DNA from: Chloroflexota bacterium
GTDB taxonomy: Bacteria; Chloroflexota; Anaerolineae; Anaerolineales; UBA4823
NCBI GenBank assembly: GCA_029265355.1
Contig: JAJUJL010000009.1
Span: 62,001-126,000, forward strand
Length of the DNA stretch: 64,000 bases
Direction of reading: 5' to 3'
This document shows positions 1 to 64,000 of this stretch, one piece after another. The translations under genes were made by a program, and so were the position numbers. The notes below the pieces were generated by a model that made no database searches, had not been told where the DNA came from, and saw only the letters and a list, made by a program, of their open reading frames with translations. How positions within the stretch are numbered: position 1 is the first letter of the stretch; each line of letters starts with the position of its first letter.

Positions 1-291
1 CAGCTTCACAGGATGGGTATCGATATGCCTGGAAACCTGGCGTGAATTATACCGGTCGATGTCAAAATCCTCTGACACACCCTTCCCATCCTCGAGAATA
101 TTCTTGATCAGGTCCTCTATGCCTGCTTCTGCAGTGACAAAATGCGCCAATAGCTGGCGAATATTCCAGGTTTCACCGTCCGCGTAAACCGCCTTCTCCC
201 AATCTTTGGGTTCAAGCTGGGCGAAGATGGTCACCGTCTTTTCTCCCTCTATCCGTAGGCGCTCGCTTAAGGACTGTGGAGTGTCCGGCAT
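1..291 (-). CDS. DinB-like four-helix protein, partial (C-terminus beyond window)
   Basis: The minus frame opens with ATG at 291 and stays open to the window edge, giving 97 residues of the N-terminal half. The segment W-N-I-R-Q-L-L-A-H followed by an acidic residue matches the DinB/maleylpyruvate-isomerase-like fold, where this histidine is one of three ligands of a divalent metal. In that family the proteins are often thiol-dependent transferases or remain of unknown function, so no reaction is assigned. The start is supported by a TAGGAG ribosome site that overlaps the stop codon of the upstream rhodanese, so the two are probably co-translated. Residues 60-97 are acidic and unremarkable. 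The two other metal ligands would lie outside the window, so activity cannot be judged. Confidence 0.7.
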   Translation of the reverse strand, partial: MPDTPQSLSERLRIEGEKTVTIFAQLEPKDWEKAVYADGETWNIRQLLAHFVTAEAGIEDLIKNILEDGKGVSEDFDIDRYNSRQVSRHIDTHPVKL

Positions 292-300
292 GTGGATCTC

Positions 301-765
301 CTATGGCTCTGCGGGGTATCCCGCATTTACCCAGGCAAGGAAACCACCCTTTAATGGAGTTACATTTTCGAAGCCATTTTGGATCAGGTAAAGCGCCGCA
401 CGGGCACTTGTCTCTTCCGCAGGTCAGGTTCAGTAAGTGATGATCCAGGTTTGAGGATCGAGCTCTGCTATACGATCCGGTAGCTGCTCGATGGGTATAG
501 ATAAGGCGCCGGGAACGTGTCGCGATGCGTAAGACTGGGCGTCGCGCACATCCAGAAATAAGGCGCTACCAGCCTGATAGGCCGCCAAAGCATCCTCCAA
601 CGAGATGCGCGGCACACTTTCCACGGACTCGGCTGCTGGTAAAGGTGTGGGCGTGGCTTGCGGCGTAAAAATTCCAGGGACAACCAGGGACACTATCGCG
701 CCCAGGAAGAGCAGGCTGCCAGCCGCCATCAAGATGAGGGGTACGGGGTTTTTCTTCTTTCGCAT
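301..765 (-). CDS. membrane-anchored rhodanese, candidate selenoprotein with two in-frame TGA codons
   Basis: Rhodaneses move sulfane sulfur through a catalytic cysteine persulfide. The frame starts at 765 (GAGG six bases upstream) with a basic N-terminus and one hydrophobic anchor (about residues 8-30), a Pro/Thr linker, then a single rhodanese domain (LFLDVRD, HVPGALSIP). Ordinary translation ends at TGA 430-432, but the same frame continues as Y-[TGA]-T-[TGA]-P-A-E-E-T-S-A-R-A-A and a complete C-terminal half (GFENVTPLKGG, AWVNAGYP) to TAG at 301-303. Many relatives have Y-C-T-C-P there, so both TGA codons (430-432 and 424-426) sit on the two active-site cysteines. Readthrough gives 154 residues, a normal length for an anchored single-domain rhodanese. 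Two nonsense mutations hitting just those codons in an otherwise intact frame is unlikely, so selenocysteine is my preferred reading; a pseudogene or sequencing error is the alternative. The DinB-like gene follows directly. Confidence 0.72.
391..409 (-). promoter_or_regulatory. candidate bacterial SECIS hairpin in the rhodanese mRNA
   Basis: On the mRNA strand AAGUGCC (409-403) can pair with GGCGCUU (397-391), one G-U pair included, closing a five-base loop CGUGC (402-398). The loop begins 21 nucleotides after the second TGA and 27 after the first, within the range of about 16-37 accepted for bacterial SECIS elements. A G lies in the first two loop bases, as expected. This is folding by eye in a GC-rich coding stretch, so chance pairing is possible. 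Confidence 0.4.
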
Positions 766-917
766 CCTGGTCCTCGATTTACAACCTTTCTATAGGCGAA
801 CGAGTTTGACAATGCATGGTCAGCATCATACCATAACAATTCCACCCTCTCGACAAATTGCGCGCAAGACTAAGCGTTTCTTCATCCTGCTGAAAGCTGT
901 CTGAACAGGAAAACCAA

Positions 918-951
918 TTGCCCACGCTGGGCTTGCGCCCAGCGTGGGCAA
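918..951 (-). terminator. hairpin terminator after the proline dehydrogenase gene
   Basis: A perfect 15-bp stem (918-932 with 937-951) around a TTGC loop lies between the stop of the proline dehydrogenase and the rhodanese. On the minus strand it is followed by TTGGTTTT, a modest U-rich run, so it probably ends the upstream transcript and separates the two minus-strand units. Because the stem is symmetric it could also stop readthrough from the other side. Confidence 0.65.
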
Positions 952-979
952 TCCAAATTGTGAAGGAAGGGTAGAGCGC

Positions 980-1942
980 CTATTTGCGGAAGAAATTTGA
1001 GATGAAAAACCACAGATTCGCCGGTCGCTCTGCCAGGCGACGAACAAAGTACGGGTACCATTCGGTGCCAAAGGGCACATACACACGCACCGGGAAGCCC
1101 TCCACGACCAACCTCTCCTGCAAGTCGCGGCGAATACCGTGAAGCATTTGGAATTCCAAAGCTTGCTTTGGGAAATCGATCGACCTCACCAGCGAGCGCG
1201 CATACTCGATGCGCCGTTCATCATGCGTCGCCAGGGCTGGAGGGGGTGGAAATAAGCCATCCGCGCTGACTGGTGGACAGCCCGCCTCCAGGCAAGCCTC
1301 CAGCATAATTCGTGTGAGACGATCGTAATTCGCGTCGACATCCACTTTTTTCGGATATGCCACCTCGGGAGACTCTTTATAAGCCCCTTTGCAAAGGCGA
1401 ATCCGCGCCCCCTGTTGAGCAAAGCGGCGCACATCCGCCTCGCTTCGATACAAATACGCCTGAATTACAATGCCGACATTATCGAAGCCATGCTCGTCGC
1501 GCAGGCTATGGAATATCTCCAGGGTTTTCGCTGCCCAGGCATAATCTTCCATATCTATGCGCACAAAGTTTCGCTTGTCCCTAGCGCTGGTCAAGATCGC
1601 CAGTAAATGACTCCGGCATATAGACTCGTCCAGCGCCAATCCAATTTGCGTCAACTTGATGGAGACATTGGCGCGCACGCCCGCTTGCTGGATCGCCGTG
1701 AACATGTCTAAGATATCTTGGGTGGCTCGCGAGGCTGCCTCGAGATTGTGTGTGTGTTCTCCCAGGTGGTCGAGGGTGGCGTTGATACCTTTTTGATTCA
1801 ATGCGCGCACCACTCGAATAGCATCCTCCAATTTTTCTCCTGCGATGAATCGAGAAGCGGCTCGCCAGGCAAACTGCCAGCGAGTCACAATTTGCCGCGC
1901 CCAGGCGGCCTTGGATAGATAGATCAGAGATGAGCGTAGCAT
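980..1942 (-). CDS. proline dehydrogenase (flavin, TIM-barrel)
   Basis: Oxidises L-proline to 1-pyrroline-5-carboxylate with FAD, passing electrons towards the respiratory chain or quinones; first step of proline breakdown. The 320-residue protein has the monofunctional bacterial length (about 300-320) and lacks the P5C dehydrogenase domain of PutA. Family landmarks are visible: VSIKLTQIG (barrel strand), RIDMEDYA, RLCKGAYKE and the C-terminal YVPFGTEWYPYFVRRLAER segment that contacts substrate. The frame is open further upstream to 1999, but ATG 1942 is preceded by AAGGAG at ideal spacing and removes a nonfamily 19-residue extension. A possible -10 TACAAT lies at 1979-1974 on this strand. 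No P5C dehydrogenase gene is nearby. The gene is divergent from rpoN. Confidence 0.9.
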   Translation of the reverse strand: MLRSSLIYLSKAAWARQIVTRWQFAWRAASRFIAGEKLEDAIRVVRALNQKGINATLDHLGEHTHNLEAASRATQDILDMFTAIQQAGVRANVSIKLTQIGLALDESICRSHLLAILTSARDKRNFVRIDMEDYAWAAKTLEIFHSLRDEHGFDNVGIVIQAYLYRSEADVRRFAQQGARIRLCKGAYKESPEVAYPKKVDVDANYDRLTRIMLEACLEAGCPPVSADGLFPPPPALATHDERRIEYARSLVRSIDFPKQALEFQMLHGIRRDLQERLVVEGFPVRVYVPFGTEWYPYFVRRLAERPANLWFFISNFFRK

Positions 1943-2046
1943 AAATCTCCTTGGTTTCAGAACCCTTAAATTCATTGTAGCATAAAAGCCTTGCGACAAG
2001 AATCAGCACGATACCTGACAAATGACACTTTGCCAGCCCATAATCG

Positions 2047-2062
2047 TGGCACACTTCTTGCA
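2047..2062 (+). promoter_or_regulatory. sigma-54 (-24/-12) promoter of the rpoN operon
   Basis: TGGCAC-N5-TTGCA with the invariant GG and GC 12 bases apart matches the sigma-54 consensus at every conserved position. Its -12 element lies about 35 bases before the rpoN start, so rpoN probably drives its own operon. A TATAAT at 2068-2073 just downstream has no good -35 partner but could give basal sigma-70 expression. Confidence 0.8.
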
Positions 2063-2097
2063 ACTGAGTATAATTAATCCATCAGTCGAGGTTTTGC

Positions 2098-3534
2098 ATG
2101 TTAATTCAATCTCAATCGCCCTCTCTGAGACCGATGACCACGGCGCATCTGGCCCAGACGATGACCTTAATGGGTCTGCCTGCCCAGGAATTGCGTCAGC
2201 GGATTGAAGCAGATGTCGCTTCAAATCCCGCTTTGGAGCTTATCGAACACAAGCGCTGCCCAGGCTGTGGGCGCACACTCCCCGAGGCAGTCGTTTGCCC
2301 GGTTTGCTCAAGACCGAAGACAAACAGCTCTGATGAAGCCATCATCTTTCTTTCACCGCGCGAGGACTTCTTCCCCGGTAGGGTGAGCAGAGATTTGGAT
2401 GAATTACCACAAGACGAGAGATCCGCTGAATACGAGGACCTCGCCAGGTACGTGATGCGCCAGGTTGCGCCAGAGCTATCTCCCCAATACCGCGCTTTGG
2501 CTGCCCACATACTCACCAGCCTGGACGATGATGGACTACTGCGCGTGCCTCTGATCGAATTCTCACGTTATCATCACCTGCCACTTGATGAAATCAAGGA
2601 AGTGCTGCAACTGATCCAGCATGCCGATCCGGTCGGAGTTGGCTCCACCTCGCCGCAGGAAGCCCTGCTGGTGCAGTTAGAAGTTTTAGCAGAAACTCGC
2701 TCCGTACCAAAACTAGCTTCCAGAGCTATCGAACAAGGCATGGATTTGCTCAGCCGCCGGCAGTATGCAGAATTGGCGCGTTTATTAGGAATTTCCACCC
2801 CGCGGGCGAAGGAAATCGCTGTCTTCATCAGCGACAACCTCAATCCCTATCCGGCGCGTGCCCACTGGGGCAGCCAAACCACAGCCCCACAACAAGAGAA
2901 CCAGGTATTCACAACTCCAGACGTGATCATTTCACTGCTGGATAAGTCCCCTGAATCCCCTCTGGTCGTCGAGGTGATTTCGCCGTTTGCCGGTAGATTG
3001 CGCATTAATCCACTCTTTCGGAAAGCGTTGCTCGAGGCGCCAGAAGACCGTCTCCCGCAATGGCAAGAAGATTATGAGCGCGCCATGTTGCTGATCAAGT
3101 GTCTGCAGCAGCGAGATAACACCATCGTGCGCTTAATGCAGCTCTTGGTCAAATTCCAGCGTCAGTTTATTCTTTATGGAGACGCTCACCTGGAACCGAT
3201 GACGCGCGCCAGCCTGGCGAAGAGCCTTGAAGTGCACGAATCGACAATTTCGCGCGCCGTGGCAAACAAAGCGGTGCAATTGCCCAACGGGCATATCATT
3301 TCGTTATCACGTTTCTTCGATCGCAGCCTCCACATCCGCACCGCACTGCGCAAGATCATCGCCCAGGAGACCCATCCCCTAACAGACACAATCATTGTAA
3401 AATTACTGCGTGAGCAAGGCTACTGCGTCGCCCGGCGTACTGTAGCAAAATATCGTGCTATCGAAGGCATCCTGCCGGCGCATCTGCGCGCTCCTTTGGG
3501 AGAGGCGTTGCTTACACAGCCATCCGCTAATTAG
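2098..3534 (+). CDS. rpoN: RNA polymerase sigma-54 factor with inserted zinc ribbon
   Basis: Directs RNA polymerase to -24/-12 promoters and needs an AAA+ activator to open them. The 478 residues show region I (residues 13-49: an HLAQTMTLMGL helix and SNPALEL), a core-binding domain (about 100-290), an HTH region and the RpoN box ARRTVAKYR at 445-453, which reads the -24 element. The glutamine-rich character of region I is weak. Residues 54-70 form C-x2-C-x9-C-x2-C, a zinc-ribbon knuckle in the linker between region I and the core-binding domain, which classical RpoN proteins lack. GAGG precedes the ATG at 2098. A histidine kinase gene starts 20 bases after the stop, and the NtrC-type activator follows. 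A perfect -24/-12 promoter precedes the gene, suggesting autoregulation. Confidence 0.93.
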   Translation: MLIQSQSPSLRPMTTAHLAQTMTLMGLPAQELRQRIEADVASNPALELIEHKRCPGCGRTLPEAVVCPVCSRPKTNSSDEAIIFLSPREDFFPGRVSRDLDELPQDERSAEYEDLARYVMRQVAPELSPQYRALAAHILTSLDDDGLLRVPLIEFSRYHHLPLDEIKEVLQLIQHADPVGVGSTSPQEALLVQLEVLAETRSVPKLASRAIEQGMDLLSRRQYAELARLLGISTPRAKEIAVFISDNLNPYPARAHWGSQTTAPQQENQVFTTPDVIISLLDKSPESPLVVEVISPFAGRLRINPLFRKALLEAPEDRLPQWQEDYERAMLLIKCLQQRDNTIVRLMQLLVKFQRQFILYGDAHLEPMTRASLAKSLEVHESTISRAVANKAVQLPNGHIISLSRFFDRSLHIRTALRKIIAQETHPLTDTIIVKLLREQGYCVARRTVAKYRAIEGILPAHLRAPLGEALLTQPSAN

Positions 3535-3554
3535 TCTGCCTACTCAGGGATAGA

Positions 3555-5552
3555 ATGAGTTTCGCTCCATCGTCGCCCAAGCCTTCCAGGACTAATGAAC
3601 AGTTCAACCAGGCCGAAATGGAGCGATTGGTTGAACTTTTACCCCAGGCTGCGATCTTAGTTAATGGTAAATCACAGCAAGTGCTCCTGGCAAACAACAA
3701 GATTCTGACTCTGAGTGGTTTTTCCCGCCATGAAATGGAGACAGCCCGCCTGTCGGCCATTTTTCAACCGGTCGAGGCCATTGCCAGTTTATTTCAGAGC
3801 GATGCCGAACCTGTATCGCTGGAACTGGAATTGGTGCGTCGCGGTTATCCACCGATAGCGGTCGTGGTAGAAACACGCGTCATCTCCTTAAGGCACAATC
3901 GCTACCTGATTCAGGTCACCTCTAAAGATGAACTGATCCTAAAAAGCGCAGAAGAGCATTGGAAGACGCAAATCTGGGGCTATCTTCAGCAGCTTTCCAG
4001 CGACCTGATCTCGTCGCCCGATTTGCATACCGCCTGGAAGCTAATGCTGCGCTCTGGCCAATTGATCACATCTGCAGACACCCTCGCCATCTACAGCCTG
4101 CAATCAGAAGACCTTGGCTTGCTTCGCACCGTAGCCATTGGTATAGAACTCCCCGAACAACTGCCCACCAGCGATTTGATGCACCTGCGCAATGGGCGTG
4201 TCTGGCAACTCCACCAGCGCTCCCTGGGCATGCTCCATCGCGCAGCCCGGGAAAGAGAAATCTCCTGCCTGGCCAGCGCGCCTCTCGGAAATCAAAAGGG
4301 ATTGACGGGGTTGCTGGTCTTGGGATGGCGTCAGCCCACAGCCCCCCAATCCTGTTTGTCGATGACAAAACTCCTGGCGTTCCTGGCCGATTTGACGTTG
4401 CAAAAATACACACACCGCGATTTGCAACAAGCCATGCTTAACCAAAGCCTGCGCATTGAACAGATCTTCCTCGTGCTTCAAAACGCAATTCACGACAACC
4501 TGGTTGTGCTGGATGCTGCGTTTAAGGTATTATGGCTTAACCGCGCAGCCGAGATTACCCTGGGTTATACATCGCAAGAAGTGGCGGGTCATTCTGGTGA
4601 AAGCATTTTGGTTGGCCCAGACCAACTGGCGCAAGCGTTCGAACTGGCGCGCCAGGGAATTCCAACCGATAACCTCACCGGTCTGCATCTGGTTCGGCGA
4701 GATGGCAACACCTTCCTGGCGCAAATCAGTATTTTGCCCAGCCGTGTCGCTGATCGCCTAGATGCAATCTTGGTGCTCTTCCAAGATTTAAGCGAGGCCG
4801 AGCGTATCCAGGAGCACAGCCGGCAGCTCGAAGATCGGGCGGTGTTGGGTGAAGTGACTGCCGTATTTGCCCATGAAGTCCGCAACCCGATCAATAATAT
4901 CAGCACCGGTTTGCAGTTAATTTCCCTCAACCTGCCGGCGCAGGATCCAAATCAAGAGACTCTTTCGAGGTTACAGCAAGACTGTGACCGCCTGGAAGAA
5001 TTGATGAAATCCGTGCTCGCTTTTTCGCGCCACACAGACTACGTCATGGAACCCCTGGACCTGGGGCAGTTGATCCGTCGTTTGTTGGAGCGAATGCGCC
5101 CTCGGTTAAGTGCAGCCCGGGTGACAGCAGACTTGCAAATCGCAAAAGATTTGCCCGAAATCTCGGGTAACCCGCGCGCCCTTGAGCAAGTGTTTTCAAA
5201 TCTGTTCAACAATGCCATGCAAGCCATGTCCGAAAATGGCGGCACGATGACCGTGAAACTCCGATCGCTAGAGGCATCATCCGGAAGGCGGGTGGTGGAA
5301 ACATCTGTTTCAGACACAGGCCCGGGTATTCCACCAGAAATTCTGGATCGCATCTTCCAGCCCTTCTATACCACCAAGACTGGCGGGACTGGCATTGGCC
5401 TCGCAATCACCAAGCGTATCGTCACCGCACACAAAGGCAATATCCAGGTTCGCAGCATCCCAGGGGCTACGGTATTTACGGTTCAATTCACAGCCTTGCC
5501 CGTACGCCATCATGGTGAAGATGGCAGTCTCTGGAACATTCAGCCAACTTAA
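3555..5552 (+). CDS. cytosolic sensor histidine kinase (PAS-GAF-PAS-HisKA-HATPase), NtrB/AtoS-like
   Basis: Autophosphorylates and should phosphorylate the response regulator encoded next. Order of parts in 665 residues: PAS-like domain (about 20-130), GAF-like domain (about 150-290), second PAS (about 300-420), dimerisation/phosphoacceptor helix with AHEVRNPINN and His440, and an ATPase domain with N-box NNAMQAM, G1 DTGPGIPPE and G2 GTGIGLAI. No membrane segment is visible, so the signal is presumably intracellular (redox, small molecule or protein partner); the ligand cannot be guessed. AGGGA precedes the ATG at a short distance. It lies between rpoN and the activator gene with spacings of about 20 bases, so the three form one operon under the sigma-54 promoter at 2047. 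Confidence 0.9.
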   Translation: MSFAPSSPKPSRTNEQFNQAEMERLVELLPQAAILVNGKSQQVLLANNKILTLSGFSRHEMETARLSAIFQPVEAIASLFQSDAEPVSLELELVRRGYPPIAVVVETRVISLRHNRYLIQVTSKDELILKSAEEHWKTQIWGYLQQLSSDLISSPDLHTAWKLMLRSGQLITSADTLAIYSLQSEDLGLLRTVAIGIELPEQLPTSDLMHLRNGRVWQLHQRSLGMLHRAAREREISCLASAPLGNQKGLTGLLVLGWRQPTAPQSCLSMTKLLAFLADLTLQKYTHRDLQQAMLNQSLRIEQIFLVLQNAIHDNLVVLDAAFKVLWLNRAAEITLGYTSQEVAGHSGESILVGPDQLAQAFELARQGIPTDNLTGLHLVRRDGNTFLAQISILPSRVADRLDAILVLFQDLSEAERIQEHSRQLEDRAVLGEVTAVFAHEVRNPINNISTGLQLISLNLPAQDPNQETLSRLQQDCDRLEELMKSVLAFSRHTDYVMEPLDLGQLIRRLLERMRPRLSAARVTADLQIAKDLPEISGNPRALEQVFSNLFNNAMQAMSENGGTMTVKLRSLEASSGRRVVETSVSDTGPGIPPEILDRIFQPFYTTKTGGTGIGLAITKRIVTAHKGNIQVRSIPGATVFTVQFTALPVRHHGEDGSLWNIQPT

Positions 5553-5575
5553 ATAAATTGGAGATCTATCTACCA

Positions 5576-6751
5576 ATGAGCCATACTGTCATGATCGTTG
5601 ACGATGAAGAAAATGCACGCCTGAATATCAGCTCTTTTCTGTCGGCCCAAGGATATGAAGTCATTGGTGTACCGACGCTTGCCGAGGCGCGCAGCGTCAT
5701 CCAACGTGGCAATGCAGACATCATTCTGCTCGATGTGCAACTCCCAGACGGGTACGGTCCGAATTTATTGGAAGAGACTGCCCGCATGCCGATGCGTCCA
5801 CCCATCATCTTGATCACCGCCTATGGTGATATCGAGATGGCCGTGGAGGCAATGAAAAGCGGCGCTCACGACTTTCTGCAAAAGCCAATTCAATTGGCTC
5901 AACTGGGAAAATCAATCCAACGTGCGCAAGAGATCGTCTCACTCCGCCGTGAAATTGCCCACTTGCGGCAGGCGCAACACCAATCCTTGGATTTCATCAT
6001 TGGCTCAGATCCTGCGGTGCAAGCCGTATATCATCAAGCGCAACGCGCCGCCGCTGCGCAAGTGTCGGTGCTCATTACCGGTGAAACTGGCACTGGCAAA
6101 GAAATCCTGGCGCGCGCCATACACCGCATGGGACCGCGTTCTAATAAGCAAATGATATCGATTAACTGCGCTGCAATCCAGCCAACCATTCTGGAGTCCG
6201 AATTGTTCGGTTATGAAGCCGGGGCATTTACAGGCGCGGATAAGCGCAAAACAGGTTTGATGGAAGTCGCCGATGGCGGCATACTGTTCCTTGACGAAAT
6301 TTCTTCTATGCCGCTCGAGATGCAGGCCAAGTTGCTGCGCGCCCTGGAAGAGCGCGCTTTTCGCCGCGTGGGTGGAACCAACCTGATACGTGTGGATGTG
6401 CAGATCATCGCCGCATCTAACCGTGACTTGCCAACGATGATCAAAGACGGTAAGTTTCGCGAGGATCTCTACTACCGGCTGAAAGTTGTCGATTTGCATT
6501 TGCCCCCTTTGCGTGAGCGCAAGGCTGACATTCCAGAATTAGTGGGCTTATTCATGCGCCAACTCAACCCTGGTATGGGCACGAACATTTACGATATCAC
6601 CCCTCGCGCCATGCAGGCATTGAAAGAGCACCATTGGCCCGGAAACATTCGCGAACTGCGCAATACCATCGAACGTGCCATCCTTTTTTGTGACCAGGCT
6701 TTCATTGATCTGCCTGATTTACCGCCCGACATCCTGCGGAAACCAGCTTAA
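5576..6751 (+). CDS. NtrC-type sigma-54 activator lacking the DNA-binding domain
   Basis: AAA+ ATPase that remodels sigma-54 holoenzyme. Receiver domain (residues 1-120; phosphoacceptor Asp53 in LLDVQLPDG), linker, and AAA+ domain with Walker A GETGTGKE, GAFTGA sigma-54 contact loop, and ILFLDEI Walker B. The protein stops at 391 residues immediately after the AAA+ lid (WPGNIRELRNTIERA); the Fis-type HTH that completes NtrC relatives (about 450-470 residues) is absent and the stop is followed by a terminator, so this is not a frameshift remnant as far as I can see. Like Helicobacter FlgR or chlamydial CtcC it may act from solution without an enhancer. ATG 5576 is chosen over TTG 5558 because the receiver begins there. 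Presumed partner is the upstream kinase. Confidence 0.9.
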   Translation: MSHTVMIVDDEENARLNISSFLSAQGYEVIGVPTLAEARSVIQRGNADIILLDVQLPDGYGPNLLEETARMPMRPPIILITAYGDIEMAVEAMKSGAHDFLQKPIQLAQLGKSIQRAQEIVSLRREIAHLRQAQHQSLDFIIGSDPAVQAVYHQAQRAAAAQVSVLITGETGTGKEILARAIHRMGPRSNKQMISINCAAIQPTILESELFGYEAGAFTGADKRKTGLMEVADGGILFLDEISSMPLEMQAKLLRALEERAFRRVGGTNLIRVDVQIIAASNRDLPTMIKDGKFREDLYYRLKVVDLHLPPLRERKADIPELVGLFMRQLNPGMGTNIYDITPRAMQALKEHHWPGNIRELRNTIERAILFCDQAFIDLPDLPPDILRKPA

Positions 6752-6788
6752 AGCATACGAACGGGAGTGGAGGCCCGTTCGTATGCTT
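6751..6788 (+). terminator. hairpin terminator between convergent units
   Basis: A perfect 15-bp stem (6751-6765 with 6774-6788) and an 8-base loop begins at the last base of the activator stop codon. No U-tract follows on the plus strand. It lies between the sigma-54 operon and the converging lipoprotein gene, so it may serve both directions. Confidence 0.6.
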
Positions 6789-6812
6789 ACTGCCTGTCTC
6801 AATCAACCCGTA

Positions 6813-8411
6813 TCAGGGGTTCATCCAAATCAGAAAACTATCCTGAACGCAATACTTTTGCCCGCCCTGGGGGAAGACGCACACTTGATAAGGGATCACC
6901 GTACCGGCAGGGGCATCAATGGCATCGATGACCATGCGGGTCAGTCCATCCTCGCCGGTCGGATACATGAAATAACGCTTCACGCTGCCATCCGGATGCT
7001 GCACGAGTAGATCCGGTTCGATGTTTCGCAATGGCAGATTGTTCATCAAGACGATTACACCGATCTCTTGATTCTGGGAAGGTGCTACCATTGGGAGACT
7101 TTCCCATACTTGTAGCACGATCTCACCCGGCGCGGGCTGTCCGCCAATCCCGCTGTCAGCAGGTGCAGGCGGTGAGGTCATGGGTATGGGTGTGGGTGTA
7201 GGTGGCTGAACAATCGCTTCCTGGGTTGGCGCAACTGCCGTAGGTTCCGTGTAGGCTGGAGTGGGTTGAATTGGCGCGGCTTCCATCGGCTGCGAGGGAG
7301 ACTGCGGTGTGAAGACAGGTCGCAAAGCCAGAGAGCGATAGTTAAACCCCAGTTGTGCTGGGCTCACCTGGCGATTTCCCTTCCCATCCACTCGCTCTTC
7401 GAGACACAAGTTCACAAAACACTGCCGGTACACATTATCCTTGCGCAATGTGTTTTCACTGATCGGAGGGCCAAATACCTCCTGTCCTCCGTGAAGCGCT
7501 ATGTAGTCCAGGTATTGTTTGGGAATATTGTGCCCTCGGGTGTTGTCTTGAACAGGATAGAAATAATGATCGGGCAAACCGTTCGGAGGCACCAATGACT
7601 CGGGCAAGATGCCCAAGCGCTCGGTAATGGGACGCAAAAAGACACGGCCTGGCTGGTTGGGGTCGTGAACCAAAACAAGGTTTTCAAACACCTGTTCGGT
7701 ATATCCATCCGGCGTGAGGTACGCCTCGGTTAAGGCATAACCCGTGAAATCTGCTCCTAACCGGCTCACTGCATCTGCAAAAAGCGCATCCGTTCGGAAT
7801 GGGATCGAAACGTTGGCGTTGCCGGGTACGTACTGCCGGCAGCTAGCATCGCATTTCCAAACGCCGTAAGCCAGTAATCTCACTTTCGCATCAGGGTCAA
7901 CATCTGAGATGAATAACCCTAAATTTTCAAAGTATTGTTCGTAGCGTCGGTAATCTGGGTTGTAATGCGCCTCAGTGATGGGACGGCCTACGACCGGTTG
8001 TCCTCCCAGGGCGTCATACACGGCAACGAATCGTTCATCGATGAAATGGCCATTGACATATCGTGAGCCTGGGCGATCCTGCGCTTGCACAGCGGGTTCT
8101 TCCACGCCCATATCCAATGCTAAGGGGGCAAATGCCCGCCGCAGATAGGGAGCTGCCTGAGGATCGAACACCATCAGGCTGTTGACCGTGTACTGATATG
8201 AAATGCCGTTATAGGTGAACAGCGGGGAAATCGCTGGGCCCAGTACCTCCAGCCCGCCTTTGCTGTCATAGAATTCGCGAAAAATTGGATCCACGCTGAT
8301 TTCCGAACCGGAGACGGGATCGTAACTTACTGTCACGGTATCATCGCATCCGGGGACAAGCAGCAATCCTAGCAGAAGAAATAGCGAAAGGTACGTGGAT
8401 GATTTCTGCAT
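6813..8411 (-). CDS. four-repeat surface lipoprotein, unknown function
   Basis: A 532-residue exported lipoprotein: hydrophobic signal sequence and lipobox LVPGC with Cys22 as lipidated residue. Residues about 35-330 hold four degenerate repeats of about 45-60 residues, each with a pattern of aromatic-x(3)-GG or LG, a central V/LGxPI or similar, and a Y/FxxxFxNL strand (for example GGQPVVGRPITEAHY and GGQEVFGPPISEN). They recall LGFP-type wall-associated repeats but I cannot assign them to a named family. A Pro/Thr/Ala-rich linker (about 370-430) leads to a C-terminal beta-rich domain with LPMVAPSQNQEIGVIV. No catalytic motif is evident; a wall- or polysaccharide-binding role is only a guess. 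No Shine-Dalgarno site precedes the ATG. It is transcribed away from the second sigma-54 operon, from its own sigma-70-type promoter. Confidence 0.75.
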   Translation of the reverse strand: MQKSSTYLSLFLLLGLLLVPGCDDTVTVSYDPVSGSEISVDPIFREFYDSKGGLEVLGPAISPLFTYNGISYQYTVNSLMVFDPQAAPYLRRAFAPLALDMGVEEPAVQAQDRPGSRYVNGHFIDERFVAVYDALGGQPVVGRPITEAHYNPDYRRYEQYFENLGLFISDVDPDAKVRLLAYGVWKCDASCRQYVPGNANVSIPFRTDALFADAVSRLGADFTGYALTEAYLTPDGYTEQVFENLVLVHDPNQPGRVFLRPITERLGILPESLVPPNGLPDHYFYPVQDNTRGHNIPKQYLDYIALHGGQEVFGPPISENTLRKDNVYRQCFVNLCLEERVDGKGNRQVSPAQLGFNYRSLALRPVFTPQSPSQPMEAAPIQPTPAYTEPTAVAPTQEAIVQPPTPTPIPMTSPPAPADSGIGGQPAPGEIVLQVWESLPMVAPSQNQEIGVIVLMNNLPLRNIEPDLLVQHPDGSVKRYFMYPTGEDGLTRMVIDAIDAPAGTVIPYQVCVFPQGGQKYCVQDSFLIWMNP

Positions 8412-8434
8412 CTAGCAATTTTTTGGTACACATG

Positions 8435-8476
8435 AGCGAAGGAATGATGTACCCTCCCATGGGCAAATCCTTCGCT
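8435..8476 (-). other. 5'-UTR hairpin upstream of the lipoprotein gene
   Basis: AGCGAAGGA (8435-8443) and TCCTTCGCT (8468-8476) are a 9-bp inverted repeat lying in the leader of the minus-strand lipoprotein transcript; an inner CCCATGGG palindrome (8456-8463) could close it further. It may affect mRNA stability or translation. No known riboswitch motif is recognisable. Confidence 0.4.
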
Positions 8477-8536
8477 TGTCGGTCGGGCTGTGCGATACGT
8501 TTTACCAGGCATGAGCTTCAAGCACAGAGCCATTAG

Positions 8537-8579
8537 TACTTTAGTACACATTATATATCAAGTACCACAGAAAATGCAA
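8537..8579 (-). promoter_or_regulatory. sigma-70-type promoter with operator-like palindrome for the lipoprotein gene
   Basis: On the minus strand TTGCAT (8579-8574) is separated by 18 bases from TATAAT (8555-8550), a good vegetative promoter pointing to the lipoprotein gene. Immediately downstream, GTACT-TT-AGTAC (8537-8548) is a palindrome where a repressor could bind. The -35 element lies only a few bases from the divergent sigma-54 promoter at 8583, so the two could interfere. Confidence 0.6.
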
Positions 8580-8582
8580 GCA

Positions 8583-8598
8583 TGGCACGTCTCTTGCA
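8583..8598 (+). promoter_or_regulatory. sigma-54 promoter of the ftsZ-containing operon
   Basis: TGGCACG-N4-TTGCA is a complete match to the sigma-54 consensus, including the G at position 7. The -12 element is about 90 bases before the first gene at 8688. Together with the local rpoN/activator operon it indicates that the 8688-13772 genes are sigma-54 controlled. Confidence 0.82.
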
Positions 8599-8687
8599 CC
8601 AGAATTGATCTCAGGCAGAATAATTTGTGGGCAACTCTCTCGATAATTGTGAATCAGTGATGCACATCATTTTTGGGAGCAAGCGCA

Positions 8688-10055
8688 GTGGAATCAAATC
8701 CAATTACCAAACATGCCACACGTATCGGCTTTCATTACTACCAGGACGGTCTGCATTACCGAGATAGCGATCTTCAAGCCTGGTTGCCAGCGCTTAAGGC
8801 TCTTGGAGCTGGTTGGCTCACATTGGAAGCCCCGCTCAGCCGGATGATACCCGAAAGTTTTATCACAGGGCTGCTTTCCAATGGAATTGAGCCCCTGATT
8901 TGGTTCCGCCCGTCTCTGATCCCGTTGCACGTTCAACCCCAGCCAGGTTTGGATCCCGATTGGCAATTGCTGTTTGAGTCCTACGCCCGCTGGGGCGTGC
9001 GGTATGTGATCCTGTTCGATCGCCCAAACCTGCGCAAGAGTTGGTCCACGCGCGCCTGGGTGCAGTCTGAGCTGGTGGAAAGTTTTTTAGACATCTTCCT
9101 CCCCATTGCAGAGATGGCGCTACAAGCAGGCTTGATCCCAGTTTTCCCCCCGCTCGAGCCAGGCGGTGATTACTGGGACCTGGCTTTTCTACGGGATTGC
9201 CTGAATTCCATTCAGCGGCGCGGCACCAAGCGTATCATCAATTCCTTGCATACCTCCGCTCATGCACATTTCATGCCTGGCAAACTACCCTGGGGAATGG
9301 GGGGGCCGGAGCGCTGGCCTGAGGCGCGCCCTTATACCACCCGTACCGATCAACAGGATCAGCGAGGCTTCTATATTTTTGAATGGTACCAGGCAATCGT
9401 GCGAGCCGTGCTTGGAAACCCGCTACCAATGTTTTTATTCGAAGTGGGCAGATGGGCTTCGGAGACCACAGCGAACACCCTACCCGATCAGGCGCTGCAG
9501 ACCGACGAAATTCTAACTGTAGCTCGCTTGTTAGCGAATGAGGAAATGCCGCTGGAATCCAATGGCGCTCCTGTAATCCCACTCAATCCGATACCTGCAG
9601 AGATATTGGCGGCCAATTTTTGGTTACTGGCAGAGAAACCAGGCGGCTCGCATATCGAGCAGAGCTGGTTCAAGCCGGATGGAGAGCAGCGACCCGTGGT
9701 GGAGGCGTTTTATGCCTGGCAAGCAGCACGGCGCACTGCGGAGCCCGCCAGGCAACCTGTTCTCGAAGGACAGGGCAAATCCATCGCTCATTACCTGCTG
9801 CTGCCAGAAAATTCTGACGCTGATCTCCTGGCAGAGATTCGCTCTTTTGTTGCGCAGCACCATCCCACCATTGGATTCTCACTGCAAGAAGCTAGCAAAG
9901 CTGCCCGAGTGAGCGTTTATGGTGGGCAAGATGCTTTTCCGATATCGGAACTGGATAAGCTCGAAAAGGCTGGGTGCCAGGTTGAGCACCTCTTGCGAGT
10001 TGGCATGGACTTTGCAACTCAAAGATCAGAGTCGAATACCATTAAGTCAAATTGA
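8688..10055 (+). CDS. glycoside-hydrolase-like TIM-barrel protein (cytoplasmic)
   Basis: A 455-residue protein without signal peptide. The first 350 residues have the periodic strand/helix pattern of a (beta/alpha)8 barrel related to clan-A glycosidases: RIGFHYY, LKALGAGWLTLE, IEPLIWFRPS, VRYVILFDRPN, AGLIPVFPPLEPGGDYWDL, MFLFEVGRWA. An acid/base glutamate pair cannot be identified with confidence, so activity is unproven. The C-terminal 90 residues (ARQPVLEGQGKSIAHYLLL, VSVYGGQDAF) look like a small alpha/beta appendix. GTG 8688 is chosen because GGGAG lies eight bases upstream; the frame also has TTG at 8673. First gene of the sigma-54 operon; ftsZ begins 10 bases after its stop. A second, secreted barrel protein lies later in the operon, so the pair may act on related material. 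Confidence 0.6.
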   Translation: MESNPITKHATRIGFHYYQDGLHYRDSDLQAWLPALKALGAGWLTLEAPLSRMIPESFITGLLSNGIEPLIWFRPSLIPLHVQPQPGLDPDWQLLFESYARWGVRYVILFDRPNLRKSWSTRAWVQSELVESFLDIFLPIAEMALQAGLIPVFPPLEPGGDYWDLAFLRDCLNSIQRRGTKRIINSLHTSAHAHFMPGKLPWGMGGPERWPEARPYTTRTDQQDQRGFYIFEWYQAIVRAVLGNPLPMFLFEVGRWASETTANTLPDQALQTDEILTVARLLANEEMPLESNGAPVIPLNPIPAEILAANFWLLAEKPGGSHIEQSWFKPDGEQRPVVEAFYAWQAARRTAEPARQPVLEGQGKSIAHYLLLPENSDADLLAEIRSFVAQHHPTIGFSLQEASKAARVSVYGGQDAFPISELDKLEKAGCQVEHLLRVGMDFATQRSESNTIKSN

Positions 10056-10065
10056 GAGGCAACCC

Positions 10066-11223
10066 ATGGATCTGCGCGCACCTGATCATTTCAATACATC
10101 CAATTTACGGCAACCCGTTCTAAAAGTGCTGGGTATGGGCGGTGGGGGCAGCAATGCCATTACCCGCATGATCGAATTGGGCATGTCCGGCGTGGAGTTC
10201 ATCGCCGCCAATACCGACCACCAGGCGCTGGAAGGCTGCCCTGCCTTGACAAAAATCCAGCTGGGCCCAAAGCTGACCCGTGGCCTGGGAGCCGGCGGCA
10301 ATCCCAATGTTGGCCGCGAAGCAGCTATCGAGAGCAGCCGCGCCATTGCTGCCGCGCTTTCCGGGGCGGACATGGTTTTCCTCACCGCTGGTATGGGGGG
10401 TGGGACGGGCACCGGATCAATCCCCATCGCCGCCGAAATCGCTCGCAGCCTGGGAGCGGTAACCATTGCCATTGTGACGACACCCTTCTCCTTTGAAATG
10501 GGGCGCCGCCAGGTCAATGCGCGTAACGGGCTCGAGCAGTTGCGCAAGCATACCGACACCTTGATTACCATACCGAATGATCGCTTGCTGCAGGTTTCGC
10601 CGCAAAAGCTTCCCCTTGAAATGGCCTTCCGCCTGGCTGATGATGTGCTGCGCCAGGCAGTCCAGGGCATCTCTGAGCTGATCACCATTCCTGGCATGAT
10701 CAATGTTGACTTTGCTCACATACGCAGGTTGATGAAACTCGGCGGCGGCGCGCTGATGTCCATTGGCCAGGGCCAAGGGGAGCATAAAGTACAAAAAGCC
10801 GTCGAACAGGCGCTCAGTCACCCCCTGCTTGAGTCCGTTTCGATCGAGAGCGCGGCGGGCATCATCGCCAACTTCACCAGCAGCGGCGACCTGAGTCTGC
10901 ACGAAGTTCAGGAATCGTTGGCTTTCTTGCAAGCACAAACCTCTTCGAACACAGAAATCGTCATGGGTGTGATAAACGACGAGTGCATGGACGATCGCAT
11001 CCAGGTCACTTTGATCATCACCGGCCTGGGCGCGCCAACGCTGGAGGAGGCGCTCTCTGGCGTCAGCAAACAAGCCGCAAGCCCTCAGGTGCGCAGGCCA
11101 ATCGAGTCAATCAACCGCCCTCCCGCCGCTCCCGTCGAGGAGCCAGTCTATCCTGCCCATCTAGCTTCTAGCAATCTCGATCTCCCTGCCTTCTTACGCC
11201 AACGTCAGCGCTACACAGGTTAG
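10066..11223 (+). CDS. ftsZ: FtsZ-family tubulin GTPase with altered T7 catalytic loop
   Basis: FtsZ polymerises with GTP into the division ring; the nucleotide of one subunit is hydrolysed with the T7 loop of the next. The 385 residues carry all main signatures: VLGMGGGGSNAITRMIE, AANTDHQAL, KIQLGPKLTRGLGAGG, tubulin motif GGGTGTG, NDRLL, and a C-terminal peptide LDLPAFLRQRQ like the FtsA/ZipA-binding tail. In the T7 loop, where family members have N-x-D-F-A-D, this protein has NVDFAH: Asp215 is kept but the second catalytic aspartate (Asp212 of E. coli) is His218. That suggests slow or absent hydrolysis or a specialised paralogue. ATG 10066 with GAGAGG upstream fits the family N-terminus; the open frame extends upstream into the previous gene. 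No ftsA or dcw genes are adjacent, unlike a standard ftsZ locus. Confidence 0.9.
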   Translation: MDLRAPDHFNTSNLRQPVLKVLGMGGGGSNAITRMIELGMSGVEFIAANTDHQALEGCPALTKIQLGPKLTRGLGAGGNPNVGREAAIESSRAIAAALSGADMVFLTAGMGGGTGTGSIPIAAEIARSLGAVTIAIVTTPFSFEMGRRQVNARNGLEQLRKHTDTLITIPNDRLLQVSPQKLPLEMAFRLADDVLRQAVQGISELITIPGMINVDFAHIRRLMKLGGGALMSIGQGQGEHKVQKAVEQALSHPLLESVSIESAAGIIANFTSSGDLSLHEVQESLAFLQAQTSSNTEIVMGVINDECMDDRIQVTLIITGLGAPTLEEALSGVSKQAASPQVRRPIESINRPPAAPVEEPVYPAHLASSNLDLPAFLRQRQRYTG

Positions 11224-11227
11224 CCGT

Positions 11228-11479
11228 ATGGATCCAAAAACACTTGCCCGGGTGGTCGCACAAATTCACAGCCGCTATCCCGAATTCGATGGCTGTAAGC
11301 CTCGCCTCCGCAAACAAGCCGCGCTGGCGGCAGACCCTGATGCTGAGCCGGTTTATCTGCTCACTTTTCAAAAATCTGGGCAAGTGAAATCGGGCAGCGG
11401 GACGCTTAACTTACCGCGAATCCTCAGGGTAGTCGTTAATTCCCAAGGCAAAATTCAGAAGGTTTCCACATCCAGGTGA
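11228..11479 (+). CDS. small basic hypothetical protein
   Basis: An 83-residue protein of unknown family beginning four bases after the ftsZ stop, so it is probably translationally coupled to it. It is rich in Lys/Arg and predicted beta strands (PVYLLTFQKSG, RILRVVVNSQGKIQKVSTSR) after an N-terminal helix (TLARVVAQIHSRYPEF). No signal peptide, membrane segment or metal motif. Position makes a role linked to the FtsZ homologue possible, but nothing in the sequence shows it. The ribosome site is weak. Confidence 0.6.
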   Translation: MDPKTLARVVAQIHSRYPEFDGCKPRLRKQAALAADPDAEPVYLLTFQKSGQVKSGSGTLNLPRILRVVVNSQGKIQKVSTSR

Positions 11480-11519
11480 AAGGCGCAATGGATAACCCGC
11501 GCGAGATGAGAGGTGACAA

Positions 11520-11729
11520 ATGATCAATATCCAACATATCACGCAGCAAGTGGAGCTCACCTTTTGGAGCGTAGCGATCGAGTCAATGAGCGCAGCCAGG
11601 GTGGTGAGTAGAAAGTTTTTCTTATCAAACGGAACCAGGCAAATCAATAAGGAGTCGGTCTGGATGACCCTGGCTGCCTCAGGTTTAGGCGGCACTCTCG
11701 GCTTCCTGATCGGGCTCATCTTGTTGTGA
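11520..11729 (+). CDS. small single-pass membrane protein
   Basis: A 69-residue protein with a C-terminal hydrophobic helix (about residues 48-69, AASGLGGTLGFLIGLILL) and a soluble N-terminal part, so likely tail-anchored. AGAGGTG precedes the ATG at suitable spacing. It lies between the ftsZ follower gene and the secreted barrel gene, with a stop 10 bases before the latter. No family recognised. A reader might suspect an uninformative short frame, but spacing and ribosome site support translation. Confidence 0.5.
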   Translation: MINIQHITQQVELTFWSVAIESMSAARVVSRKFFLSNGTRQINKESVWMTLAASGLGGTLGFLIGLILL

Positions 11730-11739
11730 GGAGAAGCTG

Positions 11740-12876
11740 TTGCACCGCAGGGTTTATCGCTCCTTAGGTGTTCTCTTGTGCCTCTGCTCGTTGGGGATTA
11801 TCTTGAAACCGAGTGGGGGATTTGGGCAGCAATCCAGGACCAACGGGCTGCCCGATTCCAGCCGCTTCGGATACGGGGCGCGTTATTACCCGGATGCACC
11901 ACAAGCCGGCATAGCTCTGGATGCAGCCGCGGTCATCCAATTGGATTGGCTGGCAATTGATTTTCCCTGGCAGAACGCACAACCCAGCCCAGACACCGCC
12001 GCGCAATTCGATGCCCTGGACCGGATAATGCGATCACCCAGCACCCAGGCGTCTGGCATTTTGATCTCGATCACCTCTCCCCCAGCCTGGGCAATGCTGC
12101 CCAGCGGTCCAAATCCAGAGTTGGTCAGTAAACTGCTTCGAGAGATTATCTTGCGCTTCCCGGATCGCGTCCTGGCATTTGAGCTGTTCCCGGCGGCCAA
12201 TACGCAGCGCGGCTGGGGAGCCCCACCGAATCCAATCGCTTACGCCGCCATGCTGCAATCGGTTCGCTCTTCGCTCAGCGACCTCTCCACCAATCTCAAT
12301 CTGGTGGCTGCGGGCCTGGATGCAAGCGTGTACCAGACTTCCGCAGAGAGCATGACCGACTTGCAATACTTACAAGCCCTGTACGCGGCAGGCGTTGCTT
12401 CATGGATGCCAATTCTGAGTTTACGCCTGCCAACGGTTCAGGAGGATATCCTGGCTCTGCCGACACCGGGGCAACCGCTGGTTTTGCGCCACTATGAGCA
12501 AGTTCGACAGGTCATGCTCGACGCAGGTCATGCGACTGGTTTGTTGTGGATCACAGGGTTTAGTTGGCCGGCGTCTGCGGATTTCACCAATGATCAGCGC
12601 CTGGTGCATGCACGCTGGTTGAAGGAGGCTTTCGATTTACTGCAGGCTCAGCTATATATCGGCGCCGCCTTCTATTCATGCTTGAATTCGCCAGCGGATG
12701 CTGCTCAACCGGGCTGCTTGGTCGAGACCTTCCAGTCAGAGCCCACCCTTCATCCAGCAGCTTCCATGTTGGCCAGCTCGATCTATACCGCCCGCACCGG
12801 TCAAGCGCCGCTGGTGCAAACTTTCCTGGAAAAACAAGCACCCAAAAGCATGTTGAAATATGGGAAATCACGATGA
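11740..12876 (+). CDS. secreted glycoside-hydrolase-like TIM-barrel protein
   Basis: A 378-residue exported protein: basic start, hydrophobic stretch (about residues 8-25) and a probable cleavage site near Gly-Phe-Gly-Gln. The mature part reads like a clan-A glycosidase barrel (FGYGARYYPDAPQ, DWLAIDFPWQNAQP, ILISITSPPAWAMLPSG, RVLAFELFPAANTQRGWG, GLLWITGFSWP). The Glu in AFELFPA (the N-E-P-like strand position) is a candidate acid/base but a nucleophile is not obvious. Start is TTG 11740 with GAGGAG seven bases upstream. It overlaps the next gene by four bases (ATGA), so co-translation is expected. Its extracytoplasmic location together with the FtsZ homologue hints at wall or sheath remodelling; that is inference. 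Confidence 0.6.
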   Translation: MHRRVYRSLGVLLCLCSLGIILKPSGGFGQQSRTNGLPDSSRFGYGARYYPDAPQAGIALDAAAVIQLDWLAIDFPWQNAQPSPDTAAQFDALDRIMRSPSTQASGILISITSPPAWAMLPSGPNPELVSKLLREIILRFPDRVLAFELFPAANTQRGWGAPPNPIAYAAMLQSVRSSLSDLSTNLNLVAAGLDASVYQTSAESMTDLQYLQALYAAGVASWMPILSLRLPTVQEDILALPTPGQPLVLRHYEQVRQVMLDAGHATGLLWITGFSWPASADFTNDQRLVHARWLKEAFDLLQAQLYIGAAFYSCLNSPADAAQPGCLVETFQSEPTLHPAASMLASSIYTARTGQAPLVQTFLEKQAPKSMLKYGKSR

Positions 12877-13772
12877 AGTCTAAACCTGTTTTGTGGTTTT
12901 CAGCAATTTTTTCACTTTCCATGGCGGTTGGGTTACTGGCTGGAAAGTCTGTCAACGCTTCTTTTCGGGCTTCAGCGTCTCAAGCTGCAGCATATCCGGC
13001 TCTGCAGGTGGAGTCCCACTCGCTTCCCACACAAGCTCCAAGCGCTGCGATAGAGACCAACCAGATCGAAACGCCAGCGCCCAAATCACCCCCGATGATC
13101 GCAGACGCATCTCAGGAATTGTCAGCCCCCGAGCCTGTACTGAAGTTCAATCAACGCAACCTGTTGGTCGTGCAGGTGGACAGCCTGAGATCGGCTCGCC
13201 CAAGGCTTCAAGCCATCTGGTTAGCCATTTATTTGCCTGAGATGAGCCAGGTCATGCTGCTGCCATTGTATCCAAGCCTGGATGAGTATGCCGGGTCGGA
13301 GCTTGAACAGGCCTTGCAAACCATCCGCGAGATCCCAAGTCCCGTCGACGACGAACGGAACCTTGATCCAAAACTTGTGGAGGCGCTTCGCTCCACCGGG
13401 CTATGGTGGGAGCACACCCTGGTATTTGATTACCTGGCTTTGATCGAGCTCTTAGAGACCTATCGCGAGGATGCGAGCCCAGGCGACGAGGATATCCCGG
13501 TGTTTGATCCTCTTCAGGTAGTCTCTGGATTAGCTGCCCAAAGCAACCAACCGGAGACATTCTTGAAGACATCCGCCATGCTGTTCCGGCAAATTTGTCC
13601 GGTTTGGGCGATTGGCTCAAGCGCTCATGAATGGTCACGAAATATCAGCAATTTTTCCCCTTTGCACATCAAATCCGATCTACCCCTGATATCGGAAAGT
13701 TTGGGTTCCGCTGCGGTTGTGGAACAGGCGACTCTGAGTTGCCACTTTCCTTCATTGGCGATCGAGCCCTGA
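12873..13772 (+). CDS. extracytoplasmic protein, remotely LytR-CpsA-Psr-like
   Basis: A 299-residue protein with an N-terminal signal anchor (about residues 5-27) and a Pro/Ala-rich linker, then a domain whose outline resembles LCP wall-polymer transferases: NLLVVQVDSLRSARP (compare the opening ...LLVG-D-R motif), strand pairs ending in LLPLYPS where LCP has the R-D loop, and a WWEHTLVFDYLALIELLE helix matching the ...vDy-gf-elvd... segment. The key LCP arginines and Arg-Asp loop are not clearly retained, so it may be inactive or only structurally related. The upstream frame is open, but the ATGA overlap with the previous gene and the signal sequence fix the start at 12873. It is the last gene of the sigma-54 operon and is followed by a strong terminator. 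Confidence 0.5.
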   Translation: MKSKPVLWFSAIFSLSMAVGLLAGKSVNASFRASASQAAAYPALQVESHSLPTQAPSAAIETNQIETPAPKSPPMIADASQELSAPEPVLKFNQRNLLVVQVDSLRSARPRLQAIWLAIYLPEMSQVMLLPLYPSLDEYAGSELEQALQTIREIPSPVDDERNLDPKLVEALRSTGLWWEHTLVFDYLALIELLETYREDASPGDEDIPVFDPLQVVSGLAAQSNQPETFLKTSAMLFRQICPVWAIGSSAHEWSRNISNFSPLHIKSDLPLISESLGSAAVVEQATLSCHFPSLAIEP

Positions 13773-13810
13773 GTCTTACACCACCCCTGGCCATTTCCTG
13801 CGCTCACCTG

Positions 13811-13847
13811 CTTTCACCCCAAGAATTGTCTTTGGGGTGAAAGTTTT
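13811..13847 (+). terminator. intrinsic terminator of the ftsZ-containing operon
   Basis: CTTTCACCCCAA (13811-13822) pairs perfectly with TTGGGGTGAAAG (13832-13843), a 12-bp stem with a 9-base loop followed by TTTT. It separates the two sigma-54 operons. Confidence 0.8.
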
Positions 13848-13919
13848 GAAGCATTGACACGATTGGCTGATCTGTTGGGAAAACCATTGCTCCAAGAATT
13901 AACATTGACGGCTGGCATT

Positions 13920-13935
13920 GGGCACAAAACTTGCA
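13920..13935 (+). promoter_or_regulatory. sigma-54 promoter of the TPR/caspase operon
   Basis: GGGCAC-N5-TTGCA: the invariant GG and GC are correctly spaced and only the first T and the non-essential position 7 depart from consensus. The -12 GC lies 46 bases before the ATG at 13981. It is the third such site in the first 14 kb. Confidence 0.72.
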
Positions 13936-13980
13936 TCACATCAGAGAGAAGCTAAAACATTCAGTTCTTTCGAGGTGGCT

Positions 13981-14304
13981 ATGCTTTCAATCACCGGTCA
14001 AGAAGTTCTCGTCTTCATGGCAGCCGTGCTGTTTCTATTGGGAATGATATCGACGACCTCGGGCATTGTTCTCCTGGTTAGCCGCACGACCAGCCAGGAG
14101 GTGCGCACCCTGGCAGTGCAGACTGCTCGCCTGGCGCAAAAGGGATTGGCCGATCAGGTAGCTGGTTTGGTGGGAAATGCGACGAATTTGCTGGACGCGC
14201 TCAACGAAATGGTCAAGACCACCTCAGGCGTGGGCGTATTTTTGATCATTGCCGGACTGGTCTTTATGGTCGCCGGCAGTTATCTGGTAATGCAAATCCT
14301 TTGA
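13981..14304 (+). CDS. small membrane protein with two transmembrane helices
   Basis: 107 residues: transmembrane helix at about 8-33 (VFMAAVLFLLGMISTTSGIVL), a soluble helical middle (about 34-80, heptad-like, AQKGLADQVAGLVGNATNLLDAL) and a second transmembrane helix at about 83-105. No known family. ATG 13981 is preceded by GAGGT; the frame is open upstream to 13918 but that part overlaps the promoter. The stop lies in the ribosome-site region of the giant TPR gene, so the two are probably coupled. Possibly a membrane partner for the TPR protein. Confidence 0.65.
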   Translation: MLSITGQEVLVFMAAVLFLLGMISTTSGIVLLVSRTTSQEVRTLAVQTARLAQKGLADQVAGLVGNATNLLDALNEMVKTTSGVGVFLIIAGLVFMVAGSYLVMQIL

Positions 14305-14321
14305 CCGGGAGGGGTCGATTC

Positions 14322-17300
14322 ATGGATAGCAATCGATTGATGGAAGCAATTGAAACAAAGCTGCCTCAGGCAAGCTGGTCATGGGTAACCAAGGCATTGC
14401 AGTACGACCCCCAAGTGTGGGAAGCTTTGCAAGGCGAGATTGCCCCTGGTGTTGTGGACTTACTGTTACAGGCAAAAGAAGGCTGTCCGCTGGCTGCTAT
14501 CGGCCTTCTGGCATGGGGCAATCCAGACCCATTGCAGGCAATTCAGAATGGACTGCTCCCGGCTGCCCACAGCCTGCATGCGGATTCGAACACGCTGCGC
14601 AGTACCGACCCTGGCGCAGCCTGGCTGGCGACCTGCCTGCAGCAAGCGCTGCAACTTCACGAACGCAGCGCCAGCCAGGAAGGATGGGAGGGTCTTGCCA
14701 AGGATTTAGATGGCGCGCCTAGCGCCGTTCTGGCCTTCCTGGTTGGTGTGCTGCCAAATCCTGCAGAATTGATTGCCTACCTCCTTGCTCATCACCAGAC
14801 GGAGCGCTCATTAACAGCTCTGCTTTGCAACCCGATGCCTGTTTCATGGCACGAGCAAATCTTGAGAAACGCGATGACCGCGGCCCGCACGGCAAATCTT
14901 ATACCGATGATGAACCTGCTTGCGGTACACAGGCCGGAGCTCCTGGCAAGCGTAACGCCTGCAATTTCCAGGCCGTCAAAACGAGCCGAAAACTTGTCCA
15001 ACGACGTGCTGGCTTTTCCAGCAGCACAGGTCGAAAGGTTGTTCCAATCGATCACTTCGCTGCGCCTCGCCGGGCAAGTGGAGCAGGCATACGAATTGCT
15101 CCAGCAGGCCAGCCTGGAGCTTCGCCGCCTTCAAGCTCGCTGGCTGGCAGAAGTGGGCGCCGCTGCGGAAACATTGGACAGCCTACCGGTCAGCCTGAAT
15201 GCCTGGCGTCAGGCTGCTGAACTGGCAGACAATTGTGACGAATATTTTGGCTCGCTCAGCCTGGCGCTGATCCAATCTGGTAAGGTGGAAGAAGCCCAGG
15301 CTGTGATCAGTGATTGCACAACCGCGGACTCCCCTGCTGCCGTCTCTTTCCTGCTGGCTCGCGCCACGCTCGCTGTGCACAACAATTTCATGGAAGCCGC
15401 ACGAGAGGATATTCACAAAGCAATCTCCGCTCCAGACGCAGACCGTGATACACCCCGGCTAATCCTTTCCAAAAGGTGGTTGGAAATCGCTCGCCTGGCA
15501 CTTTCGATGGGATTGGCGCACGATGCGCTGGAGGCAGTCCAGCGAGCCGAAAGCTATCAGCCTCAAGCTCCAGAAGCGCTTAATCTTCACGCCCAGGCTG
15601 CCCTGGTTCTTGGCGAGGCGGAAATCGCCACCCAAAAATCCCGCCTGGCGCGGCTGATCAAACCTCAGCAGCCCGAGACTCTGCGCTGGTATGCAAAAAG
15701 CCTGGAGGCAAGCGAAAGGTGGAAAGAGGCCTTGGCCATTCGCGCAGAGCTGATGGGCATGATCGAAAATCCCGATACCAGCGACTGGCACGATCTGGCA
15801 GCCTGCGCACTCCAAGCCGGAGATGTCGACCAAGCAATGCGCATCAGCCAACGATTGATCGAGCAACAATCCAGCGATGGGTTGGCGCATGTCATTTTGG
15901 GCCAATCGCTCGCCGTGCGCGGTGAGAGCCATGATGCCTTGGAATACCTGGAGCGAGCCACGCATCTTTCCCCAACCCACGCAAAACCCTGGTTAGCATT
16001 GGCAGCCTTCTACCAGCAGCAAGGCCAGTTAAATAAAGCTTTGGATACCCTGCGAGCAGCCGCCCACACTGCTCCAGAGCTGTACGAAATACAGCTCGCC
16101 CTCGGGGAAGCCTACTTGATCGAAAACGCTCCGACCCAGGCATTAGCAGCTTTTCGCACCGCTGGCCAGTTGCTGGAAAGCAGCCACATTGGAGACATAC
16201 CTGGCGCTATCAGCATGCGTATCGAGCTGCGCCTGGGACAAACCCTGTTGTTGCTTGGCCACCTTGGAGAAGCATGCAATACGCTTCAGCGTGCATACCA
16301 GGCCAATCCCCAAAACTTTGAGGCTGCTCTGGGCTATGGCCGGGCATTATTGGCGCTCGACAACCCTTCACAGGCTTTTGAGCCAATCTTGCAAGCGCTC
16401 AGTCAACGCCCAGAAGATACTGGTGCTTGCCTGGCTTTCGCTGAATGCGTGCTGGCCATGGGAGCAGATGCCGGGTCAGAAGAGCTTTCAGCCGCTCGCG
16501 GCTATTTAGAGCAAATTGTCGAGGCAGATCCGACCAATCTGCACGCAACTGCATTACTGGCCGAAATTCTGGCTACACAGGGGGACTACCAGGCTTCTCT
16601 TCAAGCTTTCCAAAGCCTGTTGGAAACCGAAATGATCAGAGATATGCAATGGAATGTGCGAGTAAACCTGGGATTGGGCAAAGCCGCTCTGCGCCTGGGA
16701 AAAGCCGAGACGGCAATGGCGGCTCTGCAAGAAGCCGCCCAGGCTGATCCGCTCAATGCAAATGTTCAGCGCCAGCTATGTCTTGCCTGTTTAGATGTCT
16801 CGCTCTATGAGGATGCTTACCAATCGGCCCGCACTGCCCTGGCCCTGGCAGCCACTGACCTTGACACCCTGGTCTGGTTTGCTGAAATATCTTCCCAGCT
16901 CGACCAGCGCCTGCCATCGATCCAGCCTCAGATTCAGCGTGAGGCAATCAGCGCGATGCACCGCGCCGTTCAATTAGCACCAAAACGCTCTGATCTGTGG
17001 TTGCGCTTGGGCGAGCTACAACTGCGCGCCGGCGAAGAAGCGGCTGTCCAGTCTACACTTCACCGCATCATTGACCTGGAAAATCCTCAAATCGGCGATT
17101 TGTACCGTGCCGCACAGATGTTAAAAACTCTCGGCGATTTTAATGGCGCCGCAGCCTGCCTGGAGCGCGCCCTGCAAGGGGGCGAACCAGCCCAAGCCGG
17201 GGAAAAAGATGCCGAACACCTGTCATTGGTCAGCCTCCTGGTAGAGTTGTCCGATGCCCGCCAGCAAGCGGGAGCGAATGAACAGGCGCTCTCAGCGATT

Positions 17301-19934
17301 CAACAAGCCCTGCAAGTGGACTCCACCAATCCAACTCTTTACATTCGCCAGGCCGGGTTACTACTCCTGGCAGCTAACAAGACTGAAGCTGGCAGCCAGG
17401 AAAGGAAGCTGCTTCTCGACCAGGCTATCCAGGCTATGGAGCATGCCGTAGCGTTACAGCCCCAAGACGCCGCTCTTTTGATGCGCGTGGCAGCGCTCCA
17501 ACGCTCCGCTGGCAATCTGGCGCAAAGTCTGGCGCACGCTCTTGCAGCTTCCCAGGCTAGTCCAACGCCCTCAGAAGAATTGTCCGCTCGCTTAATGGCC
17601 GCGGAGATCTACCAGGCGCTGCTCCTGCCGCTCAAAGCCCTGCAAACCTTGGAGGATTTCTCACCTCAGGTTGATCAGGTGGTAACAGCCCAGCTCACCG
17701 CTTACCATTGCCTGCGCGGCGAGCTTGCCCTCCAGTCAGGCGATGTTGAAAAGGCCACACATGCTCTCGTGCAGGGAATGGAACATGCTCCAGAAGACTC
17801 TCGGCTGCTCGCCTTGCAATCTCGGCTGACTGTCCGGCGCCCAATGCTGCCGGATCTCTCATCGAAAAACCAGCCTGATTGGAAGCTGGCTGCCAAAGAG
17901 ATGTTGGATACCGCCATCAGCTCCCTCGCCAGCCTGAATCCGGAATCAGGTCAGTTCTCGACCGTCCTACCCAACAGCGGTGTGCAGGCGCTGCACCTGG
18001 CATTGGCTGAGGCCGCCCTGGATCTGCATCAATGGGAGCCTGCCTTAAACCTGGCGCGCCAGGCCCAGTCTCTCGCGCCGGATGAACCATACACTCATAT
18101 TCTGGTAGCCCGTTTGCTAACCCTGCGCGCAGAAGCACAACGCTTTTTCCAACAGCTAGAGGCGCTGCGCCGAGCTCCTGGCGTGCAGGCCCTCAGCGCG
18201 GCTGCCTGGAACGAGTTTCAGCAAGCAATTCAAACAGCTCTCGAGCTCACCCGGCGCGCCTTTGGGCTCCAAAGCAACTCTAACCAGAAAGTGAATATCT
18301 CTTCCGATGAAATCCACGCCCAACAAACCATCAATCGCTGGCGAGCGCGTGGCTTGACTGCCTTTCAGCCTCAGCCTGAACATGCCCAAGCCATGGCAGC
18401 GCTTCCTCCCGACCCCGAAGATGCTGCGGCGTTGATCGCCTGCCTGGCTCAAACCGGCGACCTGGCAATGAGCGCTGCGGTTGGGCGTCAGTTCCCTTCT
18501 CATCCTTTAGTATTGGCACAGCTCGCTATCGCCTTGGCGCAAGAGAAACCTCGCCAGGCCCAGGCTGCGGCTCAAACAGCCCTGGAAGGGCTGCGCAATA
18601 GCCGAGAGGGGGCCGCAAAAGGCGCAACATCCGCGACACTCCTGCACCATCATCTGCTTCCACTACTGCATGCCTTGGTCGCCAAGCTGTTTTGGAACTT
18701 TGGCCACCGCTCAGGAGACCGCCACATGGCTGCCCAATCCATCCGGGCTGCGCTGGATATCTGGCCAGACGAACCCCGTTGGCATGCATTAGCCGCCGAC
18801 ATCTATCTGTCTCTCGATCAAGACAGCGAGGAAGATTTAGCATCAAAAGCAATCGGGCATCTGGAACAGGCATTGCGCCTGGATCCACACCAGGCTGATT
18901 TCGCCCGCCAACTAGGTCAATTGCATTTGAAGCGCGGACGGCCTTCGGAAGCAGTGCCATTGTTAGAACGCGCTTGTCAGCTCATTCCAGAAGATGCCCA
19001 ATCCTGGATGGCGCTTGCCAAAGCCCATCAGGCGCGTGGGGAAAACGAGCTGGCCAGCCTTCGCGCCGAACGCGCCTCGCTGCTCGCGCCAGATTGGATC
19101 GACCCTCTCCTTCTGCGCAGTGAGCTGGCGCTGGCCGCAGGGAAATTGCCAGAAGCTCACCAGCATGCCCAGGCTGTATTGAGCATCGATCCTTTACAGC
19201 CCCAGGCTTTGATGATCATCACTCGTGCTCTTCAAGCCTCTGGCAAATCTGCGGAAGCATTGGCAGCCTTGGATAAGGCTCTGGATCAAACCGGCTCAGC
19301 GCCTCTGCCGCTCAGGCTCGAAAAAGCCCGTTTGCTGCATGATGCCCAGGGAGCAAAGCAGTCGCTACAATACCTGGAATCGCTCCAAAAGGATTATCCG
19401 CAAGATGCTGGTGTGTTGGCGCTGCAAGCAGAATACCTGGAAGAAGCCGGCGAGCTTGAAACCGCTGCGCGCACTGCACAAGAAGCATTGCGCGCGAGGT
19501 CGGCTGAGGATTCCACGGACGATGAGCAGCTCTTCCGTCTGCACCACCTGGTAGGTCGCTTGCTCAGCAAAGCCGGACAGTTGGATCAGGCGGTTCACCA
19601 CCTGTCTGAAGCCATTCACCTGCGTCCCGAAAACGTTGAGCCCTACCTGGAGTTAGGGCAAGTGCACCTTGAACGCCGCCAGTATTCTCAGGCGCAGCGC
19701 GCCTTCCAACAGGCAATTCAAACGGCACCGCTCGATCCGCGAGGCTATTACTATGCAGGAATGGCTATGAAAGAAGGCCGCGATTATCTGGAAGCCGAGC
19801 GCCTGCTTCGTAGGGCAAGCGAGCTGGCTCCGAGGGACTTGACTATTCGCCGCTTGCTGGGCGCTGTCGTGGCTCTGAACCTGGTGCACAACCGCCGCTC
19901 TGTTGGTCAAGATCTTCCAACCCGGGGCGGATGA
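14322..19934 (+). CDS. giant TPR-repeat protein (1870 residues)
   Basis: Almost the entire protein is tetratricopeptide repeats, recognisable by repeated A-x(3)-Y/L-x(2)-A and alanine/leucine-rich 34-residue helix pairs (for example GESHDALEYLERATHLSP, GRPSEAVPLLERACQLIP, RRQYSQAQRAFQQAIQTAP). By eye there are several tens of repeats, densest after residue 450. No signal peptide or membrane segment, so it is a cytoplasmic scaffold. No enzymatic domain is visible. The ATG at 14322 follows GGGAGGGG; a TTG at 14301 is in frame but less likely. It ends 45 bases before the TPR/caspase gene. TPR scaffolds typically gather protein partners; here the likely partners are the membrane protein before it and the caspase-like protein after it. 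Glutamine and alanine content is high throughout. Confidence 0.85.
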   Translation: MDSNRLMEAIETKLPQASWSWVTKALQYDPQVWEALQGEIAPGVVDLLLQAKEGCPLAAIGLLAWGNPDPLQAIQNGLLPAAHSLHADSNTLRSTDPGAAWLATCLQQALQLHERSASQEGWEGLAKDLDGAPSAVLAFLVGVLPNPAELIAYLLAHHQTERSLTALLCNPMPVSWHEQILRNAMTAARTANLIPMMNLLAVHRPELLASVTPAISRPSKRAENLSNDVLAFPAAQVERLFQSITSLRLAGQVEQAYELLQQASLELRRLQARWLAEVGAAAETLDSLPVSLNAWRQAAELADNCDEYFGSLSLALIQSGKVEEAQAVISDCTTADSPAAVSFLLARATLAVHNNFMEAAREDIHKAISAPDADRDTPRLILSKRWLEIARLALSMGLAHDALEAVQRAESYQPQAPEALNLHAQAALVLGEAEIATQKSRLARLIKPQQPETLRWYAKSLEASERWKEALAIRAELMGMIENPDTSDWHDLAACALQAGDVDQAMRISQRLIEQQSSDGLAHVILGQSLAVRGESHDALEYLERATHLSPTHAKPWLALAAFYQQQGQLNKALDTLRAAAHTAPELYEIQLALGEAYLIENAPTQALAAFRTAGQLLESSHIGDIPGAISMRIELRLGQTLLLLGHLGEACNTLQRAYQANPQNFEAALGYGRALLALDNPSQAFEPILQALSQRPEDTGACLAFAECVLAMGADAGSEELSAARGYLEQIVEADPTNLHATALLAEILATQGDYQASLQAFQSLLETEMIRDMQWNVRVNLGLGKAALRLGKAETAMAALQEAAQADPLNANVQRQLCLACLDVSLYEDAYQSARTALALAATDLDTLVWFAEISSQLDQRLPSIQPQIQREAISAMHRAVQLAPKRSDLWLRLGELQLRAGEEAAVQSTLHRIIDLENPQIGDLYRAAQMLKTLGDFNGAAACLERALQGGEPAQAGEKDAEHLSLVSLLVELSDARQQAGANEQALSAIQQALQVDSTNPTLYIRQAGLLLLAANKTEAGSQERKLLLDQAIQAMEHAVALQPQDAALLMRVAALQRSAGNLAQSLAHALAASQASPTPSEELSARLMAAEIYQALLLPLKALQTLEDFSPQVDQVVTAQLTAYHCLRGELALQSGDVEKATHALVQGMEHAPEDSRLLALQSRLTVRRPMLPDLSSKNQPDWKLAAKEMLDTAISSLASLNPESGQFSTVLPNSGVQALHLALAEAALDLHQWEPALNLARQAQSLAPDEPYTHILVARLLTLRAEAQRFFQQLEALRRAPGVQALSAAAWNEFQQAIQTALELTRRAFGLQSNSNQKVNISSDEIHAQQTINRWRARGLTAFQPQPEHAQAMAALPPDPEDAAALIACLAQTGDLAMSAAVGRQFPSHPLVLAQLAIALAQEKPRQAQAAAQTALEGLRNSREGAAKGATSATLLHHHLLPLLHALVAKLFWNFGHRSGDRHMAAQSIRAALDIWPDEPRWHALAADIYLSLDQDSEEDLASKAIGHLEQALRLDPHQADFARQLGQLHLKRGRPSEAVPLLERACQLIPEDAQSWMALAKAHQARGENELASLRAERASLLAPDWIDPLLLRSELALAAGKLPEAHQHAQAVLSIDPLQPQALMIITRALQASGKSAEALAALDKALDQTGSAPLPLRLEKARLLHDAQGAKQSLQYLESLQKDYPQDAGVLALQAEYLEEAGELETAARTAQEALRARSAEDSTDDEQLFRLHHLVGRLLSKAGQLDQAVHHLSEAIHLRPENVEPYLELGQVHLERRQYSQAQRAFQQAIQTAPLDPRGYYYAGMAMKEGRDYLEAERLLRRASELAPRDLTIRRLLGAVVALNLVHNRRSVGQDLPTRGG

Positions 19935-19979
19935 GTGAAGCACATCCCGCGGAGAAACCATTTCCAGGAGACTTTATCG

Positions 19980-22826
19980 ATGCAAATTGACCTGCCATCA
20001 AACCCGAACCCCTCCCGCAGCGCTGCACGACCCATCTCGCGCGCTCTGCTCATCGATCTTGTGCAAGCGGCGATCTCGGTAAAGGAACTGCGCTTTGCAC
20101 GTCAAGCCGCGTTAAACTGGCTGGCGCTTTACCCGGGCGACTTACCGGTGAACCTGCTGTATGCTGAAACGCTGATGCACTCAGGGTTACCCGAGCAAGC
20201 CCTGCCTGTATTGGAGCGCCTGTGCCAGGCAGACCCCGAATACCGGCAGGCAGTTGATTTGTTGGTACAGGCTGAAGCGCATGTGAGGCAAGTCCAGGAA
20301 AAAGAGCAGCGTCAACCTCGTCACCCAGTGTTGCCGAAAACACCCGGGGCGATGCCTGCTCCCGTTAGGCGCTCTGTGAAACGCACGGAAGAAGAAACCT
20401 CGGGCTGGTTGTTGGGGCTGGGTGGCAATCCCGACCTGGCGAAAGCCCGCTCCTTGGGGTTAAATCGCCCTCTGACCAAGACGCAGGTGGATTGGAGTCG
20501 AAACCTGATACGCGCCCGAGCCGCGCTTCAACGCAATGAACCGGCCCTGGCAGAGCAGGAGCTCCATCCCGTTCTGGCAATCGATCCGAATATACCTCTG
20601 ACTGCGGCGTTGCACTTGCGGGCGTTGGATGCACAGGCTGTGCGCGGAGAATTGCCCTTGGCTGCTTTGCGCAGCCTTGCCGCCCATTACCTGGAACGTT
20701 GGCCCAATTTATTGGTTGCCCGGCTGGCTCTGGCAAATGCAGCTATGCGCAGCAATGAACCCGAGCAGGGTGTTTCTCTGATGCACGCAGCGGCAGCAGC
20801 CGATATCACCGGGCAAGTCGCAGAACGAATGTGGGGAAGCGATCATAGTTACCAATCGATCTGGCCTTCGGATACCCTGCTGGAGCTGGATATCCCTGTT
20901 CCAGCCGCAGTGGCTGGAGTAATGGGCTGGAACCGCCTGCCCAGCCAGATCGATGCAAATGGAGAAGAAGCCCCCACTTTTTCCAGCGTTGAAGAGAGCG
21001 CTTCCGAAGACTGGCTGGCTTCTGTGCAAGCAGAGCTCGAACACCTTTCAAAGCGCATCGGCAAGCCCTACCTGGTTAAGTCTGATGGGCGTTTCCCGGC
21101 TTATGTCATTATGACCACTCGGAAAGGGCTGGTCAAGCGGTATGGCCCCCAGAATGCCGCCCAGATTGAAGCAGCCATGCTGCAACTATCCTCGGCAATC
21201 CGCCAGCGCAAAGATTACGATGCGCTACTGTTCTACGCTGATGAAGGGGTTTATATACAGGATATCGAGATCAGCCTGGGACGTGAACCGGTTCGCCACA
21301 CCGATCCGTGGGCGCTGAAATTAGCTCTCGCTGACCTGGACAAAGCCCTTAAGGGTAAAGGCGAGCGCATTGGCGCGATACTGATCGTCGGTGGGCCGGC
21401 AGTTGTGCCCTTCCATCATCTGCCAAACCCGGTCGACGACGCGGATGTGGATGTGCCATCCGATAATCCGTATGCCTGCCGGGACGAAAATTACTTTATT
21501 CCCGAATGGCCGCTTGGGCGTTTGCCGGATGGCGCGCCGCGCGGCGTCTCGGACCCGGAACCTTTGATCAAGGCACTGGAGGCGCTGGCATCCCGCCACC
21601 GTGAGCAGAGCAAGCGCAAGAGCGCCCAGCAATCACAGACACTGCTGCAGTTCTTTCAACGCCTGGCGCAATTGATCAGCCTGTTGCGACGAGAACAACC
21701 CGCGCCGGTCATCGCCACTCGCAATAGCCTGGGATACACAGCCGCGGTCTGGCAGCAAGCCTCGCTATCCGTTTTCGAACCCATCGGAGAAGCGCGTGGC
21801 ATGCAGGTTTCTCCACCAGTCGGTCTACCTCAACCTGGCAGCGCTGCCCGCCAGGGATCTCCACTGCCCCCAGCCCGGCTGGCCTATTTCAACCTGCACG
21901 GATTAGCTGAAACAGCCGAATGGTATGGTCAACGCGACCCTGGCGGCCCGCCATCCAATGAAGAGAACCCAGCCGAAGAATACCCCATCGCGGTCACGCC
22001 ACAGGATGTGCGCAACTCCGGGCACGCCCCCCAGGTGGTGTTCAGCGAGGCCTGCTATGGAGCCAATATCATCAACAAAGCCCTGGATGAAGCGCTGGCA
22101 TTCAAGTTCTTACAGTCTGGCACCCATGCAGTTGTGGGCAGCACCTGCACAGCGTATGGCTCGATCGCCACGCCGCTGATCGCCGCCGATTACCTGGGAC
22201 ACGCATTCTGGAATTTCGTCCGCCAGGGCATGCCAGCAGGGGAGAGTTTGCGCCGCGCCAAGATCAGCCTGGCGCAGGAAATGCACACTCGCCAGGGTTA
22301 CCTGGATGGTGAAGACCAAAAAACGTTGATCTCCTTTGTCCTGTATGGCGATCCGCTGGCGCAACCGGTGAAAATGTCGGCCCGCATGCGCAAGAGCTTA
22401 CAGCGCTTGCTCAAACACGCTCCGCCTCGCTCTCCACAACCGCCGCCGACCGTGTGCGATCGCGTGCACAACGAGCTGGATGCTGAGCAGATCTCCGATG
22501 ATACCCTCGCCTTTGTTCGCACGATCGTCAGCCAGTACCTGCCCGGTATGCAAGACGCTGATCTACAAATCAGTCACGAGCATCTGGTCTGCATTGAGAA
22601 CACCCAAGCAGCGTCAATCCCGGCAGGTGAGCGCAGCAGTAAAAAGCCTGCGAATCCAGGTCGACCTGGGACGGATGGTGATGTGCTACCCAACCGGCGC
22701 GTGGTCACGCTGAGCAAACATGTCCAGGTAAAGCATCCGCGCAATGCTGGCATGCAACACCACCACTATGCGCGCCTGACGCTGGATGCGGAAGGGCGCC
22801 TGGTAAAACTGGTGGTATCGCGCTGA
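19980..22826 (+). CDS. TPR protein with caspase-fold (CHAT/C25-like) peptidase domain
   Basis: 948 residues. The N-terminal part (about 20-290) has TPR-like helical repeats (LPVNLLYAETLMHSGLPEQALPVLE). Residues about 360-810 form a caspase-fold domain: KSDGRFPAYVIMTTRKGL, a beta strand GAILIVGGPAVVPFHHL, a catalytic-type His640 in YFNLHG, and Cys692 in VVFSEACYGA, followed by GTHAVVGSTCTAYG. The H-G / S-E-A-C-Y-G pair is the dyad pattern of gingipain-type and CHAT peptidases. A C-terminal extension (about 815-948) is of unknown family. No export signal, so a cytoplasmic protease. ATG 19980 follows CAGGAG by nine bases; the upstream GTG at 19935 is less likely. It is the last gene of the third sigma-54 transcript, followed by a hairpin. 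Substrate unknown; the neighbouring TPR protein or the FtsZ homologue are obvious candidates to test. Confidence 0.8.
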   Translation: MQIDLPSNPNPSRSAARPISRALLIDLVQAAISVKELRFARQAALNWLALYPGDLPVNLLYAETLMHSGLPEQALPVLERLCQADPEYRQAVDLLVQAEAHVRQVQEKEQRQPRHPVLPKTPGAMPAPVRRSVKRTEEETSGWLLGLGGNPDLAKARSLGLNRPLTKTQVDWSRNLIRARAALQRNEPALAEQELHPVLAIDPNIPLTAALHLRALDAQAVRGELPLAALRSLAAHYLERWPNLLVARLALANAAMRSNEPEQGVSLMHAAAAADITGQVAERMWGSDHSYQSIWPSDTLLELDIPVPAAVAGVMGWNRLPSQIDANGEEAPTFSSVEESASEDWLASVQAELEHLSKRIGKPYLVKSDGRFPAYVIMTTRKGLVKRYGPQNAAQIEAAMLQLSSAIRQRKDYDALLFYADEGVYIQDIEISLGREPVRHTDPWALKLALADLDKALKGKGERIGAILIVGGPAVVPFHHLPNPVDDADVDVPSDNPYACRDENYFIPEWPLGRLPDGAPRGVSDPEPLIKALEALASRHREQSKRKSAQQSQTLLQFFQRLAQLISLLRREQPAPVIATRNSLGYTAAVWQQASLSVFEPIGEARGMQVSPPVGLPQPGSAARQGSPLPPARLAYFNLHGLAETAEWYGQRDPGGPPSNEENPAEEYPIAVTPQDVRNSGHAPQVVFSEACYGANIINKALDEALAFKFLQSGTHAVVGSTCTAYGSIATPLIAADYLGHAFWNFVRQGMPAGESLRRAKISLAQEMHTRQGYLDGEDQKTLISFVLYGDPLAQPVKMSARMRKSLQRLLKHAPPRSPQPPPTVCDRVHNELDAEQISDDTLAFVRTIVSQYLPGMQDADLQISHEHLVCIENTQAASIPAGERSSKKPANPGRPGTDGDVLPNRRVVTLSKHVQVKHPRNAGMQHHHYARLTLDAEGRLVKLVVSR

Positions 22827-22859
22827 GCAAAAAGAGCACCTGACATCTATGCGCAATGC

Positions 22860-22891
22860 CGGAGGTCCGTTTCTCGATTACCGGACCTCCG
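22860..22891 (+). terminator. hairpin after the TPR/caspase operon
   Basis: CGGAGGTCCG (22860-22869) pairs with CGGACCTCCG (22882-22891), a 10-bp stem with 12-base loop, followed by ATTATTTC. Probably a terminator with a poor U-tract. Confidence 0.6.
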
Positions 22892-22963
22892 ATTATTTCA
22901 AGCAAGGGATGATTTTCTTGCGCCCGAAAAATCGCCCAAAGAAACGTGGTATCATTCCGATTT

Positions 22964-24448
22964 ATGAGAAGGCAAAGCGTGTTTTCCCCATTGCGTCTTG
23001 TCTCCGCTTTGCTGCTGCTGGCGACCTTGATCCTGGCTGCCCTGCAATTGGTGCGCTATAGTCGTTTGCGGGCTAACCTGCCACAAGGGATGGTCATTGC
23101 GGGTGTGCCGGTTGGTGGCCTGGATCGCCAGCAAGCTGCCCAGCGCCTGTTGGAGGCTTACTCAACACCGGTGGAGCTATTGTACAACCAGGCGGTGATG
23201 CAACTTTCTCCCTCGGTGGTCGATTTTCAGCTTGACATGGATGCCATGCTTTCAGCCGCCGACCAACAGCGCATTCTGCCCCAATTTTGGCAGGGTTTCT
23301 GGGATTACCTGTGGGGACGAGAGACGCTGCCTGCCAGCATTCCACTTCGCGCCACTTACTCGGAGCAACGGCTACGCGTATTCCTAAAAGATGAAATTGC
23401 CCGGCGCTATGATCAACCACCCACTGCTGCCCGACCCATTCCGGGGTCTGTTGAATTCCAGCCCGGACAGCAAGGAATGGTGCTGAACATCGACGAATCG
23501 GTGGTTCTAATCGATAGCGCCCTGAAATCGCTCACCCAACGTCGCGTTTCGCTGCCCTTGATCCGCACGCCACCCCTGCGCCCCGCTTTCCAGAATCTGC
23601 AGGTGCTGCTGCAGCAAACCCTACAAATTGCAAACTTCGATGGCGTCGCAGGTATCTATCTGTTGGACTTGCAGACCGGACAAGAACTGCACCTGGCGTA
23701 CCGCGCTGGCGAAGAACTGGCGGTGCAACCCGATATTGCCTTCACCGCCTCCAGTACGATCAAAATTCCGATCATGGTTTCAGCCTACCGGCGTATGAGC
23801 ATCGGGGAAGATTCTGAAGCCGACAAGCTGATGAGCGACATGATCGAAAAATCCGGCAACGAAGCCGCAGACTGGTTGATGGATCGGGTGATCGATCCTG
23901 ACCGGGCGCCGTTGGTAGTCACCGAGGACATGCAGGCCTTGGGATTGGAAAACACCTTCCTGGCAGGCTACTTCTCACTGGGTTCGCCGCTGCTGGCGCG
24001 CATCCAAACGGCTTCCAACCAGCGCGCCGATGTGACCACCAACCCGGACCCATACAACCAGACCACACCGGTTGAGATTGGCATGCTCCTGGAGGACATT
24101 TACCAATGCGCCCAGGATGGCGGCGGCGCCTTGATCGCAGCCTTTCCTGGACAGATCACGCAGGATGAGTGCCTCCAGATGGTAACCCACCTGATCAATA
24201 ACCGCTTGCCTTCATTGCTGACCGCGGGTGTGCCCGAAGGCACCCCGATTGCCCACAAACACGGTTGGGTATCCGATAACGGCATCATCACCACGATCTG
24301 CGACGCCGGCATCATCTACTCTCCCGGCGGCAATTACGTGCTCGCGGTGTACCTTTACCACCCCGTCCAGTTGGTGTGGGATCCTGCTTCGGCGTTGATC
24401 GCCCGCCTCTCTCAGGCGGTCTACAACTACTACAACATTCCACAATAG
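22964..24448 (+). CDS. class A beta-lactamase-related serine hydrolase with VanW/PG-binding-type N-terminal region
   Basis: A 494-residue protein with an N-terminal signal anchor (about residues 5-30). Residues about 40-210 resemble the YoaR/VanW-associated putative peptidoglycan-binding region (GMVIAGVPVGGLDRQQA opening, repeated PG-type strands). Residues about 225-494 match class A beta-lactamase/transpeptidase fold: SxxK as S-T-I-K (Ser264), SGN at the SDN position (KSGNEAAD), and KHG at the KTG position. In related proteins such domains are often not true penicillinases; a wall-associated hydrolase is equally possible. Start uncertain: ATG 22964 has no Shine-Dalgarno but a TGGTATCAT (-10-like) ends about ten bases upstream, as in leaderless transcripts; GTG 22946 is the alternative. 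tRNA-Arg follows closely. Confidence 0.8.
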   Translation: MRRQSVFSPLRLVSALLLLATLILAALQLVRYSRLRANLPQGMVIAGVPVGGLDRQQAAQRLLEAYSTPVELLYNQAVMQLSPSVVDFQLDMDAMLSAADQQRILPQFWQGFWDYLWGRETLPASIPLRATYSEQRLRVFLKDEIARRYDQPPTAARPIPGSVEFQPGQQGMVLNIDESVVLIDSALKSLTQRRVSLPLIRTPPLRPAFQNLQVLLQQTLQIANFDGVAGIYLLDLQTGQELHLAYRAGEELAVQPDIAFTASSTIKIPIMVSAYRRMSIGEDSEADKLMSDMIEKSGNEAADWLMDRVIDPDRAPLVVTEDMQALGLENTFLAGYFSLGSPLLARIQTASNQRADVTTNPDPYNQTTPVEIGMLLEDIYQCAQDGGGALIAAFPGQITQDECLQMVTHLINNRLPSLLTAGVPEGTPIAHKHGWVSDNGIITTICDAGIIYSPGGNYVLAVYLYHPVQLVWDPASALIARLSQAVYNYYNIPQ

Positions 24449-24466
24449 AGTATAATTTGCAATACT

Positions 24467-24539
24467 GCCCGCGTAGCTCAATGGATAGAGCATCTGACTT
24501 CGGATCAGACGGTTGCGCGTTCGAGTCGTGCCGCGGGCG
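24467..24539 (+). tRNA. tRNA-Arg (anticodon TCG)
   Basis: A complete 73-base cloverleaf: acceptor GCCCGCG / CGCGGGC, D-arm GCTC/GAGC, anticodon stem TCTGA/TCAGA with loop CTTCGGA, T-arm GCGCG/CGTGC (with a G-T pair) around TTCGAGT, discriminator G. Anticodon TCG decodes CGA/CGN arginine. CCA is not encoded. TATAAT at 24451-24456 lies about 10 bases before the 5' end and probably is its -10 box, overlapping the spacer after the hydrolase stop. A U-rich terminator follows. Confidence 0.96.
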
Positions 24540-24545
24540 CTAGAA

Positions 24546-24569
24546 GCTCGTCATCAGGACGGGCTTTTT
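24546..24569 (+). terminator. intrinsic terminator of tRNA-Arg
   Basis: GCTCGTC (24546-24552) pairs with GACGGGC (24558-24564), one G-T pair, loop ATCAG, followed by TTTTT. Confidence 0.8.
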
Positions 24570-24668
24570 GATTTGTGGAGAGCCCGAAGACATCCTCCGC
24601 ACTCGAGACTTTCTCAAAACATCACGACATAAGCCGAACCTTGTCTTATTATCTATTCGCATTCCCTA

Positions 24669-24735
24669 TTGACACTCACCCTTTCCAGCGCGATAATTGG
24701 TATACCATATACCATATATTGTATATCATATACCA
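24669..24735 (+). promoter_or_regulatory. promoter and multi-site operator of the GntR gene
   Basis: TTGACA (24669-24674), 17-base spacer, GATAAT (24692-24697) form a near-consensus sigma-70 promoter. Directly after the -10 lies the perfect palindrome TGGTATACCA (24698-24707), then more ATACC/GTAT half sites up to 24735, touching the start codon. TGGTATACCA is typical of GntR/FCD operators, so self-repression from these sites is likely. A weaker similar stretch (TATCATATCTACC) lies at 25538-25550 before the transporter operon and may be a second target. Confidence 0.72.
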
Positions 24736-24736
24736 A

Positions 24737-25441
24737 ATGATAGACACTATCAATCTCGGCGTCCCTCCCAAGATCCAGCGTTCCTCGCTGCGTAGCCAAG
24801 CAGTCAATCTCCTGCGTCAGGCCATTACCAGCGGGCGCTTGCCTCCCGGTACCAAGCTGGTCGAGCGTGAAGTTGCTGAAATGCTGGGGATCAGTCGCGC
24901 CCCTGCCCGCGATGCGCTCATGGAGCTGGAAAAAGAAGGCTTGATTGAATCACGTTCTTCGGGACGACATGTCATCGAGCTTAGTGAGCGCGACATCCGC
25001 GAGTTAATGCAGGTGCGGCTAGCCCTCGAAACATTGGCTGCCGAGCTTGCAGTGGAAAACGCTTGCCCGGAAAACTGCGCTGAGCTGCAAGCCACCCTTG
25101 AAGAAATGAGCGCTGCCATCCAACGCCGCGACTACGCTTCATATGTCGCCAGCGACGTTGAGATGCACCAGATCATCTGGAAACAGTCCGGCAACCGCAA
25201 GCTGCAATCCGAGCTCAAAGCCATGATTGGTCCAATTTTCATGTTCGTGGCTGCTAATGCCGAATACTTCGATTGGAGCGAAGTGTACGATCTGCACGAA
25301 GACCTGGTTGCTGATATTCGATCTGGTGATAAAGAGGCCATCCGCCAGCATGTCCGTGTACATATGGAAAGCACCCTGCAGCGCTCTTTGAGCGCATTTC
25401 GTCGTCGTGACCAACCGGCCGAAACATCCCATTTAGATTGA
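24737..25441 (+). CDS. GntR-family transcriptional regulator, FCD subfamily
   Basis: 234 residues. Winged HTH at about residues 14-75 (SLRSQAVNLLRQAITSGRLPPG ... ISRAPARDALMELEKEGLIE has the typical FadR-like layout) and an all-helical FCD ligand domain with the metal/ligand residues in SDVEMHQIIWKQSGN and LHEDLVADIRSGD...H. FCD regulators usually bind small organic acids derived from the pathway they control. The frame is open 54 codons further upstream, but that part runs through the promoter; ATG 24737 sits right behind the operator. The long catabolic operon that begins 146 bases downstream (25588) is its likely target, with an organic acid as inducer. Confidence 0.9.
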   Translation: MIDTINLGVPPKIQRSSLRSQAVNLLRQAITSGRLPPGTKLVEREVAEMLGISRAPARDALMELEKEGLIESRSSGRHVIELSERDIRELMQVRLALETLAAELAVENACPENCAELQATLEEMSAAIQRRDYASYVASDVEMHQIIWKQSGNRKLQSELKAMIGPIFMFVAANAEYFDWSEVYDLHEDLVADIRSGDKEAIRQHVRVHMESTLQRSLSAFRRRDQPAETSHLD

Positions 25442-25587
25442 CAAGTGATTCCTCAATTAATGTCCATCTTCTCCTCTTGAGGATTTGGAAAGGAGGCCTG
25501 CAGGCAAGAACTATCCTACTCGTATCTCCCCTCTCAGTATCATATCTACCCTGGCAATTCCTTTCTCGATCCTATGGAGGATGAATA

Positions 25588-26913
25588 ATGAGCCAAAGAC
25601 TTAGCCGCCGTGACTTTCTTAAAATTGGTCTGTTCGGCATGGGCGCCGCCGCTCTCAGCCGTTGCGCTCCGCAGACCACACCGGAACCACAAGTCACCGG
25701 CCCATCTGGGACGATAGTCTGGTGGCAGCCAATCGATAACCACTACGCTGCCTTCGAATATTTTCGCAACAAGGTCCCTGATTTCCAGGCAAAATATCCC
25801 CAATTGCAGGTTGAACTGGTGGAGTATCCATTCGTTGGCTTCGAAGCCAAGTTCCTGGCAGCCTTTGCGGGGCGCGAGAATGCACCAGATATCTTTGTCG
25901 GTTTGGTAGCGCCCTGGGCCGGTTGCGTAGGTGTAGCCGATCCCATGCCCCAAGATCTTGTGGAACTGTGCGAAAATGAAATTGTCGGCGCGTTCCACAA
26001 CGTAATGAAATACCAGGGTACCTGGTACGGCTACCCCGATGGTCCCACCAATGGCTTGGGCAGCATGCTCTTCTACAACACCGAACACTTCGCCGCAGCC
26101 GGGCTGAGCAGTCCACCGCAGACGATGGATGAGCTGTACGAATATGCTAAACTGCTCGCCCAGGTGGATAGCGCCGGCAATGTCACCCGATCAGGATTCG
26201 CCCACCGTTATGATGATGCCCGCGGCGCTGGCACAGGCAGCAAGATCATCCCCTTCTTGCATGCTTTCGGTGCACGCATCTATGATTTGGAGAACAACAA
26301 GGCCGAGGGGGTGGCGAACTCTGAGGCAGCCGTTGAGGCGCTGGTATTTGCTCAGAAGTTGGTCAAGGAAAACCTCTCCAGCATCACCCTGGGCAAGCCT
26401 GAGGCCCAGTTCGCTGCCAACCAGGCCTCTATGTTCTTCCGCGAGTCCTTTATGGTAGGTTGGTTAGCGCAGAACGGCCCTGATATCAAATACGAGGTTT
26501 CACATGTACCTCGTGCAATCTCCGACGCCATGGGCGCTACAGGCGTAGTAGATTGGGCTATCATGGTCAATAAATTTAGCGAGCGCAAAGAGGCCGCCTG
26601 GGACTTCATTCGCGCTGCGGTAGCGACCAAAGAAGGCGATCTGGAAGCATCCAAGCTGAATGGCTCACCTGTCGCCTGGAAATCGAACTGGGATTCGGAA
26701 CATATGCAGAGCCGGCGCGACTACAACGCTCTCAAGTACGCTGCCGACCATTACGTGGATGCACTCTACACCCACGCCCGACACCAGGAGTTGGGAGACC
26801 GACATGCCCTGGCCGTCCAGGAGATCCTGCTGCTCCAAAAAGAACCCAAGCAAGCGCTGGATGAAGCCGCCAAGGATATGCAGGCAATCATGGACAAAGG
26901 CCCTTGCGGATAA
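25588..26913 (+). CDS. ABC transporter substrate-binding lipoprotein (sugar family 1), Tat-type signal
   Basis: Extracellular receptor of an importer. 441 residues; N-terminus has S-R-R-D-F-L-K, the twin-arginine motif, then a short hydrophobic stretch and a lipobox-like ALSRC (Cys26), so export by Tat and lipid anchoring are likely. The mature domain has the two-lobed family-1 solute-binding pattern (TIVWWQPIDN, NAPDIFVGLVAPWA, GMLFYNTEHFAAAGLSSPPQTMDELYEYAKLL, ASMFFRESFMVGW). Strong GGAGGA precedes the ATG. Two MalF/MalG-type permeases follow; no ATPase is encoded in the locus, so a shared MsmK-type ATPase elsewhere is expected. The substrate is unknown and need not be a sugar given the enzyme genes downstream. 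Confidence 0.88.
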   Translation: MSQRLSRRDFLKIGLFGMGAAALSRCAPQTTPEPQVTGPSGTIVWWQPIDNHYAAFEYFRNKVPDFQAKYPQLQVELVEYPFVGFEAKFLAAFAGRENAPDIFVGLVAPWAGCVGVADPMPQDLVELCENEIVGAFHNVMKYQGTWYGYPDGPTNGLGSMLFYNTEHFAAAGLSSPPQTMDELYEYAKLLAQVDSAGNVTRSGFAHRYDDARGAGTGSKIIPFLHAFGARIYDLENNKAEGVANSEAAVEALVFAQKLVKENLSSITLGKPEAQFAANQASMFFRESFMVGWLAQNGPDIKYEVSHVPRAISDAMGATGVVDWAIMVNKFSERKEAAWDFIRAAVATKEGDLEASKLNGSPVAWKSNWDSEHMQSRRDYNALKYAADHYVDALYTHARHQELGDRHALAVQEILLLQKEPKQALDEAAKDMQAIMDKGPCG

Positions 26914-27012
26914 ACCGCTCAATCGAGAGGAAATTAGTCATGCGCGCTGCATTGATCAGGTCGCTCCCCGCAGCATTCTCCCCATGACACTTAATTTTCT
27001 CTCCTCTATGCA

Positions 27013-27047
27013 GGGTTCCCCGGTGCAAATAATGGACCGGGGAACCC
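27013..27047 (+). other. intercistronic hairpin between binding-protein and permease genes
   Basis: GGGTTCCCCGGT (27013-27024) pairs perfectly with ACCGGGGAACCC (27036-27047) around an 11-base loop, without a U-tract. In sugar importer operons such stems commonly protect the upstream binding-protein mRNA or partially terminate, giving more receptor than permease. Confidence 0.55.
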
Positions 27048-27077
27048 AGGTAGGCCAACCTATGGAGACCAGATAAC

Positions 27078-28055
27078 ATGCCCACGGGCATAAGTCCCGC
27101 TTCTCACCCGAAACGCAATAGCATGACTCTTGCAATACGACGCATTGCGAACTATAGCACCAGCGTAATTGCCGGGCGCACTCTGGCATCTCGTGAAGCG
27201 CGCATCGCTTATCTTTTCACCTTTCCAACTTTCATCTATATAGTCATAATTTTTTTCCTACCTGCCGGCTACACGCTCTTGCTATCCACCCATACGTGGT
27301 CCATCGCCGGATTGGGGCGTTTCGTGGGCCTGGAAAATTTCCTGGAGTTGGCGCGCGATTCGCTATTTATCAAGAGTCTGCGCAACTCACTAGTTTTCAC
27401 GCTGCTAAGCGTACCCTTTACCTTGCTGTGCGGCTTGCTGGCAGCTATGGCTTTTCAATCACGGGTAAAGCTGCCGCTGCGAAATGTATTCAAAGCTGGC
27501 TATTTTATGCCCTTGATCGTCTCGTTGGTTGCTGTAGCTTTTGTATGGAAGTGGATGTTCAATCCATCGATTGGCCTGATCAACAATATTTTACGCTCCC
27601 TAAGTTTGCCAGAACAGGGATTCCTGGACGATACCAGACAGGTGCTACCATCGCTCGCTATCATGTATATTTGGGCGCGCCTGGGGTTTGCCATGGTAAT
27701 TTTCATTGCCGGGTTGGAGGGCATTTCTCAGGATTATTACGACGCCGCAGCAATCGATGGCGCCAGCCGCTGGCAGCAGTTTATCACCATAACTTTTCCA
27801 TTGCTAAACCCACAAATTATCCTGGTGCTGATCCTGGAGATGATCACCTCGCTGCGTACCTTTGACCTGCCATATATTGCCGCACAGGGTGGACCAGCCC
27901 ATTCCAGCCGCACCGTCGTGCTACACATCTATGACTCAGCCTTCCAGTATTTCCGCATGGGAACCGCTGCCGCCGGGGCAATCATCCTTTTCTGCCTCAT
28001 TCTCGCCCTTACACTGCTCCAACGTCGCCTGTTTTCTCGGCAGATCGAATACTAA
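27078..28055 (+). CDS. ABC transporter permease, MalF/UgpA type
   Basis: 325 residues with six predicted transmembrane helices after a polar N-terminus of about 45 residues, and the cytoplasmic EAA loop (residues about 215-240: DYYDAAAIDGASRWQQFITI) that docks the ATPase. Typical of the carbohydrate-uptake-1 family. GGAG at 27064-27067 supports ATG 27078; an internal ATG at 27123 lacks a site. Partner of the permease encoded ten bases downstream and of the binding protein upstream. Confidence 0.88.
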   Translation: MPTGISPASHPKRNSMTLAIRRIANYSTSVIAGRTLASREARIAYLFTFPTFIYIVIIFFLPAGYTLLLSTHTWSIAGLGRFVGLENFLELARDSLFIKSLRNSLVFTLLSVPFTLLCGLLAAMAFQSRVKLPLRNVFKAGYFMPLIVSLVAVAFVWKWMFNPSIGLINNILRSLSLPEQGFLDDTRQVLPSLAIMYIWARLGFAMVIFIAGLEGISQDYYDAAAIDGASRWQQFITITFPLLNPQIILVLILEMITSLRTFDLPYIAAQGGPAHSSRTVVLHIYDSAFQYFRMGTAAAGAIILFCLILALTLLQRRLFSRQIEY

Positions 28056-28064
28056 GGCGAAACC

Positions 28065-28970
28065 ATGGAACATCAACGCCTCCACACGCCCACCTCCATC
28101 AAGCTTCTGCTTGCCCTTCGTATCCACCTGCAAACCCGAGGCAAGCTCTCTGCATATCTGGGTAAGCTGTTTATCTTTCTAGCCGCCTCGGTGGGATTGG
28201 TGGTGATGCTTTGGCCGCTGGCCTGGACAGTGATGACTTCGCTCAAACAGCCTCAAGAGGTGCATCGTTTTCCCATCACCTGGTTTCCAGATAACTGGCT
28301 TTATTTCCAAAACTACATTGAGCTCTTCACCAGGTATCCCCTCCCACGCTGGTTGTTTAATTCGACTATATTGACTGCTACCTCGGTCATCTCGAGTTTA
28401 TTCTTCTCAGCCATATCTGGTTATGCTTTTGCCAAGCTGCGCTTCCGCGGGAAAGAGTTTCTTTTCATTTCGGTCATTGCCCTATTGATGATGCCTCCGG
28501 AAATCACCTTGATACCGCTTTATCTGATGTTCAACTGGGCAGGGCTGGTAAACACCTACCCGGGGATCATCGGCTCGAATTGGATGAGCGTGGTGGGTGT
28601 ATTCATTATGCGCCAATTCATGGAAACGATCCCGAGTGACTACATCGATGCCGCCCGCATAGACGGCGCCAATGAATTCCAGATATTTGCCCAGGTTGCC
28701 CTACCACTTACCGTGCCTGGGTTTGTCACCCTCGCAGTGCTAAAAACCATCCTGTCTTGGAATGACTTCCTATGGCCCTTGGTAATGGCGACCCGCACCG
28801 AGATGATGCCCATCACCGTCGGGATCCAGATTTTCAGCACTGCTTTCTACGTGGAATATACGCTTGTCACAGCAGGCGCAGTCATTTCCATGCTACCGCT
28901 AATCATCATGTTTCTATTCCTTCAGCGCTGGGTGATGCAATCTATGATGTTAGTTGGAATCAAAGGTTAG
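28065..28970 (+). CDS. ABC transporter permease, MalG/UgpE type
   Basis: 301 residues; six predicted membrane helices, EAA loop DAARIDGANEFQIFAQVALPL-like near residues 190-215, and the short cytoplasmic C-terminus of MalG proteins. Starts nine bases after the partner permease gene. The next gene begins four bases after its stop, tying the importer to the enzyme genes in one transcript. Confidence 0.88.
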   Translation: MEHQRLHTPTSIKLLLALRIHLQTRGKLSAYLGKLFIFLAASVGLVVMLWPLAWTVMTSLKQPQEVHRFPITWFPDNWLYFQNYIELFTRYPLPRWLFNSTILTATSVISSLFFSAISGYAFAKLRFRGKEFLFISVIALLMMPPEITLIPLYLMFNWAGLVNTYPGIIGSNWMSVVGVFIMRQFMETIPSDYIDAARIDGANEFQIFAQVALPLTVPGFVTLAVLKTILSWNDFLWPLVMATRTEMMPITVGIQIFSTAFYVEYTLVTAGAVISMLPLIIMFLFLQRWVMQSMMLVGIKG

Positions 28971-28974
28971 ACAT

Positions 28975-30096
28975 ATGGTCGAAGATTCCCGCGAATGGAG
29001 CCAGATCGAAAAACGTCATCGCGCCTTCTGGGAGTGCGCCGATATCGACCGACCCTTGATTGGATTGACCTATGAATACTATGTCGATACCGAGCTGGTA
29101 GCGGCTGCTATGGGCGACGGCGAGCTGGTTCCCGAGCACATTGACCCGCGTCCCCTGTTTGCCGAATACGACCGCGTGGCAGCTGCACGGGAGCTTGCTG
29201 GCGATGATGTCATTGCTGTCGCCGAGCCTCTCTTGGGTATTCCCTGGCTGGAAGCAATCTGCGGTTGCCGTGTACTGGTGGCAGACGGCAAGAGCCTTTG
29301 GCCTGCCCCGCCGGAAAAATCTCCCCAGCAGATCATATTTTCCCCTGATAATCCCTGGTTTCGCAAGCTACTGGAGGTCATCCAAGCAGTGGTCGAACAT
29401 GCCAATGGACGCTATGCCGTGGGATTGAGTCATCTGCGCGGCCCTTCCGATGTATTGGTTGCCTTACTCGGCTCTCAGCCCATGTTCTACGCATTTTTCG
29501 ACCAGCCGGATCAAATCCACCTGCTAGCCAACCAGGCGGCAAGCGTCTGGCAGCAGGTTGCCCAGGCTCAAACCAGCCTGGTGCCTACCTACCGCCATGG
29601 CTATGCTGTGCGCCAGTTTGGCTTATGGGCGCCACAGCGCGCTGCATGGTTGCAAGATGACACCTCCGGAATGATCTCATTGCGCCAGTACCGCCAGCTA
29701 TTCCTAGAGGCATTTCGCTCCATGTGCATCTTTCCCTATGGTGTGCTGCATTTGCATATCCCTTCAGTGCACCTGGTAGAGGCCTTCGCACGGATTCCAG
29801 GTATAAGTGCTATCAACTTGTATTTCGACTCGCAAACCCGCAGTCTTCAAGATACACTGCCCATCTTGCGAAAATTGCAAGCCCAAAAGATGCCCTTAAT
29901 CCTGGCCAAGGATGTTTACGAAGGCTTCAGTCTGGAAGAATATGCCGAGATTTTGGAGGAGCTCTCGCCGCGCGGTCTAAGCGTGCACTTGAAAGCCTCC
30001 TCACTCGAAGAAGCTCAGGCTGTCATGGATACGGTGCGTAGATGGAAAGCAGGCCTAACCAACCGTTTTAGCGCCATGCCAGGAGAAGTGGTATGA
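28975..30096 (+). CDS. URO-D-fold protein A (uroporphyrinogen decarboxylase-like), unknown reaction
   Basis: 373 residues with the layout of the uroporphyrinogen decarboxylase/cobalamin-methyltransferase superfamily: DRPLIGLTYEYY opening, AVGLSHLRGPSDVLVALLG, FFDQPDQIHLLANQAASVWQ, and a late barrel strand HLHIPSVHLVEAFARIPGI. In methyl-corrinoid transferases (MtaA/MtbA/CmuA) that strand carries H-x-C-G with the zinc cysteine; here it is H-I-P-S, so zinc-dependent methyl transfer is unlikely. True HemE residues are also absent. AAAGG precedes ATG 28975; the frame also opens at 28954 inside the permease gene. It overlaps the dehydrogenase gene by ATGA. Confidence 0.7.
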   Translation: MVEDSREWSQIEKRHRAFWECADIDRPLIGLTYEYYVDTELVAAAMGDGELVPEHIDPRPLFAEYDRVAAARELAGDDVIAVAEPLLGIPWLEAICGCRVLVADGKSLWPAPPEKSPQQIIFSPDNPWFRKLLEVIQAVVEHANGRYAVGLSHLRGPSDVLVALLGSQPMFYAFFDQPDQIHLLANQAASVWQQVAQAQTSLVPTYRHGYAVRQFGLWAPQRAAWLQDDTSGMISLRQYRQLFLEAFRSMCIFPYGVLHLHIPSVHLVEAFARIPGISAINLYFDSQTRSLQDTLPILRKLQAQKMPLILAKDVYEGFSLEEYAEILEELSPRGLSVHLKASSLEEAQAVMDTVRRWKAGLTNRFSAMPGEVV

Positions 30097-31127
30097 GTTT
30101 TATCCTGCAAGCTGTGCTGGTGGATTATGATGATGATCTGTTCATAATCCAGCCTGAAGTCCTGGTTGAGATGGAAAAAGAGTTGCTCAAGGTGGGTGCA
30201 GTATTTTCAGCCATGCAGCTCCGCACACAAACTGCGCTCCTGAATTCCGCTATGCACGCCGATCTGCTGCTGATCCAATCACTGCGTCCGCTTATCAACG
30301 CCGAAGTTATCGAAAAACTGGATCGCTGCCGGGGAATCATCCGGGTTGGTATTGGCTACGACAGTGTAGATGTATCCGCCGCTACGCGGTTGGGCATACC
30401 AGTCAGCAATGTCTTAGGCTGGTGTGATCATGAAGTTGCCGAACATGCACTAGGATTGCTGCTGGATTGCGCCAGGAGAATTTCACTAGTAGATCGCGGC
30501 GTACGCAGGGGAGAATGGTCGCGCAGGTTAGGAAGTCCCGTCAGGCGTGTGACCGGTAAGACTCTAGGCCTGGTCGGGCTTGGACGCATCGGCAGCTCGC
30601 TCGCCCACAAAGCCACAGCTTTGGGAATGCGGGTGTTGGCATATGATCCATTCCTCCCAGAGAATGAATTCAACCGCCGCGGAGCGCAGCCAGCAGCGCT
30701 GTCCGATGTGTTGGCGCAAAGCGACTTTATCAGTCTGCATGTGCCTTTCAGCGCAGCAACGTATAAATTGATCGGAGCCTCCGAAATTTCGCAGATGAAA
30801 CCCGGAGCCATAGTGATCAATACCAGCCGCGGCAGCATACTTGATGAAGCAGCCCTCTACCAGGCTTTAGCAAGCGGTCATTTGAGCGCTGCGGGGCTAG
30901 ACGTTTTCTCAGAGGAACCCCTTCCACTAGATAGTCCATTACGCCAACTGGAGAATGTTGTATTTTCGCCCCACCTGGGCAGCTACTCGCAAGAGGCAGT
31001 GGCAGAGATGTATCTGCAAAGCGCCCGCCTGGCTGCTGCCCTGTTGCAAGGCTGCTGGGTGGATACCATCGTTAACCCCCAGGTGCGGGAGCGAGCTGAG
31101 GCTCGCTGGCGCAGCCTGAAGGCATAG
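30093..31127 (+). CDS. D-isomer-specific 2-hydroxyacid dehydrogenase family (CtBP-like)
   Basis: NAD(P)-dependent oxidation/reduction at C2 of a hydroxy/keto acid. 344 residues: catalytic domain split around a Rossmann domain with GLVGLGRIGSSLA, Asp in AYDPF after strand 2 (NAD preference), catalytic Arg in NTSRGSILDE, Glu in FSEEP, and His in VVFSPHLGSYS. The pattern resembles phosphoglycerate- and C-terminal-binding-protein-like dehydrogenases. It overlaps the URO-D-like gene by four bases and precedes the aldolase, so a hydroxyacid product of the unknown pathway is probable. Confidence 0.88.
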   Translation: MSFILQAVLVDYDDDLFIIQPEVLVEMEKELLKVGAVFSAMQLRTQTALLNSAMHADLLLIQSLRPLINAEVIEKLDRCRGIIRVGIGYDSVDVSAATRLGIPVSNVLGWCDHEVAEHALGLLLDCARRISLVDRGVRRGEWSRRLGSPVRRVTGKTLGLVGLGRIGSSLAHKATALGMRVLAYDPFLPENEFNRRGAQPAALSDVLAQSDFISLHVPFSAATYKLIGASEISQMKPGAIVINTSRGSILDEAALYQALASGHLSAAGLDVFSEEPLPLDSPLRQLENVVFSPHLGSYSQEAVAEMYLQSARLAAALLQGCWVDTIVNPQVRERAEARWRSLKA

Positions 31128-31141
31128 AGAGGTGGGTGAGC

Positions 31142-31930
31142 ATGCTGTTCCCTAATCCGGTAAAAACGAGTATTCAAGAAGGTCGCCTTGCAATCGGCAC
31201 CATGATCGTCCAAGTGCGCGAAGCCGCCATCATCCAATTGTTTGCCCAGTATGGCCTCGACTTTGTCTTTATCGACATGGAGCACGGGCCCTATTCTCTC
31301 GAAACCGCTGCCGATTTGATCCAGGTGGCACGATTGGCGGGCATTACACCCCTGGTGCGGGTAGGAGAGACTCGCTACCACCAATACTCGGCGATCCTGG
31401 ATGCTGGGGCGCTGGGTATAATGACCCCCCGTGTTGAGAGCGTCGAGCAAATTCGCGCAATCAACCGCTTCATGAAATACCCTCCGGAAGGCGAGCGTGG
31501 TTTCAGCCGCTTGGCCGCCCATGTGGACTTTGCCGATATCAACTTCCACGATTATGTCATTCAAGCTAATCGCAATGTCCTCAACATTATTCAGATTGAG
31601 AGCAAGCTGGCTGTAGATCGGTTGGATGAGCTGATCGCCGAGCCAGGCGTGGATGCTGTCGTGGTAGGTGTAGATGATCTCGCCTTATCATTAAACGTAC
31701 CCGGAGAGACCCACAACGGTTTGGTAGAAGATATGCTCAGCGGTATCGTTATGGCATGTAATACTCGCGGCCTCCCCTGGGGATTGCATGTCCCGGATGT
31801 AGACCGACTCGAATATTGGATAGGACACGGTATGCGCCTGGCAATTTACTCATCCGATGTCTGGATGCTGCAGAAAGCGCTCCGTGACGACGTGCAACGC
31901 TTGCGCGGGCAGAAGCAAAGCATAATCTAA
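31142..31930 (+). CDS. HpcH/HpaI-family class II aldolase
   Basis: Cleaves 2-keto-3-deoxy or 4-hydroxy-2-oxo acids to pyruvate and an aldehyde, with a divalent metal. 262 residues: FVFIDMEHGPYSLETA (catalytic His region), VRVGE, MTPRVESVEQ (arginine for pyruvate carboxylate), metal ligands Glu in NIIQIES and Asp in GVDDLALSL. Length and motifs fit the family. ATG 31142 is favoured over GTG 31136 because AGAGGTG sits seven bases before it. With the dehydrogenase upstream, the pathway probably ends in pyruvate. Confidence 0.88.
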   Translation: MLFPNPVKTSIQEGRLAIGTMIVQVREAAIIQLFAQYGLDFVFIDMEHGPYSLETAADLIQVARLAGITPLVRVGETRYHQYSAILDAGALGIMTPRVESVEQIRAINRFMKYPPEGERGFSRLAAHVDFADINFHDYVIQANRNVLNIIQIESKLAVDRLDELIAEPGVDAVVVGVDDLALSLNVPGETHNGLVEDMLSGIVMACNTRGLPWGLHVPDVDRLEYWIGHGMRLAIYSSDVWMLQKALRDDVQRLRGQKQSII

Positions 31931-31947
31931 TCCCGATGAGGTAATAC

Positions 31948-33222
31948 ATGACCGGTTTCCCATCTTTCGAAGATAGTACCTGCGCAATCAGTGGCAAGCA
32001 GCGCGTGCGCATGGCTTTTAGCCACACCGAACCAGACCGGGTGCCAATCTGGGAGCTTGGGTTTCATAATGAAGTAGCCCGGCGCATCATGGGCAAGGAG
32101 GTCCTACTGCCAGCAGGCGGGGGGCAAACATCGCGCGCTGTCCTGTTAGCTAATGCCCAGGGTTGCAAAGCACGGCGAGAGATGATACAGCGCATCGTAA
32201 ATGACACGATGGAGTTCTACCGCTTCATGGGCTATAACCTGGTGCGGCTGCGCCCCACTGATTTCCTAACCCCCTTCGCGTTCGGCTCGGGTAATTGGGC
32301 GCCCAATGCCTTATTGGATGTGAGCATTCGTCCAGATGGCTCAAATGCCTGGATAGTGGAACACTCCTCCGGCTTTTGGTCTCGCCACGTGTACAATGAT
32401 GAGAGCGAAACATTGGCTGATGCCGACGACTGCATCAAGCAGGGTGGGCTGGCTGAGTTGCGTCGCTATATAGAATTGCTCGAAACCCGCCCGGTTGACT
32501 TGAGCATGGCACCACTCCAGGAAGCATTGGATGGCATCCGCCAGGCTGTGAGGCACCCCGCGGCCAAAGATATTTTTATATTGGGATGGGGTGATGTCTG
32601 TTACCCTGGATCCGCTGCACACGTGGCAGTTTTCTTGGAGGCGATGATTGCTGATCCAGAGCTTGTGCACCGCTACATGGAGGTCACCACCCGTGGAGTG
32701 GTAGCTCTGGTGAAGGCACAGGCGGCATTGGGTGTGGATGGTATCACTGGCGGAAACGACTGGGCTTTCAAAAGTGGACCCATGTTTTCGGTTCGCCACC
32801 TGCGCAGCCTGATTGCACCATACCTGAAACGAATTGTTGATGCCGCACACGCCTCTGGACTTCCTTACATCAAACACATCGATGGCGACATTCGTAGTCA
32901 CCTGCCGGTGCTGGTAGACGAGGTAGGTATCGATGGGCTGCATGCTATCGAACCGGAATGCCATATGGATATCTTCGCTCTCAAGCAGCACTATGCCGGG
33001 CGTCTTGTATTAATGGGTAATCTCGAATGCGATCTTCTGGTGCGCGGCAGCCCGGAGGAGATCACCTTGCAAGTAAAACATCTCATGAAGGAAGTAGCCC
33101 CCGGTGGAGGTTATATCTTCAGCACCGCCAACTCAGTTCTGATGGGCGTCCCATTGGAAAACCTGGCAGCCATGCTGACAGCTGCTCGCACCTATGGGCG
33201 CTATCCGATTCATATAGAGTGA
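31948..33222 (+). CDS. URO-D-fold protein B, unknown reaction
   Basis: 424 residues, the longest of the three URO-D-like proteins here. N-terminal GKQRVRMAFSHTEPDRVPIWE is characteristic of this branch (compare R-x-x-x-x-x-x-PDRVP). Late motifs: WAFKSGPMFSVRHLRSLIAPYLKRI and a barrel strand IKHIDGDIRSHLPVLVDEVG where methyltransferase relatives have H-x-C-G-D; the cysteine is replaced by Asp. GAIEPE-type motif present as HAIEPECHMDIFALK. So a URO-D-fold enzyme with a different metal or no metal. It is followed by the third family member. Confidence 0.75.
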   Translation: MTGFPSFEDSTCAISGKQRVRMAFSHTEPDRVPIWELGFHNEVARRIMGKEVLLPAGGGQTSRAVLLANAQGCKARREMIQRIVNDTMEFYRFMGYNLVRLRPTDFLTPFAFGSGNWAPNALLDVSIRPDGSNAWIVEHSSGFWSRHVYNDESETLADADDCIKQGGLAELRRYIELLETRPVDLSMAPLQEALDGIRQAVRHPAAKDIFILGWGDVCYPGSAAHVAVFLEAMIADPELVHRYMEVTTRGVVALVKAQAALGVDGITGGNDWAFKSGPMFSVRHLRSLIAPYLKRIVDAAHASGLPYIKHIDGDIRSHLPVLVDEVGIDGLHAIEPECHMDIFALKQHYAGRLVLMGNLECDLLVRGSPEEITLQVKHLMKEVAPGGGYIFSTANSVLMGVPLENLAAMLTAARTYGRYPIHIE

Positions 33223-33234
33223 AAGTGCGTATGT

Positions 33235-34329
33235 ATGCAGAGCGATGTGTGGTCTTGGGCAACTGGTAAACAGCCAGGCAAGTTAATCTCAAAAGAAACC
33301 CTCAACCATCCCAGGCTGATCGAGCTTGTCAGCGGGCTGAATGCTTACAAGCACACCCCTCAGGCATACCGGCACGCCTACCAGGCATTGGGTATCGATT
33401 TGATCAATCGCGTGCCGCTTGAAAACGCCCCGCTCCCCACCCCACCTGGCGAGATTCGTCGACACCCACTCCGACCTTACGATTATGCGCATCTTGGTGT
33501 GTACGACACCGTTATGCGCCATACTTATGCCTGTTCTTGCGTTGAAGAAGTTTGGGAGTTGGATGTTTCTGCCTTGGCGTACGAGGATTTGCTCACTCCT
33601 TCTCCACATCCATGTCAGGCTGCAGATGCTGCTACTCGCCAGGCATTCCTTGGAGAGGTTGGTTTATACTACCCCATGCTGTATACGACCTTGTTCATGT
33701 GGCCGGTGGAAGTGCTGGGGTGGGAAATTTTCTTGCTGGCAGCGGCTCTAGAACCTAGTCGATTTCATGATCACTTCCTGGTACCATGCACAGAAAAATC
33801 GCGCCGTCTGGTTGCCGAGCTGGCGCGCTGTGATTCACCCTTCGTTTTCGTTCACGATGATCTGGCATCTGCCAGCGGACCTGTTTTTCGTCCCTCCTGG
33901 TATGATGACTTCATATTCCCCCATTATCCGGAAATCTTTGCTCCGGCAAAGCAAGCCGGTAAGAAAATCATCCTGGTTGCGGATGGCAATTTGACCCGCT
34001 TCTTGCCGAAGCTTATCTGTAGCGGTGTAGACGGAATTATGTTCGAGAGCCCAGCTACGCCGCTGGAAGCAGTCATCGAGCACTTCGGGAATCCAGGACA
34101 GTATTTCATCGGAGGCATATCAACCACCCTGCTCACTTTTGGCAGCCCAGACGAAGTACGCCGGAGTGTATTCCGGGTCGCAAAACAGGCAGGCGACTTG
34201 CCCGGATTTGCCATAGCGAGCGGTGGTGGCTTGCACGGGAGTATACCGATCGAAAACCTGGAAGCCTATTTTGACGCTCGCGCTGAGATAGGTGCCACGC
34301 CTCGGTATTGGCGCACCTTCCTTTGCTAA
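33235..34329 (+). CDS. URO-D-fold protein C, unknown reaction
   Basis: 364 residues, clearly related to protein B in the C-terminal half (FVFVHDDLASASGPVFRPSWYDDFIFPHYPEIF and ILVADGNLTRFLPKLICSGVDGIMFES). At the H-x-C-G strand it has V-A-D-G-N, again lacking the zinc-binding His and Cys. N-terminal 120 residues diverge strongly, with several cysteines (ACSCVEEVW) of unclear role. Begins 13 bases after protein B; ATG 33231 is a close alternative start in another frame. Last gene of the operon. The stretch to the next gene holds the kinase promoter. Confidence 0.7.
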   Translation: MQSDVWSWATGKQPGKLISKETLNHPRLIELVSGLNAYKHTPQAYRHAYQALGIDLINRVPLENAPLPTPPGEIRRHPLRPYDYAHLGVYDTVMRHTYACSCVEEVWELDVSALAYEDLLTPSPHPCQAADAATRQAFLGEVGLYYPMLYTTLFMWPVEVLGWEIFLLAAALEPSRFHDHFLVPCTEKSRRLVAELARCDSPFVFVHDDLASASGPVFRPSWYDDFIFPHYPEIFAPAKQAGKKIILVADGNLTRFLPKLICSGVDGIMFESPATPLEAVIEHFGNPGQYFIGGISTTLLTFGSPDEVRRSVFRVAKQAGDLPGFAIASGGGLHGSIPIENLEAYFDARAEIGATPRYWRTFLC

Positions 34330-34425
34330 TAAATCACGGTTTTTGACGAGCTTTTCATGTCCTCCCAATTCGGTACTTGGTTAAGATTTCCATACAAAAT
34401 GGTGTCAAATTCCAACAATCCCGAC

Positions 34426-34453
34426 TTGACAGGTCTAATTTATACAGTATAAT
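34426..34453 (+). promoter_or_regulatory. sigma-70 promoter of the Ser/Thr kinase operon
   Basis: TTGACA (34426-34431), 16-base spacer and TATAAT (34448-34453): both hexamers are exact consensus, with a spacer one base short of optimal. Start of transcription expected near 34460, about 40 bases before the kinase ATG. Confidence 0.85.
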
Positions 34454-34501
34454 CCCGCCATTGGCCATCAGAAACAAGCAATCCAATGGGATGTGGGTTA
34501 T

Positions 34502-36328
34502 ATGAATGCACCAAGCTGGATCGGAAAAAGCCTGGGGGGGCGCTACTTGATCGAGCAGATGCTCGGTCAAGGCGGTATGTCGGCGGTGTACAAAGCCAAT
34601 GATCCAAATCTCAGAAGGGTCGTTGCGGTCAAACTCATCCATCCCCATCTCTCCGGAGACCCTCGCTTCCTGCACCGCTTCGAAGAAGAGGCTGCTGCTG
34701 TCGCCCAACTGCGCCATCCCAATATCATCCAGGTATTCGATTTTAACCGCGACGCGGATACCTATTACATGGTCATGGAGTTCATCGCCGGCGAAACCCT
34801 GCAAGACCGCTTGCGCCGCTATAATCGCTCAGGGCGCTTTATCCCACTCGGCAAGGCCGTTCATTACATTGACAACATCTGCGCTGCCATCGGCTATGCC
34901 CACAAGCGCGGCCTCATCCATCGAGATATCAAGCCTGCCAACATCATGATCGATGTCCACGACCAGGCGATCTTGATGGATTTTGGCATCGTCAAGATCG
35001 TGGGCGCCGAGAAGTTCACCGCCACCGGCGCAGTAGTGGGAACAGCTCTGTACCTCCCGCCAGAAGTGATCCGTGGCGAGACGCCAGACGCTCGCTCGGA
35101 TATCTATTCGCTCGGCGTTACCCTGTACGAGATTATCAGCGGGCGGCCTCCCTTCGAAGCCGATTCGGCCATGACGCTGATGATGATGCACTTGAACGAC
35201 CCGCTCCCCGACCTGGCTGCCCTGCGACCCGATACCCCCCCAGAATTGATCGCCATCGTCGAACGCGCCCTGGCGAAGGACAGGGACGATCGTTTCTCCA
35301 GCGCTGATGAGTTTTCCCAGGCATTGCAAGCGCTGCTGCCGCGCCTCGTCAGCCTGGATCCGGCAGGTACAGCCAGCGGTGTCCAATCCTCCCCTGCTGC
35401 GCAGGCTCCGATTGCGCCCGTCGCCGCCCAGCCTGCCACGGAAGTGGAACCACAGCCTCAGGCAAGACTCCGACCCGCTCAGGCGCCAGAACCAGCCGCG
35501 CCTTCTGCCTCCCCTGCGCCTGACTCGCTCACCAAGCGGCCCGTCGTAAAACCTCCCGCCGCCGCGCCGACCCAGGTATCACGCCCCACATCTGCCGCGA
35601 GCACCGCCGCGTCGTCGCCCGGGTCCCAGCTCCCCACCAAATCAGAACCACCAACGGTTACACCGCCTCAACAACCAGTAATCTCACCCGCCTCAACAGG
35701 GCGCGTTATACCTGGTCTCAGCCTGCGCAGCCCGCTGGTCATCGGCGCGGGGGTATTAACCATAGTGGTGCTTATCATCACAGGTATCTTGCTTTCCAGG
35801 AGCGCGCCAGCCGTCCAGCAGTCTGCTTCTGGAGGCACCCCGCCGGATGATACTCTCAGCAGCGCCCCTGCCACCGCCACGCTGCCAGCCCTGGCTGCCG
35901 CCAGCGAAATTCAAGCCACACCCACCGAGACCAGCGCACCCACGGCTACCATCACGAGCACGCCGCCCCCCACCCAAACACCCGCTCCGACAGATACGCC
36001 CACCATCACCCCCACTCCCACCCCAGACTTATTCGTGCTGATCAAGGGCATCACCATCGAGAACAACGCTTACGTTGTGGATTACGAAACCTTCGGCTAC
36101 ACCGAACAGCTTCCCGGAATGCATGTGCACTTCTTCTATGATACGGTCCTGCCCGAGAATGCTGGCATGCCCGGTTCCGGCCCCTGGAAGCTCTACGGGG
36201 GACCACGGCCATTCAAGGATTACCTGGTGAGCAGCCGCCCTCTGCAGGCAACCAGCATGTGCGCCCTGGTCGCCAATGCCGACCATTCCGTGATCCAAAA
36301 CTCTGGCACATGCTTTACTTTACCGTAA
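34502..36328 (+). CDS. transmembrane Ser/Thr protein kinase (PknB-like)
   Basis: Phosphorylates proteins on Ser/Thr. 608 residues: N-terminal Hanks-type kinase domain (about 15-285) with glycine loop GQGGMSAV, Lys44 (VAVKLI), catalytic Asp142 in HRDIKPANI, DFGI, activation-loop TATGAVVGTALYLPPE, and R in DDRFSSADEFSQAL. A Pro/Ala/Thr-rich cytoplasmic linker (about 290-400), one membrane helix (about 406-426, VIGAGVLTIVVLIITGILL), a Thr/Pro-rich stalk and an extracellular beta-domain (about 505-608) of unknown ligand. No PASTA repeats. Downstream FHA-FHA-lipase gene starts ten bases after the stop; FHA domains bind phosphothreonine, so that protein is its obvious partner or substrate. Confidence 0.92.
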   Translation: MNAPSWIGKSLGGRYLIEQMLGQGGMSAVYKANDPNLRRVVAVKLIHPHLSGDPRFLHRFEEEAAAVAQLRHPNIIQVFDFNRDADTYYMVMEFIAGETLQDRLRRYNRSGRFIPLGKAVHYIDNICAAIGYAHKRGLIHRDIKPANIMIDVHDQAILMDFGIVKIVGAEKFTATGAVVGTALYLPPEVIRGETPDARSDIYSLGVTLYEIISGRPPFEADSAMTLMMMHLNDPLPDLAALRPDTPPELIAIVERALAKDRDDRFSSADEFSQALQALLPRLVSLDPAGTASGVQSSPAAQAPIAPVAAQPATEVEPQPQARLRPAQAPEPAAPSASPAPDSLTKRPVVKPPAAAPTQVSRPTSAASTAASSPGSQLPTKSEPPTVTPPQQPVISPASTGRVIPGLSLRSPLVIGAGVLTIVVLIITGILLSRSAPAVQQSASGGTPPDDTLSSAPATATLPALAAASEIQATPTETSAPTATITSTPPPTQTPAPTDTPTITPTPTPDLFVLIKGITIENNAYVVDYETFGYTEQLPGMHVHFFYDTVLPENAGMPGSGPWKLYGGPRPFKDYLVSSRPLQATSMCALVANADHSVIQNSGTCFTLP

Positions 36329-36338
36329 GGACAATCCT

Positions 36339-38039
36339 ATGCTCGAAGACCAGTTCGGTAAGCTGATCGTTACCCTGCCTGACCAGTTGGTGCAGGAGTT
36401 CGATTTGGGTAAGTCCAGCATCGAGATCGGGCGCGCCATGCATAACGATATCATCCTGAATGACGTGCGCGTTTCGCGCCTGCATGCGCGGTTAGAGTTC
36501 ACCCCAACTGGCTGCCATCTCACCGACCTGGGCTCTTCGAACGGAACATACTTGAATGGGAAACCCGTCAAAGAGGCTTTGCTCAAACCTGGCGATCTGA
36601 TCACGATGGGCAGTTCGACCTTAACGTACGAAAGCCAGCAGCCAATCAGCGATCCAGGCATGACCGTCATCGACGATCTCAGCGACCTGGAAATGACCAT
36701 GGCGCAAATCTCACTGCCGGTGAACGTCAATGAGACCGGTGGGCCACGCCTGGTGGTGCACACCGCCGAAAAAATTTGGGAAATCCCCCTCGATGAATAC
36801 GACAGCTTGAGGATTGGTCGCTCCGCGGAGAACGAAATTGTTCTCGATCTCCCGAAAATCTCGCGCACCCATGTCGTCATCTTCCGGCGAGGAAACACAT
36901 TCATTATCCAGGATCAAAACAGCACCAATGGCACCTGGCTGGGCGACCAGCGCATTCAAGAGCAGGCGCTGGAAGACGGGCAATCTCTGCGCATTGGCGA
37001 CGCTCGCTTGATCTTCAAGAACGGCTTCAGCGGCGAATCCTTGACCATGGCAGATCTCTCCCCGCTGGAGCTGCGCCAACGCCTGCCGGTGGTTTTCGTG
37101 CCTGGATTGATGGGTTCCCAGTTGTGGCGTGGCAGCGAGTGCGTGTGGCCCAATCTGAAAGTCTTATTCACCAATCCTGAGATTTACGCCTACCCTGGCG
37201 ACATTCCATTAGAACCGCGCGGCATTCTTGAGCAGGTGGTTATCGTACCCAACCTGGTCAAGCTGGACCAGTACAACCGGCTGGGCGATTACCTGGTAGA
37301 AGACCTGGGTTACACCCGCGGCGCTGACTTCTTCGAGTTCGCCTACGATTGGCGCCAGGATGTGCGTTTCTCGGCGCGCCAGCTCTCCCAGGCCATACAG
37401 GATTGGAAAATCCAGCCGCCTTTCATCCTCATTGCCCACTCGCTGGGTACTCTGGTCAGCCGATATTACGTGGAACGTCTAGGCGGCAAGCAACTCGTCG
37501 AACGGTTGATCCTGATGGGTGGGCCGCATATTGGCACACCCGCTGGCCTGACCAGCCTGACCATCGGCCCCAATCTATTGCCATTTGGCTTGATGGGTGA
37601 GCGGTTGCGCCGCGTGGTGGCGAGCTTTCCCTCTGCCTACCAGATCATCCCGGAATATGCCTGCGGCACCGACCAACAGGGGAACAAAATCAACTTCTTG
37701 CAGAATGAAAGCTGGGTGCAACCAGAACAGCTCCCATTGTTGCGGGCCGCGCGAGAATTCCGCCGCGAATTGGGTAAACAGCCCAGTGTGCCTTGCGTAT
37801 CGATTTTCGGCTATGGGCTGAAGACCGTGGCAAATGTCAATATCCAGACCGGACCAGATGGCGGTTTGAAAAATGTGATGTACATCGCTGAACCAAGCGG
37901 TGATGACTCTGTGCCCCAACACAGCGCATTCCTGCCCGGCTCCGAGATCCACCCGGTCAAGCAGCATCATGGCGCGCTGTTTGTCGATAGCGACGTCAAA
38001 ATGCGCCTGAAACTCGAGCTACTCGGCAGACACTCTTAA
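36339..38039 (+). CDS. FHA-FHA-alpha/beta-hydrolase (lipase/LCAT-like) fusion
   Basis: 566 residues. FHA domain 1 (about 10-100): IEIGRAMHNDIILNDVRVSR LHARLEF with S-R and N-G-T-Y. FHA domain 2 (about 145-225): LRIGRSAENEIVL, ISRTHVVI and NSTNGTWLG. Both retain the R-x-N/S-R-x-H phosphothreonine pocket. The C-terminal 330 residues are a lecithin:cholesterol-acyltransferase/lipase-like hydrolase: PVVFVPGLMGSQLW (oxyanion region), nucleophile elbow AHSLG with Ser368, then GGPHIGTPAG. A late Asp and His (DDSVPQHSAF, KQHHGALF) would complete the triad. No signal peptide, so a cytosolic enzyme. Fusion of phosphothreonine readers to a lipase next to a kinase implies regulation by phosphorylation. 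RBS: AAGGACA-type before ATG 36339. Confidence 0.85.
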   Translation: MLEDQFGKLIVTLPDQLVQEFDLGKSSIEIGRAMHNDIILNDVRVSRLHARLEFTPTGCHLTDLGSSNGTYLNGKPVKEALLKPGDLITMGSSTLTYESQQPISDPGMTVIDDLSDLEMTMAQISLPVNVNETGGPRLVVHTAEKIWEIPLDEYDSLRIGRSAENEIVLDLPKISRTHVVIFRRGNTFIIQDQNSTNGTWLGDQRIQEQALEDGQSLRIGDARLIFKNGFSGESLTMADLSPLELRQRLPVVFVPGLMGSQLWRGSECVWPNLKVLFTNPEIYAYPGDIPLEPRGILEQVVIVPNLVKLDQYNRLGDYLVEDLGYTRGADFFEFAYDWRQDVRFSARQLSQAIQDWKIQPPFILIAHSLGTLVSRYYVERLGGKQLVERLILMGGPHIGTPAGLTSLTIGPNLLPFGLMGERLRRVVASFPSAYQIIPEYACGTDQQGNKINFLQNESWVQPEQLPLLRAAREFRRELGKQPSVPCVSIFGYGLKTVANVNIQTGPDGGLKNVMYIAEPSGDDSVPQHSAFLPGSEIHPVKQHHGALFVDSDVKMRLKLELLGRHS

Positions 38040-38082
38040 ACCATCGACGCGCCTACCTTCACCGTTCCATTCGCTCGGTGAT

Positions 38083-38361
38083 TCAACGCTTACCCCCGGC
38101 AATGCTCGGCACAATGCGCAGCACGTCTGCCTCAGCTAAGCGCGTCGCCAGCCCATCCAGATCCTTGATGTGTATCCCATTGACGAACAGGTTTACGAAA
38201 GGGCGCAACTGCCCCTTCGGGTTGAGCAAATGCGGGCGCAAGCCCGGATGCCGTTTCAGCAGGGCATCCACAGCCTGCGCCACATTTTCTGCCTCCACAG
38301 TCATCTCGCCCATTCCCTCGCAGTAGGGACGATAGGGCGTGGGAATTAGAATGACCGCCAT
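38083..38361 (-). CDS. MoaD/ThiS-like ubiquitin-fold protein with GG-Lys-Arg tail
   Basis: 92 residues of beta-grasp fold, the sulfur-carrier family of molybdopterin/thiamin biosynthesis. The end reads VPSIAGGKR: the C-terminal Gly-Gly that is normally thiocarboxylated is followed by two extra residues, which would need trimming or mean another role. Such MoaD-like genes often accompany aldehyde ferredoxin oxidoreductase genes, whose tungsten-pterin cofactor they may help make. It is the last gene of the polyamine operon and starts five bases after the aminotransferase stop. Confidence 0.78.
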   Translation of the reverse strand: MAVILIPTPYRPYCEGMGEMTVEAENVAQAVDALLKRHPGLRPHLLNPKGQLRPFVNLFVNGIHIKDLDGLATRLAEADVLRIVPSIAGGKR

Positions 38362-38365
38362 CCGC

Positions 38366-39643
38366 TTATCGACTTATCTCCGCAAGGGCTTCTTCAAATA
38401 TGCGTAAGCCCTGGTTGATTTGCGCCTCGTTCACCACCAGCGGCGGGATCCAACGGATCGTGTTATCCCAAGGACCGCAGGTCAAGAGCAGCAGGTTGCG
38501 CTCGTAGGCAGCGTGCACAATCGCCTTAGCAGTTTGCTTATCTGGCTTATGCGTCACTGGATCGCGAAACTCGCTGGCAACCATCAGGCCTAAACCACGC
38601 ACATCGCCAATTACCGGGTATGCTTCCTGCAAATGGCGCAGACCCGTCATGAGCTGCTCGCCTCGTTGACGAGCGTTCTCGAGCATATTGTCGGCTTTCA
38701 TTGCCTGTATGGTAGCGACCGCCGCAGCCGCCGCAACCGGGTTGCCGCCGTATGTGCCCCCGTGCGAACCAGTCGCCCATTTTTTCATCAGCTCCATGCG
38801 GCTAAAGACCCCAGAGATCGGCATACCCGAGCCAAGCCCCTTAGCCACTGTGATGATATCCGGCAGGATGCCGAAATGCTCGTAACCAAACCAGCGGCCT
38901 GTCCGCCCAAACCCGGATTGAATCTCGTCGGCGATGAGCAGGATATTGTGCTGATCGCATAGCTTTCTAAGCCCCTGCATAAAGCTGACCGGCGGGACGA
39001 CGTAGCCACCCTCACCCAACACCGGCTCGATGAGCATCGCAGCGGTCTCCTGCGGCGAGGTTTGGGTGATCAACAGGTATTCCAGCTCCTCCAAGCACCA
39101 GCGGCTGGTCTCTTCTTCCGACCACCCGTAACGATAGGCATACGGGAACGGCGCAACAAACACGCCCGCCATCAGCGGCTGGTAACCCAGGCGGTAGATG
39201 GTCTTTGAGGTGGTCAACGACATCGTGCCCACCGTCCGACCGTGGAAGCTGCCCTGGAAGACGATGATATTGGTGCGCCCCGTGACCTGGCGAGCCAGCT
39301 TGATGGCACCCTCCACCGCCTCCGCGCCGGAGTTGCTGAAGAAATAGGCATCGATCTCGGGCGGCAAAATGCTGCGCACCTCGCTGGCAAGCTGCAGCAG
39401 CGGTTCGTGCAGCACAATGTTCACCTGCCCATGCAGCAGCTTTGCGGCTTGCGCCTGCACTGCTTGAACCACGTGCGGGTGGCAGTGACCGGTGTTGGTC
39501 ACCCCGATGCCACAGGTGAAATCCAGGTAGGCTTTGCCTTGCTGGTCGTACAGGTAGCAACCCTCGCCACGCGCTGCGATGATGGGTGTATAGTGCGTCC
39601 AGACAGGCGATAAGTGATGGATAGAGGCTTCCAAATCAGTCAT
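38366..39643 (-). CDS. class III aminotransferase, GABA aminotransferase-like
   Basis: PLP-dependent transfer of an omega-amino group, probably 4-aminobutyrate to 2-oxoglutarate giving succinate semialdehyde and glutamate. 425 residues with the class III pattern: FFSNSGAEAVEGAIK, FHGRTVG, EPVLGEGGY, ADEIQSGFGRTG and Schiff-base Lys268 in TVAKGLGSG. Ornithine or acetylornithine aminotransferase are alternatives by sequence, but the polyamine context favours GABA. Downstream of the aldehyde oxidoreductase by 12 bases; MoaD-like gene follows. Confidence 0.85.
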   Translation of the reverse strand: MTDLEASIHHLSPVWTHYTPIIAARGEGCYLYDQQGKAYLDFTCGIGVTNTGHCHPHVVQAVQAQAAKLLHGQVNIVLHEPLLQLASEVRSILPPEIDAYFFSNSGAEAVEGAIKLARQVTGRTNIIVFQGSFHGRTVGTMSLTTSKTIYRLGYQPLMAGVFVAPFPYAYRYGWSEEETSRWCLEELEYLLITQTSPQETAAMLIEPVLGEGGYVVPPVSFMQGLRKLCDQHNILLIADEIQSGFGRTGRWFGYEHFGILPDIITVAKGLGSGMPISGVFSRMELMKKWATGSHGGTYGGNPVAAAAAVATIQAMKADNMLENARQRGEQLMTGLRHLQEAYPVIGDVRGLGLMVASEFRDPVTHKPDKQTAKAIVHAAYERNLLLLTCGPWDNTIRWIPPLVVNEAQINQGLRIFEEALAEISR

Positions 39644-39655
39644 TTCCGCTCCGCT

Positions 39656-41578
39656 CTATGCTGGCAGATAATCGGCAGCCCATTCGATTCCAATGGAAGC
39701 CAGCTTCTCACGCGTCGGTAGACCAGCTGACGTCCATCCCACGTTTTGGTAATAGGTATCCAGCACCTGTTCGAACTGCGCTGGGTCGATGGCGTAGCCT
39801 GCTGTTGGCCCAGTGCCCTGCAGCGCCTTGAAGAACTTCTTTGGCAGGCGATCCTGTTTGCGATCCAGGCCTTCGCGGGCATTGAACACGCGCAGCAGAT
39901 TCAAGCGGCGCTCGCCAGCTTGCACCAACTCATCCAGAGTGACATCCCAACCGGTCACCGCCCGCACAAGTTCGACGATTTCCGCCGGGCCGTAGAGTGT
40001 CCAGGCGGGTCCCCACACGAACTGGCACAATTCCAATGTGTCCAATAAGCTGTAAAAGATGTGAGTCTTAGAAGCAAAGCGAATCTTCTCCGCATCCAGG
40101 CTCCCTGGTGCAGGGGGATTGGTCAGCCCCAGCAGCGCCAGGCGTTCTGCATACAACGGTGAGATCTCCCCTTCGTACATCGGGTCATGTTCTGAGGATT
40201 GGTGATCGGCGCCAAATGGGTTGACTGCGTAGATCAGTCCCAGCGATTTCTTAGCCTGCGGCATGTGCGCTGGCGCTTCCGACCCTTTGACCGTCACCAG
40301 GCAATCTTCAGCAGCCGGACCCCAGACTTTTGCAGCCCCTTGCGAACCCAGCGCCAAAACCTGCCCCAGCGGGCCGGAGTTGGTGACCATCTGGCGCAGC
40401 GCCTGCAGCATGGCATCTGCATCGCCAAATTTCAGTGCCAGTCCACCGGTTTGCTCCAGGCCGATGATGCCTTTCTCGAAGCACTCCATGGCGAATGCAA
40501 TCGTCGCTCCTGCCGCGATGGTGTCCACACCGTATTCATTGCAGATCTGGTTTGCCAATGCAATCGCCGGCAGATCGCTGACCGCGCAGTAGGATCCGAA
40601 CGTGCTCAGAGTCTCATACTCTGGACCACCATACAGAGGATCCACTGGATAGGCGCCGTCCTTGACTTCCACCACCCGTTTACAGCGCACCACGCAGGCA
40701 TAGCAGGTGTCATTCTCTTTGAGAATTGTCTCTGCCATAACTTCACCAGAAATCGGCTCTGCATTTTCAAACTGGCCTTCGTTGTAGTTGCGCGTGGGCA
40801 ATGAGCCAATCGTGTTCTGGAAAATCAACACACTGGCGGTGCCAAATTTCTGCAATCCATCCACATCCGGGTTATCTGGCAGCAGCTTCGGACCCACCTT
40901 GTTCAGCGCAGCTAAAGCTTTGGTGTCGAACACCCGCACGCGCTGCTTCCCGCGCACCACAATGGCTTTCAAGTTCTTGGAAGCCATCACCAACCCCATG
41001 CCGGTGCGCCCGTTGTTGCGGTTGGCCATATTCACCAGGCTGGCGAATCGCACGCCCTTTTCCGCAGCGATGCCGCACTGCAACACCTCTGCCTTTTCAT
41101 CGCCCACTTCTTGCTTCAGGATGGTATCCACTTCACCCGTGATTTTGCCCATCAGGTGCGAAGCATCGTGCAGGCTGGCTTTTCCGTGCAGTATCTTCAG
41201 ATAGACCGGTTTTGGAGAGCGGCCGCGCAGCACAATGCCATCGAAGCCGGCAAACTTAAGCTCAGCCGGGAAAAATCCGCCCGCCTGCGAATCGCCGATC
41301 GCTCCGGTCAACGGCGATCTGGCATTGGCATTGATGCGACTCTGTCCTGAAATCGGCGCGCCGGTGGTGACGGAGGTCATCAGCGCTAACACATTTTCAG
41401 GCCCAGTAGGGTTAGCGCCGCGCGGCGTATCGCGCAGCACATAGTACATGCCCATGGCGCTGCCGCCCAGGTAAGTGCGGTAGAAATTTTCATCCGGCGT
41501 TTCGATTTCCAGCCTGCCATTGGTCAAGTCGACATGCAAAATTTTTCCCATGTAGCCATAAGCCGATTCTGTCGTCAT
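39656..41578 (-). CDS. aldehyde:ferredoxin oxidoreductase (tungsten/molybdenum bis-pterin)
   Basis: Oxidises aldehydes to carboxylic acids with ferredoxin as acceptor. 640 residues, the family length, with ARSPLTGAIGDSQAGG (pterin-binding), FASLVNMANRNNGRTGMG, [4Fe-4S] cysteines Cys292-x2-Cys295-x3-Cys299 (CYACVVRC) and a late Cys in LELCQFVWG. Metal is W or Mo bound by two metallopterins; the choice is not visible from sequence. No signal peptide. In this operon the natural substrates are 4-aminobutyraldehyde (made by the putrescine aminotransferase) and succinate semialdehyde. No NAD-aldehyde dehydrogenase is present in the locus. SD GGAGG-type before the ATG. Confidence 0.92.
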   Translation of the reverse strand: MTTESAYGYMGKILHVDLTNGRLEIETPDENFYRTYLGGSAMGMYYVLRDTPRGANPTGPENVLALMTSVTTGAPISGQSRINANARSPLTGAIGDSQAGGFFPAELKFAGFDGIVLRGRSPKPVYLKILHGKASLHDASHLMGKITGEVDTILKQEVGDEKAEVLQCGIAAEKGVRFASLVNMANRNNGRTGMGLVMASKNLKAIVVRGKQRVRVFDTKALAALNKVGPKLLPDNPDVDGLQKFGTASVLIFQNTIGSLPTRNYNEGQFENAEPISGEVMAETILKENDTCYACVVRCKRVVEVKDGAYPVDPLYGGPEYETLSTFGSYCAVSDLPAIALANQICNEYGVDTIAAGATIAFAMECFEKGIIGLEQTGGLALKFGDADAMLQALRQMVTNSGPLGQVLALGSQGAAKVWGPAAEDCLVTVKGSEAPAHMPQAKKSLGLIYAVNPFGADHQSSEHDPMYEGEISPLYAERLALLGLTNPPAPGSLDAEKIRFASKTHIFYSLLDTLELCQFVWGPAWTLYGPAEIVELVRAVTGWDVTLDELVQAGERRLNLLRVFNAREGLDRKQDRLPKKFFKALQGTGPTAGYAIDPAQFEQVLDTYYQNVGWTSAGLPTREKLASIGIEWAADYLPA

Positions 41579-41602
41579 ACACTCCTCCGGAATATCGAAG
41601 TC

Positions 41603-42814
41603 TCAATCGCCCATCTCTTGAATGCCGTACGGAAAACCGTAATCTGCCATTTTGCTCATGAAGGGCAGCGGGTCGAAGGCCTCAGGTCCAAGCACACCAC
41701 AACCTTTCCATTCCCCATGCTCGAGCAGGTCCCAACCGATCACGGAGTTGAAAGCTGTTTGCGCAACCACCGCCTGGCAACCCCACCGCTGCATACATTC
41801 AGCGTTATCCGCTACCTGGTAAATATACACCTGGCGCGGCTTCCCATCCTTGACGCCCTTCACCCAGGTGCCCGCGCAAGTCTTACCAGACATACGATCT
41901 CCCAGGTGCGCCGGGTCGGGCAGGCAGGCTGCCACCACATCCCGTGGAGCAACTTCCACGCCCTTCACGCGCACTGGCTCCTTACTGTCCAGGCCCAACA
42001 TGTGCAGGGTTTTGAGCACATTGATAAACTGCTCTCCCAATCCATATTTAAAGGTCACGCGTTTACACTTGACCCAACGCGGGATGAGCAGCACTTCCTC
42101 GTGTTCGACATTGACAACCTCGATCGGACCGATACCTTCAGGGAAGTTGAACACTTCAGGCTCAGAGAAAGGTTCAGTGGTAAACCAGCCGCGCCCCTCT
42201 TCCCAAATCACCGGCGGGTTGAGGCACTCTTCGATTGTGGTCCAGATCGAGAAGCTGGGAGCGAATTCATAACCAGCCACCTGGAGGTTAGAGCCATCGC
42301 GAATACCAATCTCATCGATTTCATCGAACAGATGATCCTGCGCGTAACGCGCAAACACATCCGACATCCCCGGCTCGACCCCCAGGCCAACCAGGGCAAG
42401 GATACCCTTCTTTTCCCACAAGTGGGCACGCTCAAATTGGTAGTCTCCCAGCATCACACCCGTGCGCTGGTAGGGCTGGCTGGGGTGAGGCTTCGAGAGC
42501 GTCATCGCCAGGTCCATGTAGAGGCAGCCATACTCATAGGCTGCTTCGAAAATCGGAACATTGTAGATCGGGTCGACTGCGTTCATGATCAAGTCGACGC
42601 GGTGCTTGCGCGCCAACTCGATGATCATCTCTTTATTGCTCGCGTCAATAAACTCAGCCGGGAAGCGGTCCGAGTCCCCCATGCGATTCTGAACCTCCTG
42701 AGCCCGCCGCAAGTTGTAATCGGCGAGCACAAGTTTCTCTGCCCAGGGCTGAAGCCGAGCGATGCTGGCAAGGGCTTCACCAACCCCGCCAACACCTACG
42801 ATTAAAACTCTCAT
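41603..42814 (-). CDS. saccharopine dehydrogenase-family oxidoreductase
   Basis: 403 residues, Rossmann start MRVLIVGVGGVGEALA and a two-domain structure shared by saccharopine reductase, carboxynorspermidine dehydrogenase, homospermidine synthase and lysine 6-dehydrogenase. Motifs: NAVDPIYNVPIFEAAYEYG, LGVEPGMSDVFARYA, and GWFTTEPFSEPEVFNFPEG. The pattern is that of the polyamine-related branch but I cannot assign the exact reaction; it could handle a secondary-amine adduct of putrescine/spermidine or of 4-aminobutyraldehyde. AAGGAAGG lies nine bases before the ATG. Between potD-like and the aldehyde oxidoreductase genes in the same transcript. Confidence 0.78.
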   Translation of the reverse strand: MRVLIVGVGGVGEALASIARLQPWAEKLVLADYNLRRAQEVQNRMGDSDRFPAEFIDASNKEMIIELARKHRVDLIMNAVDPIYNVPIFEAAYEYGCLYMDLAMTLSKPHPSQPYQRTGVMLGDYQFERAHLWEKKGILALVGLGVEPGMSDVFARYAQDHLFDEIDEIGIRDGSNLQVAGYEFAPSFSIWTTIEECLNPPVIWEEGRGWFTTEPFSEPEVFNFPEGIGPIEVVNVEHEEVLLIPRWVKCKRVTFKYGLGEQFINVLKTLHMLGLDSKEPVRVKGVEVAPRDVVAACLPDPAHLGDRMSGKTCAGTWVKGVKDGKPRQVYIYQVADNAECMQRWGCQAVVAQTAFNSVIGWDLLEHGEWKGCGVLGPEAFDPLPFMSKMADYGFPYGIQEMGD

Positions 42815-42891
42815 ACAATCCTTCCTTGGGTTATGCCGGATACGTGTGTGGTGTGCCGGGCTATTGGATTGCTGTGTGAGTTATCCGCTGA

Positions 42892-43962
42892 TCACTCACC
42901 TCCCTTGATCTCCGTCCAAATTCGATCCCATAAGGCAGTCGCATCGCCCAAATCTTCGACGCGCTTGCCATTCTGAACATCGGCGGCGGATGGATTGGTA
43001 GCTGGAAATCCCATGTACGCTTCGTATGCCGCTGGATCCTTCGTCTTTAGCAAATCCAGGGCTGCCTGGTTGGGATTAGAGTATGGAAACTCGGCCGTGA
43101 TCAAGAGGCTCGCTTCGGGATCCAACACATAGTTGATGAATTCGTGCGCTGCCTGTACATGCGGTGCCCCTTTAGGAATCGCCAGGTTGTCATACCATAA
43201 CCCGCAACCTTCGACCGGGCACAGATACTGGATGTTCTCGTTTTCTGAATGGGCGATAGCTGCTTCGCCGTTCCAAGTCATGCCCAACCACACTTCCCCT
43301 GCCAGCAAAGCGGTTTTCGGGCTATCGCTATCGAACAGGCGCACGTTGGGCAGCAGCTCCGCGAAGCGCGCTTTGGCCTCCTCCAACTGGGCCGGATCGG
43401 TGGAATTCTTGGGGTAACCCAGGGTTAGCAAGACCATGCCAATCACTTCACGCTCATCATCCAGAAGCACCACGCGGCCGGCATATTCAGGCAACCAGAG
43501 ATCTTTCCAACTGGTCGGCGGGGTGCTGATCTTCGAGGCATCGTACACCATGCCCACGGTGCCCCACTGATAAGGCACAGAATATTTATTTCCCGGATCA
43601 TAGCTCAGGTTCTTGAACTGCTCGCCAATGTTCTTGTAATTCGGGATTTTTGCCAGGTCGAGCGGTTCAAGCATACCTTGCTTGATCATAATCGCTACGG
43701 TGTAGTCCGAGGGGATAATCACATCGTAACCGGATGCGCCGGCCTGCAGCTTGGCAAGCATCTCTTCGTTCGAAGAGTAGGTATCGTAATTCACCTTGAT
43801 GCCTGTCTTCTCGGTGAATCCATCCAATAGCGCTTGCGGTATGTATTCTGACCAGGCGAACAGGTTCACCTCTTTTGCTTCCGGTTGGGAAGCTCCCCCG
43901 CCGCATGCTGCCAGCAATAGCGCCAGTATGGCTAACATTGCAATGATTCGGTAGATTTTCAT
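42892..43962 (-). CDS. potD: polyamine-binding lipoprotein 1 of ABC transporter (PotD-like)
   Basis: Extracellular receptor for putrescine/spermidine. 356 residues: signal peptide and lipobox LLAAC with Cys20; mature part NLFAWSEYIPQALLDGFTEKTGIKV, YDVIIPSDYTV, PYQWGTVGMVYD and WKDLWLPEYAGRV are PotD/PotF hallmarks. ATG 43962 follows AAGGAGG by five bases; the open frame extends 12 codons further. Last importer gene of cluster 1, separated from potC by a hairpin that may set its level. Confidence 0.9.
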   Translation of the reverse strand: MKIYRIIAMLAILALLLAACGGGASQPEAKEVNLFAWSEYIPQALLDGFTEKTGIKVNYDTYSSNEEMLAKLQAGASGYDVIIPSDYTVAIMIKQGMLEPLDLAKIPNYKNIGEQFKNLSYDPGNKYSVPYQWGTVGMVYDASKISTPPTSWKDLWLPEYAGRVVLLDDEREVIGMVLLTLGYPKNSTDPAQLEEAKARFAELLPNVRLFDSDSPKTALLAGEVWLGMTWNGEAAIAHSENENIQYLCPVEGCGLWYDNLAIPKGAPHVQAAHEFINYVLDPEASLLITAEFPYSNPNQAALDLLKTKDPAAYEAYMGFPATNPSAADVQNGKRVEDLGDATALWDRIWTEIKGGE

Positions 43963-44000
43963 TTCTTCCTCCTTATAAGTGGTCGACTGCTTGAACATTT

Positions 44001-44029
44001 ATTCGATGCAGCCATTGGCTTCATCGAAT
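44001..44029 (-). other. intercistronic hairpin between potC and potD (cluster 1)
   Basis: ATTCGATG-c-AGCC-ATT-GGCT-t-CATCGAAT: a 12-bp stem with one C/T mismatch and a 3-base loop in the 97-base gap. No U-tract on the minus strand. Probably protects or attenuates the mRNA around the binding-protein gene. Confidence 0.5.
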
Positions 44030-44059
44030 ACATCCCAATTGCAGAGCATTATGCCAGTC

Positions 44060-44839
44060 TCATCGCTGCCGATTTTGCACCATCTGCCCAATCAAAAGCA
44101 CCAGGAAGACTGTGGCTACCCAAATAGTGGAGAGCGCATTGACCTCCGGCGTGACCGCAAAGCGCACCATGGAGAAGATACGCAGGGGCAACGTGGTAGA
44201 ACCCGGACCAGCAGTGAAATAGGTGATCACGTAATCATCCAACGAAAGCGTCAAAGCCAACAATGCACCGGAGAGCACACCGGGCAGGATGGTGGGCAGC
44301 GTGACGCGCCAGAACGTGGTCAGCTCGTTGGCGCCCAGATCCATCGCCGCTTCCTCGATCGATTTATCGAAACCGTGCAGTCTGGCGCGCACAACCAGGG
44401 CTACGAAGGGAATGCTGAAGGCTATATGCGACAGGGTGATTGTACCCAACCCGAGGCGCACGCCAATCAACGAAAAGAACACCAACAGCGATATGCCCAT
44501 CACCACTTCGGGGATGATCACCGGGATATAGAGCGTCGACTCTGTCAGGGTATATCCGGGGAAGCGATAGCGCTGCAACGCCAGCGCTGCCAGTGTGCCA
44601 ATAATGGTCGCTACTATTGTCGAAACCAGCGCAATGGTCAGGGAATTTCGAATGGCGAGCAAAATCTGCTGGTTGCGAAACAATTCCTGGTACCAGCTCA
44701 GCGTGAAGCCTTCCCATGAGACGTTCAACTTCTGCTTATTGAAGGAGAAAATCACCAACAAGACGATGGGAAGGTAAATGTATAGATAGACCAGGGCGGA
44801 AAACAACCTCAACCAGGCGGAAGGTTTCTTCTCGCTCAT
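44060..44839 (-). CDS. potC: polyamine ABC permease 1 (PotC-like)
   Basis: 259 residues, about six membrane helices; EAA loop EEAAMDLGANELTTFWRVTLP as in PotC/PotI. Overlaps the potB stop by four bases (ATGA). Forms the channel with PotB for the cluster 1 importer. Confidence 0.92.
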   Translation of the reverse strand: MSEKKPSAWLRLFSALVYLYIYLPIVLLVIFSFNKQKLNVSWEGFTLSWYQELFRNQQILLAIRNSLTIALVSTIVATIIGTLAALALQRYRFPGYTLTESTLYIPVIIPEVVMGISLLVFFSLIGVRLGLGTITLSHIAFSIPFVALVVRARLHGFDKSIEEAAMDLGANELTTFWRVTLPTILPGVLSGALLALTLSLDDYVITYFTAGPGSTTLPLRIFSMVRFAVTPEVNALSTIWVATVFLVLLIGQMVQNRQR

Positions 44840-45747
44840 ACCAGCAAGTCCTCGCTGAAACCAACCTTACGTGTGTAATAGAGTGTCATCGCCAGCGTGA
44901 GGAACATTAATAGCATGGACGAGGCAGCGCCAAAGGGCCAGTCACGGGCAGTGAGAAACTGATTGCGCACCAGGTTGCCAATTAAGATCGTCTTGGCGCC
45001 ACCCATCAGGTCCGGCACCACAAACATGCCCATCGCTGGTATGAAGGTCAAGATAGAACCCGCGGTGATACCCGGCAAGCTGAGCGGGAATGTGATACGC
45101 AAGAAGGAAGCCAGCGGTCGCGCTCCCAGGTCGGCGGCGGCTTCCAGTTGCGCATTCTCGATCTTCTCCAGGGAAGTGTAAAGCGGCAAGATCATGAAGG
45201 GGAGAAATTCATAAACCATGCCGATCAACACTGCTGTCGGCGTGTACAGGATATCCAGGGGTACCTTAATCAGCCCCAGGTTCAACAGGAAAGAGTTTAG
45301 CAAGCCCTCCGTACGCAGGATCATGATCCAGGCATAGATGCGAATGATGAAGTTTGTCCAGAAAGGCACCAGGATCAGGAAGAGCAACACGTTGCGCTGG
45401 CGAGCTGGCACACGGGCTATATAATACGCCAGCGGATACCCTATGACCAGGGTGATCAGCGTTGTGGCTGCCCCGACCCCGATAGAGTACATCAGAATGC
45501 GCAGGTAAAGCGGATCAATTAGACGCGTATAGTTATCGAAATTCAAGCGATAGACGACATTCCCATATGGCCCACGCGTCATCAGGCTCAAGATCCCCAC
45601 CAGGATCATCGGCACAATCATAAAAACCAGCAAATAGAGAGCAGTTGGCGCAATCAACGCCAGGCCCTGCGCAGTGGTGCTCTCACGCAAAGCTGCCAGA
45701 GAAAGTCGCCTTTTCTTCAGAACAGTCCCTCTGGTGGAAGCAGCCAT
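44836..45747 (-). CDS. potB: polyamine ABC permease 1 (PotB-like)
   Basis: 303 residues, six membrane helices after a basic N-terminus; EAA loop LEAAADLGARPLASFLRITFP. Starts just after the potA stop, consistent with translational coupling. Confidence 0.92.
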   Translation of the reverse strand: MAASTRGTVLKKRRLSLAALRESTTAQGLALIAPTALYLLVFMIVPMILVGILSLMTRGPYGNVVYRLNFDNYTRLIDPLYLRILMYSIGVGAATTLITLVIGYPLAYYIARVPARQRNVLLFLILVPFWTNFIIRIYAWIMILRTEGLLNSFLLNLGLIKVPLDILYTPTAVLIGMVYEFLPFMILPLYTSLEKIENAQLEAAADLGARPLASFLRITFPLSLPGITAGSILTFIPAMGMFVVPDLMGGAKTILIGNLVRNQFLTARDWPFGAASSMLLMFLTLAMTLYYTRKVGFSEDLLV

Positions 45748-45748
45748 C

Positions 45749-46861
45749 TCAGTCCTCGGGTAGAATCAAAACGTTCTCGGGGAACAAATTAGCCCAGATC
45801 TCTTGCCCGGGTAGGAAGTAAGCTTTTGGATCGAGGGTAGAGATTTTATTTTGCTCCCAGGCATTGATGCGAACTCCCCCCGCCAGCTCTAAAAGCACAT
45901 GCGTGTTCGAGCCGATATAGGTGGTGTGGATCACGCGTCCTCGCACACTGTTGCTACCAAATGCGGGCTCCTGGGCAATGCGCACCTTCTCGGGCCTGAT
46001 CGAAACAGCCACCGCCTGTCCAGGCTCCAGGTTGCCCACTGGCTGGCCAATGAGTTCCGTCTGCAGCGCGGGAATGGCCACCCTTGCGCCTTGATCATCG
46101 AATGCAAGCATCTTTCCCGCAAAGAAATTGGCCTGCCCAATAAAGTCGGCCACGAAGCGGCAATTTGGGCGCTCGTAGATCTCAACCGGAGAGCCGGTTT
46201 GCAACGCCTTGCCGCGGTTCATCACCGTGATACGATCCGACATGGTCAGGGCTTCTTCTTGATCATGGGTCACGTAGATGAAGGTGATGCCTACCTGTTC
46301 CTGGAGCGTCTTCAACTCAATCTGCATCTCGCGCCGCAGCTTGAGATCCAACGCGCCCAATGGTTCATCCAGTAACAACACTTTGGGGCGCTTGACCAGC
46401 GCACGCGCCAGCGCCACGCGCTGCTGCTGTCCACCGGAAAGCTGGCGAGGTTTTCTCCGCTCCATACCGGAGAGTTTGACCATCTCCAACGCTTCACCCA
46501 CGCGATGCTTGATCTCGCTGGCTGGCGTTTTATCCATTTCCAGGCCAAAAGCCACGTTTTGGAAGACAGTCATGTGCTGGAAGAGGGCATAACTCTGAAA
46601 AACGGTATTTACCGGGCGCCAAAAAGGCGGTGTGCGTCCCATTGGTTTGCCATCGATCAGCACCTCCCCCGAAGTCGGCCACTCGAAACCGGCGATCATG
46701 CGCAGCGAAGTTGTTTTTCCACAACCCGATGGCCCAAGCAGCGAAAAAAATTCGCCATGCCGAATCTGCAAGCTCACATGGTCGACCGCGGTCACTTCGT
46801 TGCCTTCAGGTGTGGCAAAGCGCTTGACCACATCCACAAGTTCGATGACGAATTCGCTCAT
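45749..46861 (-). CDS. potA: polyamine ABC ATPase 1 (PotA-like)
   Basis: 370 residues: Walker [11 protein letters not shown]-loop, signature LSGGQQQR, Walker [13 protein letters not shown], switch His in VTHDQEEAL, then a TOBE-type regulatory domain (about 245-370). Family 1 importer ATPase with the PotA architecture. It is encoded first in the importer run, after the putrescine aminotransferase gene. Confidence 0.94.
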
Positions 46862-46882
46862 TTTCTTCTCTGCTAAACAGTT

Positions 46883-48256
46883 CTAGTCCGCTGCAGGCTG
46901 CAGCACAGCATTGATCTCCATCAGGGCGTCTTCGAGCCTGTCGACTACTGCGTCAAGTTGCTCATAGGTGATCACCAGCGGCGGCTCGATGCGGATGGTG
47001 TGCGCACTGGTAAGGGTGCCAGCGACCAGTACCCCGCGCTTGAATAGACCGGCAGCAACTTTGTAACCCGTCTGTGAATCATGAAAATGCAAACCGATCA
47101 ACAAACCTTTGCCGGTAACCCTGGCAAAGATTTGGGGATATTGCTCCACCAGCTTCTGCAGCTTGGGCATCAGGTAATCGCCCTTTTGAGCCGCCACCTC
47201 CCACAGCCGGTCGCGCAAGGTGACATGAATGGCCGCGATGGCTGCGCTGCATGCCAACGCGCCGCCGCCGGTCGTTGTGGTGTGGATGAACGGGTTGGGC
47301 GTCATCATGCGCTGCCAGATCTCCTCGGTGGAGCAGAAGGCGCTCACCGGCATGACACCGCCCCCCAATGATTTGGCTGCAGCCAGGATATCAGGCACAA
47401 CGCCCCAATGCTCTACTCCCCACAATTTCCCGGTGCGCCCCATACCTGTTTGCACCTCGTCGGCAATGAGCAGGGCGCCGTAGTGCTGAGTGGCGGCGCG
47501 GATGCGCGGCCAAAAATCATCCGGCGGTACAATTGCCCCAGCTTCGCCCTGGATCGGTTCCATTAACACGGCGGCAATTTCGACTCCCACGGTTTTACAG
47601 ATCTCTAATTGTCGCTCCACCGCGTCTGCGTCGCCGAAGGGCACGTGATAAACCGGCCCACCGTAAAGGATGCCTGCCGGCTGGCGATAGTCGGATTTGC
47701 CCATCATGCTCAAGGAGCCCATCGTCTTGCCGTGGAAACCTTTCAGCGCCGCGATAAACCCGGGCTTGCCTGTGTACATTTTTGCCAGCTTGATCGAGCC
47801 TTCGATCGCCTCGGTGCCGGAGGCGGCAAAAAACGAATATTTGATGTCTCCTGGGGTGATCTCCGCCATCAAGCGCGCCAGGACGCCGCGCAGCGGATCG
47901 ATCAATTCCTGGCTCGGCATCGGCGTCCTTCCAAGCTGGGCGCGCACGGCATCGACGACTTCCGGATGACTCCACCCCAAGTCCATCATGCCATACCCGC
48001 CCAGGCAGTCGATGTACTCTCTTCCTAGTACATCCTGGAAAACAGCACCCCGCCCGGTCCACTCGGTAGCCGCCCAGTCGCCAGCCTCGGTCACCGATTT
48101 GCGATATCCTAGCCAGCCGCGGTTGAAATGTTCTGCGAAATTGTACTTTGACTCCTCAATGATCTGCTTGCCTTCCGCTGGTGAGACACTCGGCTGCCGG
48201 ATTAATCCGAGCCAGCGCTCAGCGTAGGATTGAGCATCCTGTAGAGACTGCGGCAT
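46883..48256 (-). CDS. putrescine aminotransferase-like class III aminotransferase
   Basis: PLP enzyme expected to convert putrescine with 2-oxoglutarate to 4-aminobutyraldehyde (cyclising to 1-pyrroline) and glutamate. 457 residues, the length of YgjG/PatA, with an N-terminal extension not found in the GABA-type paralogue. Motifs: FFAASGTEAIEGSIK, GFHGKTMGSLSMMGK, EPIQGEAGA, ADEVQTGMGRTG and Schiff-base Lys295 in AAAKSLGGG; late TTTTGGGALACSAA. AAAGGAA precedes the ATG. Directly follows the Lrp-type regulator gene and precedes potABCD, so its substrate is most likely what PotD delivers. Confidence 0.87.
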   Translation of the reverse strand: MPQSLQDAQSYAERWLGLIRQPSVSPAEGKQIIEESKYNFAEHFNRGWLGYRKSVTEAGDWAATEWTGRGAVFQDVLGREYIDCLGGYGMMDLGWSHPEVVDAVRAQLGRTPMPSQELIDPLRGVLARLMAEITPGDIKYSFFAASGTEAIEGSIKLAKMYTGKPGFIAALKGFHGKTMGSLSMMGKSDYRQPAGILYGGPVYHVPFGDADAVERQLEICKTVGVEIAAVLMEPIQGEAGAIVPPDDFWPRIRAATQHYGALLIADEVQTGMGRTGKLWGVEHWGVVPDILAAAKSLGGGVMPVSAFCSTEEIWQRMMTPNPFIHTTTTGGGALACSAAIAAIHVTLRDRLWEVAAQKGDYLMPKLQKLVEQYPQIFARVTGKGLLIGLHFHDSQTGYKVAAGLFKRGVLVAGTLTSAHTIRIEPPLVITYEQLDAVVDRLEDALMEINAVLQPAAD

Positions 48257-48284
48257 AGGCGTTTCCTTTCAATTGAGTTGCCCG

Positions 48285-48773
48285 CTACTTATTATCAGCG
48301 GCTGGTTCGTCACGTGAGGTGAGCGGCACCCGCCATTGGTAGACATCTTTGAGCCGGATAGGCACGATGGAGGTGGTTGTTTTGCGCACACCTGGCAACT
48401 TACCGATGAACTCCGTAGCCAGGGCATACACCTCGCTGTTATCGCGCGCCACCACCTGCGCGCTGACATCTCGCTCGCCAATCGAGCAGGCGACATAGGT
48501 AACGTTTTCATGTTCAGCCAGGCGCCGGGCAACCTCATTGATCAACGCTGGCTCAACCTCGATAAACACATCGGCAACAATCGAATAGCCAAGCGCCTCC
48601 GGGTTGACCACGGCTGCAATCTTAATCACATCGCTTTGAATCAAACGCTCTATGCGGTAGCGCACAGAGCGTTCGGTGAGTCCAATCTGGCGCGCTATCT
48701 CGGACGCGGGTATGCGCCCATCATCGAGCAGCAGGTTTATGATTTTGCGGTCAATTGTGTCGATTTTCGACAT
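48285..48773 (-). CDS. Lrp/AsnC-family transcriptional regulator
   Basis: 162 residues: N-terminal HTH (residues 5-55: IDTIDRKIINLLLDDGRIPASEIARQIGLTERSVRYRIERL pattern) and a C-terminal RAM ligand domain (VFIEVEPALINEVARRLAEHENVTYVACSIGERDVSAQVVARD). Such regulators sense amino acids or related amines. GAGGG precedes the ATG. First gene of the polyamine operon, under a promoter that carries two similar boxes, so autoregulation and control of the polyamine genes are likely. Confidence 0.9.
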   Translation of the reverse strand: MSKIDTIDRKIINLLLDDGRIPASEIARQIGLTERSVRYRIERLIQSDVIKIAAVVNPEALGYSIVADVFIEVEPALINEVARRLAEHENVTYVACSIGERDVSAQVVARDNSEVYALATEFIGKLPGVRKTTTSIVPIRLKDVYQWRVPLTSRDEPAADNK

Positions 48774-48785
48774 TTATCAGCCCTC

Positions 48786-48834
48786 TATTTCCGATAACAA
48801 CAATTATATTAGCATTATTTTCCGAATACGTCAA
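48786..48834 (-). promoter_or_regulatory. promoter with two Lrp-like boxes for the polyamine catabolic operon
   Basis: On the minus strand: TTGACG (48834-48829), 17-base spacer, TAATAT (48811-48806), about 35 bases before the lrp-type ATG. Two related boxes, TATTCGGAAAATA (48828-48816) between the hexamers and TTATCGGAAATA (48797-48786) downstream of the -10, have centres about 31 bases apart (three helical turns), suitable for Lrp-type oligomer binding. Both overlap the promoter, so repression is expected. Confidence 0.7.
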
Positions 48835-48846
48835 GGACACTGAGGA

Positions 48847-49650
48847 CTATTCATTGCTTTCCTGCGTCAGGCGATGGGCAATCACAATTGGGATGAACGT
48901 AATCAATATCACCACGATCGCCACGACATTGGTCACCGGACGATCGCGTGGGCGCACCAGTTGGCTGAAAATCCAGATCGGCAACGTTGACTGTTGGCCA
49001 GCGGTAAATGTGGTCACAATCACTTCATCGAATGAAAGCGCAAATGCCAGCATGCCCCCCGCCAGCAGCGCTGAGGCGATATTGGGAAATATGACATAAC
49101 GAAAAGTCTGCCATCCATTGGCGCCCAGATCCATGGAGGCTTCAACCTGGGAGTTTCCAAAGCGTCGCAAACGGGCCACAACATTGTTGTAGACCACAAC
49201 CACACAAAAGGTTGCGTGTCCAATGACAATCGTCCAAAAGCTGAACGGTATATTCCCCAGGCTTATCGCCGAGCGCAACGCGATTCCCGTTACGATTCCG
49301 GGAAGCGCCAGAGGCAGGAGCAACAAAAATGATACCGCTTCCTTGCCAAAAAAGCGGCTGCGGGCTACCGCGGCTGCCGCCAGCGTCCCCAGCACCAATG
49401 CTGCCAGGGTAGCAATGCCTGCGACACGCAGCGATAGCTGCAACGCCTGCCAAAAATCCGTGCGCCCCATGGTGATGCCGATCCATCTCAAAGTCAAGCC
49501 AGGTGGGGGAAAGCTGTAAGTGGCTTCTTCCGTCGTAAAGGCATACAACAAGATGATCAAGACCGGCACGTGCAGAAAGAGCAGGGCAATCCAGGCGCCA
49601 AGAGCGACAGGCAACGGTGCAGTGTTGCCACCGGTCGACGATTTTTTCAT
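48847..49650 (-). CDS. potC: polyamine ABC permease 2 (PotC-like)
   Basis: 267 residues, six membrane helices, EAA loop [21 protein letters not shown]. Last gene of the second importer cluster; it ends 13 bases before the -35 of the lrp promoter, so cluster 2 may read through into the polyamine operon. Confidence 0.9.
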
Positions 49651-49665
49651 GCCACGCTCCTCAGT

Positions 49666-50607
49666 CTACAAAGCTTCAAAAGCGCCCAGCTTACGGGCGA
49701 TCAACAAGTAAACGATCATGATGACGATCGGGATCATCGTGAATGCTGCCGCCAGAGGAATATTGCCTGAAGTGCCCTGGTGGGAAAGCACAACCTGACC
49801 GATAAAAAAACTGGAATTACCCAGAACAGACGGCACGATGAAATCTCCCAGGGTCAATGAAAAGGTGAATATCGATCCCGCCACAACGCCTGGAAATGAC
49901 AGCGGTAAGATCACATTCCAAGCAGTTTGCAGCGGTTTTGCTCCCAGGTCGCTGGAGGCTTCGAGCAGCGATCTTGGCACCCGTTCCAGGGCAGCGTGAA
50001 TAGGTAAAATCATATAAGGCAACCAGACATAGGTGAAGACAACAAAAATTCCGATCGGAGAAAGCGAGAGGGAAGACCCCCCAATCACCGGATTGGAGAG
50101 CAAGGCATCCAAAAGTCCCTGCGCGCCAGCGTGGCTGATGAACCAGGAAAGGATACCCTCTTTCGCCAGGATTAATTTCCAGGCGTAAACCCGCACCAGG
50201 TAGCTCGACCACAGCGGCAGCAGAACCGCCAGGTAGAGCAAGCCTTTCTGTCTTTTCGAGGCATAACGGCTCATGTAATAGGACAGCGGGAAGGCCAGGA
50301 TAATCGTCGCCAGTGTGACGGCCAGCGCCATGCCCGCCGTGCGAAAGACAATGTCCATATTGGATGGCGTGAAAAGCTGTTGGTAGGTGGACAGAGTGAA
50401 TCGACGCACCACCAAACCCGTGAAACCATCCAGGTAAAAGAAGCTGTTCAGCAGCAATGTTGCCAGCGAGCCCAGGTACACGCCCCCCATCCATAACATC
50501 GGAGGTCCCAGCAGCAGTGCAAGCAGCAAGCGCGGCCGTAAGTAAAGGTAAGTCGATAGACGCGAAACCCAATCGGGCTTAGCATGCAAACCAGACGTTG
50601 AGCTCAT
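49666..50607 (-). CDS. potB: polyamine ABC permease 2 (PotB-like)
   Basis: 313 residues; six membrane helices, EAA loop LEASSDLGAKPLQTAWNVILP. Separated from its ATPase gene by 99 bases with a hairpin; partner permease gene follows 15 bases later. Confidence 0.9.
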   Translation of the reverse strand: MSSTSGLHAKPDWVSRLSTYLYLRPRLLLALLLGPPMLWMGGVYLGSLATLLLNSFFYLDGFTGLVVRRFTLSTYQQLFTPSNMDIVFRTAGMALAVTLATIILAFPLSYYMSRYASKRQKGLLYLAVLLPLWSSYLVRVYAWKLILAKEGILSWFISHAGAQGLLDALLSNPVIGGSSLSLSPIGIFVVFTYVWLPYMILPIHAALERVPRSLLEASSDLGAKPLQTAWNVILPLSFPGVVAGSIFTFSLTLGDFIVPSVLGNSSFFIGQVVLSHQGTSGNIPLAAAFTMIPIVIMIVYLLIARKLGAFEAL

Positions 50608-50650
50608 CCAACATTCACCATTCGCCTTTGCCAGGCTGTGATGCGTCCCA

Positions 50651-50690
50651 AGCCAGGCAGCCTCCGGGAAAGCTCTGGCGCTGCCTGGCT
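50651..50690 (-). other. intercistronic hairpin between potA2 and potB2
   Basis: AGCCAGGCAG (50651-50660) pairs perfectly with CTGCCTGGCT (50681-50690), 10 bp with a 20-base loop. No U-tract follows on the minus strand. May stabilise the upstream binding-protein/ATPase message or act as a weak attenuator. Confidence 0.5.
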
Positions 50691-50706
50691 CAGATCGCCC
50701 ATTGAG

Positions 50707-51750
50707 TCAATCAGAGGCTGACAGCTCCTGATTGTGTTCGCGCTTCCAAATCAAGCGCACACGCTGACCTCGAACTGCCATCACATCCATTGAGCTTGTG
50801 TGCAGATTCTGCTGAGCCACAACCAAATCCACACCGATATCTAACGCCACCAGGTAACGGGTGTACAAGCCCAGGTAGATCACGTCTCTCACCACCCCAT
50901 CCACTGCGATCTCATCTAACTCTGCACAAGCTTCCAATGCAGCCAGGTGGATCTTTTCCGGTCGAATGGAGAAAGCGGCGGGCGATCCGGTCAATGCCTG
51001 GGCGACTTCCCCACTCACCAGGTTGGAGATCCCTACAAAGCTGGCGACAAAGGGTGTTGCTGGGTGTTCATACACTTCTGCTGGTGTGCCCACCTGCTCC
51101 ACTTTGCCCAGGTTAAATACAGCCAGGCGATCGCTCATCGTCAAGGCTTCTTCCTGGTCATGGGTGACATACACAAACGTGATGCCGACCCGCTGCTGGA
51201 TTGCTTTCAGTTCGAGCTGCATTTGCTGGCGCAACTTGAGATCCAGGGCACCCAGCGGCTCGTCCAGGAGCAGCACGCGTGGGTTGTTGATGATGGCACG
51301 CGCCAAGGCCACCCGCTGGCGTTGCCCGCCGGAGAGTTGGGAAGGCTTTCGCCGCTCCAGACCCTGCAGGCGTACCAGCTCCAGCATCTCCGCCACGCGC
51401 CGTTGACGCTCGGCAACCGGCACCTTCTTGATCATCAAACCATAGGCGATGTTATCACCCACGGTCATGTGTGGAAAGAGAGCATAATCCTGAAATACAG
51501 TATTCACTGAGCGCTCGTATGGCGGCAACGCCGATACATCTTGCCCGTGAAGCAAAATCATTCCTGCGTCGGGCCGCTCGAATCCTGCAATCATGCGCAA
51601 GCAAGTGGTTTTTCCGGATCCGGATGGCCCAAGCATCGTAAAAAATTCGCCATCCAGTATGGACAGGTTGACACCATCCACAGCACGCACATCGCCAAAA
51701 GCGCGGCTGACCGAGCGCAGTTCAACCGCAGGAATGCCTGCATACGCCAT
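50707..51750 (-). CDS. potA: polyamine ABC ATPase 2 (PotA-like)
   Basis: 347 residues: Walker [10 protein letters not shown], signature LSGGQRQR, Walker [15 protein letters not shown], switch VTHDQEEAL and a C-terminal TOBE-type domain. Starts three bases after the binding-protein stop. Clearly a paralogue of the cluster 1 ATPase, not a recent duplicate given the divergence in the C-terminal domain. Confidence 0.94.
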
Positions 51751-51753
51751 AGA

Positions 51754-52947
51754 TCAGCGTCCACCGATGACTGCGATATATGCCGTAGTCCATTCGTGGT
51801 ACGGAACGCACTCTTGCCGGCCATCGCCGCAGTCGGTTGTGGGTGTTTTCCAGAAAGCGATCTTCTCGAAGTTGTTGAAACCGTTGGTTTCGCAACCAGT
51901 ATCGGTCAGCAATGCATTTCCCGTGCAAGCTTCTGGAACTGCTGGCACCGAGCCAAACCAGGCCGCCAGGTCGCCTTGCAACTTGGGATTCAGCGAGTGC
52001 TCCAGCCACTTGTACGCGCAGTTCGGGTGAGGCGCATCCACATGCATCATGGTGGTATCTGCCCAGCCGGTCGCGCCTTCAACGGGCACCACACTGGCGA
52101 TCGGTTGACCTTCTAATTGCAGCAGGTTCACCTGGAAAGGCCAGGAAGAGGAAGCCACCACTCCCTCGTTTTTGAAATCATCCATCTGGATAAAAGCATC
52201 GTGCCAGTAGCGCCCGATCAGGGTGCGCTGCTGGCGGAGCAGGTCAATCGCTGCATTGAACTGGTCTCGGGTCAGTGCATACGGGTCTTTGATACCTAGC
52301 TCCGGCTTATGATGCTTGAGGTACAGCGCTGCATCGGCGATGTAGATCGCCCCATCATAGGCCTGCACACGTCCCTTGTTCGACTGCCCATCTGGCAGGG
52401 TCTGCTCTTCGAAAACGACGCTCCAACTGGTTGGCGGTGTGCTGCCAAATACCTCTGTGTTGTACATCAGTACGTTCGGGCCCCATTGATAAGGCACGCC
52501 ATAGTGCTTGCCATTCACCGTATGCCAGGGAGCATTTTTCAAACGTTCATCCACTTTGCTCCAGGAAGGGATCAAATTGATGTTGATCTCCTGGATCTTG
52601 CCTGCCGCAATCAATCGATTGCTGGCATCGCCCGAAGCTGTCACCAAGTCGAACCCTCCTTCATTCATCAGCGCCACCATCTCGTCCGATGTGGCAGCCA
52701 CCTTCACCGTCACTTTACAATTCGTCGCCTGTTCGAAATCCGTCACCCAATCATAATTGGGATCAGTCTCGCCCCGTTCGATATAGCCAGCCCAGGCAAC
52801 GATGGAGACCTCCCCCTCGCCATCTCCGATGGATTGCATCGGTCCGCCCTCGGTTGGCTGCGCCTGTCCCCCCGCGCAAGCACTGAGAAATGCACTAAAT
52901 ATCAACAATACAGCAAATACCTTTGTTACGACCGACTTGGCTTTCAC
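51754..52947 (-). CDS. potD: polyamine-binding lipoprotein 2 of ABC transporter (PotD-like)
   Basis: 397 residues from GTG 52947, which follows AAAGGAG at good spacing; an ATG-open frame reaches 53064 but crosses the promoter. Signal peptide and lipobox FLSAC (Cys24), then VSIVAWAGYIERG, NCKVTVKVAATSDEMVALM, GVPYQWGPNVLMYN and WPFQVNLL typical of the spermidine/putrescine receptor family. Several cysteines near the C-terminus (CTGNALLTDTGC, TTDCGDGRQEC) could form disulfides. First gene of cluster 2, so the receptor leads the operon, unlike cluster 1. Confidence 0.9.
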   Translation of the reverse strand: MKAKSVVTKVFAVLLIFSAFLSACAGGQAQPTEGGPMQSIGDGEGEVSIVAWAGYIERGETDPNYDWVTDFEQATNCKVTVKVAATSDEMVALMNEGGFDLVTASGDASNRLIAAGKIQEININLIPSWSKVDERLKNAPWHTVNGKHYGVPYQWGPNVLMYNTEVFGSTPPTSWSVVFEEQTLPDGQSNKGRVQAYDGAIYIADAALYLKHHKPELGIKDPYALTRDQFNAAIDLLRQQRTLIGRYWHDAFIQMDDFKNEGVVASSSWPFQVNLLQLEGQPIASVVPVEGATGWADTTMMHVDAPHPNCAYKWLEHSLNPKLQGDLAAWFGSVPAVPEACTGNALLTDTGCETNGFNNFEKIAFWKTPTTDCGDGRQECVPYHEWTTAYIAVIGGR

Positions 52948-53036
52948 AGCTTCTCTCCTTTGGCATGATACAGGTTTACGGGCAATCACCAGCATGCAGT
53001 CACCGCACTGCATACCGAATCCCGCGATATGGAGAA

Positions 53037-53064
53037 AGTATAGTAAATATATACAAATTGTCAA
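53037..53064 (-). promoter_or_regulatory. sigma-70 promoter of polyamine importer cluster 2
   Basis: Minus strand TTGACA (53064-53059), 16-base spacer, TATACT (53042-53037): strong -35 and good -10. Distance of about 80 bases to the GTG start leaves a leader without obvious structure. Confidence 0.75.
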
Positions 53065-53356
53065 GGTACAAAGGTAAGATTACGACAATCATTTTTTATA
53101 AATTGTAAGAATTTAACAATCCAATGATCTAATTTCACCGATCCTCACAGAAAGAGTAGACCGCCGGAAGCCTCATCCGCTTGCGGGCAGGCGACATTCC
53201 TGCTTTCGTTATCTGCCAGCCAATCTAATATGGGGATGTGCACGAATTTACCACAGTCAATCCAAAAATTACGTTAACATATAAATTAGCATGATATCTG
53301 TAACAAATCTGAGGGCGCCTCGTTATACCGGTTAACAAAATTGTTAGGTTTGTTTC
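53065..53356. other. AT-rich intergenic region, no gene seen
   Basis: About 290 bases between the divergent promoter of the second polyamine importer and the riboswitch. It is much richer in A/T than its surroundings and has no supported reading frame. A small inverted repeat around 53172-53195 (GCCT...CCGC-TT-GCGG...AGGC) could be a terminator. The promoter of the riboswitch transcript should lie in the last 100 bases, but I cannot pick hexamers with confidence. Confidence 0.5.
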
Positions 53357-53447
53357 GGACTTCCCTACCGACAAAGGCAAACCCACCGTGAGGTGGGGAC
53401 GCAAAGCAAAGGGTCTACTTCCGGGTAGACAGCCTGGCTGCCGAAGT
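53357..53447 (+). ncRNA. class I cyclic di-GMP riboswitch (GEMM-I aptamer)
   Basis: The stretch carries the hallmark elements in order: GGCAAACC, stem P2 CCCACC/GGTGGG closed by a GTGA tetraloop (GNRA), GGACGCAAAGC, stem P3 GGGTCTAC...GTAGAC, then AGCC-TGG-CTGCCGA. The tetraloop and its receptor side in P3 are as in known c-di-GMP-I aptamers. ACTTC (53359-53363) can pair with GAAGT (53443-53447) to close P1. It is in the leader of a secreted-protein gene. Its 3' edge overlaps a terminator, so ligand binding should decide termination. Confidence 0.92.
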
Positions 53448-53476
53448 GAGCATCCTCGGCGGCTTTTTCTTTTTTT
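53437..53476 (+). terminator. expression-platform terminator overlapping the riboswitch
   Basis: GCTGCCGA (53437-53444) pairs with TCGGCGGC (53456-53463), 8 bp with one G-T, followed by TTTTTCTTTTTTT. The left arm is part of the aptamer 3' strand, so aptamer and terminator are mutually exclusive; c-di-GMP would be expected to allow readthrough (ON switch). Confidence 0.82.
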
Positions 53477-53529
53477 CTGACCCAATCGGCGCAATTTCGC
53501 TAATTACCAAGATAGAAAGGATTTCATCG

Positions 53530-54252
53530 ATGAAAAAACTAACCGGTCCACTTGTCGCAGCCCTACTGCTTGGCCTGTTGACAGCGACCACCGTTCTGGC
53601 TGCTTCGTCCGTAATCTTGCGTGGGTATCAGGTTGATTTCATCGAAGTGGTAAAAGAAGGTGATAACACGACCTGGACTTACGCAATCACAGCCGATGGC
53701 GACGAACCCTATGGGCTCAGTCACTGGACGCTGGACCTGGACCTGGCTTGTGGGTATAGCATCGTTGCCCCAGCCGAATCGCCTGCAGGCGAGAATAGCT
53801 ACATCACTCCCTCTAGCTACGTGCCACAATCTGGCGCTTATGCAGGCATCGATATTTGCACCAGCGTATATAACTGCCAGGCCGCCTCATACAATATCGA
53901 ATACGGTGTGGACGCCACCACCGGTATCAGCGGTATCAAGTTTCAGGAGCCAGATCCTGCACTTTCTGCGGGGAATCCGGGTACCCAAATCTTCCAAATC
54001 ACCGTTGCCAACAGCAACCCACGCATCGGAGCCATTGACATCGCGATCAAAACTGGAGGCGGCAGCACAGGTTATGAGATTGGCACGATCGATGGGCCAG
54101 TGTGCTATCCAACTGCTCTAAACCTGGCCAACCTCAGCGCTAGCGCCGATTCCAGCAGCCTGTTACTGACGATTATCCTATCCTCGGCTCTGGCCATCAC
54201 CTGCACGCTTGCTTACTTTGCCTTGAGATTCAGGTTAGCGATCGCCATTTAG
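53530..54252 (+). CDS. secreted, C-terminally membrane-anchored protein under c-di-GMP riboswitch
   Basis: 240 residues: signal peptide (cleavage about after VLAAS near residue 26), a beta-rich extracellular domain (about 30-205) with DGDEPYGLSHWTLDLDLACGY and paired cysteines (CGYSI, ICTSVYNC, GPVCYP), and a C-terminal membrane helix (about 212-236) followed by a short basic tail, without LPxTG. No family recognised; the domain resembles extracytoplasmic adhesin or matrix modules in style only. AAAGGA lies nine bases before ATG 53530. Control by c-di-GMP argues for a role in surface attachment or sessile life. Confidence 0.8.
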   Translation: MKKLTGPLVAALLLGLLTATTVLAASSVILRGYQVDFIEVVKEGDNTTWTYAITADGDEPYGLSHWTLDLDLACGYSIVAPAESPAGENSYITPSSYVPQSGAYAGIDICTSVYNCQAASYNIEYGVDATTGISGIKFQEPDPALSAGNPGTQIFQITVANSNPRIGAIDIAIKTGGGSTGYEIGTIDGPVCYPTALNLANLSASADSSSLLLTIILSSALAITCTLAYFALRFRLAIAI

Positions 54253-54679
54253 CTTGCCATTGCCTGTCCAGGTGATCAGCGCATCACTGCAACTCGATCA
54301 CCGCAGCCTGCATTTGAACGGCTGCGGTCGTTGCTTTGCCCAGGTCTCGGGTCGCAAGGCGCAGCGATTCGCTCGCCTCTGCGTTTGACCAGAGCAAAGA
54401 TAAAACATGCCCCTGGGCAAAATAAAATTTACCCAGGGGCGCCTGATCCTTCAGGTAATGCAACATCCGTCCCGGATAGAACAATTTTAGATGAGATCGT
54501 TTGATCGCGCAAGCGCACCCTCCGGAATTTGCCAGGGCTTTCACAGGCAAAGGAGCTGATTCGCTATGAGACAGCCCTGTTGATACCTGCTACATAGCTC
54601 AGGAGGGAAATTAACAAACCCTAATCCGAAATTTCAGAGATCTTGGTAAAATACATCCAACAATAGGAAGGTTTTTTTC
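54253..54679. other. intergenic region with two inverted repeats
   Basis: About 430 bases. ACCGCAGCC/GGCTGCGGT (54300-54328, 9 bp) and GCCCCTGGG/CCCAGGGGC (54409-54440, 9 bp, A/T-rich loop) are hairpins; the first may end the surface-protein transcript although no U-tract follows. A minus-strand frame of 88 codons (54284-54550, TTG start, no ribosome site) crosses both hairpins and is not supported. A TTGGTAAAAT (54642-54651) about 30 bases before the acyltransferase start may be an extended -10. Confidence 0.45.
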
Positions 54680-55282
54680 TTGATCAGTAATCTCAATTCT
54701 GAATCGCCCGAACCACTGCCAACCCTACAACAGCAATTGGTGCGAGCTGCAACCAGATTGTTTGGTTGGCGTGTGGAGATCGCCGAACCACCTCCCGAAA
54801 AATGCGTCATCATTGGCGCACACCATACCAGCAATTGGGACTTCTTCGCTGCCCTGGCATTGAATTTCTCCGCCAATCTCAAAATTAACTTTTTGATGAA
54901 AGACAGCCTGTTTGGCGGACCGTTGGGTTGGATGTTCAGCAAACTGGGCGGCATTCCAGTCAATCGCCGATCGCGCGCCAATCTTGTGGAACAAATCACC
55001 CAGCGCTTCAAAGACACCCAAACCCTGCGCATTGCCATTGCTCCTGAAGGCACGCGCAAACAAACCTCTCACTGGAAAACGGGCTTCTATTACATCGCAC
55101 TTGGCTCGAATGTGCCCATCGTCATGGGGTATGCCGATTATCTACGCAAGGTGGTGGGCCTGGGGCCTCATCTCCACCCCAGTGGGGATATCCAGGCAGA
55201 TTTTGGCATCATCCAGGCATTCTATCGAAATGTCGTCCCCCGCTATCCTGCGAAAGCAAGTCAGATGCTTCTTCTGCCTTGA
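54680..55282 (+). CDS. PlsC-like phospholipid/glycerolipid acyltransferase
   Basis: Transfers acyl groups from acyl-CoA or acyl-ACP to a lysolipid or related acceptor. 200 residues, short for the family, with the H-x4-D motif (HHTSNWDFF) and the acceptor motif APEGTR, plus GIPVNRRSR. No transmembrane helix beyond a weakly hydrophobic helix. Start is TTG 54680, nine bases after AGGAAGG. The length of about 200 with HHTSNWD is seen in a subset of bacterial acyltransferases of uncertain acceptor. It stands alone between a plus-strand surface gene and a converging minus-strand gene. Confidence 0.82.
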   Translation: MISNLNSESPEPLPTLQQQLVRAATRLFGWRVEIAEPPPEKCVIIGAHHTSNWDFFAALALNFSANLKINFLMKDSLFGGPLGWMFSKLGGIPVNRRSRANLVEQITQRFKDTQTLRIAIAPEGTRKQTSHWKTGFYYIALGSNVPIVMGYADYLRKVVGLGPHLHPSGDIQADFGIIQAFYRNVVPRYPAKASQMLLLP

Positions 55283-55348
55283 CCAGTCACGATCGTTTGC
55301 CCTTCTACAGTACCCAGCCCGGAAACCCAGTTCATAGGGAGCGTCGAT

Positions 55349-57853
55349 TCACGGGGGCGTAGCACATTCATCCAGTCCACCTGCCTGGACAGGCGAGCCT
55401 TTTGACCATTCGGAAGCGATCGATCCTTCCACAGGAGCCAATCGCCGCCAATCAAAACTGCTTTGCTCCACGATTGCTCCATCCTCCAACCGTAGCACAA
55501 CATAGTTCCAGGAACGAGCGCTCTCTGGCCCTTGAGCCGCCAGGAAGCCAAGCTGTTGAGAATCAGGGCTCCACAGAAAATAATCAGCAAAACTCGTCAC
55601 CATTAAACTGAGCGGTTCTTCACCGGGCATCGTTAAGTCGCTCAAGTATACAGCACAGGCTTGAGTATTTCTCCTGCAGGCAAAGAAAGCCAATCGATCG
55701 CCATTCGCAGAGAAGGCAAAATCACCCAGGCTGCTGAGATCTGGAAAAACCGGCGCAGCGGCGAATGGATTAAACAAATCCAGAATATAAAGGACAATTG
55801 ATTTTTGCATTGAAGATGATGCCGGTAACATCGAAAAAGCCAGGCGTCTGCCATCCTGCGATCGTTTACAGGTTAAGATCGAGGGCAGCGCCGCAGCAGT
55901 CGGAACACTCGAGCCTTCCGCAGATTGGTCGACCACTTCCGGAAATCTAACCTTGCCCCAAAAATATCCACCTGAGAAAAGTTCCAGGCTGGGTTGATAG
56001 GCGCCATTCCCGGTGGGTGAAACCGACCATTGAAAGCTCAGCCGCCCTACCGATGGGTCATAACCTGGTGGGGCTGATCGCACAGGAAGCGGTTCGTGAC
56101 CAGATCTTCCCACCTCCGCCAGGGGCGGCGCTGAAGAGCCAGGGGGAACGAGCATCCCCGAATAATTCTGTGCAAAGTGATCGCCAGGATAGTGGGAAGG
56201 GTTGAATACCTCGGCAGGTAGCTCGACATCGAGATCCAGTTGAGTGACAATAATGTCACGCAGTGCGATCCCCGGATCCGCTCCGGCAAACTCCCTGCGC
56301 CGCAAGACCAGCCCAGACTGTTCGTCCACCCAATAACGGTAGAGCAGCCCGCCAAACGGATTATACGCATCCAGAACGCGCGTAAGTCTCCCCGATACCC
56401 AGGTGACTTGCCCTGTCTCGGAGATACTTAACCCAGGCGGTAGTTCTTTGGGAAAGATAAGCTTCTGAAGATCGAGATCGGGCAAAATTTCGTTCGTCAG
56501 GTCGCGATAGGTAGCCCCATTGTGGAAGTCTTGCCCAAACAGTATCCCTGCCGAGACCGTCAGGCTTCCCTCGGGTTCTCCCTGCAAAAGCGCGCCACGC
56601 GGCGACTCTACCTGGTTCAGGCTCAGTAACGGCCCATAGATGATGCGCACGTAATCTGGTTGACTGATCCAGATCTGTTTGCGCAGAACCTGCTGGGGCG
56701 GACCGTAATAGCCAACTGGCCCATAATCGATCACCTGCACATCAGCCCACAAAGTTTGCCACAGCCTGGTAGTATGCGCAGCACGCTGCAGAAAAGCATC
56801 CAGGGGGGCGTCGGCTGGCAGTGAGGTAGCGGTCGGATTGGGCGTAAACTCGAGCTTTGACGGAAGGTGCTGTTCCAGGCTAGCATAAGGCAGGCGCAGG
56901 CGCTGCCCTGGCGCCAGGGAGCTTCCCGCGGGCAAATTGTTGAGCGTCAGAATTGCAGAGGCCGGCAACTGAAGACGGGCGCTGATATTTTCCAGGCTGT
57001 CATTCGCTCGGACTGTATAGTAAAACACATCCGGAGAGGCTGGAGTCGCTAACGCTATGGGCGAGGGCACCAGCCGCTCTGCCGGGAAGCCTGCATACCG
57101 CCCTGCCAGAAAGGCGAACAATGCCAGCAGGCCAATCAGGCCTGCTTCAACCATACGGAGGCGCAGCTGACGAGCTCGGCTTTCTCTGGCAATAGCTTCT
57201 TCCACCAGCGACAATAAATCATGGTTGCCGGGCTGCAAGCGCAGAGAAAAATTTAGAAGAACTGCCCTAAGAGATCGCTGTGCAACCCGAAATAAAGCCT
57301 CGTTGAGCTCCTGCTGTTCGTTCAACTCGATCACCGCCTGCTGCTCGCAACTCGCACATCCCAGGCAATGGGCAATGATCATTTTCTTGAGGTGGTGATT
57401 TTTCTCCGCCATCTCTGCTGGAGAACAACCTGCCCCAGCGGCTGCTTCTTCGATCTCCAACCACCCGACGGAGGCCGCCAATGCCCAAACATCGTTGGCG
57501 AGCGGAGCTGAATTCAACACCAGGTCATTCCATAAGCAATTCTCACCCATAACCCGCTGGGTTTCGGAGGTCAATTGCCATAATGGCAATTCGCCTGTGC
57601 GCACAGGCGCATGACTCAAGATCCAGGCTAACAGAGGCTGTCCATTCCAATAACGCTGGCGATGAATGACTGAGCGAGCGACCAGCTTTGCCATCCAGGC
57701 AAGAGCATCTTTGGGGCGAGAGAACAGGGAGGCTGCCAGCGGCTCCAGGCGGGGCTGAATGGCGAGCAGCAGCTCTTTCGCTAACACACGGTCCCCGATC
57801 CCGGCGTTGTGGAACATCCAGGCTGGTCCTGGCGTGAGCTCGGGTTGATCCAT
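55349..57853 (-). CDS. large single-pass membrane protein: LysM, RseB/LolA-like and beta-propeller-like parts
   Basis: 834 residues. N-terminal cytoplasmic domain (about 1-230), helical, with a Cys-rich turn CLGCASCEQQ; one membrane helix (about 236-256, GLIGLLALFAFLAGRYAGF); an extracellular LysM domain (about 280-325: YYTVRANDSLENISARLQLP, TLNNLPAG); a RseB/outer-membrane-lipoprotein-type beta domain (about 345-560); and C-terminal WD40/TolB-like blades (ILTCKRSQDGRRLAFSML, DFAFSANGDRLAFFAC, YFLWSPDSQQLGFLAA). The N-terminal half resembles sigma/anti-sigma associated proteins in layout, but no known anti-sigma motif is certain. It begins four bases after the FGGY kinase stop in the same direction, so it is at least transcribed with that operon, though its role there is unclear. 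Could be a wall-bound sensor. Confidence 0.75.
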   Translation of the reverse strand: MDQPELTPGPAWMFHNAGIGDRVLAKELLLAIQPRLEPLAASLFSRPKDALAWMAKLVARSVIHRQRYWNGQPLLAWILSHAPVRTGELPLWQLTSETQRVMGENCLWNDLVLNSAPLANDVWALAASVGWLEIEEAAAGAGCSPAEMAEKNHHLKKMIIAHCLGCASCEQQAVIELNEQQELNEALFRVAQRSLRAVLLNFSLRLQPGNHDLLSLVEEAIARESRARQLRLRMVEAGLIGLLALFAFLAGRYAGFPAERLVPSPIALATPASPDVFYYTVRANDSLENISARLQLPASAILTLNNLPAGSSLAPGQRLRLPYASLEQHLPSKLEFTPNPTATSLPADAPLDAFLQRAAHTTRLWQTLWADVQVIDYGPVGYYGPPQQVLRKQIWISQPDYVRIIYGPLLSLNQVESPRGALLQGEPEGSLTVSAGILFGQDFHNGATYRDLTNEILPDLDLQKLIFPKELPPGLSISETGQVTWVSGRLTRVLDAYNPFGGLLYRYWVDEQSGLVLRRREFAGADPGIALRDIIVTQLDLDVELPAEVFNPSHYPGDHFAQNYSGMLVPPGSSAPPLAEVGRSGHEPLPVRSAPPGYDPSVGRLSFQWSVSPTGNGAYQPSLELFSGGYFWGKVRFPEVVDQSAEGSSVPTAAALPSILTCKRSQDGRRLAFSMLPASSSMQKSIVLYILDLFNPFAAAPVFPDLSSLGDFAFSANGDRLAFFACRRNTQACAVYLSDLTMPGEEPLSLMVTSFADYFLWSPDSQQLGFLAAQGPESARSWNYVVLRLEDGAIVEQSSFDWRRLAPVEGSIASEWSKGSPVQAGGLDECATPP

Positions 57854-57857
57854 GCGC

Positions 57858-59381
57858 CTATTTTAATTGATCATAGAGAGACTTGTAGCGCTGATAGATC
57901 GCCCCATAAAAAGCGGTAGCATCTGGATGAGGGGCTACTCTCTCCACGATAGGCACGTGTTGGGCTACCTGCTCGATGTCCGTGAGCACCCCAGCCGCCA
58001 ATAAGGGCCAGGTCGCCGCGCCAAGGGCAGAGGTTTCGCCAGACTCAACGATTTCCAGTTCTCGGCCGAGTACATCAGCATTGAGTTGCAACCAGAAAGG
58101 CGAGCGCGCAAAGCCGCCCGAAGCGCGCAGGTGCTGATAGCTGGCGCCAGCCTCGTGCAACGCCTCGTCCAGCGAGCGAAAACGATAAGCGATTCCCTCG
58201 ATCAGCGCACGTGTAACATGCGCAGGACCATGGCGCAGACTTAAACCGATGAACGCGCCGCGCGCTTCCGGGTTCCAACCCGGGCTACGTTCACCTGCGA
58301 ACAAAGGCAGGCACAGCACACCCTCTGCGCCAGGGGGAGACTGTTGCGCCAGCATGAGCAGATCGTCGAACGATAAGCCAGCCGTCCCCTGCGCTGCTTG
58401 CAGAAAGAGATCTCTCAGCCAGGTCAACGCCAGGCCGCCATTATTGATCGCCCCTCCCACAAGGTAAAGATTGCGATCCACGCGATAACACCAGGTGCGC
58501 GCCTGGGCATCCAACACGGGCTCTGGAGAAAAGAAGCGCAGCGCTCCGCTGGTGCCGATCATCAAAACCGCCGATTCCGCCGAGATTGCTCCGGCGCCCA
58601 AGTTTGAGTTGACAGCATCCGAAGCGCCGAGCGCAACCGGAGTCCCCGGCGCCAATCCCAACAGGCGCGCGGCCTCGGGCGTCAGACCAGGCAGCCAATC
58701 CGTTGCATCGCCCAGAGGAGACAATCGCCCAACGTCTATCCCCGCAATCGCCAGCGCCTCATCATCCCAGGCCAGGCTGCGCACATCCAGCATCCCTGTG
58801 CCAGCGGCAATAGCGTAATCCAGGCGAAATTCCCCGGTCAACTGGTGCAGCACATATTCTTTGGCAGATACAAAGCGTTGCGCCTTGTGGAAAATCTGCG
58901 GGTGCATTTGTTGCAGCCAGGCGATTTTGTACAGCGGGTACATGGCATGCACCGGGCAACCTGTGCGCCGGTAAAGTTCTCGGCTGCGAGCATCTGTTTT
59001 GATGGTTGCTGCCTGCTGAACCGCGCGCAGGTCTGCCCAAGTGTAAACGCCGGTCAAAGGCCTGCCCTGCGAATCCAGCGCCAGCAGACTATGCAGCGTC
59101 CCGCCAACGCTTAAGCCTGCGCAAGGTCTGCGCATCAGCTTGGGATGGTCGCGTTGTGCAGCCTGCACCGCCTGGCGACAAGCTGCCGCCAACCCTGCTA
59201 CCAGCTCATCTGCATCCTGTTCTTCAAAGCCACTCGCAGAATGAGTCCCCCGAGACCCAGAGCCATAACTGCTCGCACCCATTGCCCTGGGCTGCAAGGC
59301 AGCATCCACAACAACAGCCTTGCATGAACCTGTTCCCAGATCCAGGCCGATAGACCATGCGTCGTTCTCGACAGAATTCAT
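57858..59381 (-). CDS. FGGY-family carbohydrate kinase (xylulokinase/gluconokinase-like)
   Basis: ATP-dependent sugar or sugar-acid kinase. 507 residues: N-terminal GLDLGTGSCKAVVVD (phosphate 1), GLSVGGTLHSLLALD, WADLRA, and second-half GTSGALRFF and GGAINNGGLALTWL; the FGGY signature region is around ALGASDAVNSNLGAG. Substrate not determined by eye; the neighbours (LarA-like epimerase, mannonate-type SDR, enolase-superfamily dehydratase) favour a sugar acid such as gluconate or a related 2-keto acid. Gene 41 bases after the LarA-like stop. Confidence 0.85.
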   Translation of the reverse strand: MNSVENDAWSIGLDLGTGSCKAVVVDAALQPRAMGASSYGSGSRGTHSASGFEEQDADELVAGLAAACRQAVQAAQRDHPKLMRRPCAGLSVGGTLHSLLALDSQGRPLTGVYTWADLRAVQQAATIKTDARSRELYRRTGCPVHAMYPLYKIAWLQQMHPQIFHKAQRFVSAKEYVLHQLTGEFRLDYAIAAGTGMLDVRSLAWDDEALAIAGIDVGRLSPLGDATDWLPGLTPEAARLLGLAPGTPVALGASDAVNSNLGAGAISAESAVLMIGTSGALRFFSPEPVLDAQARTWCYRVDRNLYLVGGAINNGGLALTWLRDLFLQAAQGTAGLSFDDLLMLAQQSPPGAEGVLCLPLFAGERSPGWNPEARGAFIGLSLRHGPAHVTRALIEGIAYRFRSLDEALHEAGASYQHLRASGGFARSPFWLQLNADVLGRELEIVESGETSALGAATWPLLAAGVLTDIEQVAQHVPIVERVAPHPDATAFYGAIYQRYKSLYDQLK

Positions 59382-59422
59382 CTCGCGATCGCTCTCACAG
59401 GCGTCTTTTCACCTGTGCCATT

Positions 59423-60688
59423 TCAGTCTTTCGGAGCAAGCTTATACAACGTTTCGCCAGCTTTTGGAATGAAGAGCAGGCCTTCTGCCTCGCGCCCTTT
59501 CCATTCTTCCAATCGAATCTCGGCCGGGTTCAAATAGCCCAGGTTCACCGAACGACACACCTGCTCAGGGATGCCAGTCGCCAGTGTCACTTGCACACGC
59601 GGTCGCTCCACGCCGTTTTCAAATGATCCGATGCCGCGTAGATGTGTGGAGTGAGCCAAGACGCCCCACGGATAGTGCTTGAAACGATCCCACTGTCGGA
59701 CGAAGTAATCGCGCACATGGTATCCGATCTGTCGGATCAGGTGACCGTGGACATAGGATATCTCGGTGATGTGTGGAGCATAGATAATGACCTCACCCCC
59801 GTCGGCGACAGCCGGTTCTACTTTATACATACCTTTTGCGCCGGTCCACAGGTCATCGTACATGCGCGGCATCACCGATAAGACCTTCTGGAAGGGGCGG
59901 GAGACATAGTGGATGTGCAGGCTAGCGGAGAATTTAGCGGCAGCCGCCCAGGAAGGGCGCGGTTCCCCAAAAAACATACCTGCCAACCCCGAACCGCTCA
60001 CAACCAGGTTCAGGCAGCGCATCTCCACTGGCACCATTGCTGCTACCCGTTCAATCACATCGCGCACCGGTGTGTCGATCGTGCCGATGATTTCGTAACT
60101 TGTGATCAAAGCGCCCAACCAATGGGTAAAGTTGATAATTTCTGCCGCGCTCACGCCGGGTGAAATATATTTGCTTCCACCTGAGAATCCCACCACCTCG
60201 TGTGGGAATACCGGCCCGCAGATCAAGATACGATCATACGCCAGGAGCAAGCGGTTCAAGCGCACCGGCACTTCCAGGGAAAGCATGCCGCGGCTCAATT
60301 GCGCTGATTCTTCAGCGCTGATCACCCCCGCAGTGAAGAAGGTATCTGCTCGATCCCATTGATGGTTGAAGACCTTCATACCCGGCAACAGGTGCTCGCG
60401 TTGCGCTGCATCCATGCCAACCAACCTGCTCAGCTCATCTTCGGACATCGGAGGGTGCGTGCCGAGAGCTACCAGGTAATCCAACGCAGCAACTTGACCA
60501 GCTAGCGCTTCGGTGATGATCCGAAACAACTGTGGAACGGGAGCGGTGCGCGTGCCATCAGGTATGATGACCAGCAAGCGCTGGCCTTTTAGATGCCAAC
60601 GCGCGAAAACCTTATCCACAAATGATGCGATGGTTTCTTCGTCTAATAGATCGCCCTCGGCTGTTACCTGCATCGTGTCTGCTTGCAT
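59423..60688 (-). CDS. LarA-family nickel-pincer epimerase/racemase
   Basis: Relatives interconvert stereoisomers of 2-hydroxy acids with a nickel-pincer nucleotide bound to a lysine. 421 residues: PDGTRTAPVPQL (N-terminal LarA signature), ALGTHPPMSEDEL, the loop FPHEVVGFSGGSKYISPG with Lys173 at the cofactor-bearing position, and histidines of the H-E-V-V-G / INFTHWLG segments for proton transfer. ATG 60688 has GGAGG at ideal distance; an ATG six bases earlier is too close. No larB/larC/larE cofactor genes are in the window. In a sugar-acid operon the substrate is more likely a hexonate than lactate. I recall that some LarA relatives epimerise gluconate; not verified here. Confidence 0.82.
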   Translation of the reverse strand: MQADTMQVTAEGDLLDEETIASFVDKVFARWHLKGQRLLVIIPDGTRTAPVPQLFRIITEALAGQVAALDYLVALGTHPPMSEDELSRLVGMDAAQREHLLPGMKVFNHQWDRADTFFTAGVISAEESAQLSRGMLSLEVPVRLNRLLLAYDRILICGPVFPHEVVGFSGGSKYISPGVSAAEIINFTHWLGALITSYEIIGTIDTPVRDVIERVAAMVPVEMRCLNLVVSGSGLAGMFFGEPRPSWAAAAKFSASLHIHYVSRPFQKVLSVMPRMYDDLWTGAKGMYKVEPAVADGGEVIIYAPHITEISYVHGHLIRQIGYHVRDYFVRQWDRFKHYPWGVLAHSTHLRGIGSFENGVERPRVQVTLATGIPEQVCRSVNLGYLNPAEIRLEEWKGREAEGLLFIPKAGETLYKLAPKD

Positions 60689-60713
60689 CGCCATGCCTCC
60701 GTTCGTGTTCGAA

Positions 60714-61547
60714 TCAAACGCCGCTGTAGGCTGAAAAGCCACCATCCACCGGCACAACCACGCCGGTCACAAAATCCGAGGCTGGAGAAAGCAACCACAG
60801 CATGGCCCCGAGCAGATCTTCTGGCCGTCCAAAGCGTCCCATGGGCGTATGATCGATGATCGCCTGCCCGCGTGGCGTCAGTTCGCCAGTGTGTTCATCG
60901 TAAAGCAAAAAGTGATTTTGTTGGGTTTGAAAGAAACCAGGCGCCAAAGCGTTGACGCGTATGTGAGGCGAATAATTCTGCGCCATGTGCACCGCCAGCC
61001 AGGCAGTGAAATTGCTTACCGCGGCCTTGGCTGCTGAGTATGCTGCGACGCGCGTCAGCGGTCGAAAGGCATTCATGGAAGATATATTCAAGATCACCCC
61101 CTCAGATTGCTGCGCCATCACCTTGCCAAACACCTGGCAGGGCAGTATCGTCCCCATCAAATTTAAATCGATCACCTGCTGCATCGCCTGCCTGGGAATA
61201 TCGAAGAAAGCTCGTTCTGGCGCAGTGGTGGCTGAAGGCGCGTTACCACCAGCCGCATTGATCAGGCCATCGATGCGCCCAAACTCACCCAACGTCCTTT
61301 CACAAGCCGCCATCAGGGAATCTGCGTCAAGGACATCGGCAAAATAAACTCGCGCGCATCCTGGCTCACACTCGAGCTTGGGCTGAAATGCAGCCGCCCG
61401 TTCCGGATTGCGATCCAAAATGACCACGTTGGCGCGACAGCCAACCAACGCGCAAGCCATCTCACCACCCAAGATGCCGGCGCCGCCGGTGATGACTATC
61501 GTGCGACCGGAAAAATCATACAATTTGGTCAGTTCACTCAGATTCAT
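60714..61547 (-). CDS. SDR-family oxidoreductase, D-mannonate oxidoreductase-like
   Basis: 277 residues of a classical short-chain dehydrogenase: TGGAGILGGEMA (NAD binding), NAAGGNA (NAAG), catalytic S in ISSMNAF, Y-x3-K as YSAAK, and a C-terminal VVPVDGGFSAYSGV. The ending and overall pattern resemble SDR-type mannonate/fructuronate dehydrogenases that link fructuronate and mannonate. ATG 61547 is chosen over TTG 61553; it overlaps the tail of the dehydratase gene. Next gene LarA-like starts 25 bases after its stop. Confidence 0.82.
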   Translation of the reverse strand: MNLSELTKLYDFSGRTIVITGGAGILGGEMACALVGCRANVVILDRNPERAAAFQPKLECEPGCARVYFADVLDADSLMAACERTLGEFGRIDGLINAAGGNAPSATTAPERAFFDIPRQAMQQVIDLNLMGTILPCQVFGKVMAQQSEGVILNISSMNAFRPLTRVAAYSAAKAAVSNFTAWLAVHMAQNYSPHIRVNALAPGFFQTQQNHFLLYDEHTGELTPRGQAIIDHTPMGRFGRPEDLLGAMLWLLSPASDFVTGVVVPVDGGFSAYSGV

Positions 61548-61549
61548 GT

Positions 61550-63007
61550 TCAATCCACCCCGTCATCAGCGAAATCCCTGCTGCTTTCCGAAATCCGTGC
61601 AGAATATCCAGCGCTGGCTTCGACGGGCGGAAGCTGGCGTTGGATTTCTGATAAACGATAGCCAAACCCGCTGCCTCGAATTGAGGAAAGATATAACATA
61701 CCATGCTTGCGCTCATATAGACCCGGGTGAACTACAGCCTCAGGCGCAGAAGCCTGGGGGTAAAACTGCATGGCATTGCTTTCGACACCCATGATCGTCC
61801 CGGCAAACGCCGCCAGAAGCACATGCGGGATCTGCGCCAGCATTGGGTTAGTCAGGTCTTGCACCATCAAGCCCATGCCATGCGCCTTGGCCCAACACAG
61901 GCTGAGCAGCGCGCCCGTTTGGGTTTTACAGGTTTTCAGCGCCACTCCTGTCCATCCCAAGGAGCGTCCCAGGCGAATCAATTGCCAATCATGGGCGCTC
62001 TCGTCCATGTAGAGCGGTTTCCTGGTAGAGAGCGCACGCACGTCGATTTGATGAGCTTCCAAATCGTAGGGAAAGGGCTGTTCAACATACAAGAGCATCC
62101 CGAAGATCGCCGGATGTTCCCGCTGGAGACGATCCAACACCTGGCAAACATACTCCGCATCGCGCACCGTACAGTTAAAATCCGCCGACAACCACTCCAC
62201 CCCTGCCTGCCTGCCCACCTCCCCGACCTTGACCAGGCGCTGATAGTCCCATTCAGCATCGGTGCCGCGCAGCTTGATCTTCAGGCATTTCAACCCATCT
62301 CGCCTGATCCAATCGGCGAGCAGTACCGGATAGCCATCCTCAGGTTCTTCACCGGTAAGCTCGCTTTCATCCAGAGGATCCAATCCCCCAACCAGGTGCC
62401 ACACTGGCAGGCGCTCTGGCGGCGAGGGAACCAGGTAATCCGCAACGAACCTCCCCGAAAAAGATACCGCCGAGTCTGGGGCCGGTTCAAGAAAATGCGA
62501 TAGATCGGTCTCGATATAGGGTGGCGCGTAGGTCTCATACACCGGTCGTCCACACAGATTGCCAAACGCATCGTGAAGAGCAATATCAAACGGAGAACAG
62601 CAAACCAGAGCAGCCAACCAGGGCGCTGCTTCAGCCTCGGCACCGCGCTGCTGGTTGATCTCTGCCAGCGCCTGTGGCAGCGCCTGCCGCTGGAAGGCAT
62701 GACCGATTTCCAAGGGGTGACCGCAGACCTCGAACTCCGCCCAGGCGAATACCAGCTTGCGGCAAAGTTTCACCAGCGTCTCGTACCGTTCCTGATAGCT
62801 GAGCGCACTGGGCCAGACCCATTGAACAGATAACGGGGTCTCCCCCCAACCCTCTGCAGTTCGTCCCAATTCGTCGACGATGCGCAAACTGACGCGAGCA
62901 CAGGCGACCTGGGTAAGCTGCTCAGCCCCGAACTTTAGCGGCAGGCGCGTTTTTACAGGCAACAGCCTCAAATCGCACCCCACCACTTTGACCACCGGAG
63001 ACGCCAT
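61550..63007 (-). CDS. enolase-superfamily (mandelate racemase/MLE-type) enzyme
   Basis: Members abstract the alpha-proton of carboxylates with a Lys/His base and Mg2+. 485 residues, about 80 longer than most sugar-acid dehydratases, with an insertion around residues 185-225 (APDSAVSFSGRFVADY, LVPSPPERLPVWH). Capping domain, then barrel with KxK (Lys243-I-Lys245), metal ligands in SADFNC, VEQPF and MDESA, and an opposite Lys in ALKTCKTQTG. The two-lysine arrangement fits the MLE/dipeptide-epimerase branch more than the MR branch with catalytic His; exact reaction unknown. Gene overlaps the SDR start and follows the Gfo/Idh gene closely; GAGG precedes the ATG. Confidence 0.8.
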   Translation of the reverse strand: MASPVVKVVGCDLRLLPVKTRLPLKFGAEQLTQVACARVSLRIVDELGRTAEGWGETPLSVQWVWPSALSYQERYETLVKLCRKLVFAWAEFEVCGHPLEIGHAFQRQALPQALAEINQQRGAEAEAAPWLAALVCCSPFDIALHDAFGNLCGRPVYETYAPPYIETDLSHFLEPAPDSAVSFSGRFVADYLVPSPPERLPVWHLVGGLDPLDESELTGEEPEDGYPVLLADWIRRDGLKCLKIKLRGTDAEWDYQRLVKVGEVGRQAGVEWLSADFNCTVRDAEYVCQVLDRLQREHPAIFGMLLYVEQPFPYDLEAHQIDVRALSTRKPLYMDESAHDWQLIRLGRSLGWTGVALKTCKTQTGALLSLCWAKAHGMGLMVQDLTNPMLAQIPHVLLAAFAGTIMGVESNAMQFYPQASAPEAVVHPGLYERKHGMLYLSSIRGSGFGYRLSEIQRQLPPVEASAGYSARISESSRDFADDGVD

Positions 63008-63018
63008 TGTATCCTCTA

Positions 63019-64000
63019 CTATCCTTTAGTCGTCACCGCGCCTGCTTCACCGGTCAAGCGAATCGCTTGCTGTTGGGCGCGGATTGCCAATTCAATTGCC
63101 TTGAAAGCGTGCGCCTGCGTCATCGCCTTCTCCGTTCTTTCCAGGCAATCCAGGATAAGCTGTCCAAAAAATGGATAGCCCACCAAACCCTGCACCGGCA
63201 AGTGCTGCGCGCCGCGGCCATCTACCAGGTAAACGTGATCGGGCGTTTGCTCGCGGGCAACATCGATGTATTTTCGCAGCTCGATGTACCCTTCTGTGCC
63301 CAAAATGAAACAGCGCCCGTCTCCCCACACTGGTAATCCATCAGGTGTGAACCAATCCACGCGCAGGTAATGCGTCGCGCCATTGTCGGCGCGAAAATTG
63401 GCCTCGCCAAAGTCTTCGAATTCTGGATGTTGTGGGGTGTGGTAATTTCCTGTTGCGCTGTGCAGGATTTCGGCATCGTTTGCCCCGGTGTAAAATAAAA
63501 ACTGCTCAATCTGATGGCTGCCGATATCGGTGATGATCCCGCCGTATTTCTCAGGCTGCCAGAACCACTCCGGACGATTGGGGGCGCTCAAGCGATGCGG
63601 AGCCAGATTCACCACCTGCACGACGCGACCAATAGCGCCATCCGCGATCAATTGTCCGGCGTAAACCGCGGCCTCCACATGAATGCGCTCTGAGTAGTAA
63701 ACACAGAATTTTCGACCAGTATCGGCAACAGCGCGGCGCGCTGCCTCTAACTGCTGCAGCGTGGTCACCGGCGGTTTGTCGGCAAAATAATCTTTGCCAT
63801 GCGCCATTACCTGGAATCCAAGCTGGCCGCGCTGATCAGGTATACAGGCGCTGGCCACCATCTGGATTCTTGGATCATCCAATACGTTATGCAAATTGGC
63901 AGCAACCTGGGCACCCGGAAATACTTCGAGGAAACGCGCCACCTTTTTCGGGTCAGGATCAAAGACCCAGGCAATTTCTGCACCCGCTTCTCGCAACCCA
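63019..64000 (-). CDS. Gfo/Idh/MocA-family NAD(P) oxidoreductase, partial (N-terminus beyond window)
   Basis: The frame is open to the right edge and codes for 326 visible residues; the first about 15-20 residues with the G-x-G-x-x-G motif lie outside. Visible: VFDPDPKKVARFLEVF (Rossmann strand 2), VASACIPDQRGQLGFQVMAHGKDYFADKPP with the dinucleotide-binding E-K-P-like K-P, catalytic-type segment GGIITDIGSHQIEQFLFY (D-x-G-x-H), and the GFO/IDH C-terminal beta-sheet. Oxidises or reduces a sugar hydroxyl or keto group. First visible gene of the sugar-acid operon; 11 bases before the dehydratase gene. Confidence 0.87.
   Translation of the reverse strand, partial: GLREAGAEIAWVFDPDPKKVARFLEVFPGAQVAANLHNVLDDPRIQMVASACIPDQRGQLGFQVMAHGKDYFADKPPVTTLQQLEAARRAVADTGRKFCVYYSERIHVEAAVYAGQLIADGAIGRVVQVVNLAPHRLSAPNRPEWFWQPEKYGGIITDIGSHQIEQFLFYTGANDAEILHSATGNYHTPQHPEFEDFGEANFRADNGATHYLRVDWFTPDGLPVWGDGRCFILGTEGYIELRKYIDVAREQTPDHVYLVDGRGAQHLPVQGLVGYPFFGQLILDCLERTEKAMTQAHAFKAIELAIRAQQQAIRLTGEAGAVTTKG

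Follow-up and report, generated by a model that had tools for sequence, protein, structure and literature searches.

The rhodanese gene at positions 301 to 765 (minus strand) of the window, by which we mean the whole 64,000-nucleotide stretch of DNA analysed, from a Chloroflexota bacterium, very probably encodes a double-selenocysteine (Sec) active site of the form UxU, in which two UGA codons would both be decoded as Sec with a single SECIS element and which would have arisen from the known CxU form. We infer Sec insertion at both codons from comparative evidence. The gene belongs to the known CxU rhodanese kind, as an apparently uncatalogued variant in which both chalcogens of the active-site pair would be selenium. 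The CxU rhodanese, with the motif CxU and one Sec, has been catalogued as Rhodanese-like form 3 (PMC13188914) and as COG0607 form 2 (PMC9312934), and its NCBIfam model is NF041203, 'rhodanese_LYCAU'. No description of a UxU rhodanese turned up in our literature search, which was incomplete, so that an earlier mention is possible. A broader interpretation, for and against which we see about equal weight, is that UxU rhodaneses form a widespread double-Sec class in which one SECIS recodes two UGAs one codon apart. This class would have evolved repeatedly, only onto CxU and never through UxC, as an exported low-potential diselenide catalyst of sulfur/selenium chemistry that in one lineage is wired to an octaheme cytochrome like hydroxylamine oxidoreductase (HAO).

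Reading frame and Sec machinery

The frame comprises 155 codons including the stop, from an ATG at 765-763, with an SD-like AGGA on its 5' side, to a TAG at 303-301. Its two internal stops are TGA 432-430 (codon 112) and TGA 426-424 (codon 114), both on the minus strand. The first-pass annotation had described two in-frame TGAs with an intact frame downstream, and this was borne out, the only other stop being the terminal TAG at codon 155. With both TGAs read as Sec (U), the product has 154 residues: MRKKKNPVPLILMAAGSLLFLGAIVSLVVPGIF...WIITYUTUPAEETSARAALYLIQNGFENVTPLKGGFLAWVNAGYPAEP. The N-terminus reads as a predicted signal anchor, with a transmembrane segment for export or anchoring predicted at 676-741 (minus strand) from the sequence and the hydropathy of the family, and a Pro/Thr/Ala-rich linker lies C-terminal to it. 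The rhodanese domain (Pfam PF00581; 325-600, minus strand) was assigned by profile match and predicted fold. The Pfam profile matches the read-through protein with 58.3 bits (cut-off 22.2) over residues 56 to 147, a span that extends to either side of the two TGAs.

The same annotation had placed the two TGAs at the cysteines of an expected Y-C-T-C-P. This stands for the first, which falls at the canonical catalytic Cys position of rhodaneses. The second, however, does not correspond to a general rhodanese Cys; it coincides with the conserved Sec of the CxU family, and the closest relatives have Sec there (Y-C-T-U-P). A V-U-C-U-P string in an intergenic frame at ~820-828 (minus strand) has no rhodanese around it and was taken as chance.

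The machinery for a bacterial selenoprotein gene is complete in the source genome, a draft assembly of 64 contigs. Searches recovered all four genes: selA (543 bits), selB (344 bits, whole frame), selC (75 bits; identified by ARAGORN as tRNA-SeC with anticodon TCA, that is, UCA) and selD (358 bits). The selD gene has one in-frame TGA within SLSSCAGUASKL, which is taken as the catalytic Cys position, and is itself a selenoprotein gene. Two in-frame UGAs within one gene might also suggest that this genome reads UGA as one of the standard amino acids (Trp, Gly or Cys), but we give this possibility almost no credence. No other stop closes as many of the long frames in the window as TGA does (20 of 43), and this stop usage rules out reassignment here; in addition, a tRNA-Sec with anticodon UCA is present, and both UGAs fall at Sec/Cys positions only.

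The putative SECIS hairpin

A putative bSECIS hairpin lies at 391-409 (minus strand), with a 7-bp stem and the loop CGUGC, and is proposed from its predicted fold, its position in the family, covariation and Ser codon bias. The apical loop begins 21 nt past the second UGA and 27 nt past the first, has G at position 2, and the MFE is -9.1 to -13.8 kcal/mol. According to the published bSECIS rule, the loop has 3-9 nt with G in the first two bases, the stem has 4-16 bp, the distance from the UGA is 16-37 nt and the MFE is <= -7.5 (PMC13188914). The window hairpin lies within every one of these limits, counted from either UGA.

Taken alone, the window hairpin is unexceptional against shuffled sequences (z -1.56 and -0.07), and its stem is partly dictated by the coding of S-A-R-A-A. 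Across the family, the stem pairs that join third codon positions, 21-27, 18-30 and 15-33, are paired in 99, 95 and 50%, compared to 95, 77 and 31% after permutation. In 98% of genes, the Ser of the stem is encoded by AGY, versus 40% for other Ser in the same domains, and eight orthologues alone display C-G to U-A double changes at columns 30-36 and 27-39. The third-position pairing, the AGY bias and the compensatory double changes argue that the RNA structure is under selection. Measured from the second codon, the loop start falls at +21 in 45 of 55 UxU genes and 82 of 119 CxU genes, and the hairpin is similar in the few CxC homologues. Given that hairpin and spacing are identical in CxU and UxU genes, a single SECIS could serve both UGA codons.

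We considered that the second UGA alone might be read as Sec, with translation stopping at the first, either always or under certain conditions (attenuation dependent on selenium or SelB), so that most product would end before the active site. Sec at the second site alone is the majority state of the family, and the first UGA lies 6 nt farther from the hairpin. There may also be a yield cost of double recoding, given that one study reports a single UGA recoded at only 30-40% in E. coli (PMC4513850), so that two UGAs in a row may yield little full-length protein. Nevertheless, we regard this reading as improbable, since the first UGA invariably occupies the codon of the catalytic Cys, arose in many lineages and is kept throughout some clades (for example, all nine octaheme fusions described below), and since its 27-nt spacing is inside the 16-37 nt range (PMC13188914). 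Our preferred reading is that the SelABCD machinery would decode both UGAs as Sec via the one downstream hairpin.

Distribution and origin of UxU rhodaneses

A protein search across 396 genomes of the class returned dozens of relatives, the nearest of them ~50-55% identical to the window rhodanese. The close ones nearly all have one TGA, with the motif Y-C-T-U-P or similar, and U-x-U was found in eight further genomes of this sample. We also scanned ~85,000 species genomes with the degenerate DNA pattern Y-U-[TA]-U-P-x-E..[ST]-A-[RG]-[AV], which gave 48 matches where ~1 was expected by our own estimate. True UxU rhodanese domains account for 47 of these, from Chloroflexota, Nitrospirota, Deltaproteobacteria (Desulfobacterota/Myxococcota) and Planctomycetota; the other match (L097, Arundinibacter) is without a rhodanese and was set aside as chance. 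The selA gene scored over its cut-off in 42 of the 47 genomes, and in 45 of 50 UxU genomes checked, with a truncated copy in one more. The viral contigs scanned held zero UxU rhodaneses.

The aligned family (~180 members) also takes in Desulfobacterota and Nitrospirota samples. In relatives from several phyla, the second codon is TGA and the first is either TGA or a Cys codon (TGT/TGC), and none of these relatives has scattered stops elsewhere in the gene. Decay of the gene, or an artefact of sequencing or assembly by which Cys codons became TGA, would take one substitution from TGC or TGT at each codon, and the assembly is a draft. Even so, we consider this explanation very improbable: it is refuted in practice by the same codon pair in 55 other distinct family members, and the downstream frame is intact and conserved. 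The first-pass annotation had favoured real Sec insertion over decay, and that preference is supported by the Sec machinery in the genome, by the recurrence of TGA at the same codons across several phyla and by the family-wide constraint on synonymous sites of the hairpin. It had further held that this would be an unusual selenoprotein; the gene does not stand alone, however, as there are many UxU members, and the one-Sec CxU form is on record.

The window protein shares with the CxU rhodanese of NF041203 the fold, the loop Y-[CU]-[TA]-U-P-x-E-x-[ST]-S-A-R and the Sec at the second position, and differs in having Sec (TGA 432-430) rather than Cys at the first. It scores 70.5 bits with NF041203, below the curated cut-off of 115, which is passed by the UxU relatives L098, L114 and L088 (175, 146 and 139 bits), and 35 of 35 UxU proteins scanned match the model at E <= 1e-10. 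Pairs of closely spaced Sec residues have been described in other bacterial proteins, among them a Prx-like UxxU protein and the TsoB rhodanese/DsbD UxxxxU protein (PMC2398784, PMC13188914). As in the window gene, the two UGAs lie at or close to a single active site, but the motifs and spacing differ. Of these two, only TsoB contains a rhodanese, fused to DsbD, and its model matches the window protein weakly (21.5 bits versus a cut-off of 805). Genes for UxU rhodaneses will be truncated by annotation pipelines that end a frame at UGA or permit just one.

With CxU in 118 members of the aligned family, UxU in 56, CxC in 8 and UxC in none, the first Sec was seemingly added onto a pre-existing second Sec. 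This order rests on the nesting of states rather than on the root of a tree. Restricted to members sampled by homology and not through the UxU pattern, the tally is CxU 118, UxU 23 and CxC 8. The state of the first site changes ~26 times on the tree, an approximate number from 104 columns only and with many forks open; the starred branches force, on their own, at least five changes. A single UxU clade was rejected (p-AU ~1e-65). UxU evidently evolved repeatedly from the known CxU form, and each origin would have been a change from TGY to TGA at the catalytic Cys codon, repeated in many lineages. The sister of the window rhodanese is a CxU protein of the same family (support 98/82), and a common origin within this family for the window and L077 genes was not rejected (p-AU 0.36).

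At least 11 CxU loci of the family preserve all or some of the order proline dehydrogenase - rhodanese - DinB - UbiA - MoeA, and the same synteny accompanies Y-U-T-U-P at the window locus and at L077/L122. Among these orthologues, codon 112 is TGT or TGC, and TGA in the window and L077. In the window, the proline dehydrogenase gene (980-1999, minus strand) is the upstream neighbour conserved in family orthologues. A DinB_2-family gene (1-291, minus strand) lies ~10 nt after the rhodanese stop, runs off the window and is a probable operon partner. The genes around the window rhodanese point to no single function. Just outside the window, L069 349-1791 (minus strand) combines, as judged by eye, a response-regulator-like N-terminus with a cytochrome c oxidase subunit II / cytochrome c region.

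A Nitrospirota clade (L191, L193, L195, L197, L198, L199, L201 and L204) has C-x-C without Sec in frames of ~334-453 aa and retains a SECIS-like hairpin; it possibly represents Sec loss.

Active site and possible function

The AlphaFold2 model, built from 35 homologues and with a pLDDT of 88, shows a rhodanese domain, and its best structural match is 3tp9 (Z 19.2, rmsd 1.0, 105 residues). In the model, residues 112-114 sit between strand 108-111 and helix 115-129. The first Sec (residue 112) aligns with the catalytic Cys of Y-C in 3tp9 and 3nhv in sequence and profile alignments, and the second is two residues on, directly before the helix. The domain resembles classical single-domain rhodaneses (GlpE, 1gmx; the C-terminal domain of 3tp9; BH2092, 3nhv) in fold (Z 15-19) and in the position of the first catalytic residue. 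The classical enzymes, however, have Cys at that position and lack a further chalcogen two residues later, whereas the window protein would have Sec at both.

The window protein would be a membrane-anchored, extracytoplasmic single-domain rhodanese with the active-site loop U-T-U-P. Sec112 would attack sulfane sulfur, or alternatively Se or sulfur in an oxidised form, and hold it as Se-S, and Sec114, at the N-terminus of the helix, would resolve the Se-S through an Se-Se bond. Diselenides have low redox potentials. The protein may act outside the membrane as a redox-coupled sulfurtransferase or persulfide reductase rather than as a plain thiosulfate:cyanide sulfurtransferase. We put forward this diselenide mechanism of sulfur transfer or reduction tentatively, with our confidence in it a little short of even.

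Nine proteins, mostly deltaproteobacterial, combine a UxU rhodanese with an HAO-related octaheme cytochrome in one fusion (L071, L073, L075, L093, L096, L113, L114, L115 and L215). The cytochrome partners are HAO/hydrazine-dehydrogenase-like, with eight CxxCH motifs each and PDB matches to 6h5l, 6hif and 4n4j. All nine fusions are UxU, and no octaheme fusion was found among the CxU forms of the family. The fusion of UxU domains to octaheme cytochromes favours a redox role; the window rhodanese itself is without such a partner.

Vicinal selenols are good binders of soft metals, and the U-x-U of a double-Sec protein might instead be a soft-metal or metalloid site (Hg, As, Cu) rather than a sulfur-transfer or redox couple. 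The CxU rhodanese of L120 adjoins upstream genes that were named by eye as SCO-like and copper-chaperone-like, which would fit such a site. We nonetheless consider a metal site unlikely, although less so than the alternatives to double decoding, given that the protein retains both the fold and the catalytic Cys position of rhodaneses and that the nine octaheme fusions suggest electron transfer. The natural series CxC, CxU and UxU, with CxU and UxU even at one orthologous locus, offers a way to learn what each Sec adds. The UxU family also raises the questions of why the second site seemingly always came first and how one bacterial SECIS could serve two near-adjacent UGAs.

Two further arrangements were seen among the relatives. 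In L120, L022, L062, L218 and L026, the CxU rhodanese is followed by a second, Sec-free rhodanese of the YCxTSGMAKKA type. In L251 and L258, the motif is shifted (YGDRCUPPERDSARAA and YCSDCUPPKDSARAA), and the Sec lies further on after a small insertion.
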